NCBI GenBank assembly: GCA_946413585.1
Contig: CAMKLG010000022.1
Coordinates: forward strand, 1 to 43,596
DNA: 43,596 nucleotides
Direction: 5' to 3'
Source: an uncultured Bacteroidales bacterium
GTDB lineage: Bacteria; Bacteroidota; Bacteroidia; Bacteroidales; WCHB1-69
Shown: positions 1 to 43,596 of the stretch, in pieces
Position numbering within the stretch: the first letter of the stretch is position 1
How the letters are laid out: each line of letters begins with the position of its first letter
Program-made: the position numbers and the translations under genes
Notes under the pieces: model-generated
The model's database searches: none
What the model saw: only the letters and a program-made list of their open reading frames with translations
What the model was told of the DNA's origin: nothing

Positions 1-44
1 CGACCGAACAGGGTGTGGTGACGAAACGTTTCGTGAAAAAATAG
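1..44 (+). CDS. C-terminal end of a T9SS cargo protein (partial)
   Basis: The reading frame that begins at base 3 encodes 13 residues, TEQGVVTKRFVKK, and stops at TAG 42-44. The rest of the gene lies before the window. The peptide matches the last 13 residues of the large gene ending at 5487 except for the final residue, so this is the end of a second protein with the same type IX secretion sorting domain. The two genes are therefore probably tandem paralogues or share a copied 3' end. Nothing can be said about the remainder of the protein. Confidence 0.75.
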   Translation, partial: TEQGVVTKRFVKK

Positions 45-128
45 TTTAGAGTTTAGGGTTTAAGGTTTATGGTTTAGAGATTGCCCTTAAACTCTAAACC
101 TTAAACCTTAAACCCTCAACCTTAAATC
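45..128. repeat. TTTAGGG-like heptamer repeat, direct then inverted
   Basis: The block holds degenerate heptamers of the type GGTTTAD (GTTTAGA, GTTTAGG, GTTTAAG, GTTTATG) on the plus strand to about base 80, then the complementary form (TAAACCT, TAAACCC) to about base 125. The halves can fold into a long imperfect hairpin. It starts directly after the stop codon and precedes a terminator. Similar blocks lie at 5488-5606 and 37804-37862. Confidence 0.85.
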
Positions 129-132
129 AAGC

Positions 133-167
133 AAAGGCCGTCCGGCAGTTTTTCGGACGGCCTTTTT
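133..167 (+). terminator. Rho-independent terminator
   Basis: A perfect 9-bp stem (GGCCGTCCG at 136-144, CGGACGGCC at 154-162) with a 9-base loop is followed by TTTTT. It is flanked by AAA on the 5' side. It ends the upstream cargo gene. Confidence 0.9.
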
Positions 168-201
168 GAAATATAAGAACTTTTACAAAAGAACAAGAAA
201 T

Positions 202-3200
202 ATGAAAAAACATTTATGGATTCTGACAATGCTGATCGGGATGTGCATTGCTCAGTTACAGGCACAGGTGACACTGCTCGACGAAAGTTTTGAAAACGGC
301 ATCCCGACCACTTGGACGCTGATAGATGCCGATGGCGATAACAATAATTGGATGGCTCCGACGTATGATCTTGACCCTCTGTATAATAATGGTCATACGG
401 GTTCCGGTTATGCTTTTTCGTTGTCCCGTAATGGCGTGGCGCTCACGCCCGACAACTGGCTGGTGACCCCTCCTCTCACATTGGGGACCAATAGTACGCT
501 GAGTTTTTTTAGAATGGTGGCCCGGAATCTGGCAGAGGAACACTATGGCGTATATATCTCCACGACATCTCCTACCGACACCTCCTCTTTCACCCTTTTA
601 TATGAGGAGACTCCCTCTTTGCAGACATTCGCATGGACACAACATACGTTGGATTTGAACAACTATTCAGGCACGGTCTATATTGCTTTCCGCCATTTCA
701 ACTCCACCAATCTAAATGTGATCGCCCTTGATGACATCACGGTGACCACCACCACCACGGCTGCCTCTATTTTGAGCAATCCTACGCAGTTGTCGTTTGA
801 CAATGCCATTGTGGGGGGTGCCACGCAGGCGCAGCCGGTGACGGTCGTGGCTTACAATGTCACGACAGGTCTCACGGCCACGACGGATGCTCCGTTTGAG
901 ATCTCTGCCGACAACATCAACTTTTCTGCTACCGCTACGCTCGCCGATACGGGTGGCGTGCTGTATGTGAGATACTTCCCCACGGATGAAGGAACAGACA
1001 ACGGTGTTTTGACCATTTCCGACGGTGCGGTCTCACAGACGGTCCTTCTGACGGGTACTAGCCTGGATTGCAGCTACATCACTTTGCCTTACGAACAGAA
1101 CTTTGACAGCACGGCGCTCGGTAACATGCCTGCTTGTTGGCAGCGGATCAATCTGTTTGAAAATTATGGTCTGAACTTCCCGTGTGCGATTGAATCCTAT
1201 CCTCATAGTGGCGAAAATTCTTTGGAATTTGAAAATGATTTCCAACATGGCACGCCTACATACGTGATTCTGCCTTTGATGCCCCAAAGTATCAACAATC
1301 TGCAACTCTCTTTCTGGAGTCGCAGAGGCGGTGCTTCCGCCGGCACCTTCAGTGTGGGCTATATGAGCGATTTGACGAACACCGGCAGTTTCGTCCCTGT
1401 GTGGAGCACGTCCGGTGCGACGGCTCCTTTCCAATACGAACCTATTGTGGTGAGTTTCCAGGATGCGATGGCCGATCTTTCTCAAGATAATTACATCGTG
1501 TTCAAATACCAATCCACCGCTTACTACTCTTGGTATGTGGATGATATTTTGGTGGAGGAGATTTCCACCTGTCCCAGACCTACTGAGATGACAACGAACT
1601 TGGTGACCAGCCATGCGGCCACCCTCTTATGGACGGGTTCTGCTGATAGTTATGTGGTGTATTATAGACCTGATACGGCAACGGTATGGGATTCTATCAC
1701 GAATGTTGTGTTGGGTGATGATGGTTTTGTGCTGGACAATCTGCTTGCCAGCACCACCTACGAATGGTACGTGGCTTCCGTCTGCCCGGACGGAACTTTG
1801 TTGGACTGCATAGGCACTTTCACTTTCACGACGGATTGCGAAACTTTTGCCGTTCCTTACTTGGAGGATTTTAACGCTCAGAGTAGTCTGCAGGACTGCT
1901 GGACTAAAATGTCGGGCTGGGCCAACGAAATTTTCGCGGGCAACCCTACCACCCCCGTTTCCTCCTACACCATCTGGAACTTTTCCAGACAGCAGATCTT
2001 TGGTCAATACCACCCCGTTTTGAATATTTACGGTACAGGCTGTAAATATTGGCTGGTGTCTCCTGCCATTGATTTGGGCACGCTGACGAATCCTGTCCTC
2101 ACTTTCGACCTGGCTGCGACGGCGTACAACAGTAGCGATCCCATTAACCCTCATGGCCAACAGGATGACAAGTTCATGGTGGTGATCTCCACGGACAATG
2201 GTGCCACTTGGAGTGCCGCCAATGCCACGGTTTGGAGCAATGACGGTTTGGGCGACTATGAATTCAACCAGATTCCCGCCTCGGGACAAGAGGTGACCAT
2301 CTCTTTGGCGGCTTATGCCAACCAAACGGTGAAGATTGCCTTCTATGGCGAGTCAACGGTGGACGGCAACGGCGATAATGACCTTCATATCGACAATGTG
2401 GCGGTGATGCAGGGCTCTTCATGCCCCAAACCGACTCAACTGATCGTGATCAATGAGGACAGCAACGCGGTTACTTTGGGATGGACGGAGATGGGCCAAG
2501 CCACTTCTTGGAACATCAAATACGGCCCTGCCGGTTTCGATGTGGAAGACAACACGGCGACGATGGTTGTGGCCAATGCCAATCCGTTCACGGTGACCAA
2601 CCTTGCCGCCGGTGTCCCTTACGAGTTCTACGTGCAGGCCGCCTGTAGCGACGAACCGAGTCTCTGGGCCGGTCCTGTCGCAGCTACCACAAACGCCTAT
2701 AGTATGCCTGCGAACGGCACCGATACGGTATATACCTGTGCTATGGTGATCTACGACAATGGGGGCATGCATGGGGATTACAACGCCTCTTGTAACGGCG
2801 CTGTGGTGGTTTATCCCACCATTTCCGGCAACTACATCACGGTTTCGGGTTCCTACGAAACAGAGCACAATTTCGATTTCATTCGTTTCTATGATGGCGT
2901 GGGCACGAATGGTACACTGTTGGGCGAGTTCTCCGGTAACGGCACCCTCCCGGTGCTTGTGGCTGCCAGTGGTCCGATGACCATTCAATTCACCTCAGAC
3001 TACGGGTTGCAGAATAGCGGATTTGAACTGCTTGTGAGTTGTAGCGACTGCGCGCCTCCTGCCAATGTGACGATCTCTGAGCTGACGGCCACCACGGCAG
3101 TGCTGAGCTGGGATAACGACGGCTCCTTGGACTGGATGGTGGAATACAAGGCGGAAAACGACACGGCATGGGAGACCCTGACGACTTCCGACACAACGAT

Positions 3201-5487
3201 CACTTTGGAGGATCTGAATCCGTTGACGACCTACGTGGTGCAAGTCTCCTCCGAATGCGGAACGGGATATTCTGATCCCCTTGTCATCACCTTCTCCACG
3301 CCTATGCAGGTTGCTTCGCTGCCTTACAGCACCGATTTCAACGAAACCTCCGACCGGAACTGGACGCTTAACAATGGTTCTTGCACGAACTATTGGATGA
3401 TGGGAAGCCTCAATGACAGTGTCAGTGCGCTTTTCGTTACGCCTAATGGCACCAGCGCTTCCTACAACAGCGAATCTTACAGTGTGGTTTCAGCTGAGAA
3501 GCTCTTCACGGTGGGACAAACGGGTGAGGTTAATATCAGCTTCGATGTGAAGGTTGGCGGTGAGGACATCTTTGACTACCTCAAGGTCTTCTTTGCTCCG
3601 GCCGATGTCACTTATCCGGCATCCACGGGCATTGTCTCGTATGCGGCTGCTGACTATTCCGTAAATGCTGTTGACTTCACGGACTATTTGCAATATTCCG
3701 GAAGCGGAAGCGAACCTTATATGTTCAATTTGACCAGCGGTAATACGGTACACGTGGAGGTCTCCATGCCGAATCCCAACACAGACCCGACGGCCAGCTC
3801 CACGGGTAAGTTGGTGTTCTTGTGGAAGAACGACCAAACCACGGGTACCAATCCGGGTGCGATTATCTACAACGTCTCTGTAATGGCTTCCACTTGTAAC
3901 ACTCCTTCCAACCTGACGGTCTCTAATATCAACAGCAATACCGCTGATGTCGCTTGGATTTCCGAGGCTTCTACCTGGAATCTGGAATACAAGGAGGTAG
4001 ATGCCACCACTTGGACTTCTGTCGTGGTGACGGGTACTCCTTCTTACCAGTTGACGGGATTGTCCACAGGTACGGCGTACGATTTGCGTGTGCAGGCCGT
4101 TTGTGGTGCCACCGAGGTCTCCTATTGGAAGAACGCCACTTTTGTTACGCCTTGTGATGCCATCAACACGTTCCCTTATACAGAAGGTTTCGAACATGAT
4201 GGCGCTATGCCGGAGTGCTGGAATCAGGAATATCTGAACGGTATGGTGAATTGGACGATAAATAGTGGTAACTACGGCACTGTTGGCATGTCTGAGGCGC
4301 ATAGTGGTGACTACAATGCTTATTTCCATAGCTCTAGCATTGTTTCAACCCGACTCGTCACTCCGCCTTTCGACCTTACGGGTTTGACGAATCCGTATGT
4401 GACCTATTGGTTTTCACAAGCTTCTTTTGGCGGTGATATTGATAACCTGAAAGTCTATTATCGTACCTCTCCGGCCGATGAATGGCATGTTCTGGCCCAG
4501 CATTTTGCCCCTGTCGCAGTATGGACCATGGACTCCTTGTCATTGCCTGCGCCGTCAGCCTCCTACCAGTTGGCTTTTGAGGGATATACGCACGATGGTT
4601 ACGGTGTCACCTTGGATGACATCACCATTAATGGCTCTGTTTCTGTGCTGACCGAACCGACGGCCACCACCGCTGCGGCCACCAATGTGCAGCAGACGAG
4701 CGCCACCCTCAACGGTTCCATCAGCAATCCTGACAACGTGACGATTACCGCGCAAGGTTTCGAATGGAAGGCCAGTGCCAGCGGTACCTACGTGGCTGTG
4801 AACGCCTCGGGCACAACGATGACCTACAACCTCACTGGTTTGACGGCCAGCACGGATTACACCTACCGCGCATTCGTGACCACGGCCAACGGTACACACT
4901 ACGGGGATGAGGTGACCTTCACGACATCAGAAGAGTCAGGAAACCCGTGCGAAACCCCGACGGAATTGAACCAACTTATATCTGCAAAAGAAATTGGTGC
5001 AATTACGGTTTCTTGGATTGATAATGCTGGTGCAACGCAATGGAATTTAAATTATCGTCCACTTAACGGTACCACTTGGATTACGGAGTCTGTTTCAACC
5101 TATCCTACGTACACCATTCCAAATCTGGTGAATGGCGATCAGTATGAAGTTCGTGTACAGGCTGTGTGTTCTGAAGATAACCTAAGTGAATGGTCTTCGA
5201 TTCTCATTGCTACTGCCACTAATAGCGGCATAGAGAACTACTTGGAGAACAGCGTGACCCTGTACCCGAATCCCGCCAAGGAATACGTCGATATCCGCGT
5301 TGACGGCGATGTGAATGTCAAGGGAATGGAAGTGTATGATGTGTATGGTAAGGTTGTTCGCACTGTTGTGGGGGCGAATAATGATTCTCCCATCCAAATC
5401 AACGTTTCCGATTTGTCCGCAGGCATGTATTTCGTGCGCGTGACGACCGAACAGGGTGTGGTGACGAAACGGTTCGTGAAGAGATAG
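202..5487 (+). CDS. Secreted multidomain adhesin-like protein with T9SS sorting domain
   Basis: This 1761-residue protein is predicted to be exported by Sec and then moved across the outer membrane by the type IX system. The start at 202 gives a clean signal peptide (MKKHLWILTMLIGMCIAQLQAQ); an in-frame ATG at 166 overlaps the preceding terminator. By eye the order is: choice-of-anchor J / cleaved-adhesin-like module (about 24-187), further such modules near 290-456, 547-740, 1037-1230 and 1317-1480, fibronectin III-like modules near 459-546, 741-833, 951-1033, 1230-1316, 1484-1576 and 1584-1672, and a CUB-like module near 844-950. The last 80 residues carry YPNP (about 1687) and the Gly-Met-Tyr-Phe-Val-Arg pattern of a type A sorting domain. 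Porphyromonas gingivalis haemagglutinin/gingipain adhesin regions use related modules. No catalytic domain was seen, so adhesion or matrix binding is an inference. Boundaries are approximate. Confidence 0.9.
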   Translation: MKKHLWILTMLIGMCIAQLQAQVTLLDESFENGIPTTWTLIDADGDNNNWMAPTYDLDPLYNNGHTGSGYAFSLSRNGVALTPDNWLVTPPLTLGTNSTLSFFRMVARNLAEEHYGVYISTTSPTDTSSFTLLYEETPSLQTFAWTQHTLDLNNYSGTVYIAFRHFNSTNLNVIALDDITVTTTTTAASILSNPTQLSFDNAIVGGATQAQPVTVVAYNVTTGLTATTDAPFEISADNINFSATATLADTGGVLYVRYFPTDEGTDNGVLTISDGAVSQTVLLTGTSLDCSYITLPYEQNFDSTALGNMPACWQRINLFENYGLNFPCAIESYPHSGENSLEFENDFQHGTPTYVILPLMPQSINNLQLSFWSRRGGASAGTFSVGYMSDLTNTGSFVPVWSTSGATAPFQYEPIVVSFQDAMADLSQDNYIVFKYQSTAYYSWYVDDILVEEISTCPRPTEMTTNLVTSHAATLLWTGSADSYVVYYRPDTATVWDSITNVVLGDDGFVLDNLLASTTYEWYVASVCPDGTLLDCIGTFTFTTDCETFAVPYLEDFNAQSSLQDCWTKMSGWANEIFAGNPTTPVSSYTIWNFSRQQIFGQYHPVLNIYGTGCKYWLVSPAIDLGTLTNPVLTFDLAATAYNSSDPINPHGQQDDKFMVVISTDNGATWSAANATVWSNDGLGDYEFNQIPASGQEVTISLAAYANQTVKIAFYGESTVDGNGDNDLHIDNVAVMQGSSCPKPTQLIVINEDSNAVTLGWTEMGQATSWNIKYGPAGFDVEDNTATMVVANANPFTVTNLAAGVPYEFYVQAACSDEPSLWAGPVAATTNAYSMPANGTDTVYTCAMVIYDNGGMHGDYNASCNGAVVVYPTISGNYITVSGSYETEHNFDFIRFYDGVGTNGTLLGEFSGNGTLPVLVAASGPMTIQFTSDYGLQNSGFELLVSCSDCAPPANVTISELTATTAVLSWDNDGSLDWMVEYKAENDTAWETLTTSDTTITLEDLNPLTTYVVQVSSECGTGYSDPLVITFSTPMQVASLPYSTDFNETSDRNWTLNNGSCTNYWMMGSLNDSVSALFVTPNGTSASYNSESYSVVSAEKLFTVGQTGEVNISFDVKVGGEDIFDYLKVFFAPADVTYPASTGIVSYAAADYSVNAVDFTDYLQYSGSGSEPYMFNLTSGNTVHVEVSMPNPNTDPTASSTGKLVFLWKNDQTTGTNPGAIIYNVSVMASTCNTPSNLTVSNINSNTADVAWISEASTWNLEYKEVDATTWTSVVVTGTPSYQLTGLSTGTAYDLRVQAVCGATEVSYWKNATFVTPCDAINTFPYTEGFEHDGAMPECWNQEYLNGMVNWTINSGNYGTVGMSEAHSGDYNAYFHSSSIVSTRLVTPPFDLTGLTNPYVTYWFSQASFGGDIDNLKVYYRTSPADEWHVLAQHFAPVAVWTMDSLSLPAPSASYQLAFEGYTHDGYGVTLDDITINGSVSVLTEPTATTAAATNVQQTSATLNGSISNPDNVTITAQGFEWKASASGTYVAVNASGTTMTYNLTGLTASTDYTYRAFVTTANGTHYGDEVTFTTSEESGNPCETPTELNQLISAKEIGAITVSWIDNAGATQWNLNYRPLNGTTWITESVSTYPTYTIPNLVNGDQYEVRVQAVCSEDNLSEWSSILIATATNSGIENYLENSVTLYPNPAKEYVDIRVDGDVNVKGMEVYDVYGKVVRTVVGANNDSPIQINVSDLSAGMYFVRVTTEQGVVTKRFVKR

Positions 5488-5606
5488 TTTAGAGTTTAAG
5501 GTTTAAGGTTTAAGGTTTATGGTTTATGGTTTATGGTTTAGAGATTACCCCTAACCTCTAAACCTTAACCTCTAGGCTCTAACCCACAAACTCTCAACCC
5601 TAAACA
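5488..5606. repeat. TTTAGGG-like heptamer repeat, direct then inverted
   Basis: It starts directly at the stop codon of the adhesin gene. About eight heptamers of the type GGTTTAD run on the plus strand to about 5543, followed by the complementary form (AACCTCT, AAACCTT, AACCCTA) to 5606. Its first part matches the block after base 44, but contains extra heptamer units, as expected of slippage. Confidence 0.85.
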
Positions 5607-5612
5607 ATGAGA

Positions 5613-5650
5613 AAAGGTCGTTCCGAACAAAATCGGGACGGCCTTTGTGT
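5613..5650 (+). terminator. Rho-independent terminator
   Basis: A 14-bp stem with two G-T pairs (5613-5626 with 5633-5646) and a six-base loop ends in TTT. It resembles the terminator at 133-167 in sequence (AAAGGYCG..CGGCCTTT) and position, so the repeat-plus-terminator cassette is shared by both cargo genes. Confidence 0.75.
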
Positions 5651-5688
5651 TAAGGATAGAATCAATGGTCACTAGTCAAAAAAAATAG

Positions 5689-5696
5689 TATCTTTG
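5689..5696 (+). promoter_or_regulatory. Bacteroidota -7 promoter box
   Basis: TATCTTTG fits the Bacteroidota -7 consensus TAnnTTTG and lies 28 bases before the ATG of the glycosyltransferase gene. No convincing -33 TTTG was found at the usual spacing. Confidence 0.6.
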
Positions 5697-5723
5697 CCGT
5701 TTAATTGGCAATAATCTTTGAAT

Positions 5724-6461
5724 ATGCAAACAACCATCGTAATACCCTGTTATAATGAGGCGGAACGCTTGAACAAGGCTGAGTTTCTCGCCTATTTACG
5801 CGACCATGCCGATGTGCAGTTCCTCTTTGTGAACGACGGCAGTCGTGACAACACCCTGGAGGTGTTGCGAGCTTTTTCGGAAGAACATCCGCAGGTGCAG
5901 TATCTGGATGTGCAGCCCAACGGTGGAAAGGCAGAAGCGGTGCGGCGCGGCATGTTGCACGCCGCCGAGCATTTCCAATCCGACTATATTGGCTTTTGGG
6001 ATGCCGATTTGGCCACACCGTTGTACGAAATCGACAACTTCTTGGCCAACGCACGCAGAAAAGATTTTGACATTGTGACAGGACTGCGCCTCGCGCGATT
6101 GGGCGCGGAAGTGCGTCGCAAAAACCTCAGACACTATATCGGGCGTTGTTTCGCGACGGTCGCCTCCTCCCTCTTGAGAATTCCCGTCTATGACACCCAA
6201 TGCGGTTCGAAACTATATAAGTCCAATGTGGTGAAGGATTTATTTAAGGACTCTTTCGTCACTCGTTGGCTTTTCGACGTGGAAATATTGGCGCGCTACA
6301 AACAACAGCACGGGCGTGAACGGGCGCTTACGCGCATATACGAGTATCCGCTGCTGGCTTGGGAGGATGTGAATGGCTCCAAGCTGAAAATCACGGATTT
6401 CTTGAAAGCGCCGTTTGAACTTTTGAAAATCAGAAGAAAATATTTGAGACATAATAGATAG
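5724..6461 (+). CDS. GT2 glycosyltransferase, dolichyl-phosphate glucosyltransferase-like
   Basis: This 245-residue protein is a family 2 glycosyltransferase that probably moves a sugar from a nucleotide sugar to a lipid phosphate carrier at the inner membrane. The N-terminus reads IVIPCYNEAERL, followed by FVNDGSRDNT and the metal/sugar-nucleotide motif DADLATP at about 94-100; TQCGSKLYK and RWLFDVEIL near 155-180 are typical of the DPG-synthase branch. No membrane segment is evident. The ATG at 5724 was preferred over TTG at 5718. The next gene starts 23 bases downstream and encodes a GT39-like membrane protein of the class that uses lipid-phosphate sugars, so the two form a plausible donor/acceptor operon. 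Exact sugar and acceptor are unknown. Confidence 0.85.
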   Translation: MQTTIVIPCYNEAERLNKAEFLAYLRDHADVQFLFVNDGSRDNTLEVLRAFSEEHPQVQYLDVQPNGGKAEAVRRGMLHAAEHFQSDYIGFWDADLATPLYEIDNFLANARRKDFDIVTGLRLARLGAEVRRKNLRHYIGRCFATVASSLLRIPVYDTQCGSKLYKSNVVKDLFKDSFVTRWLFDVEILARYKQQHGRERALTRIYEYPLLAWEDVNGSKLKITDFLKAPFELLKIRRKYLRHNR

Positions 6462-6484
6462 CAATAAACAATAAATCGAGAAAA

Positions 6485-8731
6485 ATGAAAAGTTTTTTTG
6501 GAGAAAACAAGAATAATCCATGGTTCTGGACTTTTGTCGTCCTTTCGGTTGCATTATTGTTCGCCCTGCCGCTTATGAGCCGTTCGGCGGGTAATTCCGG
6601 GGATGAGGACGGATTCCAAATCCCGCAGGGTAAGAATGTCATCAATTGGTACAAAACCGACGGCGCGGATAGTACGTGCATGACTTTCAACAACTTGAAA
6701 TACTACGGTTCTTCGTTCGATGTGGTCACGGAGTTCGTCAACCAGACTTTTCATATCGACAATATCAGCCAGTCACGACATATAATGAACTCCCTGATGG
6801 GATGGTTGGCCATCTTGATGGTTGGGCTGATCGCTTATCTTCTGGGCGGGGCGCGAGCCGGAGTCTTTGCGCTGTTACTGATGTTCCTGTCGCCCAGGTT
6901 CTTAGGCCATTCGTTCAATAACCCCAAGGATGTGCCGTTCGCGGCGGGTGTCATCGCCTCCATTTATGGAATGATTCTCTTCTTCAAGCAGTTCCCGAAA
7001 GTGAAATGGTACACCTACGTCATCCTGATTCTCTCCATCGCGCTTTCCATCAGCATCCGTATCGGCGGCTTGATTCTGTTTGGATATTTTGGCCTGTTGG
7101 GTCTTATGTACTTGATTTTCATGCTGATTCGAAACAAGAAACCCCTGGAGGGTGATTTCATAACCATCAATACCCGAGGAGAAAAAACAGGTATGCTCAT
7201 CGTGAAGATGGTCGGTATTGCGTTGGCCATTTGCATCGTGGGCTATTTCGCAGGTCTGCTGTTGTGGCCTTTCGCCATGGAGTCGCCCGTCAAGAACCCG
7301 TGGGAAGCTTTCACGTTAATGTCGAACTTCGACATCGCTATCCGTCAGCTCTTTGAGGGTACCACGCAATGGTCAGATTTGCTGCCGTGGTATTATACCC
7401 CGAAATATATCCTCATGACCATCCCCATTGCGGTCATTATCGGAGTTGTGCTCTTCTTTGCTTTCTGCTGGTGCAAAAAAGAGGACCGTTTCTGGGCATT
7501 TTTCATCTTTTTCGTGTTCTTCTTCCCCGTTTTTTGGATTGTCTATACTCGCGCCAACGTGTATGGAGGCTGGCGTCACGCAATGTTTGCGTACCCGCCG
7601 ATGGTGGTTGCGGCCGGCTGGGGCTTCGACGGATTGTTGAAATGGATCGAGAAGAAACTGAAAACGAAAGAAGGGGAGGGAAGTGCTCAGATTTCTAAGA
7701 AGGGCCTTGTAGTCAATGTCGCAGGTTTGGCGGTGTTGTTGCTCCTCTTGATTGGACCTATCCGTTTCATCGTGGCCAATCATCCGTATGAGTATGTCTA
7801 TTTCAATGAGTTGGAAGGTGGCGTGAAGAAGGCTTTCGGCAATTATGAACTTGATTACTATTACCATTCCACCCGTGAGGCTTCCGAATGGATTATCGCC
7901 AATGCGCAGCCCAAACCCGATGGTAGCAAAACCCGCGTCGGCACGTGGCATAGCGCTTCTGTCAACTATTTCTTCAGAAATGATACGGCACTCTTTAGAC
8001 CGATGTTCATCCGTTGGTACGAAAAAGAGAATTCCGATTGGGATTATGCGATTTTCGTGCTCACGGGCATCAACCCCGACTATTTGAAGAGCAAAGCTTT
8101 CCCGCCGAAAAACACGGTCAAAACCATTGATGTAGATGGTGTGCCGATTGCCATTATCCTCAAACGGGAAGACAAAACCGATTGCGAAGCTTACAAGCTG
8201 AAAGAGGCAAACAGTCTGGATTCCGCGGTGATGCTTTATCACAAAGCATTACAGGTGGATCCGAACAATATGGGTGCGTTGGTTAATTTGGGCGAGATTT
8301 ATCTGCGCCAGGGCAAGATTGACAGTGCTCAGATGATGCTGAATCGCTATTTCGAGTTTGATCCCAAGGCGGAAACGGCCAACTATCTCTATGCCTATAC
8401 GTTGGTGAACCAGAATAAACTCAATGAGGCTTTGGATTTGTTGCATAAACTGCAGAAATACAATCCGAAATTCGGCTCAGCGTATGTTTTGGCTATACAG
8501 CTCTATTTGCAACAAAAGGATATGGTGTCTGCCAAGAAGGAGTTTATGAAAGTCATCGACCTCGACCGCGTGGACAACCAGATTGTGCAGCTTTGGGTGC
8601 AGTATTCGGCTATGCAGGGGATTAACCAGCAACAAGCCTATATCAACCTTTACTCCACCATGGCCAAGAGTCTCGACAAACGCGGGAAACACAAAGAGGC
8701 CGAGGAATATCGAAAATTGATTGGAAGGTAA
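6485..8731 (+). CDS. GT39-like integral membrane glycosyltransferase with TPR tail
   Basis: This 748-residue protein has a first membrane segment near 13-31, then a periplasmic-type loop with GDEDGF, and at least seven more hydrophobic segments up to about residue 425 (near 98-117, 124-140, 180-215, 236-260, 305-325, 340-355, 405-425). The pattern SPRFLGHSFNNPKDVPF and the acidic first loop fit the PMT/ArnT type of dolichyl- or undecaprenyl-phosphate-sugar transferase, where an Asp in the first loop is catalytic. Residues about 565-745 form tetratricopeptide repeats (such as NNMGALVNLGEIYLRQGKIDSAQ). It follows the GT2 gene by 23 bases and probably uses the lipid sugar that enzyme makes. The TPR part may recruit the acceptor protein. 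The substrate is unknown; a non-enzymatic member cannot be excluded. Confidence 0.75.
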   Translation: MKSFFGENKNNPWFWTFVVLSVALLFALPLMSRSAGNSGDEDGFQIPQGKNVINWYKTDGADSTCMTFNNLKYYGSSFDVVTEFVNQTFHIDNISQSRHIMNSLMGWLAILMVGLIAYLLGGARAGVFALLLMFLSPRFLGHSFNNPKDVPFAAGVIASIYGMILFFKQFPKVKWYTYVILILSIALSISIRIGGLILFGYFGLLGLMYLIFMLIRNKKPLEGDFITINTRGEKTGMLIVKMVGIALAICIVGYFAGLLLWPFAMESPVKNPWEAFTLMSNFDIAIRQLFEGTTQWSDLLPWYYTPKYILMTIPIAVIIGVVLFFAFCWCKKEDRFWAFFIFFVFFFPVFWIVYTRANVYGGWRHAMFAYPPMVVAAGWGFDGLLKWIEKKLKTKEGEGSAQISKKGLVVNVAGLAVLLLLLIGPIRFIVANHPYEYVYFNELEGGVKKAFGNYELDYYYHSTREASEWIIANAQPKPDGSKTRVGTWHSASVNYFFRNDTALFRPMFIRWYEKENSDWDYAIFVLTGINPDYLKSKAFPPKNTVKTIDVDGVPIAIILKREDKTDCEAYKLKEANSLDSAVMLYHKALQVDPNNMGALVNLGEIYLRQGKIDSAQMMLNRYFEFDPKAETANYLYAYTLVNQNKLNEALDLLHKLQKYNPKFGSAYVLAIQLYLQQKDMVSAKKEFMKVIDLDRVDNQIVQLWVQYSAMQGINQQQAYINLYSTMAKSLDKRGKHKEAEEYRKLIGR

Positions 8732-8751
8732 ATAATTCAGAATGAAGGATG

Positions 8752-8787
8752 AAAAAACGCTCTGAAATACATCAGAGCGTTTTTTTA
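8752..8787 (+). terminator. Rho-independent terminator (both strands)
   Basis: AAAAAACGCTCTGA pairs perfectly with TCAGAGCGTTTTTT around a six-base loop. The A-run and T-run make it work in both directions, which fits its place between the convergent GT39-like gene and cysS. Confidence 0.9.
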
Positions 8788-8794
8788 TGCCACC

Positions 8795-8822
8795 GTAGGG
8801 GCGAATAATTATTCGCACCTAG
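8795..8822. repeat. Palindromic repeat, GTAGGGGCGAAT family
   Basis: Arms GTAGGGGCGAAT and ATTCGCACCTAg enclose AATT, with one mismatch in the arms. Related copies are at 14522-14549 (inside a gene), 22368-22390 and 28553-28580. Confidence 0.8.
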
Positions 8823-8833
8823 ATTTACCCTCA

Positions 8834-8866
8834 AACAAATAGAGACGCCACAATGTGACGTCTCCA
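8834..8866. repeat. Palindromic repeat, GAGACG family
   Basis: GAGACG (8842-8847) pairs with CGTCTC (8859-8864), with an inner CACA/TGTG stem. The leading bases AAACAAATAGAGACGC recur at 34660-34675, so the two are related copies. Confidence 0.65.
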
Positions 8867-8899
8867 TGTATATGGTTTTCCGTAAATCAAAAATCACAA

Positions 8900-10393
8900 T
8901 TACGCCAGGCTCCACTCTGCGCCGTCCTTGGTGTCTTTCACCACAATGCCGGCGGCGTTGAGGTCGTCACGGATTTTGTCGGACAAAGCCCAGTTTTTCT
9001 CGGCTTTGGCGGTTTTGCGCATGTCCAAGACCAATTGCATGGCTTTTTCGAGCGCGTCGTGCTCGCGGGTGTCGCCTTGCGCAAGTTCGGGTTTGATGCC
9101 CAAGATGTCGAAGAAGAAGGTGCGGAAGGTCGTCTTCAGCAGATCGAGGTCTTCGGCGGTGAGGGTGGCGTGGCCGTCCTTCACGGCGTTGATAATACGC
9201 GTGGCATCAAATAGTTCCGCAATGACTTTCGGGGTGTTGAAATCATCGTTCATGGCTTCGTAGCAGCGTTCCTGCAGTGCGCTCACATCTTCTGTTGAGG
9301 TGCTGCCTGCCTTGAGACTGTCGAGGTGACGCTCTGCGGCGTACAGTTTTTCCAACCCTTTTTCAGCGGATTGCAATGCGGCGTTGCTGAAATCGACCGT
9401 GCCTCGGTAAGAGGCTTGCAACACGAAGTAGCGAATCGTCATCGGGGAGTAAGCCTTCTCCAATTTGGGATGATTGCCAGTGAAGAACTCGTTGAGCGTA
9501 ATGAAGTTGCCCAACGATTTTCCCATCTTCTGCCCCTCGATGGTAATCATATTATTATGCATCCAGTAGCGCACGGAACTTTTGCCGTTGGCCACGGTGC
9601 TTTGGCACACTTCTGATTCATGGTGCGGGAACAACAAGTCCATGCCACCGCCGTGGATGTCGAACTGTTCGCCCAAGTATTTGGTGCTCATGGCTGTACA
9701 TTCGATATGCCAGCCCGGAAAACCGACGCTCCATGGGGAGTTCCAACGCATGATGTGCTCAGGAGCGGCTTTCTTCCATAATGCGAAGTCGGCGGGATTG
9801 CGCTTCTCGCTCTGACCGTCCAGTTCGCGGGTGTTGGCAATCAACTCGGACAAAACGCGACCGGAGAGCTTGCCATAGCCGAAGTCCTTGTCGAATTTCT
9901 CCACGTCAAAATAGACAGAACCGTCTGACACATAAGCATATCCTTTGTCCAAAATTTTCTGTACCATTTCGATTTGCTCGATGATGTGTCCAGAAGCGCG
10001 CGGTTCGATGGACGGCCCCTTCACGTTGAGGGCATCCATAGCTTTGTGGTAGCTGTCCATGTAATATTGTGCCACCTCCATCGGCTCGAGCTGCTCCAAA
10101 CGGGCTTTCTTGGCGATTTTGTCCTCGCCTTCGTCCGCGTCGTGCTCCAGGTGACCCACGTCGGTGATGTTACGCACGTAGCGCACTTTGTAGCCGATGT
10201 GCGTGAGGTAGCGGAAGACCACGTCGAAGGTCACCGCCGGGCGCGCATGACCAAGATGCGGCTCGCCATACACTGTCGGTCCGCACACATACAAGCCCAC
10301 ATGGTCGGGCGTGATAGGCTGCAACAGCTCTTTTCTCTTCGATAAAGTATTGTATAATAGTACTTTCCCTTTGTTGTCTGTATTTTTAATCAT
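8900..10393 (-). CDS. cysS: Cysteine--tRNA ligase
   Basis: This 497-residue class I aminoacyl-tRNA synthetase charges tRNA-Cys with cysteine in the cytoplasm. It shows the HIGH-type motif HLGH in EPHLGHARP near residue 45, the KMSKS-type motif KMGKSLGN near 272 (Gly in place of the first Ser, as is common in the phylum) and the zinc ligands in [14 protein letters not shown] and HHESE. The C-terminal DALR-like helical domain is present and the length is normal. I chose the start [10 protein letters not shown] at 10393 because a -7 box lies at 10422-10429, inside the longer open frame that reaches 10432. It is transcribed divergently from the acyl-CoA synthetase gene. Confidence 0.97.
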
Positions 10394-10421
10394 AATAGAA
10401 ATTTTGTTCAGTAAAAACGCG

Positions 10422-10429
10422 CAAAGGTA
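10422..10429 (-). promoter_or_regulatory. -7 promoter box of cysS
   Basis: On the minus strand this reads TACCTTTG, a match to TAnnTTTG, 29 bases before the chosen cysS start. It rules out the longer cysS reading frame as a likely start. Confidence 0.7.
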
Positions 10430-10455
10430 CACAAATTTTGAATTCTAAAAAAATG

Positions 10456-10463
10456 TATTTTTG
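10456..10463 (+). promoter_or_regulatory. -7 promoter box of the acyl-CoA synthetase gene
   Basis: TATTTTTG matches TAnnTTTG and lies 25 bases before the chosen ATG at 10488. A TTTG at 10437-10440 could serve as -33, though spacing is shorter than usual. Confidence 0.65.
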
Positions 10464-10487
10464 CCGCCTCATTCTAAAACTAGAATT

Positions 10488-12248
10488 ATGGAAGTGACGC
10501 GATTGTTCGACATGCTCGAAAGGGATCTGAAAGAGTTTCCGAAAGAGGATGCGTTATGTTGCAAAGAGAACGGCATTTGGGTGAAATACAGCACCGCCAA
10601 ATACGTGGAAATTGTCAACAACCTTTCATACGGGCTCATGCAGTTGGGCATCAAGAAGGGAGACAGCGTGGCCACCATTACGCCCAACCGGCCAGAGTGG
10701 AATTTCCTTGATATGGCCATCATGCAGATCGGGGCGCTCCACGTGGCCATCTATCCCACCATCAGTGAAAACGACTACCGCTATATATTTGACAATGCAG
10801 ACGTGAAGCTGGTTTTTGTGGCTGGCTGGGACTTGTTGCGCAAGATCACGCAGATTTTGGAAGACAAGCCTGATTTGAAAAACAATGTTTATACATTTCG
10901 TAACTTGTTGGGGTATAAACATTTGAATGAAGTGATAGAGCTGGGCAGGGCGAACCCCGCACCGCAGTATCTGCAGGAAATCAAGGCGAGCATCCAACCC
11001 GATGATGTGGTGTCGTTGGTCTATACCTCTGGCACGACGGGTTTCCCGAAAGGTGTGATGCTTTCTCACCGCAATTTCCTCTCCAACGTGGAGGCTATTT
11101 TACCCATCATCCCGACTTCAGAGAATAACCGTATCTTGAGCTATCTGCCTCTGTGCCACGTGTATGAGCGTATGATGAACTACGCTTGGCAATATCTAGG
11201 ATTGCCGATTTACTATGCGGAAAGCTTAGCCAAGATTCAGGAAAACATGGTGGAGCTGAAACCCGATATTTTCACCACGGTGCCGCGGCTTTTGGAGAAA
11301 GTCTATGACAAAATCCTGGCCAAAGGCCATAAATTGAGCAAAACAAAGCAGCGGATTTTCTTCTGGGCTAATGAAATCGCGTTGCAATATGGCGATGATC
11401 CCGGCAAACGTTACGACCGCAAGCTGAAGATAGCGCGGAAGTTGGTGCTGAACCAGTGGAACAAGGCGTTGGGCGGCAACCTGAAGGTCATCGTGACGGG
11501 CGGTGCGGCCATCCAGCCCCGTATTTCCAAGATTTTCTGGGCAATGGGTATTCCTGTGTTGGAAGGTTACGGTACCACGGAGACTTCTCCGGTGATAGCC
11601 GTGAGCAACTTCTTCCAAGGCGGCGTGGAGATTGGTACGGCCGGACCGGTGCTGCCTGGCACGCGCGTGCGCATCGCGGAAGACGGCGAAATCCTAACCA
11701 AAGGCCCTCACGTGATGAAAGGCTACTACAAATTGCCCGAACAGACGGCGGAAGTCATCGACTCTGACGGCTGGCTGCACACCGGCGACCTCGGCGAACT
11801 CACGCCCGAAGGCCGGCTTAAGATCACGGGCCGTAAAAAGGAAATGTTCAAGACCGCATTCGGTAAGTATGTGGTACCCACCATTATAGAGAATAAATTT
11901 GCCGAAGAATCACTGATAGACAACATCTTGGTGGTCGGCGAGAACAAACAGTTCGCGGCGGCGCTCATCGTGCCGAATTTCGGCGACCTGCGCTCCTGGT
12001 GCACCAACAAAGGCATCAATTACACCACTAACGAGGAGATGATTGAACATCCTGAAGTGCAGAAAAAATATAAGAAGATTGTGGATGAATACAATAAATT
12101 CTTCGGCGATACTGAAAAGGTGAAGCGCTTCCTGCTGATGAACCACGAATGGTCCATCCAATCGGGTGAGTTGACCCCGACACTGAAACTTAAGCGAAAT
12201 GTCTTGATAAAGAAGTACGAAGAACAAATAGAAAAGCTTTTCGCGTAA
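10488..12248 (+). CDS. Long-chain fatty-acid--CoA ligase (AMP-binding)
   Basis: This 586-residue enzyme of the ANL superfamily activates a fatty acid with ATP to an acyl-adenylate and then to acyl-CoA. The P-loop YTSGTTGFPKGVM is near residue 178, GYGTTETSPV near 359, TGDLG near 431 and the hinge/lysine region KITGRKKEMFKTAFGKYVVP from about 445. The gatekeeper and C-terminal features resemble eukaryotic-type long-chain synthetases (FAA1/ACSL branch) common in Bacteroidota. The start at 10488 follows the -7 box at 10456-10463; the open frame continues upstream but through the promoter. The chain length used cannot be read from the sequence. Confidence 0.93.
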   Translation: MEVTRLFDMLERDLKEFPKEDALCCKENGIWVKYSTAKYVEIVNNLSYGLMQLGIKKGDSVATITPNRPEWNFLDMAIMQIGALHVAIYPTISENDYRYIFDNADVKLVFVAGWDLLRKITQILEDKPDLKNNVYTFRNLLGYKHLNEVIELGRANPAPQYLQEIKASIQPDDVVSLVYTSGTTGFPKGVMLSHRNFLSNVEAILPIIPTSENNRILSYLPLCHVYERMMNYAWQYLGLPIYYAESLAKIQENMVELKPDIFTTVPRLLEKVYDKILAKGHKLSKTKQRIFFWANEIALQYGDDPGKRYDRKLKIARKLVLNQWNKALGGNLKVIVTGGAAIQPRISKIFWAMGIPVLEGYGTTETSPVIAVSNFFQGGVEIGTAGPVLPGTRVRIAEDGEILTKGPHVMKGYYKLPEQTAEVIDSDGWLHTGDLGELTPEGRLKITGRKKEMFKTAFGKYVVPTIIENKFAEESLIDNILVVGENKQFAAALIVPNFGDLRSWCTNKGINYTTNEEMIEHPEVQKKYKKIVDEYNKFFGDTEKVKRFLLMNHEWSIQSGELTPTLKLKRNVLIKKYEEQIEKLFA

Positions 12249-12269
12249 ACAACTTATCCACAAAAATTG

Positions 12270-12277
12270 TATTTTTG
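12270..12277 (+). promoter_or_regulatory. -7 promoter box of the PLP enzyme gene
   Basis: TATTTTTG matches TAnnTTTG and lies 48 bases before the ATG at 12326, in the short gap after the acyl-CoA synthetase gene. Confidence 0.65.
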
Positions 12278-12325
12278 CCACATTATTTTTAGCATCAATT
12301 TTAACATCAAAAATTAAACCCCAAT

Positions 12326-13522
12326 ATGGAAAAATTCGATCCCGCAACCAATCTTGAAAAATTGGACAAAAAAGATGCCTACAGAGGTGTCAACCCGGCT
12401 ATCTGCGATAGCGCAACTTTCATGTTTGAACAGGCCAAAACGATGACCGACACTTTCCACGGCGAAACCGAGGGCTACTTCCTCTATTCTCGTCACTGGA
12501 ATCCCAGCACCCTCTCCTTGGCACAGTCATTGGCTGCCATGGAAGGCACTGAACTGGCTTGGACGACCGGTTCTGGTATGGCTGCCATCACCGTTGCTTT
12601 GTTGCACGAGGTGAAATCCGGCGACCATATCCTCTCCAGCATGACCACCTACGGCGGCACCTTCGCTTTCCTGAACAACTACCTCAAGAAGTTCAACGTG
12701 GATGTCACTTTCGTGAACATGCAGGATCTCGACGCTGTGAAGAAGGCTATCCGTCCGAACACCAAGGTTGTCTATACCGAGACGATGAACAACCCGTTGC
12801 TGCGCATCGCCAACCTTCCTGAATTGTCAAAGATTGCACACTCTGTTGGTGCTAAACTGTTGGTTGACAATACTTTCACCCCGATGATTTTCTCTCCCTA
12901 TCGTTTGGGCGCAGACGTGGTGATTTACAGTATGACCAAATATGTGAATGGTATGAACGACTGCGTGGCTGGTGCTATCTGCGGTTCTGCTGCATACATC
13001 AACTCCTTGATTGACGTGAACGACGGTACGGCTATGTTGCTCGGTCCGGTGTTGGACACTTTCCGTTCCACCAGCATCCAGAAGAACCTGCACACATTGC
13101 ATATTCGTATGAAGAAGCACAGTGAGAACGCCATGTACTTGGCAAAACGCTTCAAAGAAACCGGCATCAAGTACAACTATCCTGGTCTTCCTGAACATCC
13201 CGATCACGAGCTGTTCAAATCCATGATGAACGATGGTTACGGCTTCGGCGGTATGATTTCCATCGACATGGGCACGGCAGAAAGAGCCAGCGCCATCATG
13301 GAGAAGATGCAAGAACTGGGTGTGGGTTACCTCGCTGTCAGCCTCGGCTACTTCAAGACTCTGTTCAGCAACTCCGGCAAATCCACCTCTTCAGAGGTTC
13401 CTGAGGACATCCAGAAAGAAATGGGCATGAGCGAAGGCCTCATCCGTTTCTCCATGGGCTTGGACAACGATCCGGAACGCACCTTCCAATTGATCAAACA
13501 AGCGATTGACGCCACGAGATAA
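12326..13522 (+). CDS. Cys/Met metabolism PLP-dependent enzyme
   Basis: This 398-residue enzyme belongs to the cystathionine gamma-synthase / methionine gamma-lyase / O-acetylhomoserine sulfhydrylase family. It shows YSRHWNPS (phosphate and substrate loop), TGSGMAAI, the cofactor Asp in VDNTF and the Schiff-base lysine K205 in SMTKYVNG. The position that is Cys in typical methionine gamma-lyases (YGCT) is Gly here (TYGGTFAFL), which argues mildly for a synthase or sulfhydrylase, but the family cannot be split safely by eye. It has its own promoter and a terminator downstream, so it appears monocistronic. Role: sulfur amino acid synthesis or breakdown. Confidence 0.88.
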   Translation: MEKFDPATNLEKLDKKDAYRGVNPAICDSATFMFEQAKTMTDTFHGETEGYFLYSRHWNPSTLSLAQSLAAMEGTELAWTTGSGMAAITVALLHEVKSGDHILSSMTTYGGTFAFLNNYLKKFNVDVTFVNMQDLDAVKKAIRPNTKVVYTETMNNPLLRIANLPELSKIAHSVGAKLLVDNTFTPMIFSPYRLGADVVIYSMTKYVNGMNDCVAGAICGSAAYINSLIDVNDGTAMLLGPVLDTFRSTSIQKNLHTLHIRMKKHSENAMYLAKRFKETGIKYNYPGLPEHPDHELFKSMMNDGYGFGGMISIDMGTAERASAIMEKMQELGVGYLAVSLGYFKTLFSNSGKSTSSEVPEDIQKEMGMSEGLIRFSMGLDNDPERTFQLIKQAIDATR

Positions 13523-13569
13523 TGGCGATGACGCGAGGTGTCGTAAGTTATCGTTAAAGTTATAATATC

Positions 13570-13604
13570 AAAGACGGGCATGAAGTGATTTCGTGTCCGT
13601 TTTT
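13570..13604 (+). terminator. Rho-independent terminator
   Basis: GACGGGCATGAA pairs with TTCGTGTCCGTT (with G-T pairs) around a short loop and is followed by TTTT. It lies 48 bases after the PLP enzyme gene. Confidence 0.65.
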
Positions 13605-13637
13605 ATTTTTCATCGCATCATCGTATCATTTTTTTTG

Positions 13638-13645
13638 TACCTTTG
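13638..13645 (+). promoter_or_regulatory. -7 promoter box of the polyferredoxin gene
   Basis: TACCTTTG matches TAnnTTTG. It overlaps the first ATG of the open frame (13643), so translation must start downstream, at 13679. Confidence 0.65.
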
Positions 13646-13678
13646 CAGTTTCTTTTAAATGTCATAAAACCGACCCTA

Positions 13679-15208
13679 ATGCATAAGAAATCCTTACAAC
13701 GTATCCGGCGTGTGCTCGCAGCCATTTTCTTCCTTGGCATCACGCTGATGTTCCTCGATTTTACGGGGACGCTGCACAACTTTCTGGCGTGGATGGCCAA
13801 GGTGCAATTCCTGCCCGCAGTGTTGGCTCTTAACTTTATTGTTATTGCTATCTTGCTGGTTATCACTTTGCTGTTTGGACGAATCTACTGCTCGGTGATT
13901 TGTCCATTAGGTGTTTTTCAGGATGGCGTGGCGCATGTCCACAATTGGTTCAAGAAAGGTCGCTACACATATTCTAAGGCGCACAACATCTTGAGATACA
14001 TTATGTTGGGCATCTTCGTGGTGCTGATGATTGCCGGCGTGAACTCGTTGGCCGTATTGCTGGCTCCCTATTCCGCTTACGGCCGTATGGTGCAGAGTCT
14101 GCTCGGTCCCATCTATCAGTGTTGCAACAACGGATTGGCTGCCCTCAGCGAGCACTTCCACAGTTATACCTTCTACACTAAAGAGGTGTGGATGAGAAGT
14201 TTACCGACTCTCATAGTCGCAGCGGTGACTTTTGTGGTCCTGGTTGTCCTCGCATGGCGCAACGGTCGCACCTACTGCAACAACATTTGTCCGGTGGGCA
14301 CTTTCCTGAGCTTCTTCAGTCGTTTTTCCTGGTTCAAGATGCATATCAACGAAGAAAAATGCATCCAATGTGGAATGTGCACCAAGAATTGCAAGGCCTC
14401 CTGCATTGACGGCAAGAACGGATTTGTGGATTATTCGCGGTGTGTGACCTGCGGCAATTGCATGGCGGTGTGCCCGAAGGATGCGATTGAATATAAACAC
14501 GTCAAGGGTAATCCCACCCCCGTTGGCGCGAATAATCATTCGCCCCAACCGGCGGACAAAAAACCTGAGGAAACCGTTGATACCTCCAAACGCGCGTTCC
14601 TGATTGGTTCCGCAGTGGCATTGGGTACCGCTGCCTTAGCACAGGAAAAGAAGAAGGTGGATGGCGGTCTGGCCTTCATCGAAGATAAGGTGATGTTGGT
14701 TCGCAAAACGCCTATCGTGCCTGCGGGTGCGGGGTCGCTCCAACGTTTCCGTAATCACTGTACGGGTTGCCAACTCTGTGTGTCACAGTGTCCTAACGAT
14801 GTATTGCGTCCCTCGACGACCCTTTTGCACCTGATGCAACCCGAGATGTCGTTCGAGCGCGGCTATTGCCGCCCCGAGTGCACCGCCTGTGGCGATGTTT
14901 GTCCGACCGGCGCGATACAGAAGTTGCTCAAGGAGGAGAAGGCCGTCACGAAGAAAGGGCAGGCGTTCTGGTTCGCCCAAAACTGTATCGTGGTGAGCGA
15001 CGGCGTTTCGTGCGGCAACTGCGCACGCCACTGTCCTGCCGAGGCTATCGAGATGGTTCCGTTGCGTGGCGACACCACCGGCCGTAAGCTGATCCCTGCC
15101 ATCAACGAAAGCAAATGCATCGGCTGTGGCGCATGCGAGTATGTCTGCCCCGCCCGCCCGCTCTCCGCCATTTACGTCGAAGGCATCGAACAACAACGAA
15201 CAATCTGA
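13679..15208 (+). CDS. Membrane-bound polyferredoxin, NapH-type with extra 4Fe-4S domains
   Basis: This 509-residue protein is a predicted inner-membrane electron carrier. Its first ~225 residues hold about five membrane segments and the two CxxxCP motifs of the NapH/NosR family (YCSVICPLG near 70, YCNNICPVG near 200). Two 4Fe-4S motifs follow near 228 (CIQCGMC) and 255 (CVTCGNC). After a linker and a Tat-like/membrane stretch (SKRAFLIGSAVALGTAALA near 302-320) comes a NapG/NapF-like half with CTGCQLC near 361 and three more clusters (CRPECTACGDVC, C-x8-CGNCARHC, CIGCGACEYVC). The linker contains a 28-bp palindromic repeat read in frame (residues about 282-291). The neighbouring aldo/keto reductase also carries 4Fe-4S clusters, so they may exchange electrons. 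Redox partner and substrate are unproven. Confidence 0.85.
   Translation: MHKKSLQRIRRVLAAIFFLGITLMFLDFTGTLHNFLAWMAKVQFLPAVLALNFIVIAILLVITLLFGRIYCSVICPLGVFQDGVAHVHNWFKKGRYTYSKAHNILRYIMLGIFVVLMIAGVNSLAVLLAPYSAYGRMVQSLLGPIYQCCNNGLAALSEHFHSYTFYTKEVWMRSLPTLIVAAVTFVVLVVLAWRNGRTYCNNICPVGTFLSFFSRFSWFKMHINEEKCIQCGMCTKNCKASCIDGKNGFVDYSRCVTCGNCMAVCPKDAIEYKHVKGNPTPVGANNHSPQPADKKPEETVDTSKRAFLIGSAVALGTAALAQEKKKVDGGLAFIEDKVMLVRKTPIVPAGAGSLQRFRNHCTGCQLCVSQCPNDVLRPSTTLLHLMQPEMSFERGYCRPECTACGDVCPTGAIQKLLKEEKAVTKKGQAFWFAQNCIVVSDGVSCGNCARHCPAEAIEMVPLRGDTTGRKLIPAINESKCIGCGACEYVCPARPLSAIYVEGIEQQRTI
14522..14549. repeat. Palindromic repeat inside the polyferredoxin gene
   Basis: Arms GTTGGCGCGAAT (14522-14533) and ATTCGCCCCAAC (14538-14549) enclose AATC with one mismatch. 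The sequence is a member of the GTAGGGGCGAAT family found between genes at 8795 and 28553, but here it is translated as PVGANNHSPQP in the linker between two 4Fe-4S halves. Confidence 0.85.
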
Positions 15209-15266
15209 TTAGTTAGCAGTTAGTAGTTAGCAGTTAGCAGTTAGTAGTTAGCAGTTAGCAGTTAGA
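15209..15266. repeat. Tandem GTTAGCA/GTTAGTA repeat
   Basis: Seven or more units of the 7-8 base type AGTTAGCAGTTAGTAG follow the stop codon of the polyferredoxin gene. No hairpin partner is present. The block lies before a CCCCACAC-type hairpin element. Confidence 0.8.
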
Positions 15267-15280
15267 GCAACAGTAATATT

Positions 15281-15373
15281 ATTAAACATCATTCCCTAAG
15301 CAGCCCCGGAAGGGCAAGAGCTCGGTAGAGCAATTAACCCCACACAAGCGACGAAGGAGCGCAGTGTGGGGCG
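15281..15373. repeat. Multi-hairpin element, CCCCACAC/GTGTGGGG family
   Basis: The element contains CAGCCCCGGAAGGGC, GAGCTCGGTAGAGC and CCCCACAC (about 15338-15345) paired with GTGTGGGG (15364-15371). A second copy with the same order is at 22245-22327, and a truncated copy at 29480-29523. Base changes between copies preserve pairing in the small stems (for example CCTCGAAGAGG against CCCCGGAAGGG). Confidence 0.8.
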
Positions 15374-15399
15374 GCAAGGAGATACAAAGACAAATAGAT

Positions 15400-16809
15400 A
15401 TGAAAGATATATCACGCAGAGATTTCCTCAAGATATTAGGTGCGGGCACTGCCGTGACCGCAGCCACGATGGCCGGATGCAAAAACGACGGCGATCTTAA
15501 CCCCAAAGGCACCCTGCAACCCCAGAAAGGGCAGATGACCTACCGCACGAACCACAATACCGGCGACAAGGTGTCGCTGTTGGGCTTCGGCATGATGCGA
15601 CTGCCCGTTATCGAAGAGCAGGCTCCGAAAGGCGCTTCCGGTCGCGAGGCCAAATCCGCCCCCATCGACCAGGAGATGGTCAACAAGATGGTGGACAAAG
15701 CCATCGAATACGGCGTCAACTACTTCGACACCTCCCCTGTCTATTGTCAGGGACGCAGCGAGAAGGCCACCGGCATCGCCCTGTCGCGCCACAAACGCGA
15801 CAGCTACTACCTCGCCACCAAGATGTCGAACTTTGCACCCGCCACCTGGCCGCGCCACGAGTCCATCGCCATGTTCAACAACTCCCTCAAGGAGCTGCAG
15901 ACCGACTACATCGACTACCTGCTGCTCCACAGCGTGGGCGGCGGCAAGGACGCCATGGAGATGCTTCGCCAGCGTTACTATGACAACGGCATCCTCGATT
16001 TCCTGCTTGAACAGCGCGAAAAGGGCGTCATCCGCAACCTTGGCTTCTCCTACCACGGCGACGTGAAGGTGTTCGACTACCTGCTGTCGCGCCACGAGGA
16101 GTACAAGTGGGACTTCGTGCAGATTGAGATGAACTACCTCGACTGGCATTTCGCCCACGAAATCGAAGAGGAAAACACCAATGCCGATTATCTCTATCAG
16201 GAACTGGCCAAGAGAAACATACCTGCGGTCATCATGGAGCCGCTCCTGGGTGGCCGCCTCGCCAATGTGCCCGACCACATCGTGCGGGAGATGAAAAAGC
16301 GGGAACCTGAGCGCAGTGTGGCCTCGTGGGCGTTCCGCTTCTGCGGCACCTTCCCCGACGTGCTCACCTCACTGAGCGGCATGACCTATATGGACCATCT
16401 CGACGACAACCTCGCCACCCACTGTCCGCTGAAACCGCTCACCGACGAGGAACTCGCCTTCTTGGAGGAGATCGCCAAAAAGATCTACGACCTGGAGAAC
16501 ATCCCCTGCACCGCGTGCCAGTATTGTATGCCGTGCCCTTACGGCCTCGACATTCCCGGCATCTTCTCCCACTACAACAAGTGCATCAAAGAAGGTAATC
16601 TCGCTAGAAGTCAGGACGAAAGCGGCTACAAGAAGATGCGCAAAGCCTTCTTGGTGGGTTATGACCGTAGCGTTCCGAAACTGCGCCAGGCCGACCACTG
16701 CATCCATTGCGGCGAGTGCATCCAACACTGTCCGCAACGCATCCGTATCCCGGAAATGATGGACATGGTGAACGAATACGTGGAAAAACTGAAACAGGGA
16801 ACCCTATAA
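15400..16809 (+). CDS. Tat-exported aldo/keto reductase with C-terminal 4Fe-4S domain
   Basis: This 469-residue protein begins with a twin-arginine signal (SRRDFLKILGAGT from residue 5) and an AGC lipobox near 27, so it is probably an exported lipoprotein. The start at 15400 puts the RR motif at the N-terminus; the longer frame runs into a repeat. The aldo/keto reductase tetrad is visible: Asp in YFDTSP, Tyr in PVYCQG, Lys in LATKMS and His in LLLHSVG. The C-terminus carries CTACQYCMPCP near 370 and CIHCGECIQHCP near 434, each a 4Fe-4S motif. Such iron-sulfur aldo/keto reductases are widespread in anaerobes but mostly without known substrates. The polyferredoxin just upstream is a plausible electron partner. 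Confidence 0.88.
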   Translation: MKDISRRDFLKILGAGTAVTAATMAGCKNDGDLNPKGTLQPQKGQMTYRTNHNTGDKVSLLGFGMMRLPVIEEQAPKGASGREAKSAPIDQEMVNKMVDKAIEYGVNYFDTSPVYCQGRSEKATGIALSRHKRDSYYLATKMSNFAPATWPRHESIAMFNNSLKELQTDYIDYLLLHSVGGGKDAMEMLRQRYYDNGILDFLLEQREKGVIRNLGFSYHGDVKVFDYLLSRHEEYKWDFVQIEMNYLDWHFAHEIEEENTNADYLYQELAKRNIPAVIMEPLLGGRLANVPDHIVREMKKREPERSVASWAFRFCGTFPDVLTSLSGMTYMDHLDDNLATHCPLKPLTDEELAFLEEIAKKIYDLENIPCTACQYCMPCPYGLDIPGIFSHYNKCIKEGNLARSQDESGYKKMRKAFLVGYDRSVPKLRQADHCIHCGECIQHCPQRIRIPEMMDMVNEYVEKLKQGTL

Positions 16810-16821
16810 AACCTCTTCCAA

Positions 16822-16877
16822 AAAGGGCTGAAAGCCCGACCTATGTCAGCCTAGGGTGAGCGCAGCGAGCCCTGGGT
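16822..16877. repeat. GGGCTGAAAGCCC double-hairpin repeat
   Basis: A GGGCTGAAAGCCC hairpin is followed by a spacer GACCTATGTCAG and a second hairpin CCTAGGGTGAGCG.. paired with ..CGAGCCCTGGG. An almost identical copy lies at 20281-20334 and a diverged one at 22401-22456. Confidence 0.85.
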
Positions 16878-16957
16878 GGCGATGAATGGCGATGAATGGG
16901 CGATGAATGATGTATGGTGTGCGACGGAAATTATGAATTGTGAATTATGAATTAAAT
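16875..16957. repeat. GATGAATGGC and GAATTAT tandem repeats before the fucosidase gene
   Basis: Three GCGATGAATG units (16879-16910) are followed by GAATTGTGAATTATGAATTA (about 16935-16954). The ATGAATTAT unit supplies an in-frame upstream ATG at 16940, but the signal peptide favours the ATG at 16958. Confidence 0.75.
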
Positions 16958-18871
16958 ATGGTTTTTCACAAGATTTTTTTGGTATCAGTGCTGGTCGTCA
17001 CATTCGGCCATGTTCTCGCGCAGGGGGTGCGTTCCGACGGCGAACAGACCATTGTCGATATGAGTGAGTTTTGTAGACGCCTTGGGGTCGTGGAGCCCAC
17101 CTGGGAATCGCTCAATGAGCGCGGTTACCCACAGTGGTTTCAGGACGCGAAACTCGGCATCTTTGTCCATTGGGGTCTCTATTCCGTGCCTGCGTACGCT
17201 TCGAAAGAGGGCTACGGCGAGTGGTTCTACCGTGGATTGATGATGAAAGAACCTGAGCGTATGCGCATGATGAGTTATTACGCAGACACCAATCAACCCG
17301 TCTTTGATCAGTACAAGGAACTTACAAAATATTGGCATGCAGAGCTTTGGAATCCTGAAGAATGGGCCGACCTCTTCCAGTCTGCTGGTGCGAAATATGT
17401 CGTATTGGTTACGAAGCATCATGATGGTTACTGCCTGTGGGACAGCGAATTCCAACCCGAATGGAACAGCGTGGCGAGTGGACCGAAGCGCAATATCGTG
17501 GAGGAACTGACCACGGCGGTGCGCGACAAAGACATGCGCATGGGCTTTTACTATTCGCTGCCTGAATGGACCAACCCGCTCCATATCTGGATGGAGGACC
17601 CTGACAATGAAATCAGCGGCTATGTCTATACTTACATGTTGCCGCAGTTCAAGGAGCTGGTAGGTCTTTACAAGCCTGACCTCATTTTCGCCGACGGCGA
17701 CTGGAACAACACGTCAGCACAGTTGCAATCGAAGTATTTGATTAGCTGGTATTACAACACCGTGGGCAAGGATGCCATCGTGAATAACCGTTGGGGCAAC
17801 GGCACGCAGCATGGTTTCCTCACGCCCGAGTACAGCGCGGGCATCACGAACACGGACGTGCCGTGGGCGGAGTGCCGCGGACTGGGTCGCAGCTTCGGTC
17901 TCAACCGCAATGAGGACTTGGACAACTATATGACCGACAAGGAGTTGATACAACATTTCGTGGAACTGGTGGCACACGGCGGTGGCATGACCCTCAACGT
18001 GGGTCCCAACGCCGACGGCACCATCCCGCTTATCCAGCAAGAACGTCTCCGCAATCTCGGCAAATGGCTGGAAATCAACGGGGAGGCGATTTACGGCACA
18101 CGACCGTACATAATCCCGTGCCAACGAGAGAGTGTGTCAGCGAAACTGCCGCCAACCGAGACCATCGACTTCGACTGGGTGCGAAACGCACCAATGCGGG
18201 GCGTGAGCACTGATCATTTTGACATCCGATGGACGGGGAGAATTCATATTACCAAAGCCGGAAAATACACTTTTTCGGCCGACGCTGATGATGAACTGTT
18301 TGCATGGTACCTGCTTGGACACGTTTCAGGTTTGGGTGAGGTCAAGACAGACACATTAATCTATACGAACAAAAACAGTCAAGACAGCTCAAAAACACGC
18401 AACACCTTAAAATTGAACAAAGACGACGAACTATTGGTCAGGGTGGCCTATAGGGAAAATGATTTAGAAGCTTCTGCCTCATTGAAATGGAGTTTTGAAA
18501 ACGAAACCGAAATGGAAGAAGAAACGCCTGTGAGGGCAGAATGGATGGGTGAAGTTTTCTGGGAGAAGACCACCCGCTGCTTCACTACCAAGGACAAAGA
18601 CCTCTATATCATTGAGTTCGAGCGGCCAAGCCAACTCGCTCCGTTGGTCATCAAAAACATGCCCAAGCTGAATCCCAAGGCGGAAATGATTCTTCTGGGT
18701 ACGGACGAAGAGGTGGACTTTCAAGGGTTCAAAGGGATAAAATACAACATGCTGAAATGGAAGCAGGACAAAAAAGGGACGATCACGATCGATTTTTCTT
18801 CTATTGATACCGAAAAATTGAATAAATTGGAAAATGCTTGGGTTATCCGAGTCGTGAATTATCAACCCTAG
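16958..18871 (+). CDS. Alpha-L-fucosidase, GH29, with PA14-like domain
   Basis: This 637-residue secreted enzyme is predicted to release alpha-L-fucose from glycans in the periplasm or outside. The start at 16958 gives a signal peptide ending VLAQ near residue 22. The GH29 barrel shows LGIFVHWGLYSVPAYAS, GAKYVVLVTKHHDGYCLWDS and the nucleophile region PDLIFADGDW, where Asp of ADGDW is the expected nucleophile. After about residue 400 a PA14-like beta-domain (HFDIRWTGRI, GKYTFSADADDELFAW) follows, then a ~110-residue C-terminal part without a recognised domain. From about 18190 the DNA becomes visibly more AT-rich than the catalytic part, suggesting a separately acquired tail. Host mucin or plant fucosides are possible substrates; which is unknown. 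Confidence 0.88.
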   Translation: MVFHKIFLVSVLVVTFGHVLAQGVRSDGEQTIVDMSEFCRRLGVVEPTWESLNERGYPQWFQDAKLGIFVHWGLYSVPAYASKEGYGEWFYRGLMMKEPERMRMMSYYADTNQPVFDQYKELTKYWHAELWNPEEWADLFQSAGAKYVVLVTKHHDGYCLWDSEFQPEWNSVASGPKRNIVEELTTAVRDKDMRMGFYYSLPEWTNPLHIWMEDPDNEISGYVYTYMLPQFKELVGLYKPDLIFADGDWNNTSAQLQSKYLISWYYNTVGKDAIVNNRWGNGTQHGFLTPEYSAGITNTDVPWAECRGLGRSFGLNRNEDLDNYMTDKELIQHFVELVAHGGGMTLNVGPNADGTIPLIQQERLRNLGKWLEINGEAIYGTRPYIIPCQRESVSAKLPPTETIDFDWVRNAPMRGVSTDHFDIRWTGRIHITKAGKYTFSADADDELFAWYLLGHVSGLGEVKTDTLIYTNKNSQDSSKTRNTLKLNKDDELLVRVAYRENDLEASASLKWSFENETEMEEETPVRAEWMGEVFWEKTTRCFTTKDKDLYIIEFERPSQLAPLVIKNMPKLNPKAEMILLGTDEEVDFQGFKGIKYNMLKWKQDKKGTITIDFSSIDTEKLNKLENAWVIRVVNYQP

Positions 18872-18926
18872 TCCTTTCCTATCGTTTCGCCAGCCGATAA
18901 GGTTACGCCCGTATCTTTTTTTTCCT

Positions 18927-18934
18927 TATTTTTG
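18927..18934 (+). promoter_or_regulatory. -7 promoter box of nqrA
   Basis: TATTTTTG matches TAnnTTTG and lies 21 bases before the nqrA ATG. No clear -33 element was found. Confidence 0.55.
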
Positions 18935-18954
18935 CACTCTCAAAATCAAGGGCG

Positions 18955-20289
18955 ATGAATTACCGGATAACCAAAGGTTTGGATCTTAAAATCGCAGGTG
19001 AGGCAGATGATAACCTGTTGCCGATGAAGTCTCTGGTGTACGTCTATGTGCGGCCATCCGATTTTCGTTGGCTTACACCGAAACTGCTTGTGCAGCAGGG
19101 AGATGCTGTGCAAGTGGGCACACCGCTGTTTTGTGATAAGAAAGACGAACGGGTCGTGTTTGTTTCGCCCGTGGAGGGTAGGGTGGAGGAGATTGTACGT
19201 GGCCAAAAACGTGTCATTGAGGCCATTACGATTACTTGTGAGAAAGATGCCGCTACGGAAAAGACGGTCGATTTTGAGGAGCCCTTGGATGCCGAATCTA
19301 CACGTAAACTGCTGTTAACGTATGGGTTATGGCCATGCTTGCGGCAACGCCCTTTCTCGGTCATTCCCTCTCCAGAGGCACGTCCTAAGGCACTCTTTGT
19401 CCCTTGTTTCGACTCTCATCCGCTTGCACCCGATTTCAACATCCTGTTGCGCGGTCTGGAAGAACAATTTTTGTATGGACTGAAGATGCTGCAACGCGCG
19501 GCGGGTAATGTGCCTACATGCCTATGTATGCGCGAAGGTGCTGAAAACCAGTTGTTTGAAAAGGCTGAAGATGTACAAAAACATTATTTTAGCGGTCCGC
19601 ACCCTGCCGGAAATGTCGGCACGCATATCCATTCCATAGATCCGATAGGCAAGGATGAAACCGTATGGTATGCAGATCCGCAAGATATAGCCCGCATCGG
19701 GGAGTTTTTCCTCCATCATCGTTTGTGTTTTCAAAAAACAGCAGCTTTGACTGGCTCAGCAGTGAAACACACGGGCTACTTTTCCACGATTTACGGAGCA
19801 GACCTCTCCTCCCTTTTGGTAGAGAATCTCACCGAGGAAAATGTCCGGATTATTAGCGGTAATGTGTTGAGAGGTAACGCGTTAAAACAATACCTTACGT
19901 TGGGCTTTTACGACCGGCAGATTACGGTGATACCGGAAGGCGGAAAACGTGAAATCCTCGGTTGGCTGCTGCCCGGATTGAAAAAGTGGAGTCTGTCGCG
20001 TACCTTCTTGGCTTGGCTGACCGCGAAACGGATTTACGAGGTCAACACCTCGCTTCACGGAGGTCGCCGTGCCGTCATGATGACGGACGTTTATGATAAA
20101 GTTTTTCCCTTCGACCTGATGCCGTTGCAGCTGCTCAAAGCCTGCGAAATCAAGGACATAGAACAGATGGAGGCGTTGGGGATTTACGAGGTTGACAGTG
20201 AGGACTTCGCCCTCTGTGAACTTGTTTGCCCCTCGAAAAAAGATTGGCAGCGGATTGTGGAGGAGGCGCTATATTCCATAAAGGGCTGA
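18955..20289 (+). CDS. nqrA: Na+-translocating NADH:quinone reductase subunit A
   Basis: This 444-residue protein is the peripheral, quinone-associated A subunit of Na+-NQR, which couples NADH oxidation to sodium export. The N-terminus MNYRITKGLDLKIAGEA and the stretch FVPCFDSHPLAPDFNILLRG are characteristic, and the length fits the family (about 445-450). It has its own -7 box. The stop codon TGA (20287-20289) and the last residues lie in a GGGCTGAAAGCCC repeat, so the C-terminus ends in repeat-derived codons. nqrB follows after 162 bases of repeats. Confidence 0.95.
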   Translation: MNYRITKGLDLKIAGEADDNLLPMKSLVYVYVRPSDFRWLTPKLLVQQGDAVQVGTPLFCDKKDERVVFVSPVEGRVEEIVRGQKRVIEAITITCEKDAATEKTVDFEEPLDAESTRKLLLTYGLWPCLRQRPFSVIPSPEARPKALFVPCFDSHPLAPDFNILLRGLEEQFLYGLKMLQRAAGNVPTCLCMREGAENQLFEKAEDVQKHYFSGPHPAGNVGTHIHSIDPIGKDETVWYADPQDIARIGEFFLHHRLCFQKTAALTGSAVKHTGYFSTIYGADLSSLLVENLTEENVRIISGNVLRGNALKQYLTLGFYDRQITVIPEGGKREILGWLLPGLKKWSLSRTFLAWLTAKRIYEVNTSLHGGRRAVMMTDVYDKVFPFDLMPLQLLKACEIKDIEQMEALGIYEVDSEDFALCELVCPSKKDWQRIVEEALYSIKG

Positions 20290-20334
20290 AAGCCCGACCT
20301 ATGTCAGCCCAGGGTGAGCGCAGCGAGCCCTGGG
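20281..20334. repeat. GGGCTGAAAGCCC double-hairpin repeat at the end of nqrA
   Basis: Nearly identical over 53 bases to the copy at 16822-16877. Here the GGGCTGA of the first hairpin provides the final Gly codon and stop codon of nqrA. Confidence 0.85.
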
Positions 20335-20460
20335 GGGATGACGATGAATGCCGATGAAACGATGATATGATGATGTGATGATGTGATGATACGATGAAAG
20401 CCGATGAAATTATGCATTGTGAATTGAATTATGAATTATGCATTATGAATTATGAATTAT
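20335..20460. repeat. GATGAT and GAATTAT tandem repeats between nqrA and nqrB
   Basis: GATGATGTGATGATGTGATG-type units (20338-20410) are followed by TGAATTATGCATTATGAATT-type units (20413-20460). The last unit overlaps the nqrB start: its ATGAATTAT is read as Met-Asn-Tyr. Confidence 0.8.
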
Positions 20461-21525
20461 AACCGGAAGTTTAATGCCTTGCTCGATGCCATTGACACGT
20501 TTTTGCGCACGCCCGCGACCGTGACGAACGGCCGTTGCCACGTGCGCGATGCGGTCGATATGAAGCGCATCATGATCACCGTGATGATTGCGCTCGCTCC
20601 TGCATTGCTCTTCGGATGGTGGAACGTCGGCTATCAGCATTTTCTTGCCGCAGATGAAACCGTAACGTTCTGGTCTTGCCTCTTTTACGGATTTTTGAAA
20701 TGGTTGCCGCTGGTCATCGTGACCTACGTCAGTGGACTCGGGGTGGAAGTCCTCTTCGCGCAGATTCGCAAGGAGGAGGTGGCGGAGGGCTTCTTCGTCA
20801 CGGGTTTCCTCATCCCGATGATCATGCCGCCCGACGTGCCTCTCTGGATCGTCGCGGCGGCCACCGTCTTCGCCGTGCTCTTCGGCAAGGAGGTCTTCGG
20901 CGGAACTGGCTACAACTTCCTGAACCCTGCGTTGTTGGCTCGTGCGTTCGTCTTCTTCGCCTACCCGTCGGTGATTTCCGGTGACAAGGTGTGGGTATCC
21001 CATGCCCCTGACGCGGTTTCAGGAGCTACGCCGCTTGCCATCGCCATGAACGGTCATCCCGAGGCAATCCCCTCGACATGGGAACTCTTTGTGGGTACGA
21101 TCCCAGGGTGCATTGGTGAGACCTGTAAAATAGCAATTCTCCTTGGCGCGGCCATCCTTCTCTTCACGAAGGTTGCCGACTGGCGCATCATGATACCCGT
21201 GTTCGTTGGGGGGTATGTCACGGCGATAATCTGCAGGTTGATAGAACTTTGCCCCATTGCAGCGTATGATCAGCTGTTGATGGGCGGCTTTATGTTCGGT
21301 GCGGTCTTCATGGCCACTGACCCCGTCACCGCTGCGCATACCCGCGTAGGCAAATACGTGTACGGACTACTCATCGGCATACTCGCTATCCTCATTCGCA
21401 CTCTCAACAAGGGTTACCCTGAAGGCATGATGCTCGCCATCCTGCTGATGAACATTTTCGCCCCCCTCATCGACTGGTGCGTCGTACAAAGGCACATTAG
21501 GCGGAGAAAGAGACGTGTGACGTGA
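20452..21525 (+). CDS. nqrB: Na+-translocating NADH:quinone reductase subunit B
   Basis: This 357-residue membrane subunit of Na+-NQR carries a covalently bound FMN. The motif DAVSGATPLA places the FMN threonine at T193. MKRIMITVMIALAPALLFG starts the first membrane segment, and about nine to ten hydrophobic segments follow. RDAVDMKR before it is typical. The N-terminus is somewhat shorter than family members I know from this phylum, and the first codons (ATGAATTAT) belong to a tandem repeat, so the original start may have been replaced. The only in-frame ATG before the conserved part is 20452. Confidence 0.95.
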   Translation: MNYNRKFNALLDAIDTFLRTPATVTNGRCHVRDAVDMKRIMITVMIALAPALLFGWWNVGYQHFLAADETVTFWSCLFYGFLKWLPLVIVTYVSGLGVEVLFAQIRKEEVAEGFFVTGFLIPMIMPPDVPLWIVAAATVFAVLFGKEVFGGTGYNFLNPALLARAFVFFAYPSVISGDKVWVSHAPDAVSGATPLAIAMNGHPEAIPSTWELFVGTIPGCIGETCKIAILLGAAILLFTKVADWRIMIPVFVGGYVTAIICRLIELCPIAAYDQLLMGGFMFGAVFMATDPVTAAHTRVGKYVYGLLIGILAILIRTLNKGYPEGMMLAILLMNIFAPLIDWCVVQRHIRRRKRRVT

Positions 21526-21536
21526 GATGTATGACG

Positions 21537-21608
21537 TGACTTTGACTTTGAACTTTGAACTTTGAACTTTGACTTTGGATTTTTGACTTTGAACTTTAAA
21601 ATTTGAAA
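21537..21608. repeat. CTTTGAA tandem repeat between nqrB and nqrC
   Basis: About eight degenerate CTTTGAA/CTTTGAC units in 65 bases. The period is six to seven bases. It leaves 89 bases between the nqrB stop and the nqrC ATG. Confidence 0.8.
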
Positions 21609-21614
21609 CCCGGA

Positions 21615-22211
21615 ATGAAGAACTTCACCAACACCTACATATTCCTTTACATAACCTCTTTGGTTGTGATTATCGCCGTGGTGCTCACTCTTGTCTCCAC
21701 AGGGTTGAAGCCACGCCGAGATAGGAACAAGCAGGCCGAGAAGTGCCAACAGATCCTGCGGGCGGCGGGTCACGATATCGACCGCTCGAAGGCGGTGGAA
21801 GCTTTTTCGAAGCTTGCCGAGCCGCTGACCGAAGATGGCCAACGGTACCGGGTGATTTGCTCGGACGGCACCGCAGGTGTTGCTGTGCGCCTCGACGGTA
21901 AGGGACTTTGGGGACCCATTTGGGGGTACGCAGTGATTTCCGAGGATGGGCAGACTGTCAAAGGCGTAACCTTCGACCATAAATCCGAAACCCCAGGCTT
22001 AGGCGCGAAAATCACCGACGAGGCCTTCCAAAAATCCTTCGAAGGCAAAAAGTTGTACGACAAAGACGGTCATTTTGTCTCCGTAAGAGTTTTGAAGGCT
22101 GGGAAAAACCCAGAAATCGCTGCCGAAAACCGCGTGGATGCCATCTCCGGAGCCACCATCACATCGAGAGGCGTGGACGAGATGATGGGGAAAATGATGA
22201 ATGTAGAATGA
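21615..22211 (+). CDS. nqrC: Na+-translocating NADH:quinone reductase subunit C
   Basis: This 198-residue protein has one N-terminal membrane anchor (about 8-30, IFLYITSLVVIIAVVLTLVS) and a periplasmic FMN-binding domain. The motif AISGATITS places the covalent FMN threonine at T181; LWGPIWGYAVI and TPGLGAKI are family hallmarks. The ATG at 21615 was preferred to the TTG at 21603. The length is slightly shorter than usual. In most Bacteroidota nqrD, nqrE and nqrF follow directly; here a repeat block and an unrelated gene follow, so those subunits must lie elsewhere if the complex is functional. Confidence 0.95.
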   Translation: MKNFTNTYIFLYITSLVVIIAVVLTLVSTGLKPRRDRNKQAEKCQQILRAAGHDIDRSKAVEAFSKLAEPLTEDGQRYRVICSDGTAGVAVRLDGKGLWGPIWGYAVISEDGQTVKGVTFDHKSETPGLGAKITDEAFQKSFEGKKLYDKDGHFVSVRVLKAGKNPEIAAENRVDAISGATITSRGVDEMMGKMMNVE

Positions 22212-22244
22212 TAAATGAAAAATATGCAATGATAATATTCAATA

Positions 22245-22327
22245 TAACATCTTCCTTGAGCAGCCTCGAAGAGGCAAAACGCACGAAGTGCAATTAACCC
22301 CACACAAGGCGAAGCCGCAGTGTGGGG
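22245..22327. repeat. Multi-hairpin element, CCCCACAC/GTGTGGGG family
   Basis: CAGCCTCGAAGAGGC, GCACGAAGTGC and CCCCACAC paired with GTGTGGGG follow in the same order as in the copy at 15281-15373. ATTAACCCCACACAAG is conserved between both. It lies directly after nqrC and could end the nqr transcript, though it lacks a T-run. Confidence 0.8.
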
Positions 22328-22367
22328 CCAGAAAGACGCCACCGCAGTGAGGGACCACCAACCAACC

Positions 22368-22456
22368 GTAGGGGCGTATCATTTACCCCCGAGTATCAAT
22401 AAGGGCAGTAATCCCGAAGTATGCCAACCCAGGGTGAGCGATAACGAACCCTGGGA
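22368..22456. repeat. Two degenerate palindromic repeats before the macroglobulin gene
   Basis: GTAGGGGCGTATCATTTACC (from 22368) is a worn member of the GTAGGGGCGAAT family. AAGGGCAGTAATCCCG followed by CCCAGGGTGAGCGATAACGA and CCCTGGG (22401-22456) is a worn member of the GGGCTGAAAGCCC family. Together with 22245-22327 this makes the whole gap between nqrC and the next gene repeat-derived. Confidence 0.7.
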
Positions 22457-22473
22457 TCTAAACCCTACCGATT

Positions 22474-25400
22474 ATGAAAAGAATCATCACCGCCACCATG
22501 GTCATCACCACCCTCATCACCGCCTCCGGACAGTCCCAGTCCCCGGCGGCAATCGCCAAGAAATGGGACGAAATCCGCCACCTGTGCGAGAAATACGACG
22601 ACGGCGCGGACTCCGCCTACCGCATCCTCAACGAGCAACTTGCCGCCACGCAGAAGGAGCCCGTGGCCAATGCGATATGGCACAGTTGTATGGGGCAGTT
22701 CCTCGACGAGTATTACAACGAGAACCGCTATCGCCTCCGCCAGCGCACGGAAGTTGCCGACGAAACTCCCAAAGACTTCAAGGAGTGGGATGACAAGACA
22801 TTGAAAAAACGTATGCGGCATGAATATCTGCAGTCGCTTCATAATGCGGAGACGTTGCAGGCGATTCCGATTTCAGATTGGAAAACCTTGTTCGATTTGA
22901 AGGACTTCACCCCCTATTCCCATTTCACCCTATACGACATTCTGGCCCAGCGCTACCTCAAGGCGATAAAACAGTTGTTGGCAGATGAAGGGGATCTTAA
23001 CTTTGAGTTTGGAAGTGACAATCGCCTTTGGGATACGGAATCTTTCCTGAAAATGCCGCTTCGTTTGGAGGACTCTTGTTCGGAAATGCACACCGCGCTG
23101 GCCGTGTATCAGCGACTTATCGACTATCATCGGAGACTTGGCCACGAGAAGGAGTGGGTACAGCTCTCTTTGGACCGTTTCGCGTTGATGATCGCTCAAG
23201 CACTTACCCCTGACATGACCGATACGAGGTATATTGACCTGCTGACCGACTTCGGGAAATCTTTGGAAAACAGTGAAGCCTACGCATACGTGGCCTATCA
23301 GTTGGCGGTGCTGTACGTGCAACGGAGCCACGATTATAACGCACAAACAAGACCCGAATATCGATATGATTTGGTCAAAGCGCTTAATCTTTTGGAAAAG
23401 GCCCTGCCTTTTTTGGATGAATCATACGTAAATTGGGCGGAAAAACTGATGAATTCCATCCGTGAGCCTCTTGTTTTAGCTCATCCGACGTTTGATGCCG
23501 TCCCCGTCCAAACACCGATTTTGTGCGACATTGAATACAAGCAATATACAAAGCTTTATGCCCGCCTCGTTCCGGTGACACATGCCCAGTGGAAGCAGGT
23601 GATGGCCAAGTCTTACCACAAGATGTCGTCTCAGCAGTACAAAACGGTTCTCTCCATCAAATCGGTGTTTGAAGAAGTGGTGGAACTGCCTGATATGGAG
23701 GATTTTCAATCGCATTCGGGAAAGTACATGCTTCCGTCCCAACCCGCCGGCGAATACCTGCTACTGTTGTCGGACAGCCCTTATCCGAATGAAATCGACC
23801 ACTGTCAAGTCATTAGTTACGTGCAAGTCACGGATATTCAAGTTGAAAACAGGGAGACGGATAAGGAACAAGAGTTCTATGTGGTGAACAGGGTTACTGG
23901 CGAACCTTTGGAAAACGCAATAATCAAGATGACAGTCTCTGATCAGCATAGCAAAAGTTCCAATACCTATCATCTTGTGACCGACAAGAGCGGCTATGCC
24001 CGGATAGATTTTCCCTATATGCAAAGCATGATGGACAATTTGAGTGTGACTTGGAACCATCAGACGCTATATGCTTTGGAAACGTCCTATTGGTATAAAA
24101 ACAGACAGGAAGCAAGGACAGAACAGAAATGTGAGCTGCTGACGGATAGAAACCTATATCGTCCAGGTCAGACATTGTATTTCAAGGGTGTTGTCACGGA
24201 GGAGACGGTTGATAAAGGAGAAACGAAGCATTACTCCTTGATCAAGGGGCAGGAATATATGGTGGCTTTGCGGGATGTGAATCATCAACTGGTCGCTGAG
24301 AAAAAGGTGACCACCAACGATTTCGGCTCTTTTGACGGCTTTTTCCAATTGCCGGAGGGTGGCTTGACGGGCCGCTATACGCTCCACGTAAAGACAGCGA
24401 GAGCGTGGATAGGGACTTCCTATGTCCGGGTGGAGGAGTACAAACGTCCCTCTTTCGAGGTGCGGATGGAAACGCCCAAAGATTTGGTGAAAATAGGGCA
24501 AACTGTTACCGTAGAGGGTTTTGCGGAGGCTCTGGCCGGTTATCCGATTGGGGATGCAGTCGTCCAATATGCGGTATATCGGGAAACTTCGTTTCCGTGG
24601 TTTCGCCCCTATTATAAACCCGATCTACAAACTCAGGCTGTCGTGAGCGGGCAAACGCAGACAGATGCCGCCGGACGTTTCACCATTTCCTTCCCGACCG
24701 AGGAGGTGGCTTCCATAAAGCAATACACTCCGTTGTACCAATATTTGATAGATGTGACCGTTACGGATATCAATGGCGAAACCCATACGGCAAGTTCGGA
24801 AGTGCGAGTTAGTGAACGTAGCCTGTCGCTCTGGATCCAATTTCCGGAAGAAATACGGACAGACTATACTGAAAACCGCTTCCCGGTGACATTGACCAAT
24901 ATTGCAGATGCGCCGCAAGATGGTACGGTGCTTTACGAAATTTTCAAGCTGACCGCACCAGCGGTTTTCTATCATTCTGTCTCAAAAGGAGATGTGGAAA
25001 TCACCCCGATGTCGGAGTTGCGCAAGCAGTTTCCAAATTTGGCTTTTGCTGGAGAGGATGACAAGAGCAATTGGTCTGCGAAATTGCTCACTACAGGTTC
25101 CATTATTTGTGATAAAGGGAAAGATAACTTTTTTGAAATTCCTGGCCTTTCGAATATGCAGAGCGGTTATTACCGGATTTGTTTCAAAACTCAGGATCCC
25201 AATGGAGAATGGGTGGAGGCGAATCGGGAGGTCTACCTGTATGATGGTTCCGAGACGTCCTATAAGGGTTACAGCCCGTTGTGGTTCGATTTGGCCACGA
25301 TGTATTACACTTCGGGCGGTTACCAAGTGGAGGCTGGGGAAACGTTGCGTTTCCATGTGGGTAGTTGTTTGGACCATGCGATGGTGTTATGCGAGATGGT

Positions 25401-28400
25401 CCAAAACGACAGTGTTGTCAAAACGGAATGGCTTGAGTTGCATAAGAATATGGTGGAGATAGCCTATCCTGTCCTGGAGACCTCGAACGGTAAGCTCACT
25501 ATTAATTTGTATATGGTTTCGGATAACTACAGGCTTAGTTTGACTCCCACCGTTACCATCGTCAATCATCAGAAAGACATCCGTTTTGAGTTTTTGCGTT
25601 TCCGTAACAAAACGTTGCCCGGCAGTCAGGAAGAATATCAGGTGCGATTGCTCAATCATCAGGGAGAACCCGCTTTGGCGGAATTGCTGTGCACCATGTA
25701 CGATTACTCCTTGGATGCGTTGTCTGGAAGGACCCATTTCCTGAATCTTGGTTTTAATCATTCGTACAGGTCAAGACGACTGCGTCTCCAGACGATTTCC
25801 ACGGCAACCATTATATTGCAACAGAAGTACTTTAACACCGATTATTACACAAAATCGTTCCGTTCCTCGTTTCCGGATTTTCGCTCTGATTTCGGTAACT
25901 GTAATGGTACCAGATATTTACGAAAGTGGGTATCAACGGGCGTTGATTTGGAAACAGGCGAGGAAATGCCAATGTATCAGCAAGAAATGGTACTTAATGT
26001 CGTTGAGGATAGAGCTGGGGAACCTGCTGCCGTATTTTTCGACGAGGCAGAGTATGCCGCTTCAAAACAGTCGGAAGCAGCAGTAGCTGTGTTGGGAGGT
26101 TCTTCAGCCCCTGTCATCCGCACCAATTTTTCCGAGACCGCCTTCTTCTACCCGCAGCTGCGCACCGACGGACGCGGCGACGTCTATATCAGCTTCACCA
26201 TGCCCGACGCACTCACCAAGTGGAAGATGCAGGGCGTGGCCCACAACCCTGACCTTCAGTGTGGCCGCTTCGAGAAGTTCGTGCAGACCGCCAAGGACGT
26301 GATGATCGTGCCCAACGCCCCGCGCTTCCTCCGCGAGGGCGACACCATGGACTTCTCCGCCAAGGTGGTGAACATGAGCGGCAAAACCCTGTGTGGGTAC
26401 GTGACGTTGCAGATGTTCAATGCGATGAATGGCAAACCGTTGGGGATGATTTGTGAAATGTCCCGTGGCGACGCAAGATTTTGCGTCGCGACCGCCGGTT
26501 CCCAACAATACGAGATTCCCGCCAACTCCTCCTCCGAAATCCATTTCCGCATCGTGGTGCCCGATGACGTTCCCGCCATCACCTACCGCATTGTCGCGCA
26601 CAACACTGACCCGAAAGACGTGGCCGGCGACGGCGAGGAGAAGACCCTCCCCGTGCTCACCAACCGCATGATGGTGACGGAAACGATGCCGTTCTATATA
26701 TCGGGAAAAGGCTCGAAGACGTTCACGTTCAACAAATTGCGGGATGCGTTCGGTGCGACGGACACGATGAATCGGAATTCGGACGCGATGAATCGCATTT
26801 CGGACGCGATAAATCGCGTCCCTACATTGAAACATTACCGCCTTACGGTGGAATGCACGCCCAACCCCGTCTGGTACGCCATCCAGGCGATGCCCTACAT
26901 GATGGAATACCCGCACGAGTGCAACGAGCAGCGCTTCAGCCGCTACTACGCCAACGCCCTCGCCACGCACATCCTGAAGGCCAATCCCGTCATCGAAGAG
27001 GTTTTCAACCGTTGGCAGGTGGAGAGTCCCGACGCTTTCTGCTCCGCTCTTGAGAAAAACCAGGAACTCAAGCAGGTGATACTGGAGGAGACCCCGTGGG
27101 TGCTCGACGCGCAGCGCGAAGGAGTCAACAAGCAGGCGTTGGCCGCCATGTTCGACTTCAAACGGATGGCCAAGGAGGAAGCCTCCACGCTGCGGAAACT
27201 GCAGCGGGCGCAAAACGGCGACGGTGGCTGGCCGTGGTTCAGTGGCGGCAAGAGCAGCGACTTCATCACACGGCACATCGTGGCGGGCTTCGGTCACCTG
27301 AAAGCCCTCGGCGTGAGCACCGACGTGGCCAACAGCACCCTCCACAGCGCTGTCTCCTACATGGACGAGCAGATGTACCAACGCTACCTCGACCGCAAGA
27401 AATACCACTACAATTACGTCGATGAGACACACTACCTCTACGCCCGCAGTTTCTACAAAGACAAGGTTTCCGCCAAGCACAAAGTCGCCTACGATACCTG
27501 CTACAAGGTGCTGTTAAGTAGCTGGAAGTCAGAGTCCTTCTACACCCAAGCGATGATCGCGCTCACCGCTTGGCGCAACGGCGACCAGAAGGTGGCGAAG
27601 GAAATTGTGGCCTACCTCAAGAGCATGGCCCAGCATGACGAGGAGATGGGCATGTTCTGGAAAAAGCAAGGCAGCGGTTGGTTCTGGTATGAGCAGCCCG
27701 TGGAACGGCAGGCGATGCTGATCGAGGCATTCCACACCATCACGCCGGAGGACGAGGAGTCCTTAGCGCAGATGCAGTTATGGCTTCTCAAGCAGAAGCA
27801 GACCCAGCACTGGAGCACCACGAAATCGACCACGGAAGCCATCTACGCGCTGCTGCTGAACAGGACGCTCGTAGCTGAGGACAAGACCGTGGCGGTCACC
27901 GTGGGGAACGTGCGTCTGCCAGACGAGACCGTGCAGACGGAGGCGGGCACCGGCTACTTCAAGAAGGCCTGGCCGGGCGAGGAGATCACCGCCGACAAGG
28001 CCAACGTGCGCATCGAGAAGGGCACCGACGGTCCCGCGTGGGGCGGCCTCTACTGGCAGTATTTCGAGAATCTCGACAAGATCACCCGCAGCGACGACAA
28101 GAACTTGGTCATCGAGAAGCAACTCTTCAAGGTGGAGAACACCGACAAGGGCGAGGTGCTGAAGGCCATCACGGCGGAGCAGCCGCTGCAGAAGGGCGAC
28201 AAGGTGCGCGTGCGGGTGGTCATCACCGCCGACCGCGACATGGAGTTCGTGCATCTCAAGGACATGCGCGCCGCTACTTTCGAGCCCGTCAACGTCTTCT
28301 CGCAGTACAAATACCAGGACGGCCTCTGGTACTACGAAGCCACCAAGGATGCGGCTACCCACTTCTTCATCGACTGGATGCCGAAGGGCAAATACGTTTT

Positions 28401-28521
28401 CGAATACACTTTGTTCGCCACCCAGTCCGGCGACTTCAGCAACGGCATCACGCACATCGAGTGCATGTATGCGCCGGAGTTCCGGTCGCATTCAGCGGGG
28501 GTAAGGGTGCAGGTGCAATAG
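22474..28521 (+). CDS. Alpha-2-macroglobulin family protein
   Basis: This 2015-residue protein has a signal peptide (MKRIITATMVITTLITASGQ) and is probably periplasmic or surface-exposed. Members trap proteases by covalent linkage. After a ~340-residue helical N-terminal region come macroglobulin domains, with ENAIIKMTV near 485 and DRNLYRPGQTLYFKG near 565 typical of MG2/MG3, and the A2M core (RTDGRGDVYISFTMPDALTK) near 1230. The thioester motif is CNEQ at 1483-1486 in PHECNEQRFSRYY, followed by the helical thioester domain and a C-terminal receptor-like domain. Two palindromic repeat blocks are read in frame at about 1331-1340 and 1430-1450. The DNA is GC-rich at 22474-22790 and after about 26100 but clearly AT-richer between, so the gene looks mosaic. 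Target proteases are unknown. Confidence 0.92.
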   Translation: MKRIITATMVITTLITASGQSQSPAAIAKKWDEIRHLCEKYDDGADSAYRILNEQLAATQKEPVANAIWHSCMGQFLDEYYNENRYRLRQRTEVADETPKDFKEWDDKTLKKRMRHEYLQSLHNAETLQAIPISDWKTLFDLKDFTPYSHFTLYDILAQRYLKAIKQLLADEGDLNFEFGSDNRLWDTESFLKMPLRLEDSCSEMHTALAVYQRLIDYHRRLGHEKEWVQLSLDRFALMIAQALTPDMTDTRYIDLLTDFGKSLENSEAYAYVAYQLAVLYVQRSHDYNAQTRPEYRYDLVKALNLLEKALPFLDESYVNWAEKLMNSIREPLVLAHPTFDAVPVQTPILCDIEYKQYTKLYARLVPVTHAQWKQVMAKSYHKMSSQQYKTVLSIKSVFEEVVELPDMEDFQSHSGKYMLPSQPAGEYLLLLSDSPYPNEIDHCQVISYVQVTDIQVENRETDKEQEFYVVNRVTGEPLENAIIKMTVSDQHSKSSNTYHLVTDKSGYARIDFPYMQSMMDNLSVTWNHQTLYALETSYWYKNRQEARTEQKCELLTDRNLYRPGQTLYFKGVVTEETVDKGETKHYSLIKGQEYMVALRDVNHQLVAEKKVTTNDFGSFDGFFQLPEGGLTGRYTLHVKTARAWIGTSYVRVEEYKRPSFEVRMETPKDLVKIGQTVTVEGFAEALAGYPIGDAVVQYAVYRETSFPWFRPYYKPDLQTQAVVSGQTQTDAAGRFTISFPTEEVASIKQYTPLYQYLIDVTVTDINGETHTASSEVRVSERSLSLWIQFPEEIRTDYTENRFPVTLTNIADAPQDGTVLYEIFKLTAPAVFYHSVSKGDVEITPMSELRKQFPNLAFAGEDDKSNWSAKLLTTGSIICDKGKDNFFEIPGLSNMQSGYYRICFKTQDPNGEWVEANREVYLYDGSETSYKGYSPLWFDLATMYYTSGGYQVEAGETLRFHVGSCLDHAMVLCEMVQNDSVVKTEWLELHKNMVEIAYPVLETSNGKLTINLYMVSDNYRLSLTPTVTIVNHQKDIRFEFLRFRNKTLPGSQEEYQVRLLNHQGEPALAELLCTMYDYSLDALSGRTHFLNLGFNHSYRSRRLRLQTISTATIILQQKYFNTDYYTKSFRSSFPDFRSDFGNCNGTRYLRKWVSTGVDLETGEEMPMYQQEMVLNVVEDRAGEPAAVFFDEAEYAASKQSEAAVAVLGGSSAPVIRTNFSETAFFYPQLRTDGRGDVYISFTMPDALTKWKMQGVAHNPDLQCGRFEKFVQTAKDVMIVPNAPRFLREGDTMDFSAKVVNMSGKTLCGYVTLQMFNAMNGKPLGMICEMSRGDARFCVATAGSQQYEIPANSSSEIHFRIVVPDDVPAITYRIVAHNTDPKDVAGDGEEKTLPVLTNRMMVTETMPFYISGKGSKTFTFNKLRDAFGATDTMNRNSDAMNRISDAINRVPTLKHYRLTVECTPNPVWYAIQAMPYMMEYPHECNEQRFSRYYANALATHILKANPVIEEVFNRWQVESPDAFCSALEKNQELKQVILEETPWVLDAQREGVNKQALAAMFDFKRMAKEEASTLRKLQRAQNGDGGWPWFSGGKSSDFITRHIVAGFGHLKALGVSTDVANSTLHSAVSYMDEQMYQRYLDRKKYHYNYVDETHYLYARSFYKDKVSAKHKVAYDTCYKVLLSSWKSESFYTQAMIALTAWRNGDQKVAKEIVAYLKSMAQHDEEMGMFWKKQGSGWFWYEQPVERQAMLIEAFHTITPEDEESLAQMQLWLLKQKQTQHWSTTKSTTEAIYALLLNRTLVAEDKTVAVTVGNVRLPDETVQTEAGTGYFKKAWPGEEITADKANVRIEKGTDGPAWGGLYWQYFENLDKITRSDDKNLVIEKQLFKVENTDKGEVLKAITAEQPLQKGDKVRVRVVITADRDMEFVHLKDMRAATFEPVNVFSQYKYQDGLWYYEATKDAATHFFIDWMPKGKYVFEYTLFATQSGDFSNGITHIECMYAPEFRSHSAGVRVQVQ
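26465..26492. repeat. Palindromic repeat inside the macroglobulin gene (GACGCAA type)
   Basis: Arms GTGGCGACGCAA (26465-26476) and TTGCGTCGCGAC (26481-26492) enclose GATT with one mismatch. It resembles the CGTAGAGACGCGA palindrome at 36805-36833 and is translated as RGDARFCVATA between two macroglobulin-type strands. Confidence 0.8.
26760..26822. repeat. Three tandem 21-bp palindromic units inside the macroglobulin gene
   Basis: Units at 26760-26780, 26781-26801 and 26802-26822 begin GGACacGATGAATCG, GGACGCGATGAATCG and GGACGCGATAAATCG. The last unit is a perfect hairpin (GGACGCGAT / ATCGCGTCC). They encode DTMNRNS, DAMNRIS and DAINRVP. The 21-bp period keeps the frame. Confidence 0.85.
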
Positions 28522-28526
28522 GGGCC

Positions 28527-28580
28527 GACGCTTCCAAGCGTCGTAAAATTCCGTAGAGGCGAATAATCATTCATTCCTCA
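28527..28580. repeat. Two palindromic repeats after the macroglobulin gene
   Basis: CGACGCTT/AAGCGTCG with a CC loop (28527-28544) is followed by a GTAGAGGCGAATAATCATTC-type unit (28553-28580). Both belong to families seen elsewhere in the window. Either may help end transcription but no T-run follows. Confidence 0.75.
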
Positions 28581-28727
28581 TGGGAAGATCGGTTGCTTAT
28601 CATTATTTCTTGTATTTATGCCGCCAAAATCAAAAATCCAACGTCCAATGTCCATCAAAGAGTCTCGCAGTCTCAGTATTATCATCATCACAGCAGTTAA
28701 GAAAGAACAGAATTAGAATCTAAATGT

Positions 28728-29420
28728 ATGAAGAACATCCGATTGGTTATCTTCGATTTTGACGGCACAATGGCCGACACACGCCATAACATCGTTCTCA
28801 CCATGCAGTGCGTGATGCGGGAGTTGGGGATGCCTGTGGCCGATGAGGAGACCTGCGCCTCCACCATCGGGCTGCCGCTCAAGGACTGCTTCCGCAAGAT
28901 TTTCCCGGAACTGACCGATGACGGCGCTGAACACTGTACCGAGACTTACCGCCAGATCTTTTTTGCCAATGCCAAGTCGCTGTTCCCCAATATGTTCCCT
29001 TTCGTGCAGGAGACCATTGACTTGCTGCACACCCATCATATCCAGATAGCGATTGCCTCGTCGCGCACTTCTGCCTCATTGCTCGGTTTCATTCGTGAGA
29101 TGCGCCTGACGGACAAAATCGCCATGGTGGTCGGTTCCGACGAGGTGACTCGCCACAAACCGCATCCAGAGCCTGTGAACGTCATTCTGACGGCGTTGGG
29201 CGTGCCTGCTTCGGAGACCCTGGTGGTTGGCGACATGCCCGTGGACATCCTCATGGGCGCGGCTGCCGGCGCGCACACCTGCGCGGTTACCTATGGGAAC
29301 GCTTCTGCTGAGGAACTGTCTGCTGCAGGTGCGGAATTCCTGATTGACGATATGGGGGAATTGGGAACGATCCTTGGGCTCACGTCGTTCGCCCTATGTC
29401 CTCGTACATTATTAAGATGA
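28728..29420 (+). CDS. HAD-superfamily hydrolase, phosphoglycolate phosphatase-like
   Basis: This 230-residue cytoplasmic phosphatase belongs to HAD subfamily I with a C1 cap. Motif I is FDFDGTMADT with nucleophile D10 and acid/base D12, motif II is ASSRTS near 107, motif III is KPHPEP near 144 and motif IV is GDMPVDI near 166. It resembles phosphoglycolate phosphatase and pyrophosphatase PpaX types; substrate cannot be chosen by sequence alone. It stands alone: repeats lie on both sides and the next gene is on the other strand. No TAnnTTTG box is visible upstream. Confidence 0.88.
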   Translation: MKNIRLVIFDFDGTMADTRHNIVLTMQCVMRELGMPVADEETCASTIGLPLKDCFRKIFPELTDDGAEHCTETYRQIFFANAKSLFPNMFPFVQETIDLLHTHHIQIAIASSRTSASLLGFIREMRLTDKIAMVVGSDEVTRHKPHPEPVNVILTALGVPASETLVVGDMPVDILMGAAAGAHTCAVTYGNASAEELSAAGAEFLIDDMGELGTILGLTSFALCPRTLLR

Positions 29421-29479
29421 AGAATTCTAACAGATTTCATATTAGTTGGCGGTATCGAATTAGCACGGGCGAATAAGAG

Positions 29480-29523
29480 ACATTTTCCTTGAGCAGTCTC
29501 AGTAGAGACAAGAGTTTCGTAGA
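29480..29523. repeat. Truncated CCTTGAGCAG element
   Basis: ATTTTCCTTGAGCAGTCTCA matches the first part of the elements at 15281 and 22245, including a small TCTC..GAGA stem, but stops before the CCCCACAC hairpin, at the end of radC. Confidence 0.65.
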
Positions 29524-29524
29524 G

Positions 29525-30238
29525 TTACAACCTCCCTTCTTCCACAAAACTGTAGTACCGGTCTTTGTGGATGATGATGTGATCGACCAGAATCAGATCC
29601 ATGAGTTCGGCTGCGCGGTGCAGTTTCTCCGTCAGCTGGATGTCGGTGCGGCTGGGGCGAACCGAGCCGGACGGATGGTTGTGGCATAGGATGATTTGCG
29701 TGGCCTTGTTCAGTACTGCTTCCTCCATCACGATGCGCGTGTCAACCCCAGTGGAACTGATACCTCCTTTGCTGATTTGGCATGTGTGCAGGATGTGGTT
29801 GGCGTGGTTGAGGTATATCGCCCAGAATTCCTCATGGTCAAGATGGGCGATCTTGTCCTGCATCAAGTTCACGACGTCTCGCGAATGGAGGATTTGCAAG
29901 CTTTCCTCCACCTCTTCTGCACGGATGCGCTTGCCGAGTTCAAAGGCGGTGAGCAGGGCAATGGCTTTGGCCTGCCCGATACCCTTGACTTTCGAAAGCT
30001 CCCGCAACGACATGTCAGACAGCGCGTTAAGACTGTTCTTCGAAGCGGCAAGCAATTTCTTAGCTAAATCCACAGCGGAATCAGTAGTGTTCCCGGTACG
30101 CAACAATATGGCGATAAGTTCCGCGTTTGACAAGGCTACGGCACCGTTTTTGGCGTATTTCTCTCGTGGTCGGTCTTGGACGCTCCATTCTTTGATTGTC
30201 AGTTTTCGGTTTTCGTAGGTTTGGTTTTGTCGGTTCAT
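29525..30238 (-). CDS. radC: RadC family JAB-domain protein
   Basis: This 237-residue protein has an N-terminal helix-hairpin-helix-like part (SELSKVKGIGQAKAIAL region) and a JAMM/MPN+ domain with HNHPSGSVRPSRTD, containing the HxH and the downstream Asp that bind zinc. RadC proteins were once linked to DNA repair; their real role is unsettled. The start MNRQNQTYENRKLTIKEW at 30238 puts KLTIKEW..DRPREK at the usual place; the open frame extends 15 codons further into a palindromic repeat. It lies 53 bases after the DUF58 gene on the same strand and may be co-transcribed. Confidence 0.93.
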   Translation of the reverse strand: MNRQNQTYENRKLTIKEWSVQDRPREKYAKNGAVALSNAELIAILLRTGNTTDSAVDLAKKLLAASKNSLNALSDMSLRELSKVKGIGQAKAIALLTAFELGKRIRAEEVEESLQILHSRDVVNLMQDKIAHLDHEEFWAIYLNHANHILHTCQISKGGISSTGVDTRIVMEEAVLNKATQIILCHNHPSGSVRPSRTDIQLTEKLHRAAELMDLILVDHIIIHKDRYYSFVEEGRL

Positions 30239-30264
30239 TAGGTCTTTCGGTTTTCTCAAGTATT

Positions 30265-30292
30265 GTAGAGATGTTGCGCGCAACGCCTCTAC
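30265..30292. repeat. Palindromic repeat, GTAGAG family
   Basis: Arms GTAGAGATGTTGCG and CGCAACGCCTCTAC abut without a loop and differ at two positions. Its last base overlaps the stop codon of the DUF58 gene, and it fills the gap to radC. Confidence 0.8.
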
Positions 30293-31227
30293 TAATACAT
30301 TTGCGATCGTTTCAGCAAATAGGGTAGCAGTATCTGTTCGAAACCTTGCGTGATGTCAGCGGGGATCACGTCGATCTGGTATTGTCCGCATTTGACTTTG
30401 ATTTCTTGGAAGTAATCGCGCACGGTTTGTTGGTAGTATTCACGGATATTGTTGGCATGTACTTTCACCTCGTTGCCCGTCTCCATATCTACGAATCTAT
30501 AGAGCCTGTTTTCGAAGGCGAAGTCGTACTCTAATTGTTTGTCGAAGGTGTGGAAGAGGACCACCTCGTGCTTGTTGTGTCGCAGATGTCCTAGTGCCAG
30601 CAGCAGTTCGTCCAGGTTTTTGTTCGACTCCAGCATGTCGCTGAAGATGATGACCAAAGAGCGGCGATGAATCTGTTCGGCAATTTGGTGCAGCGTGTCG
30701 GTGACCATGGATTGCCGTTGCACGTTGTCGCCGATGGGTTGCAGCACCTTCTCTAATTCGCGGTAAATCATCTTGTGGTGCGCGTCGCCTCCGCGTGCGC
30801 GGGTGTGCAACTCCAATTTATCGGAAAACAAACTCAGCCCGACAGCATCGCGCTGGCTCTTGAAAACTTGCATCAGCACGGCGGCAGCATATACGGCGAA
30901 GAAGATCTTGTTCGGTTGCGCGAGGGTGTATTTCTGCCGTTTGGGGAAATACATGGACGACGAGTTGTCGATGACCAAATGGCAGCGCAGGTTGGTTTCC
31001 TCCTCGTATTGTTTGACGAACAGCTTGTCGGTGCGGGCGTACAATTTCCAGTCGATATGCCGGATGGGTTCGCCAGTGTTGTAGGGACGGTGTTCGGCAA
31101 ATTCCACCGAAAAACCATGCATCGGGCTCTTGTGAATACCTGTGATAAAGCCTTCCACCACCTGTTTGGCCACGAATTCCACGTGGTCGAACTGTGTGAT
31201 TTTCGTCAAGTCAATCGTATATGCCAT
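30292..31227 (-). CDS. DUF58 domain-containing protein
   Basis: This 311-residue cytoplasmic protein contains the DUF58 signature (EFAEHRPYNTGEPIRHIDWKLYART near 48) and a von Willebrand A-like fold (VIDNSSSM metal-site-like motif near 95). In Bacteroidota DUF58 genes usually sit with a MoxR-type ATPase and Bat proteins; here no such neighbours are present. Function is unknown, with a role in assembly of redox or membrane complexes suggested for Bat operons. The start at 31227 was chosen because a -7 box lies at 31245-31252, over the longer frame's first codons. Confidence 0.88.
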   Translation of the reverse strand: MAYTIDLTKITQFDHVEFVAKQVVEGFITGIHKSPMHGFSVEFAEHRPYNTGEPIRHIDWKLYARTDKLFVKQYEEETNLRCHLVIDNSSSMYFPKRQKYTLAQPNKIFFAVYAAAVLMQVFKSQRDAVGLSLFSDKLELHTRARGGDAHHKMIYRELEKVLQPIGDNVQRQSMVTDTLHQIAEQIHRRSLVIIFSDMLESNKNLDELLLALGHLRHNKHEVVLFHTFDKQLEYDFAFENRLYRFVDMETGNEVKVHANNIREYYQQTVRDYFQEIKVKCGQYQIDVIPADITQGFEQILLPYLLKRSQMY

Positions 31228-31244
31228 AGGTTGAATTTTAGGGC

Positions 31245-31252
31245 GCAAAGGT
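31245..31252 (-). promoter_or_regulatory. -7 promoter box of the DUF58 gene
   Basis: On the minus strand this reads TACCTTTG, 18 bases before the chosen ATG. It lies between this gene and the preceding one. Confidence 0.65.
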
Positions 31253-31261
31253 ACACTTTTT

Positions 31262-32926
31262 TTAGTCTGTCAAAGAACTTGATGCAGAAATAAAGCTTTG
31301 CCATCGTTTCAGGAACGATTCGCTGAATGCGGTGCTGCTGTCGTTGGCGAAGATTTCTGATACTTTGAGTAAAATGGGCGGATGACCGTGCCGGCAGAGC
31401 AGCAGGCATGGAAAGTCTGATTCCGTCAGGAATTCACCAGCTGTTAAATCCGAAAAATTGGGAGAGAGGTTAGCATAGAAAGAGAATGGTTTGTCCAATG
31501 AATGTCGAATTTGATTGCGGCGCTCCTGCACAGCAAGACCTTTTAATGGATGCGGATAGACGTGGCCGATATGGATACTGTCGGGGATCGATTGGTCTAG
31601 TATCTGGTAAATCGCTTTCACGCATCCAGAACATTCCAATCCTTGATGGAGTATCAGAACACTTTGACTCGAAGAAAGTTCGTCTAACGATACCGGTTGC
31701 TCTGATGCAGTAGGATATAGTAATGGTCGCTTCCATAGTTCACGTGGACGATAATCCATGATTTGATAGGCCAGAGAGGGGGAGCGGTCTGAATAGTATT
31801 TGTCCAGTTCAGCAAGGTATTCTTGGTTGGTTCGTCCGTTCCAAGAAACATCCGTTTGGTAGGTCAGTTGCACGATTTTGCCATTCCCTGCGGCGTTGCC
31901 TTTGTCGAATCCGCCCTGAAACAGAGTGAACGGGAATTGTGCTGCAGTATAAACGCTATCTTCATGGTTTGATCGGAGGTAACGGAGCGTTTGTCCGTTA
32001 TCTTCCTTGACGGCATATTGCAGCACAGATTTCCCGATAAGCGTGTCGTAATGAGCATAGAGTAGCAGGAAATCCCCGCGCAGAGGCATGACCACTTTAG
32101 GATAGGAGTAGTCATAGATGTCGTCTTTTACGGCATAGATTCGTTCGATTCCGTAAGGGAACGACAGTGTTTTCTGGATATAGTTGTCCTCGAAAGGTTT
32201 CCATGAAGGCAAGTTGAAGGAATGCGTTTCAAGAAGTTGACCGTCCAAGGAATAGATCTCCAAGCGGGGATATCTGGTGCTTAGGAAGAGTACATTGTTT
32301 TTGTTGTGGGAAAGATAGCGATTGGGCTGGATTTGTACAATGTGCGGAGCCTCGTAAGGCAGTTCGCGCACCAATGTGGCCGAATCGCTGCCGAGCTCTT
32401 TTTGAAACCACTTGAACCCCTTGTCATGGTCTTCTTCGAAGAAGTGGATCTTGTTCTGATGAAGATACCCCATGAACAAGTTCTGGTGACGATAATTGGA
32501 AACCACTTCGTAGTTTTGGTCTTGAATTCTTTTATATAATATTAGTTCTTCTTGAGTGGTCACCAAAAGATAGTCTCCGTCGAAACAGAAATCATAAATC
32601 CACAGGCTCCGAGCGTAATGCTCCTTGTTGCGCGCGCCTTGGGGCAAGGGAAGCAGGATTTCTGTTTGTTCATAATTATCCAATCGCAAAGCATGGATCA
32701 CGGCGTGGAAGTCGTTCTCTTTCTGTTGAAATGACTGTTGCTCAACAAAATAGAAAGTGTTGTCTTGAATGTCACATTTGACAAGATTCAGGTTTTCAGG
32801 TTCTTTCGTACATTGCATACGAACAATCGTGTCTAATGTGAATCGATGTCCAATCCATTCTTGTCCGTTTGCGCAAATAGTTGCCAACAGTATGCTTGCT
32901 AGGATTAATATTCGTGATTTCGTCAT
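31262..32926 (-). CDS. Secreted propeller-like protein with C-terminal thioredoxin-like CSGC motif
   Basis: This 554-residue protein begins with a signal peptide (MTKSRILILASILLATICANG). Residues about 30-400 show repeated short beta-strand/turn units (such as DFCFDGDYLLVTTQEELILYKR and NNVLFLSTRYPRLEIYSLDG) that suggest a beta-propeller, similar in look to 6-bladed propeller proteins of this phylum. The C-terminal ~130 residues hold ECSGCVKAIYQIL, a CxxC at C432 and C435 before a helix, and later DFPCLLL, where Pro could be the cis-Pro of a thioredoxin fold. A thiol-disulfide role in the periplasm is an inference. It starts 29 bases after a small secreted Cys-containing protein, so the two are probably an operon. 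I know no named family for this combination. Confidence 0.7.
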   Translation of the reverse strand: MTKSRILILASILLATICANGQEWIGHRFTLDTIVRMQCTKEPENLNLVKCDIQDNTFYFVEQQSFQQKENDFHAVIHALRLDNYEQTEILLPLPQGARNKEHYARSLWIYDFCFDGDYLLVTTQEELILYKRIQDQNYEVVSNYRHQNLFMGYLHQNKIHFFEEDHDKGFKWFQKELGSDSATLVRELPYEAPHIVQIQPNRYLSHNKNNVLFLSTRYPRLEIYSLDGQLLETHSFNLPSWKPFEDNYIQKTLSFPYGIERIYAVKDDIYDYSYPKVVMPLRGDFLLLYAHYDTLIGKSVLQYAVKEDNGQTLRYLRSNHEDSVYTAAQFPFTLFQGGFDKGNAAGNGKIVQLTYQTDVSWNGRTNQEYLAELDKYYSDRSPSLAYQIMDYRPRELWKRPLLYPTASEQPVSLDELSSSQSVLILHQGLECSGCVKAIYQILDQSIPDSIHIGHVYPHPLKGLAVQERRNQIRHSLDKPFSFYANLSPNFSDLTAGEFLTESDFPCLLLCRHGHPPILLKVSEIFANDSSTAFSESFLKRWQSFISASSSLTD

Positions 32927-32955
32927 GGCTCAGCGTCTTTTTTCAGGAGTGAGGG

Positions 32956-33513
32956 TTAGTTGCCTGCTATTGAGAAAATATTCACCTTCTCAACGTAGAT
33001 TTTCATCGTAGAATCGCCATTCTTGGAATTAGTGACGACACCACGTACCACATACGTCTCAACACGTTGGTGTGGTTTTGAACCTTTAGAGGCGTTGTTG
33101 AGCGCAATGGTCTTGGTGAACACTGTCGGCACGCTTTTTGGCACATTGTTTGACTGTGAAGCGGACAGACTGGCTTCGTATGCCGTCTCATATTGCAAGA
33201 TGACATCGTTGAAGGCATTTTTGAGCGAATTCAGCAGTACGGGGTCAGAAGCCACCTCGATGGAATTCCCGTTGTTAACCGGGCATGGGGAACAATTCGG
33301 AACACGGCAGAAGGTGAATCCGCTGCCTCTACAATCCAATTCGGCGATACCTGAGCTGGTGAGCTCGGCTGGCGTGTAGGTCACGTAATTGTACATGTTG
33401 ATGATGGCGGAAAAACCACCTTGTTGCTTGTTGACAATCACTGACGGTACTTTTTCAGCGAAAGTGGCAAATGATAAAACACTCAATCCGATTAATAAAA
33501 AGAACTTTTTCAT
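32956..33513 (-). CDS. Small secreted protein with four clustered cysteines
   Basis: This 185-residue protein has a signal peptide (MKKFFLLIGLSVLSFATFA). A cluster of four cysteines follows near 61-77 (LDCRGSGFTFCRVPNCSPC). The rest is polar, with no recognised domain. The frame is open to 33747, but the upstream part is basic and low in complexity, and a -7 box at 33728-33735 makes it untranslated leader. The next gene, 29 bases downstream, encodes a CxxC protein, so this could be its partner or substrate; small secreted peptides such as NVEALA proteins accompany propeller genes in related bacteria, but that motif is not seen here. Function unknown. Confidence 0.75.
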   Translation of the reverse strand: MKKFFLLIGLSVLSFATFAEKVPSVIVNKQQGGFSAIINMYNYVTYTPAELTSSGIAELDCRGSGFTFCRVPNCSPCPVNNGNSIEVASDPVLLNSLKNAFNDVILQYETAYEASLSASQSNNVPKSVPTVFTKTIALNNASKGSKPHQRVETYVVRGVVTNSKNGDSTMKIYVEKVNIFSIAGN

Positions 33514-33727
33514 AGTTTTAGGTTTTTGTTTTTTAGTTTGATTTAATTTAAATTGTTTGAGGTTATCCCCTTTTCGCGGGGATGATAGTTTCCTATCTAC
33601 GTTAATCTTCCTTTCACGGTTAGGTCGATTAATGGTTTTGTCTCTTTGCGGCAGTTTCGTTTTTTTAGTTTTAGTTAGTTTAGGCGTTCTGAATTCAGTC
33701 AGGGTTGCCGACCCCTTTTGAACAATA
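33514..33727 (-). other. Long structured leader of the small secreted protein gene
   Basis: About 200 bases separate the probable promoter from the ATG at 33513. On the minus strand it holds TTAATC..GATTAA (33602-33632), then a perfect GATAG-GAAA-CTATC tetraloop hairpin (33584-33597) directly abutting ATCCCC-GCGAAAA-GGGGAT (33565-33583), then an A-rich stretch before the start. The three stems could form a cis-acting RNA. No known riboswitch class was recognised. Confidence 0.5.
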
Positions 33728-33735
33728 CAAAAATA
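33728..33735 (-). promoter_or_regulatory. Possible -7 promoter box
   Basis: On the minus strand this reads TATTTTTG. A TTG (33758-33756) lies about 20 bases upstream as possible -33. The box overlaps the T-rich tail of the hairpin at 33738-33762, so it could instead be only part of a terminator. Confidence 0.4.
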
Positions 33736-33764
33736 AACTCTCGACAAGCGTTTGTCAAGAGTTT
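33732..33764 (-). terminator. Hairpin with T-rich tail after the sigma factor gene
   Basis: On the minus strand CTCTTGACAA and TTGTCGAGAG pair around ACGC with one mismatch and are followed by TTTATTTTTG. It sits about 135 bases after the sigma factor stop codon and fits a terminator. It also covers the possible -33 region of the next gene, so an operator role is possible. Confidence 0.55.
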
Positions 33765-33895
33765 TTGAAAATTTTTTTTCTCGCTGATACTGAGCGATTT
33801 GCTTAACTTAATTTAACAATTGATTCGCGAATAGTAAATTTTTTTCGCGGAATTTCGCAGATTTTCGGAGTTTCCCTGCCAAAACCGAGCAGGTT

Positions 33896-34477
33896 TTACT
33901 CAAGCACGACGTGGTGCTTGGACATGATTTTCCGGAGGTTTATGAGGGCATAACGCATACGACCTAACGCCGTGTTGATGCTTACGTTGGTCATCTCCGC
34001 TATCTCCTTGAAGCTGTAGTCCATGTATATCCGCATCTTGAGTACCTCTTTCTGCTCTTCGGGAAGGTATTCGACGTAGTTGTTCAGGTCGGCGTAGGTT
34101 TGTTCGCGGATCAGTTTCTCCTCCACAGACTCGTCGTGGGTGCCGATGATGGTGAAGATGTCGAACTCTTCACCGCCATCCACCGTAGGCATGCGTTGCA
34201 ATTTGCGATAGTAGTCTATCTTCAAGTTATTGGCGATCCGCATGATCCATTGGAAAAACTTCCCTTCTTCCTGGTAGTTGCCGGAACGTATGGTGTTGAT
34301 AACCTTAATGAAAGTGTCCTGAAAGATGTCTTCAGCCAGCTCCTTGTTTTTGACAGAAACCATGATATAGGAGAACAACCTCCGCTCGTAACGGAGGACG
34401 ATGGTCTTCAATGCAGATTCATCACCAGCTTGATAACGCGCTATCAATTCGTTATCGGTTAAGGCATTCCAATTCAT
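33896..34477 (-). CDS. ECF-family RNA polymerase sigma factor
   Basis: This 193-residue sigma-70 family protein has region 2 near 18-90 (ELAEDIFQDTFIKV, FFQWIMRIANNLKIDYYRK) and region 4 near 130-185 (LPEEQKEVLKMRIYMDYSFKEIAEMTNVSINTALGRMRYAL). No anti-sigma gene is adjacent. It directs transcription from a special promoter class. It is transcribed divergently from the T9SS plug protein gene, sharing a 301-base intergenic region. In Porphyromonas gingivalis an ECF factor (SigP) links PorX/PorY to T9SS genes; whether this is the counterpart is not provable here. A rare Shine-Dalgarno-like AAAGGAG precedes the ATG. Confidence 0.93.
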   Translation of the reverse strand: MNWNALTDNELIARYQAGDESALKTIVLRYERRLFSYIMVSVKNKELAEDIFQDTFIKVINTIRSGNYQEEGKFFQWIMRIANNLKIDYYRKLQRMPTVDGGEEFDIFTIIGTHDESVEEKLIREQTYADLNNYVEYLPEEQKEVLKMRIYMDYSFKEIAEMTNVSINTALGRMRYALINLRKIMSKHHVVLE

Positions 34478-34483
34478 GATATG

Positions 34484-34490
34484 CTCCTTT
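34484..34490 (-). promoter_or_regulatory. Shine-Dalgarno site of the sigma factor gene
   Basis: On the minus strand AAAGGAG stands six bases before the ATG at 34477. Most genes in this window have no such site, so strong initiation of this regulator is suggested. Confidence 0.55.
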
Positions 34491-34593
34491 CTTTAATATG
34501 GTTAATAAATTCAGAAAGTAGATTTTTTCTCGATAGCGGGGTCTCCTTATTTCTTTAATTGGTTTGCCTAATAATTGATTTATATTTGAACCG

Positions 34594-34601
34594 CAAAAAT
34601 A
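34594..34601 (-). promoter_or_regulatory. -7 promoter box of the sigma factor gene
   Basis: On the minus strand this reads TATTTTTG followed by CGG, a match to TAnnTTTG. It implies an untranslated leader of about 110 bases. Confidence 0.55.
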
Positions 34602-34659
34602 TATTTTTTTTGAATACAACGCTCTTTTTTTGAAAAAAAATATCACCTGCTATCTACGG

Positions 34660-34717
34660 AAACAAATAGAGACGCTGAAATAGATAGTGACGTCGTCAGC
34701 AACGTCTCTAACTATTT
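34660..34717. repeat. Palindromic repeat, GAGACG family
   Basis: AAATAGAGACG..CTGA pairs imperfectly with TCAGCAACGTCTCTAACTAT. The leading AAACAAATAGAGACGC also occurs at 8834-8849. It lies in the divergent region between the sigma factor and T9SS plug genes. Confidence 0.65.
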
Positions 34718-34746
34718 CATCTGCTGGTGTGTGTTCGAAATTTATG

Positions 34747-34754
34747 TACATTTG
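34747..34754 (+). promoter_or_regulatory. -7 promoter box of the T9SS plug gene
   Basis: TACATTTG matches TAnnTTTG and lies 25 bases before the ATG at 34779. Confidence 0.6.
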
Positions 34755-34778
34755 CACTTCCTAATTATTTGAAGCCTT

Positions 34779-36059
34779 ATGAGAAAATTTGCATCGTTAT
34801 TATGGATATTTTTCCTGTCAAATTCATTCTGTTTTTCTCAGGAATTTGCTGATATTCAATTAGATGATTGGATTTACGAAGAGGGGATAGCGAGTGTGCA
34901 ACTTACGGTGAATGAAGATCCGTTGTCGGAACCTGTTGCAACCTTGGGAGGGGCTACTTTCCAAATTGCCTTTGACGACTTGAATCTAGAAGTCAGGCAT
35001 CCCAAATTCCTATTTATTCATTGCACGCACGATTGGAAACGTTCTGATTTGAATCCTATTGAGTATATTGAGGGCTTTATGGAGGATGAAATAGAACAAT
35101 ACGACCACTCTTTTAATACGATAGAACCCTATTTGCACTATTATGCAGAATTTCCAAACGATAATATAGCTTTCACGAAGTCAGGAAATTATGTGCTTTA
35201 TGTGTATGATGACTCTCCTGACCGTCCGCTTTTCACCCGTCGTTTCATGGTGTTGGAACCAATGGCGGCCAAGATTGTCACCGATGTTCATCCAGCAGTG
35301 GATGTAAACAACCGTTATACTCACCAAGATATTGATTTCACGGTCTTTACGGGAAGCTACCAAATTCGTAATCCTCAACAGTCCGTCCATGCCACCATCC
35401 GTCAGAACGGTCGTTGGGACAATGCCATCATCGGGTTGACGTACCGTTCCGGTGTGGCTTCTGAACTGCATTTTGATTATACCGACGGGCGGAACAGCTT
35501 CCCCGGCGGTGCAGAATTCCGCACGTTCGACATCTCCACCCTGCGTTCCAATGCTGACCGTATTGTGGGAATTTCTTACGTGAACCGCCATAACCACGCA
35601 TACGTGTTGCAAGATGATGCGCGCCCGTATGCCGCATACGAAAGCCGAGGTACGATGAATGGTCGCTGTTATTATAAAAACAGGGACTTAAGAAACGAAT
35701 ACTCAGAGGATTACGTGTTTACGCATTTCACGTTGAAGAGCGATTATCCCTATAATGATGGGGATGTCTATGTGTTTGGAGAATTGACGGGTTGGCGGTT
35801 GTTGGATGAGGCTAAATTGCATTATAACAAGGAATTTGACTTCTGGGAAACAGATATTTTGCTGAAACAGGGTGCGTACAACTACCAGTATGTCTATCTC
35901 CCGCATGGATCAAGTCAAATTGATGCCACATTCGTGGAAGGCTCGCACTACGAAACTAGTAATATATACTATATATTTGTTTATTATCAAGAGGAAGGAT
36001 CTTCCTATGATCGGTTGATCGGTTTCCAGCCTTGTTCCATTGTGGATAACGAACATTAA
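34779..36059 (+). CDS. Type IX secretion system plug protein (DUF5103 type)
   Basis: This 426-residue protein has a signal peptide (MRKFASLLWIFFLSNSFCFSQ) and matches the DUF5103 family, whose members bind the periplasmic side of the giant outer-membrane translocon SprA/Sov and close it. Family-like stretches are FIHCTHDWKRSDLNPIEYIEGF near 85, GNYVLYVYDD near 140, EFRTFDISTLRSNADRI near 245, and the DVYVFGELTGW..L..QGAYNYQYVY part near 335-375. Length is normal for the family. It works together with T9SS cargo such as the adhesin at the start of the window. It ends in a 4-base overlap with the stop codon of the convergent FISUMP gene. Confidence 0.88.
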   Translation: MRKFASLLWIFFLSNSFCFSQEFADIQLDDWIYEEGIASVQLTVNEDPLSEPVATLGGATFQIAFDDLNLEVRHPKFLFIHCTHDWKRSDLNPIEYIEGFMEDEIEQYDHSFNTIEPYLHYYAEFPNDNIAFTKSGNYVLYVYDDSPDRPLFTRRFMVLEPMAAKIVTDVHPAVDVNNRYTHQDIDFTVFTGSYQIRNPQQSVHATIRQNGRWDNAIIGLTYRSGVASELHFDYTDGRNSFPGGAEFRTFDISTLRSNADRIVGISYVNRHNHAYVLQDDARPYAAYESRGTMNGRCYYKNRDLRNEYSEDYVFTHFTLKSDYPYNDGDVYVFGELTGWRLLDEAKLHYNKEFDFWETDILLKQGAYNYQYVYLPHGSSQIDATFVEGSHYETSNIYYIFVYYQEEGSSYDRLIGFQPCSIVDNEH

Positions 36060-36787
36060 TTTTTGTTCTTTAGGCAGCGCACCGAATAGAAAGCCTCTTT
36101 TGGGGTGCAGTTGATTTCCACCGTGGCATTGGTATAGTAGAAGCGGTGGATGGGGGAAGTGTCTGGGCTGCCGTCAGAGCATGTCCAAAAACCGCATTCT
36201 TTGCCGAACCCGTCAGACATACCGTTCCAGACATTCCCTGCGGGGACCACGGAAAATCCAGTCCCATTGTTCGTTGAAACGTTTTCGATGATGCAACAGC
36301 TTGCCCCTTGTGTCATGAAATCGTATTGCCAGCCCTCAGTGCTTGCCATCGCTTTTGCCACATTGTTGACATCCGTGCCGCAACGGTAGTAGTCTTTATA
36401 ACCCACGAAATCCTCCACGCCCATCCATTCGAAGTTGGCGGGAACGTGCCAGCCGTCGGGACAAGGCCCTTGCACACGACCATCGGTCTCTTCTGTCGGT
36501 TCAGACTTGTCCAGCACGGAGTGCCAAGTATAGAGTCTTCCGTAGCGGGTGATGTTTTGCGGATCGTTGTTCGGAGCTTGCGGTGCGGGCTGAATCTCGC
36601 GCCCGTCCGCGTAATGCAGCGTGCGCAGGTTTTCGCGCATCCAGCACTCGTCTCCCATTATAACTGTCTGATATTCATTTCCGTCGATGTCTTTCACGAT
36701 ACCGCAGTCGCGGGTGTCTTGCGCGTATGAAGAAGCCGCAATCATCATTGCGGCGAGGAGAAATATGGTTTGGCGGAATATTGTCAT
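36056..36787 (-). CDS. Secreted FISUMP-domain protein
   Basis: This 243-residue protein carries a signal peptide (MTIFRQTIFLLAAMMIAASSYAQ) and the Fibrobacter succinogenes major paralogous domain: DIDGNEYQTVIMGDECWMRENLRTLHYADG near 35, GRLYTW near 83, CPDGWHVP near 109 and a final YSVRCLKN. Such proteins are usually surface proteins or lipoproteins of unknown role. There is no lipobox or sorting domain here. The cysteines are numerous and could form disulfides. It converges on the T9SS plug gene, sharing TTAA for both stop codons. Confidence 0.85.
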   Translation of the reverse strand: MTIFRQTIFLLAAMMIAASSYAQDTRDCGIVKDIDGNEYQTVIMGDECWMRENLRTLHYADGREIQPAPQAPNNDPQNITRYGRLYTWHSVLDKSEPTEETDGRVQGPCPDGWHVPANFEWMGVEDFVGYKDYYRCGTDVNNVAKAMASTEGWQYDFMTQGASCCIIENVSTNNGTGFSVVPAGNVWNGMSDGFGKECGFWTCSDGSPDTSPIHRFYYTNATVEINCTPKEAFYSVRCLKNKN

Positions 36788-36804
36788 TGCGGTTGTTTAT
36801 TATA

Positions 36805-36833
36805 CGTAGAGACGCGATTTTCGCGTCTCTACG
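36805..36833. repeat. Perfect palindromic repeat, GTAGAGACG family
   Basis: CGTAGAGACGCGA and TCGCGTCTCTACG form a perfect 13-bp stem around TTT. It is the best-preserved copy of the family in the window and lies between the FISUMP gene and the GT2 gene. Confidence 0.9.
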
Positions 36834-36842
36834 GGGAAATCT

Positions 36843-37799
36843 CTATTCGATTCTGTCGGAAATCAGGTATTTGTTGCGGTCGGAACCGTTGCGAACCACC
36901 AGTTCGGCGAGGTAACCGGCCAAGAACAGCATCAAACCGAATACCATCGCCAACAAGGCAAGGTAAAACAACGGCTGATCCGTGACTTGTCGGAAACCAG
37001 GAACTTGGTGAGACATACGGTATAACTTCTGTGCGATAAGTGCGATGGTGATCACAATACCGATAAGGAAAGACAAAGAACCGAGTGAACCGAAAAAGTG
37101 CATCGGCTTCTTGCCGAATTTCGACATGAAACTGACGGTCAGCAGATCCAAATAGCCGTTAATGAAGCGATCCCAGCCGAATTTGGAGACACCGTGCTTG
37201 CGTTTTTGGTGAATGACCACTTTCTCGCCGATATTGGTGAAGCCTGCCCACTTGGCGATGACGGGAATGTAGCGGTGCATCTCGCTATAGACTTCGATGG
37301 ATTTCACCACGTCTCTCTTATAGGCTTTCAGGCCGCAGTTGAAGTCGTGAAGCTGGATGCCCGACATACGACGGGTGGTCCAGTTGAAAAATTTCGATGG
37401 AATATTCTTAGCTATTTTTGAATCGTAACGAACTTTCTTCCAGCCGGATACAAGGTCGTAACCGTCTTCCTTAATCATGCGGAAGAGTTCGGGAATCTCG
37501 TCGGGGCTGTCTTGCAGGTCTGCATCCATGGTGATGACCACATCACCTTGGCAGGCCTCGAAGGCGGTGTTCAACGCCGCTGACTTGCCATAGTTGCGAC
37601 GGAACTTGATGCCCTTAATTGCGGGATTCTTCGCGTGCAACTCTTGTATCACCGACCACGATTCATCGGTGGAGCCATCGTCAACCATGATGACTTCGTA
37701 GGTGAATTTGTTTTCTGTCATGACGCGCTCAATCCAAGCGGCCAGTTCAGGAAGCGATTCCGCTTCGTTTAGCAAGGGTACTATTATGGATATGTCCAT
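36843..37799 (-). CDS. GT2 glycosyltransferase with two membrane segments, DPM1/GtrB-like
   Basis: This 318-residue protein is a family 2 glycosyltransferase of the polyprenyl-phosphate sugar type. ISIIVPLLNEAESLPEL, VDDGSTDES, FRRNYGKSAALNTAF and the metal motif MDADLQDSPDEIP are seen, then DFNCGLKAYKRDV, and two C-terminal membrane segments near 235-260 and 285-308. It probably loads a sugar onto undecaprenyl phosphate at the inner membrane. In related genomes this gene commonly follows a DUF4199 gene, as here. The start ATG is directly preceded by heptamer repeats. Confidence 0.9.
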   Translation of the reverse strand: MDISIIVPLLNEAESLPELAAWIERVMTENKFTYEVIMVDDGSTDESWSVIQELHAKNPAIKGIKFRRNYGKSAALNTAFEACQGDVVITMDADLQDSPDEIPELFRMIKEDGYDLVSGWKKVRYDSKIAKNIPSKFFNWTTRRMSGIQLHDFNCGLKAYKRDVVKSIEVYSEMHRYIPVIAKWAGFTNIGEKVVIHQKRKHGVSKFGWDRFINGYLDLLTVSFMSKFGKKPMHFFGSLGSLSFLIGIVITIALIAQKLYRMSHQVPGFRQVTDQPLFYLALLAMVFGLMLFLAGYLAELVVRNGSDRNKYLISDRIE

Positions 37800-37803
37800 T
37801 TCT

Positions 37804-37862
37804 TGGTTTAAGGTTTATAGTTTATAGTTTATAGTTTAGGGTTTATAGTTTAGGGTTTAGGG
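37804..37862. repeat. TTTAGGG-like heptamer repeat
   Basis: Eight heptamers of the type GTTTATA/GTTTAGG on the plus strand fill the gap between the GT2 and DUF4199 genes. Unlike the blocks at 45 and 5488 there is no inverted half. The repeat abuts the DUF4199 stop codon. Confidence 0.85.
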
Positions 37863-38801
37863 TTACGCGTCTTTTGTCTCTTCCGACGGGGTGTACTCTT
37901 CGATTGGTTTCTTCGACGTGTAGTTGAACATGGCGACGAAGAGGCCGAAGAACATGCCATAGAGCAGGTACATCATCGCGCTGATGCCAGCGTATTTGCC
38001 ATTCTGGTCGTAGTGGGGCACACGCGACTTGTTTTCCTCGTAACGTTTCTCTAACGGGTCGATGCTGGCGAGCGTGTCGTTCGTCTGCTGCACAATCTCC
38101 TGCACGTATGGTGTGGAGGCCTTTCCTTCGTTCTGTTCAGTGTAGCTCACCAACGTTTCCATCAGCACTCTTTTTGCGTAGGACGTGAAGTTGCTGAGTT
38201 TGTATTCCTCTTTGTCTGCTTCAGGTTTGGAACGTAACTTGTTGACGTAGAACTGCTGGAAAATCAGAATTCCGTTGTTGATTTCGTCGGTAGTAGCTTG
38301 TGGCAGAGAATCGTTTGTCAGACATCCTTCTGCTTGGAATGTCGTGCCTTTTAGCAGCTCCGCTTTGCGTTCGTTCATGATAGTCGCAGCTGCTTCAGTG
38401 TAGTCTTTCAGTTCACCGTTTGTCAGGGTGTCTTTGGCCAGGTTTTGTTTGTATTTCGCCAATGCCACGGTGTATTTTTGCTGCAGGCCATCCTTCTCGA
38501 TGACAGAGTAGTGGAGCATGTCATAGCCGAAAAGGAGGATGGCGCCGATGAGGGAGATGACGATGCAGCTTCGGAAAGCTTTGGCGAATGACAGTCGTTC
38601 GGTAAAGGACTCCTTGAACTCGCGCACGCCGAAGTGCAAGACGAGGATGAAGCCGACAACCATCGCCAAGTCAAGCACTTGACTGGCACTGTAATCCACT
38701 TTTCGGGCGAACATCTTCAGGAGTTCCAGTCCTGCCAGCATCACACCCAAAATGACACCCCATTTGAGGTGCGTTTTCCAAAAATTCTTGTCGTTCAGCA
38801 T
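37863..38801 (-). CDS. DUF4199 domain-containing membrane protein with large internal insertion
   Basis: This 312-residue inner-membrane protein shows the DUF4199 pattern of four membrane segments: about 12-28, 43-60, 78-96 and 272-292. The soluble loop between the third and fourth segments is about 170 residues long and rich in Lys, Glu and Asn, while family members are usually 150-200 residues in total. The function of DUF4199 is unknown. Pairing with the GT2 gene downstream suggests a role in envelope sugar transfer, as inference only. Confidence 0.8.
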   Translation of the reverse strand: MLNDKNFWKTHLKWGVILGVMLAGLELLKMFARKVDYSASQVLDLAMVVGFILVLHFGVREFKESFTERLSFAKAFRSCIVISLIGAILLFGYDMLHYSVIEKDGLQQKYTVALAKYKQNLAKDTLTNGELKDYTEAAATIMNERKAELLKGTTFQAEGCLTNDSLPQATTDEINNGILIFQQFYVNKLRSKPEADKEEYKLSNFTSYAKRVLMETLVSYTEQNEGKASTPYVQEIVQQTNDTLASIDPLEKRYEENKSRVPHYDQNGKYAGISAMMYLLYGMFFGLFVAMFNYTSKKPIEEYTPSEETKDA

Positions 38802-38809
38802 ATTAATTT

Positions 38810-38872
38810 GGCTGTTAGCTATTGGCTGTTAGCTGTTGGCCAATAGACAAAAGCCAACAGCCAATAGCTAGA
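38810..38872. repeat. Inverted repeat of GGCTGTTAGCTATT units
   Basis: GGCTGTTAGCTATTGGCTGT (from 38811) and GCCAACAGCCAATAGCTA (38854-38871) form a long imperfect hairpin in the gap between the mce stop and the DUF4199 start. It contains unit repeats of about 14 bases and may end the mce transcript. Confidence 0.8.
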
Positions 38873-38874
38873 TA

Positions 38875-39279
38875 TTATTTCGGGCAGCAGAATTCGGTGA
38901 GGACGCTACAGGTGGATTTCGGGTGAGCGAAACCAATCATGAGGCCTTCAGCACCGGGGCGGGCACATTTGTCGATGAGGCGCACTTGCTTCTCTTCCAG
39001 TTCGTGCAGGGCTTCGTTCGTGTCGGGAACGGCGAATGCGATGTGGTGGATGCCTTCGCCCTTGTTCTCGATGAACTTCGCGATGGTGCTCTCAGGTGAT
39101 GTCGGCTCCAAGAGCTCAATCTTGGTTTGGCCAACCTTGAAAAAGGCGGTCTTCACTTTCTGGTCAGCGACCTCTTCGATGTTGTAGCATTTCATTCCCA
39201 AAACTTTCTCATAATAGGGAATAGCGGCTTCTAAGCTTTTCACGGCAATGCCGAGATGTTCGATGTGGGTGATGTTCAT
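38875..39279 (-). CDS. mce: Methylmalonyl-CoA epimerase
   Basis: This 134-residue vicinal-oxygen-chelate enzyme interconverts (R)- and (S)-methylmalonyl-CoA. The metal ligands are visible as His in IEHLGIAV, Glu or Gln in KIELLEP, His in IHHIAFAV and Glu in LTEFC near the end. It serves the succinate-to-propionate route common in gut Bacteroidota; mutase and decarboxylase genes are not in the window. Length is normal. Confidence 0.95.
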   Translation of the reverse strand: MNITHIEHLGIAVKSLEAAIPYYEKVLGMKCYNIEEVADQKVKTAFFKVGQTKIELLEPTSPESTIAKFIENKGEGIHHIAFAVPDTNEALHELEEKQVRLIDKCARPGAEGLMIGFAHPKSTCSVLTEFCCPK

Positions 39280-39333
39280 ATTTACTGTTTTTTTGTTTGT
39301 TACTTCGTGGAATAATTCTTAATTTTTAATTCT

Positions 39334-40131
39334 TTAATCCCTATCCGGGGTGGCGTCGAGCCAGGTGGTCTTGTGTTTGATGAGTTTGATGAGGAGGGCA
39401 ATGATCGTGTAGGCGATGAGGATGTAGAGGGAAGGGCGTATCCAGTTGATACAGCAGGAGGTGCCTTCTCCGGTGTTGCGGAAATCGATCAGGTAGTAGA
39501 GGATATAGTCAAGAACTGTGTAGGTGAAGATGGCGGACATGATAGTGGCGTATTCGCGGCGGATAAAGGTCTTCCATGAGAACTGGAGCATGCCGCCTTC
39601 GTGGAGGGACCATTTGGGGAGGAATGCTGGAACGCGTGCCGCCCATTCTTCGAATTCGTCGCCGTACTTGCCGCGCAGGAAGGCCTCTTCAGTCATCATG
39701 ATGCGTTCGTAGTAGATCCAATAGACGAGGGAGACGATAATAAAAGCGAAGGCGTTCATGGTATAGACGAGCAGTCCGGCCCAGATCAGGTAGTTGGCAA
39801 GGTAGAGCGGGTGACGCACAACGGAGTAGATGCCCTTGGTGTTGAGGTGGTTGGCGACTTGGTGGGTGGTGTTACGTCCGGAGGTGCCTTTCGGAGAGGT
39901 ACACACGGTGTAGGCGCGCAACGCCAGGCCCGCGATGACCAACAGCACGGAAATGATGGTACAAGTGGCATACACCGGGCTGTGAAAGTCGGTGATGGTG
40001 AGGTTTTCGTAGAGATTTCGGTTGGTGAAGAACAGGATCGGCAGAGAAAGCACGAAAATGAGTACGGGGATCTGTCCTCTGTACTTGAAAAGTTTTGCGC
40101 CAGTCGCCTCCATTGATTGTATCAAAGCCAT
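39334..40131 (-). CDS. ICMT/PEMT-type membrane methyltransferase-like protein
   Basis: This 265-residue membrane protein has about five or six hydrophobic segments and the isoprenylcysteine methyltransferase / phospholipid methyltransferase core: GIYSVVRHPLYLANYLIWAG near 114, then ERIMMTEEAFLRGKYGDEFEEWAARVPAFLP near 155, which together form the SAM-binding site in that family. The methyl acceptor in bacteria is unknown, possibly a lipid. The start MALIQSMEATGAKLF at 40131 was chosen because a -7 box lies at 40157-40164 inside the longer open frame. Confidence 0.85.
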   Translation of the reverse strand: MALIQSMEATGAKLFKYRGQIPVLIFVLSLPILFFTNRNLYENLTITDFHSPVYATCTIISVLLVIAGLALRAYTVCTSPKGTSGRNTTHQVANHLNTKGIYSVVRHPLYLANYLIWAGLLVYTMNAFAFIIVSLVYWIYYERIMMTEEAFLRGKYGDEFEEWAARVPAFLPKWSLHEGGMLQFSWKTFIRREYATIMSAIFTYTVLDYILYYLIDFRNTGEGTSCCINWIRPSLYILIAYTIIALLIKLIKHKTTWLDATPDRD

Positions 40132-40156
40132 CTTTTCTGCTGTTTTTTTCGGGGTG

Positions 40157-40164
40157 CAAAGATA
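40157..40164 (-). promoter_or_regulatory. -7 promoter box of the methyltransferase gene
   Basis: On the minus strand this reads TATCTTTG, 26 bases before the chosen ATG. Confidence 0.65.
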
Positions 40165-40184
40165 CACAAAATACGAATACGAAC

Positions 40185-40215
40185 GAAAAAAGGATGGCAA
40201 ACGCCACCCTTTTTC
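40185..40215 (-). terminator. Rho-independent terminator of rplS
   Basis: On the minus strand AAAAAGGGTGGC and GCCATCCTTTTTT pair (one G-T pair) around GTTT and end in a T-run, about 30 bases after the rplS stop. Confidence 0.85.
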
Positions 40216-40243
40216 ATTAACCATTAAAATCTTTACATTATGA

Positions 40244-40597
40244 TTACCCTCTGCGCTCTTTAATGCGGGCTTTCTTACCCGTCAAATTACGGAGATAGTA
40301 AATTCTTGCTCTTCTCACGACACCGCGTTTCACCACTTTCAGGTCAGCAATCATCGGAGAGGTGAAGGGGAATACTCTTTCCACGCCGATACCGCCTGAA
40401 ATCTTTCTCACGGTGAACGTTTTGTTCACGCCGCTGCCCTTGATTTGCAGGACAACACCTTGGAACTGCTGGATACGTTCTTTAGATCCCTCAACGATTC
40501 TGTAAGAAACGTTTACGGTATCACCAGCTTTAAACTTCGGAAACTCTTGGGTCGTTATGAAGTTATCTTCTACGTACTGAATCAATTCGTGTTTCAT
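40244..40597 (-). CDS. rplS: 50S ribosomal protein L19
   Basis: This 117-residue ribosomal protein shows [22 protein letters not shown], the conserved [18 protein letters not shown] and ends [11 protein letters not shown]. It sits at the 30S-50S interface. It has its own -7 box and terminator and so is monocistronic here, as usual in the phylum when apart from rpsP-rimM-trmD. Confidence 0.98.
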
Positions 40598-40651
40598 TGC
40601 CTTATCTTTTTCTACGTTAATCTCTGTTTTTCTCTCTCAATTTTGAGGTTG

Positions 40652-40659
40652 CAAAAATA
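40652..40659 (-). promoter_or_regulatory. -7 promoter box of rplS
   Basis: On the minus strand this reads TATTTTTG, 54 bases before the rplS start. Confidence 0.65.
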
Positions 40660-40810
40660 CACTTTTTTTGAATATCCGCAATAGGCTGCCAAATATTTTT
40701 CTTTAAAATACATTTGATTGAATGTCAATGCTTTATGTGATTCTGCAATCTGGGGTTGAGCTTTTTTTTCGAATTACAGCGGTCATTTTGCGCAACTAAT
40801 TGTGTGAAAA

Positions 40811-43366
40811 TTACATATCTCCGCCTTCTCCTTCGTTGTATTCATCCACGTTCTGGCGCTGCTGTCGATTGTTGTAGTTGTTGAACTTGTAAGTGATATT
40901 GAAGGAGACATGGAAGCCGTCGTTTTCGCGGATACTGTAGGAATAGTAGCCGGTGGGTTGATCTAACCCTGACCACGACTCCACTCTTGTTTGGCGGACG
41001 GTGGGAATCCAGTATAACACATTGCGTATGTTTAAACTGAGTATCAGGGAGTTGTCGAGGAATCCTTTCTTGACACCGAGGCTCATGCGGTAGGTGGGAG
41101 AACGGCGCCCCTGTCCCACGCCGCCAGTGCCCCAACCCATACTGCCGGCGGTGAGTGTGCTCGAACGATAGCGGAAGTTGAGTTGGATGTCGAAGTCTTT
41201 GCCCACAGTGAAGGTTTGGTTGCAACCTAAGCTCCACACCCAGTCGCGGGAAAGGTTCTCGTCGATAAGGTCGTTGCTCTCGATGATATTGCGGTAGAAG
41301 CTGCCGGTGAGGTTCACTTTCCAAACTTTTTTCACCCGCTGGCTGAAGAAGGCTTCGATACCGAAGTTGTGGCCTTTGTTAAGGTTTTGGTACGATGTCA
41401 TGGTGTAAAAACGCCCGGTGAGGGGGTCTTCCAAGATTTCCGTGTAGCGCGTGACCATGTTCGTGCGCAGTCGGTAGAAGGCGGTGAGGGTGATGGAGGT
41501 GGCGTTTTTGTTGAACATATAGCCCAGCTCAGTGGAGTTGGCGATTTCGGGTTTCAGGTAGGGGTTGCCTCGCGTGAGGTTTTCGCGGTCGGAATAGTTG
41601 ATGAACGGGTTGAGTTGGTGGATGCGCGGACGCGATACGCGGCGCGAGTAGCTCAGCTGCAACGTGTGGTTTTCGGTGATGTCGTACTTGACGTGTAGGG
41701 TGGGGAAGAGGTTGTAATAGTCGGAGTGATAGGCAGTATCGGCACTGCGCAGATTGGAGATAGTGTTGGCGATTTCACCACGCAAACCGGCCTGCACGCT
41801 TAACTTGTTCCAAAAGGTGTTGGAGTAGATGAAGTATGCAGCATTCAGTAATTCGTAGTAAGTGAAGTCGTTACGCTGCTCTATCACTTCCGAGGCGGCG
41901 TTGTGGCTCAGCCCTTCGAAAAGGGAATAGTCTTGACCGACTTCGCGGTAGGCAATCTTGTAGCCGGTCTCGATGCGTCCTCCGTTGCCGATGGGAGTAA
42001 CGAAATCGACCTGTGCGGAGGCATTTCGGTTTTGCTCTAACGTTCTGGTTTCTTGGTAGAAGTCAGGCACGTCGAGGTAGGAACGCTGCGTGAATGTGTC
42101 GATGGCCTCGCCGCCGCGTTGCGTGAAGAAAAGGTCGGCGGTGAGTTCGCGTCCGGGCATCAAGAAAGTCTTTTTGTAGTTGATGCTCGCGTCTATGTTC
42201 TTGAAAGAGCGGGTGTTGAGCCCTTCGCGGAAATAATGGTAGGTGGTGTCGTACAAATCGTCGTAGATATTGTAAGTCAAGGAGTTGAGGCTGCTGATGT
42301 TGCGCATCTTCCCAAGATTGCCGCCGATGCCGAACGTAATAGTATTGTATTTATTAATATAGTAGTCGAAGGTGAGATTGGCGTTGTGGAAGCCGCCGCG
42401 GTGTTCGCCGAAGTTGCTCTGTTCCAGGTGACTGCTGTCAGAAAGGTTCCAGGAGTCGCGCCAAAGAGTGCCGCCGTTGCGGTGCGAGTGAGCGCGGTAG
42501 CCGTAATTGAAGAAGATGTTGATTTTGTCGTAGCGATAGTTGAAACTGAACCCCGCGTTGTAGCCGCTGATGAACGGGATATGCTTGTCCTTATAGACGA
42601 ATGCCATGGAACCGCCGGCTTGCACCATCGCGTTGAATCCCGACTCTTTCTTTTTCTTGAGGATGACGTTGAGGATACCTGCCATGCCGTCAGGTTCCAA
42701 ACGAGCCGAAGGATTCGTGATAACTTCCACACTCTCAATCATGTCCGCGGGAATCTGGTCGAGGGTGAGATTGGTGGGACGACCGTCCACGAGGATCGTG
42801 ACGTTCTCGCTGCCCCTCAGACTGACATTCCCTTCCATATCGACTTGCACCGAAGGAATCTCGTCCAGTACCTCCGCGGCGGATGCTCCCGTCGCATTGA
42901 TGCTCGACTCCACATTATAGACCGTCTTGTCAAGGTTGGTCTGTAGTGCGTCCTTTTGTGCACGGATGACCACTGCGTTCAGCTCCGTGAGTTTGTCTGT
43001 CATCTTGTATTTCGGAATGCGATATACAGCGTTGGTCTTGCTGATTTCAAAGGCGGGCGAGGTGGATTTTTGATACCCGACATATTGTATCTCCACAAAA
43101 TACTTTCCGAAAGGAATACCTTCGAGGAGGAACTTGCCCGTTTCATCAGTGAGGCCGTATTGTGCGGTGACAGAGTCGGCGGCGCGCTTCACGTTTACGG
43201 AGGCATATTGAAGCGGGACGTTGTTGGCATCCACGATGGACCCCATCACAGTGCCGGTGGTGTGCGAAGTCTGCTGCGGCTTCTGTACCTCTGGCTGTGA
43301 ATACAAAGTGTTGATGAACAGTGTGATAAGAAGCAAAAGGATGAAAGATGTCTCTCTGAAATTCAT
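40811..43366 (-). CDS. TonB-dependent receptor-like outer membrane protein
   Basis: This 851-residue outer-membrane protein has a signal peptide (to about 23), a carboxypeptidase-regulatory-like domain near 40-125 (GSIVDANNVPLQYASVNVK), a plug domain near 145-240 (AAEVLDEIPSVQVDMEGNVSLRG, VTILVDGRPTNL, IESVEVITNPSARLEPDG) and a C-terminal beta-barrel of the OMP_b-brl_3 type. No SusD-like partner follows, so it is probably not a glycan-uptake pair; metal, cobalamin or peptide uptake are possible. The last residues are acidic and Gly-rich (NEGEGGDM) instead of ending in Phe or Trp. The gene stands alone between rplS and the end of the window. Confidence 0.9.
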   Translation of the reverse strand: MNFRETSFILLLLITLFINTLYSQPEVQKPQQTSHTTGTVMGSIVDANNVPLQYASVNVKRAADSVTAQYGLTDETGKFLLEGIPFGKYFVEIQYVGYQKSTSPAFEISKTNAVYRIPKYKMTDKLTELNAVVIRAQKDALQTNLDKTVYNVESSINATGASAAEVLDEIPSVQVDMEGNVSLRGSENVTILVDGRPTNLTLDQIPADMIESVEVITNPSARLEPDGMAGILNVILKKKKESGFNAMVQAGGSMAFVYKDKHIPFISGYNAGFSFNYRYDKINIFFNYGYRAHSHRNGGTLWRDSWNLSDSSHLEQSNFGEHRGGFHNANLTFDYYINKYNTITFGIGGNLGKMRNISSLNSLTYNIYDDLYDTTYHYFREGLNTRSFKNIDASINYKKTFLMPGRELTADLFFTQRGGEAIDTFTQRSYLDVPDFYQETRTLEQNRNASAQVDFVTPIGNGGRIETGYKIAYREVGQDYSLFEGLSHNAASEVIEQRNDFTYYELLNAAYFIYSNTFWNKLSVQAGLRGEIANTISNLRSADTAYHSDYYNLFPTLHVKYDITENHTLQLSYSRRVSRPRIHQLNPFINYSDRENLTRGNPYLKPEIANSTELGYMFNKNATSITLTAFYRLRTNMVTRYTEILEDPLTGRFYTMTSYQNLNKGHNFGIEAFFSQRVKKVWKVNLTGSFYRNIIESNDLIDENLSRDWVWSLGCNQTFTVGKDFDIQLNFRYRSSTLTAGSMGWGTGGVGQGRRSPTYRMSLGVKKGFLDNSLILSLNIRNVLYWIPTVRQTRVESWSGLDQPTGYYSYSIRENDGFHVSFNITYKFNNYNNRQQRQNVDEYNEGEGGDM

Positions 43367-43463
43367 TTTTTATTTCCTATTTCATTAAATGTAAAGACTT
43401 GCCGACTCGAATTTTGCAGAAAAGTTTAATTAGAAACCTGATTTTTGTAAATTTTTCCTCTAG

Positions 43464-43596
43464 CCTGGAATTCCACAGGTAGGAGCAGCGGTGGGCTACG
43501 GCCAGCCGCGGGTTCCCGGCAAGTACGTGAACCCGCATCCCCGCATCCGCCGCTCCATGGCGGACTGGTTGGACGAGCCCATCGACCGCAACGCGG
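43464..43596 (+). CDS. GC-rich open frame running off the window, no start
   Basis: After TAG at 43461-43463 one frame stays open to the last base and encodes a plausible peptide (PGIPQVGAAVGYGQPRVPGK and on, with RRSMADWLDEPIDR). Nearly every third codon position from about 43490 on is G or C, unlike other genes here, and no ATG precedes the open part. It could be part of a foreign gene, or an assembly join to DNA of another organism. No family was recognised. Confidence 0.3.

Follow-up and report, generated by a model that had tools for sequence, protein, structure and literature searches.

A probable array of REP-type hairpins at a reused in-frame address of an alpha-2-macroglobulin gene in uncultured Bacteroidales

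How does a protein gene come to hold three consecutive 21-bp palindromic units in its open frame, and are they an old part of the protein or DNA that was inserted into it? We addressed this question in a window of 43,596 nt, the whole stretch of DNA analysed, which is contig C22 of an assembly of 125 contigs (2.98 Mb, 87.8% complete) whose named relatives are uncultured Bacteroidales, mostly from the rumen. The host gene (22474..28521, + strand) encodes a protein of 2015 aa of the alpha-2-macroglobulin (A2M) family, with MG2 (residues 556-653), A2M (PF00207, 1222-1311) and bMG10 (1879-2002) domains and a thioester-type motif that reads CNEQ. Within it, Tandem Repeats Finder reports a repeat at 26759-26817 (period 21, 2.8 copies, 89% matches), in agreement with the initial annotation, which had recognised three in-frame 21-bp units in this gene. 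The units themselves span 26759-26821 and their codons 26761-26823, one base later than the 26760..26822 first given, and translation returns the same peptides, DTMNRNS, DAMNRIS and DAINRVP.

The three units read GGACACGATGAATCGGAATTC, GGACGCGATGAATCGCATTTC and GGACGCGATAAATCGCGTCC(CTACA). Unit 1 (26759..26779, +) is an internal unit of GGAATTC type with one substitution (GGACACG), unit 2 (26780..26800, +) is a penultimate unit of CATTTC type, and unit 3 (26801..26826, +) contains a palindrome at 26802-26821, followed by CTACA, which is perfect (9+2+9), as had been noticed from the letters. On the - strand this last unit becomes GTAG-GGACGCGATWWATCGCGTCC, a hairpin with a GTAG tag at one end only. 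The sequence GGACGCGATNNATCGCGTCC, allowing up to 3 mismatches, has 2 matches in the window against 0.01 expected, and a search of Rfam at gathering thresholds gave no match at the element. As single-stranded DNA the hairpins fold well (z of -4.7 and -4.2), which is what movers of this kind need and is no proof of movement. The Cys of CNEQ follows 34 residues after the end of the block, and in an AlphaFold2 model of a 461-residue A2M fragment (45 rows, mean pLDDT 69.8, pTM 0.45) this address, which we call site 1, falls inside a stretch (187-241) with pLDDT below 50 and is, judging from the model, likely a linker.

We collected orthologous or related rows of the A2M gene from sixty relatives and a named genome collection (109 rows, 94 distinct). 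In the display of the 29 rows with at least 50% identity, site 1 is filled in 10 and empty in 19; in the 17 closest (at least 82%, own gene included) it is filled in 10 and empty in 7. The more distant rows shown lack an insert there, and four rows below 50% identity (L040-L043) are empty too. The 63-base array is an insertion, and an in-frame insertion missing from distant orthologues is also what characterises the palindromic elements of Rickettsia. Filled and empty alleles differ by about 9-14 junction bases besides, so that the 63 bases are not the clean indel for which the initial annotation proposed to look. The frames are open, with no stops inside the matches among the sixty relatives. 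It is true that the frame is kept and that the residues of the units are similar, as they would be in an old protein motif which is palindromic by chance, but the distant orthologues shown have no such residues, in these or in unrelated codons, the encoded peptides track the DNA core (AINR, VPWR, ARRA, VSGN, AVHH) and the same DNA also lies between genes. With orthologues empty, we rejected this reading as extremely improbable. The proposal that a repeat element inserted close to the thioester domain tolerates translation is supported, and the comparison with orthologues that the initial annotation had named as its possible refutation did not overturn it.

Other species fill this address in more than one way. 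Arrays are found in the genome under study (3 units) and in the relatives G021 (4) and G006 (6), and a single 28-bp palindrome occupies the place in G027 (with one arm change), G028, G001, G013, G005 and G003; these six copies have five core types, TGGTGCACCG, CGGCGCGCCG, TGCCATGGCG (twice), TTTCAGGAAA and CGATTAATCG, and a further row (L072) holds a GGACGCGATGAATCGCGTCC-type copy. The arrays share one layout, (GGACGCGATGAATCGGAATTC)n followed by the CATTTC unit and an end unit with CGCGTCCCTACA, in identical order in the three species, and only the number of GGAATTC units changes (1 in our genome, 2 in G021, 4 in G006). This does not agree with the suggestion that the first two units were progressively worn as copies were added at one end. 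With 3, 4 or 6 units at one locus in related genomes, the array resembles in-frame variable-number tandem repeats, and differs from them in that a dispersed palindrome seeded it. The tandem pattern, at 3 mismatches, has matches in 6 of 40 same-genus genomes, among which we read arrays in the same three only. G006 and G021 each carry two further array loci close together (G006:C43, G021:C10), and the start of contig C74 of our own genome matches the second of these; our assembly shows no RAYT-type gene (REP-associated tyrosine transposase) next to it, the contig beginning at that array. The short non-coding arrays beside hydF have 2, 2 and 3 units, one unit of our own genome measuring 22 bp, and they are the one support for a 21-bp period that is not set by codons.

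The hairpins of these arrays and the single palindromes differ in their tags. In fetched same-genus DNA, 13 distinct GGACG-N10-CGTCC (GG-type) hairpins, a set partly picked by pattern searches, have GTAG at one end in 9 cases, at none in 4 and at both in 0, whereas among 143 AGACG-N10-CGTCT (AG-type) hairpins the tag is present at both ends of 115, at one end of 20 and at neither end of 8 (an alternative selection of AG-type copies gives both ends in 118 of 146). From these counts we conclude that there are two related classes side by side, one-ended hairpins, of which the arrays are made, and two-ended palindromes of 28 bp with the form GTAGAGACG-core-CGTCTCTAC. The former carry GTAG at one end as GTAG REPs do; in the latter it is paired with CTAC, and CGTC is not the unpaired end of a CGTC REP either, since it lies internally and pairs with GACG.

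The array type is found again inside a gene that looks, from its sequence, like the REP's own transposase. At one of the further loci, a RAYT-type gene contains an in-frame array of 21-bp units, six in G006 (L252 12483-13181, 232 aa) and four in G021 (L253 9986-10642, 218 aa), so that this locus is present in two of the three array-bearing species. The ORF matches the REP-associated tyrosine transposase family NF047646 over two stretches with 62 bits, below the curated cut-off of 80 because the array (DADAINP/NADAINH...DAINRVPT) sits between them and splits the domain. Its Y1_Tnp match is weak, and its best match of solved structure is TnpArep (4er8, E 2e-4), in which the two stretches are closer together. 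Plasmid homologues with about 30% identity have 26 and 31 fewer residues over the array span, a third match having shorter coverage. Beyond the gene, GTAGGGACGCGATTTATCGCGTCC begins 7 nt after the stop, and a second short array, ending in CTAC and lying about 90-110 nt past the stop beside hydF, forms with it an inverted pair with GTAG outward. At this one locus, in G006 and G021, array-type hairpins thus lie beside a RAYT-type gene, in the layout of GTAG REPs, and with the one-ended tag they show both features that define GTAG REPs; the two-ended palindromes show neither.

For the latter we inspected 20 better-scoring Y1 genes of the genus, of more than 100 listed, and none had a member of the family within 400 nt, that is, in 0 of 20 Y1 loci do copies flank the gene. 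Their surroundings hold 2 copies in 65.9 kb, and since less than one such neighbour was expected by chance, the result indicates a lack of association rather than avoidance, and leaves the two-ended palindromes, which are the great majority, without a known mover. Of 60 genomes, 53 have Y1 domains; three that are poor in copies (G016, G033, G034) have none, but G031 (0 copies) and G011 (7 copies) have one each. Around copies we counted 19 convergent, 18 divergent and 78 tandem gaps, on a background of simple ORF calls of 173/166/654, which is not the preference for tandem and convergent gaps of GTAG REPs, and the absence of any shortage in divergent gaps ruled out a role at transcript ends.

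The description by Di Nocera, De Gregorio and Rocco (2013), so far as its available portions go, covers GTAG REPs, RAYTs and in-frame copies, and places GTAG REPs in Proteobacteria, Cyanobacteria, Chloroflexi and PVC bacteria and CGTC REPs in Bacteroidetes (PMC3733652). Set against those portions, our array type agrees with GTAG REPs in its one-end GTAG, outward inverted pair, adjoining RAYT-type gene, clusters and in-frame copies, and the two-ended palindromes depart from them in their paired GTAG/CTAC, the absence of Y1 neighbours in 20 loci and the lack of orientation bias; an array within the transposase gene itself is not mentioned there (PMC3733652). The likeness to coding palindromes of Rickettsia, first proposed for this locus, is fair as an analogy, as those elements, too, are palindromic DNA found within the reading frames of proteins as well as in intergenic DNA, but, in the portions of the sources at hand, they are 105-146 bp long or are CGTC repeats (RPE-4, RPE-6) (PMC2229807, PMC3733652). 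In the open-licence PMC literature we recognised no paper that describes the family in Bacteroidales, or its translation within A2M, sorting tails or a RAYT gene. What appears new is that Bacteroidales have REP arrays that are translated, both in secreted proteins and in what looks like the transposase gene of the REP itself, where the length of the array could influence how the element spreads.

Our preferred reading, which we consider probable, is that a REP-type hairpin with a GTAG tag at one end makes up the 63 bases as a tandem array, at an in-frame address of the A2M gene that has been reused; in other species this address is empty or holds a two-ended 28-bp palindrome from a related family. 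A RAYT-type enzyme may have spread the GTAG-GGACGCGAT hairpin, after which slippage in 21-bp steps would have changed the number of units. The insert would survive because each 21-nt unit is 7 codons long, the palindrome is free of stops in two of its three frames, and the sites it occupies are loops or linkers. The one-ended tag, the linked transposase gene, the other palindromes at the address and a second site in the gene are features beyond those of the initial annotation.

This second site (site 2) lies at 26465..26492 (+), where an in-frame palindrome has altered arms (GTGGCGACG-CAAGATTTTG-CGTCGCGAC) and orthologues have GTAGAGACG-core-CGTCTCTAC. Of the 17 close rows, 16 have it filled and G028 keeps a shortened remnant; in the AlphaFold2 fragment the site is a predicted loop with strands (67-77 and 102-109) on either side. 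In 66 pairs from the 12 rows with recognisable arms (five of the 17 being left out), flanks at site 2 are 0.191 divergent, arms differ at 0.17 of 18 positions and cores at 5.09 of 10; in 15 pairs of the six single palindromes of site 1, with the arrays and L072 left out, the figures are 0.191, 0.67 of 18 and 6.20 of 10, a constancy of the arms that is partly built in, as rows were picked by arm pattern. On a tree of 19 rows computed with both sites left out, site 1 has undergone at least 6 filled/empty changes plus 7 core changes and site 2 at least 7 changes of core type. Among 20 loci of A2M paralogues (34-42% identity), at least 4 of which were picked for a known copy and which are no random sample, 11 have a palindrome at the equivalent of site 2, in the common frame RD....VST, and 9 do not; none of the 20 has one at the equivalent of site 1.

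That filled and empty alleles alternate on the tree, that paralogues are also filled at the loop and that right junctions at site 1 vary (CTACATTG or CTACAACC) are what one would see if palindromes had been inserted repeatedly and independently at the same tolerant loop, and then lost, with no replacement of cores in place. However, one left junction, G[AG]YGGTARAG, and one frame are common to all six single palindromes of site 1, and at site 2 the core types of G001 and G005 differ although their nearest flanks are near-identical, so that we hold independent insertion to be possible but doubtful. About as tentative is the import of alleles, in which recombination between species would move A2M segments together with their palindromes: the array and right flank of our genome (G000) match G021 and G006 while the backbone of the gene groups with the empty RUG312, near site 1 G001 and G005 differ in their flanks as well as their cores, and import can explain part of the data. 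Against it, core differences also occur at other places, both sites are alike within G003, within G001 and within L072, and cores fit the pool of their own genome.

This fit was assessed with 22 A2M copies from 10 genomes and permuted genomes (p = 0.0011), using pools that were hand-copied and hold 28-nt copies only, at most the first 50 listed per genome (6/22 for G001). It gives p = 0.00025 without G001, 0.007 without G003 and 0.055 without G003 and G028, that is, it comes mainly from two genomes; with the 15 orthologue copies alone, p = 0.003. As for the other places, a palindrome at the start of the radC-like ORF 29525-30283 (-), at 30265..30292, has three cores among our genome, G002 and G003 and is missing from G027 and G009, and an intergenic 27-nt palindrome at 36806..36832 likewise has three cores among our genome, G002 and G003. 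Between G006 and G021, at 94-98% local identity, alignable palindromes kept their cores, two others had no simple counterpart, and over about 25 kb shared we found no clean filled/empty case of recent insertion.

Returning to the preferred reading, at a filled address the core may have been replaced by one common in the same genome, either through a short copying event via the arms or by re-insertion. Local replacement, re-insertion and allele import may each account for core differences at one address. Self-correction in place is disfavoured as the sole source of cores, given that one fixed G.T asymmetry of the commonest core persists in 26 of 128 distinct copies. Hybrid palindromes, with half-cores from two core types, are rare in the fetched set, and examples were seen in G044 (C217:1551-1579 and others) and G013:C30:2259-2286. 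Two Xanthomonas genomes have different REPs at about the same recB site, according to the available portions of the GTAG REP study (PMC3733652).

Copies are not confined to the A2M gene or, as had been claimed for the rest of the family, to the spaces between genes. Besides site 2, an in-frame GTAGGGGCG-type palindrome (VGANNHSPQ) lies at 14522..14549 (+) in a linker of a 4Fe-4S protein (ORF 13643-15208), with 0 matches in 100 shuffles, and a worn in-frame copy (VGANNDSPI) at 5367..5393 (+) in the type IX sorting tail of ORF 166-5487; the latter was recognised visually, by comparison with the intact copy that the L177 tail carries, and is absent from the pattern-search list. Between genes the window has another GTAGGGGCG-type palindrome (8795..8822) and a 29-nt family member with 3 arm mismatches (8839..8867). 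A census of 1.38 Mb from 15 genomes, in stretches partly picked for A2M or for copies, found 147 copies, 22 of them at least 75 nt inside ORFs of at least 200 codons, so that in-frame copies, as known for GTAG REPs, occur here as well. Fifteen of these are in A2M genes; the other 7 are in type IX sorting domains (PF18962, 4 copies), a DXP synthase C-terminal domain (1), upstream of a glycosyltransferase domain (1) and in an ORF without family (1). The DXP synthase copy (L246 4585, G003:C77) is in frame as RD....VST. A profile seeded with those four sorting tails found 31 tails, of which 5 have a palindrome (the four seeds and one more). In the tails inspected (L216, L234, L238, L244, L177 and window 5367-5393) the palindrome is in frame at the turn after GK/GR, and L238 has neighbouring paralogues with one tail filled and one empty.

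These addresses allow a bolder reading, which we regard as improbable: fixed in-frame sites in loops of proteins that Bacteroidales secrete, namely A2M with its paralogues and type IX sorting tails, would be sockets for cores copied from the genome's own palindrome pool. If so, an exposed peptide (AINR, VPWR, AKFC, ARRA, VSGN, AMHC and others) would be rewritten in one step with frame and arms preserved. The family bears on how the smallest repeats spread and change, as it offers fixed places with constant arms and differing cores, in coding and other DNA of many related genomes, so that strain series should be able to tell replacement, re-insertion and allele import apart.

The two-ended family is widespread. 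The pattern GTAGRGAC-N6-24-GTCYCTAC has 58 exact copies in our genome against 0 for a reversed control, and with N10-14 it occurs in 35 of the 36 genomes of the genus, ours among them (0-252 exact-arm copies each), in 9 of 24 genomes from other genera within the order and in 102 of 395 evenly drawn Bacteroidota, at least 6 of those 102 also having one reversed-control match, so that single copies prove little. A 32-nt query returned 15 plasmid records, 14 of them cyanobacterial and two at 100% over 30 nt, for which we claim neither descent nor transfer between phyla. In a Halotia branconii plasmid (L315 1501-1531) a palindrome of this type falls within an open frame whose annotation is that of a cyanobacterial non-ribosomal peptide synthetase. 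The small dispersed repeats of Nostoc treated by Elhai et al. in 2008, reportedly short hairpins with recent mobility, are similar in this description; a two-ended palindrome of the present family is itself found in cyanobacterial plasmids. Two-ended palindromes were also seen in 109 stretches of predicted viral contigs, and among 75 distinct copies from 80 of these (L318-L397) the core CGATTAATCG occurs in 11.

Elsewhere in the window, the - strand at 20282-20334, between nqrA-like and nqrB/rnfD-like ORFs, matches the Rfam Acido-Lenti-1 RNA (RF01687) with 40.9 bits (gathering 37), and ORF 166-5487 is flanked at 45-126 and 5494-5605 by long imperfect inverted repeats, formed by runs of GTTTAGGG/GTTTAAGG-like repeats that face their complement.
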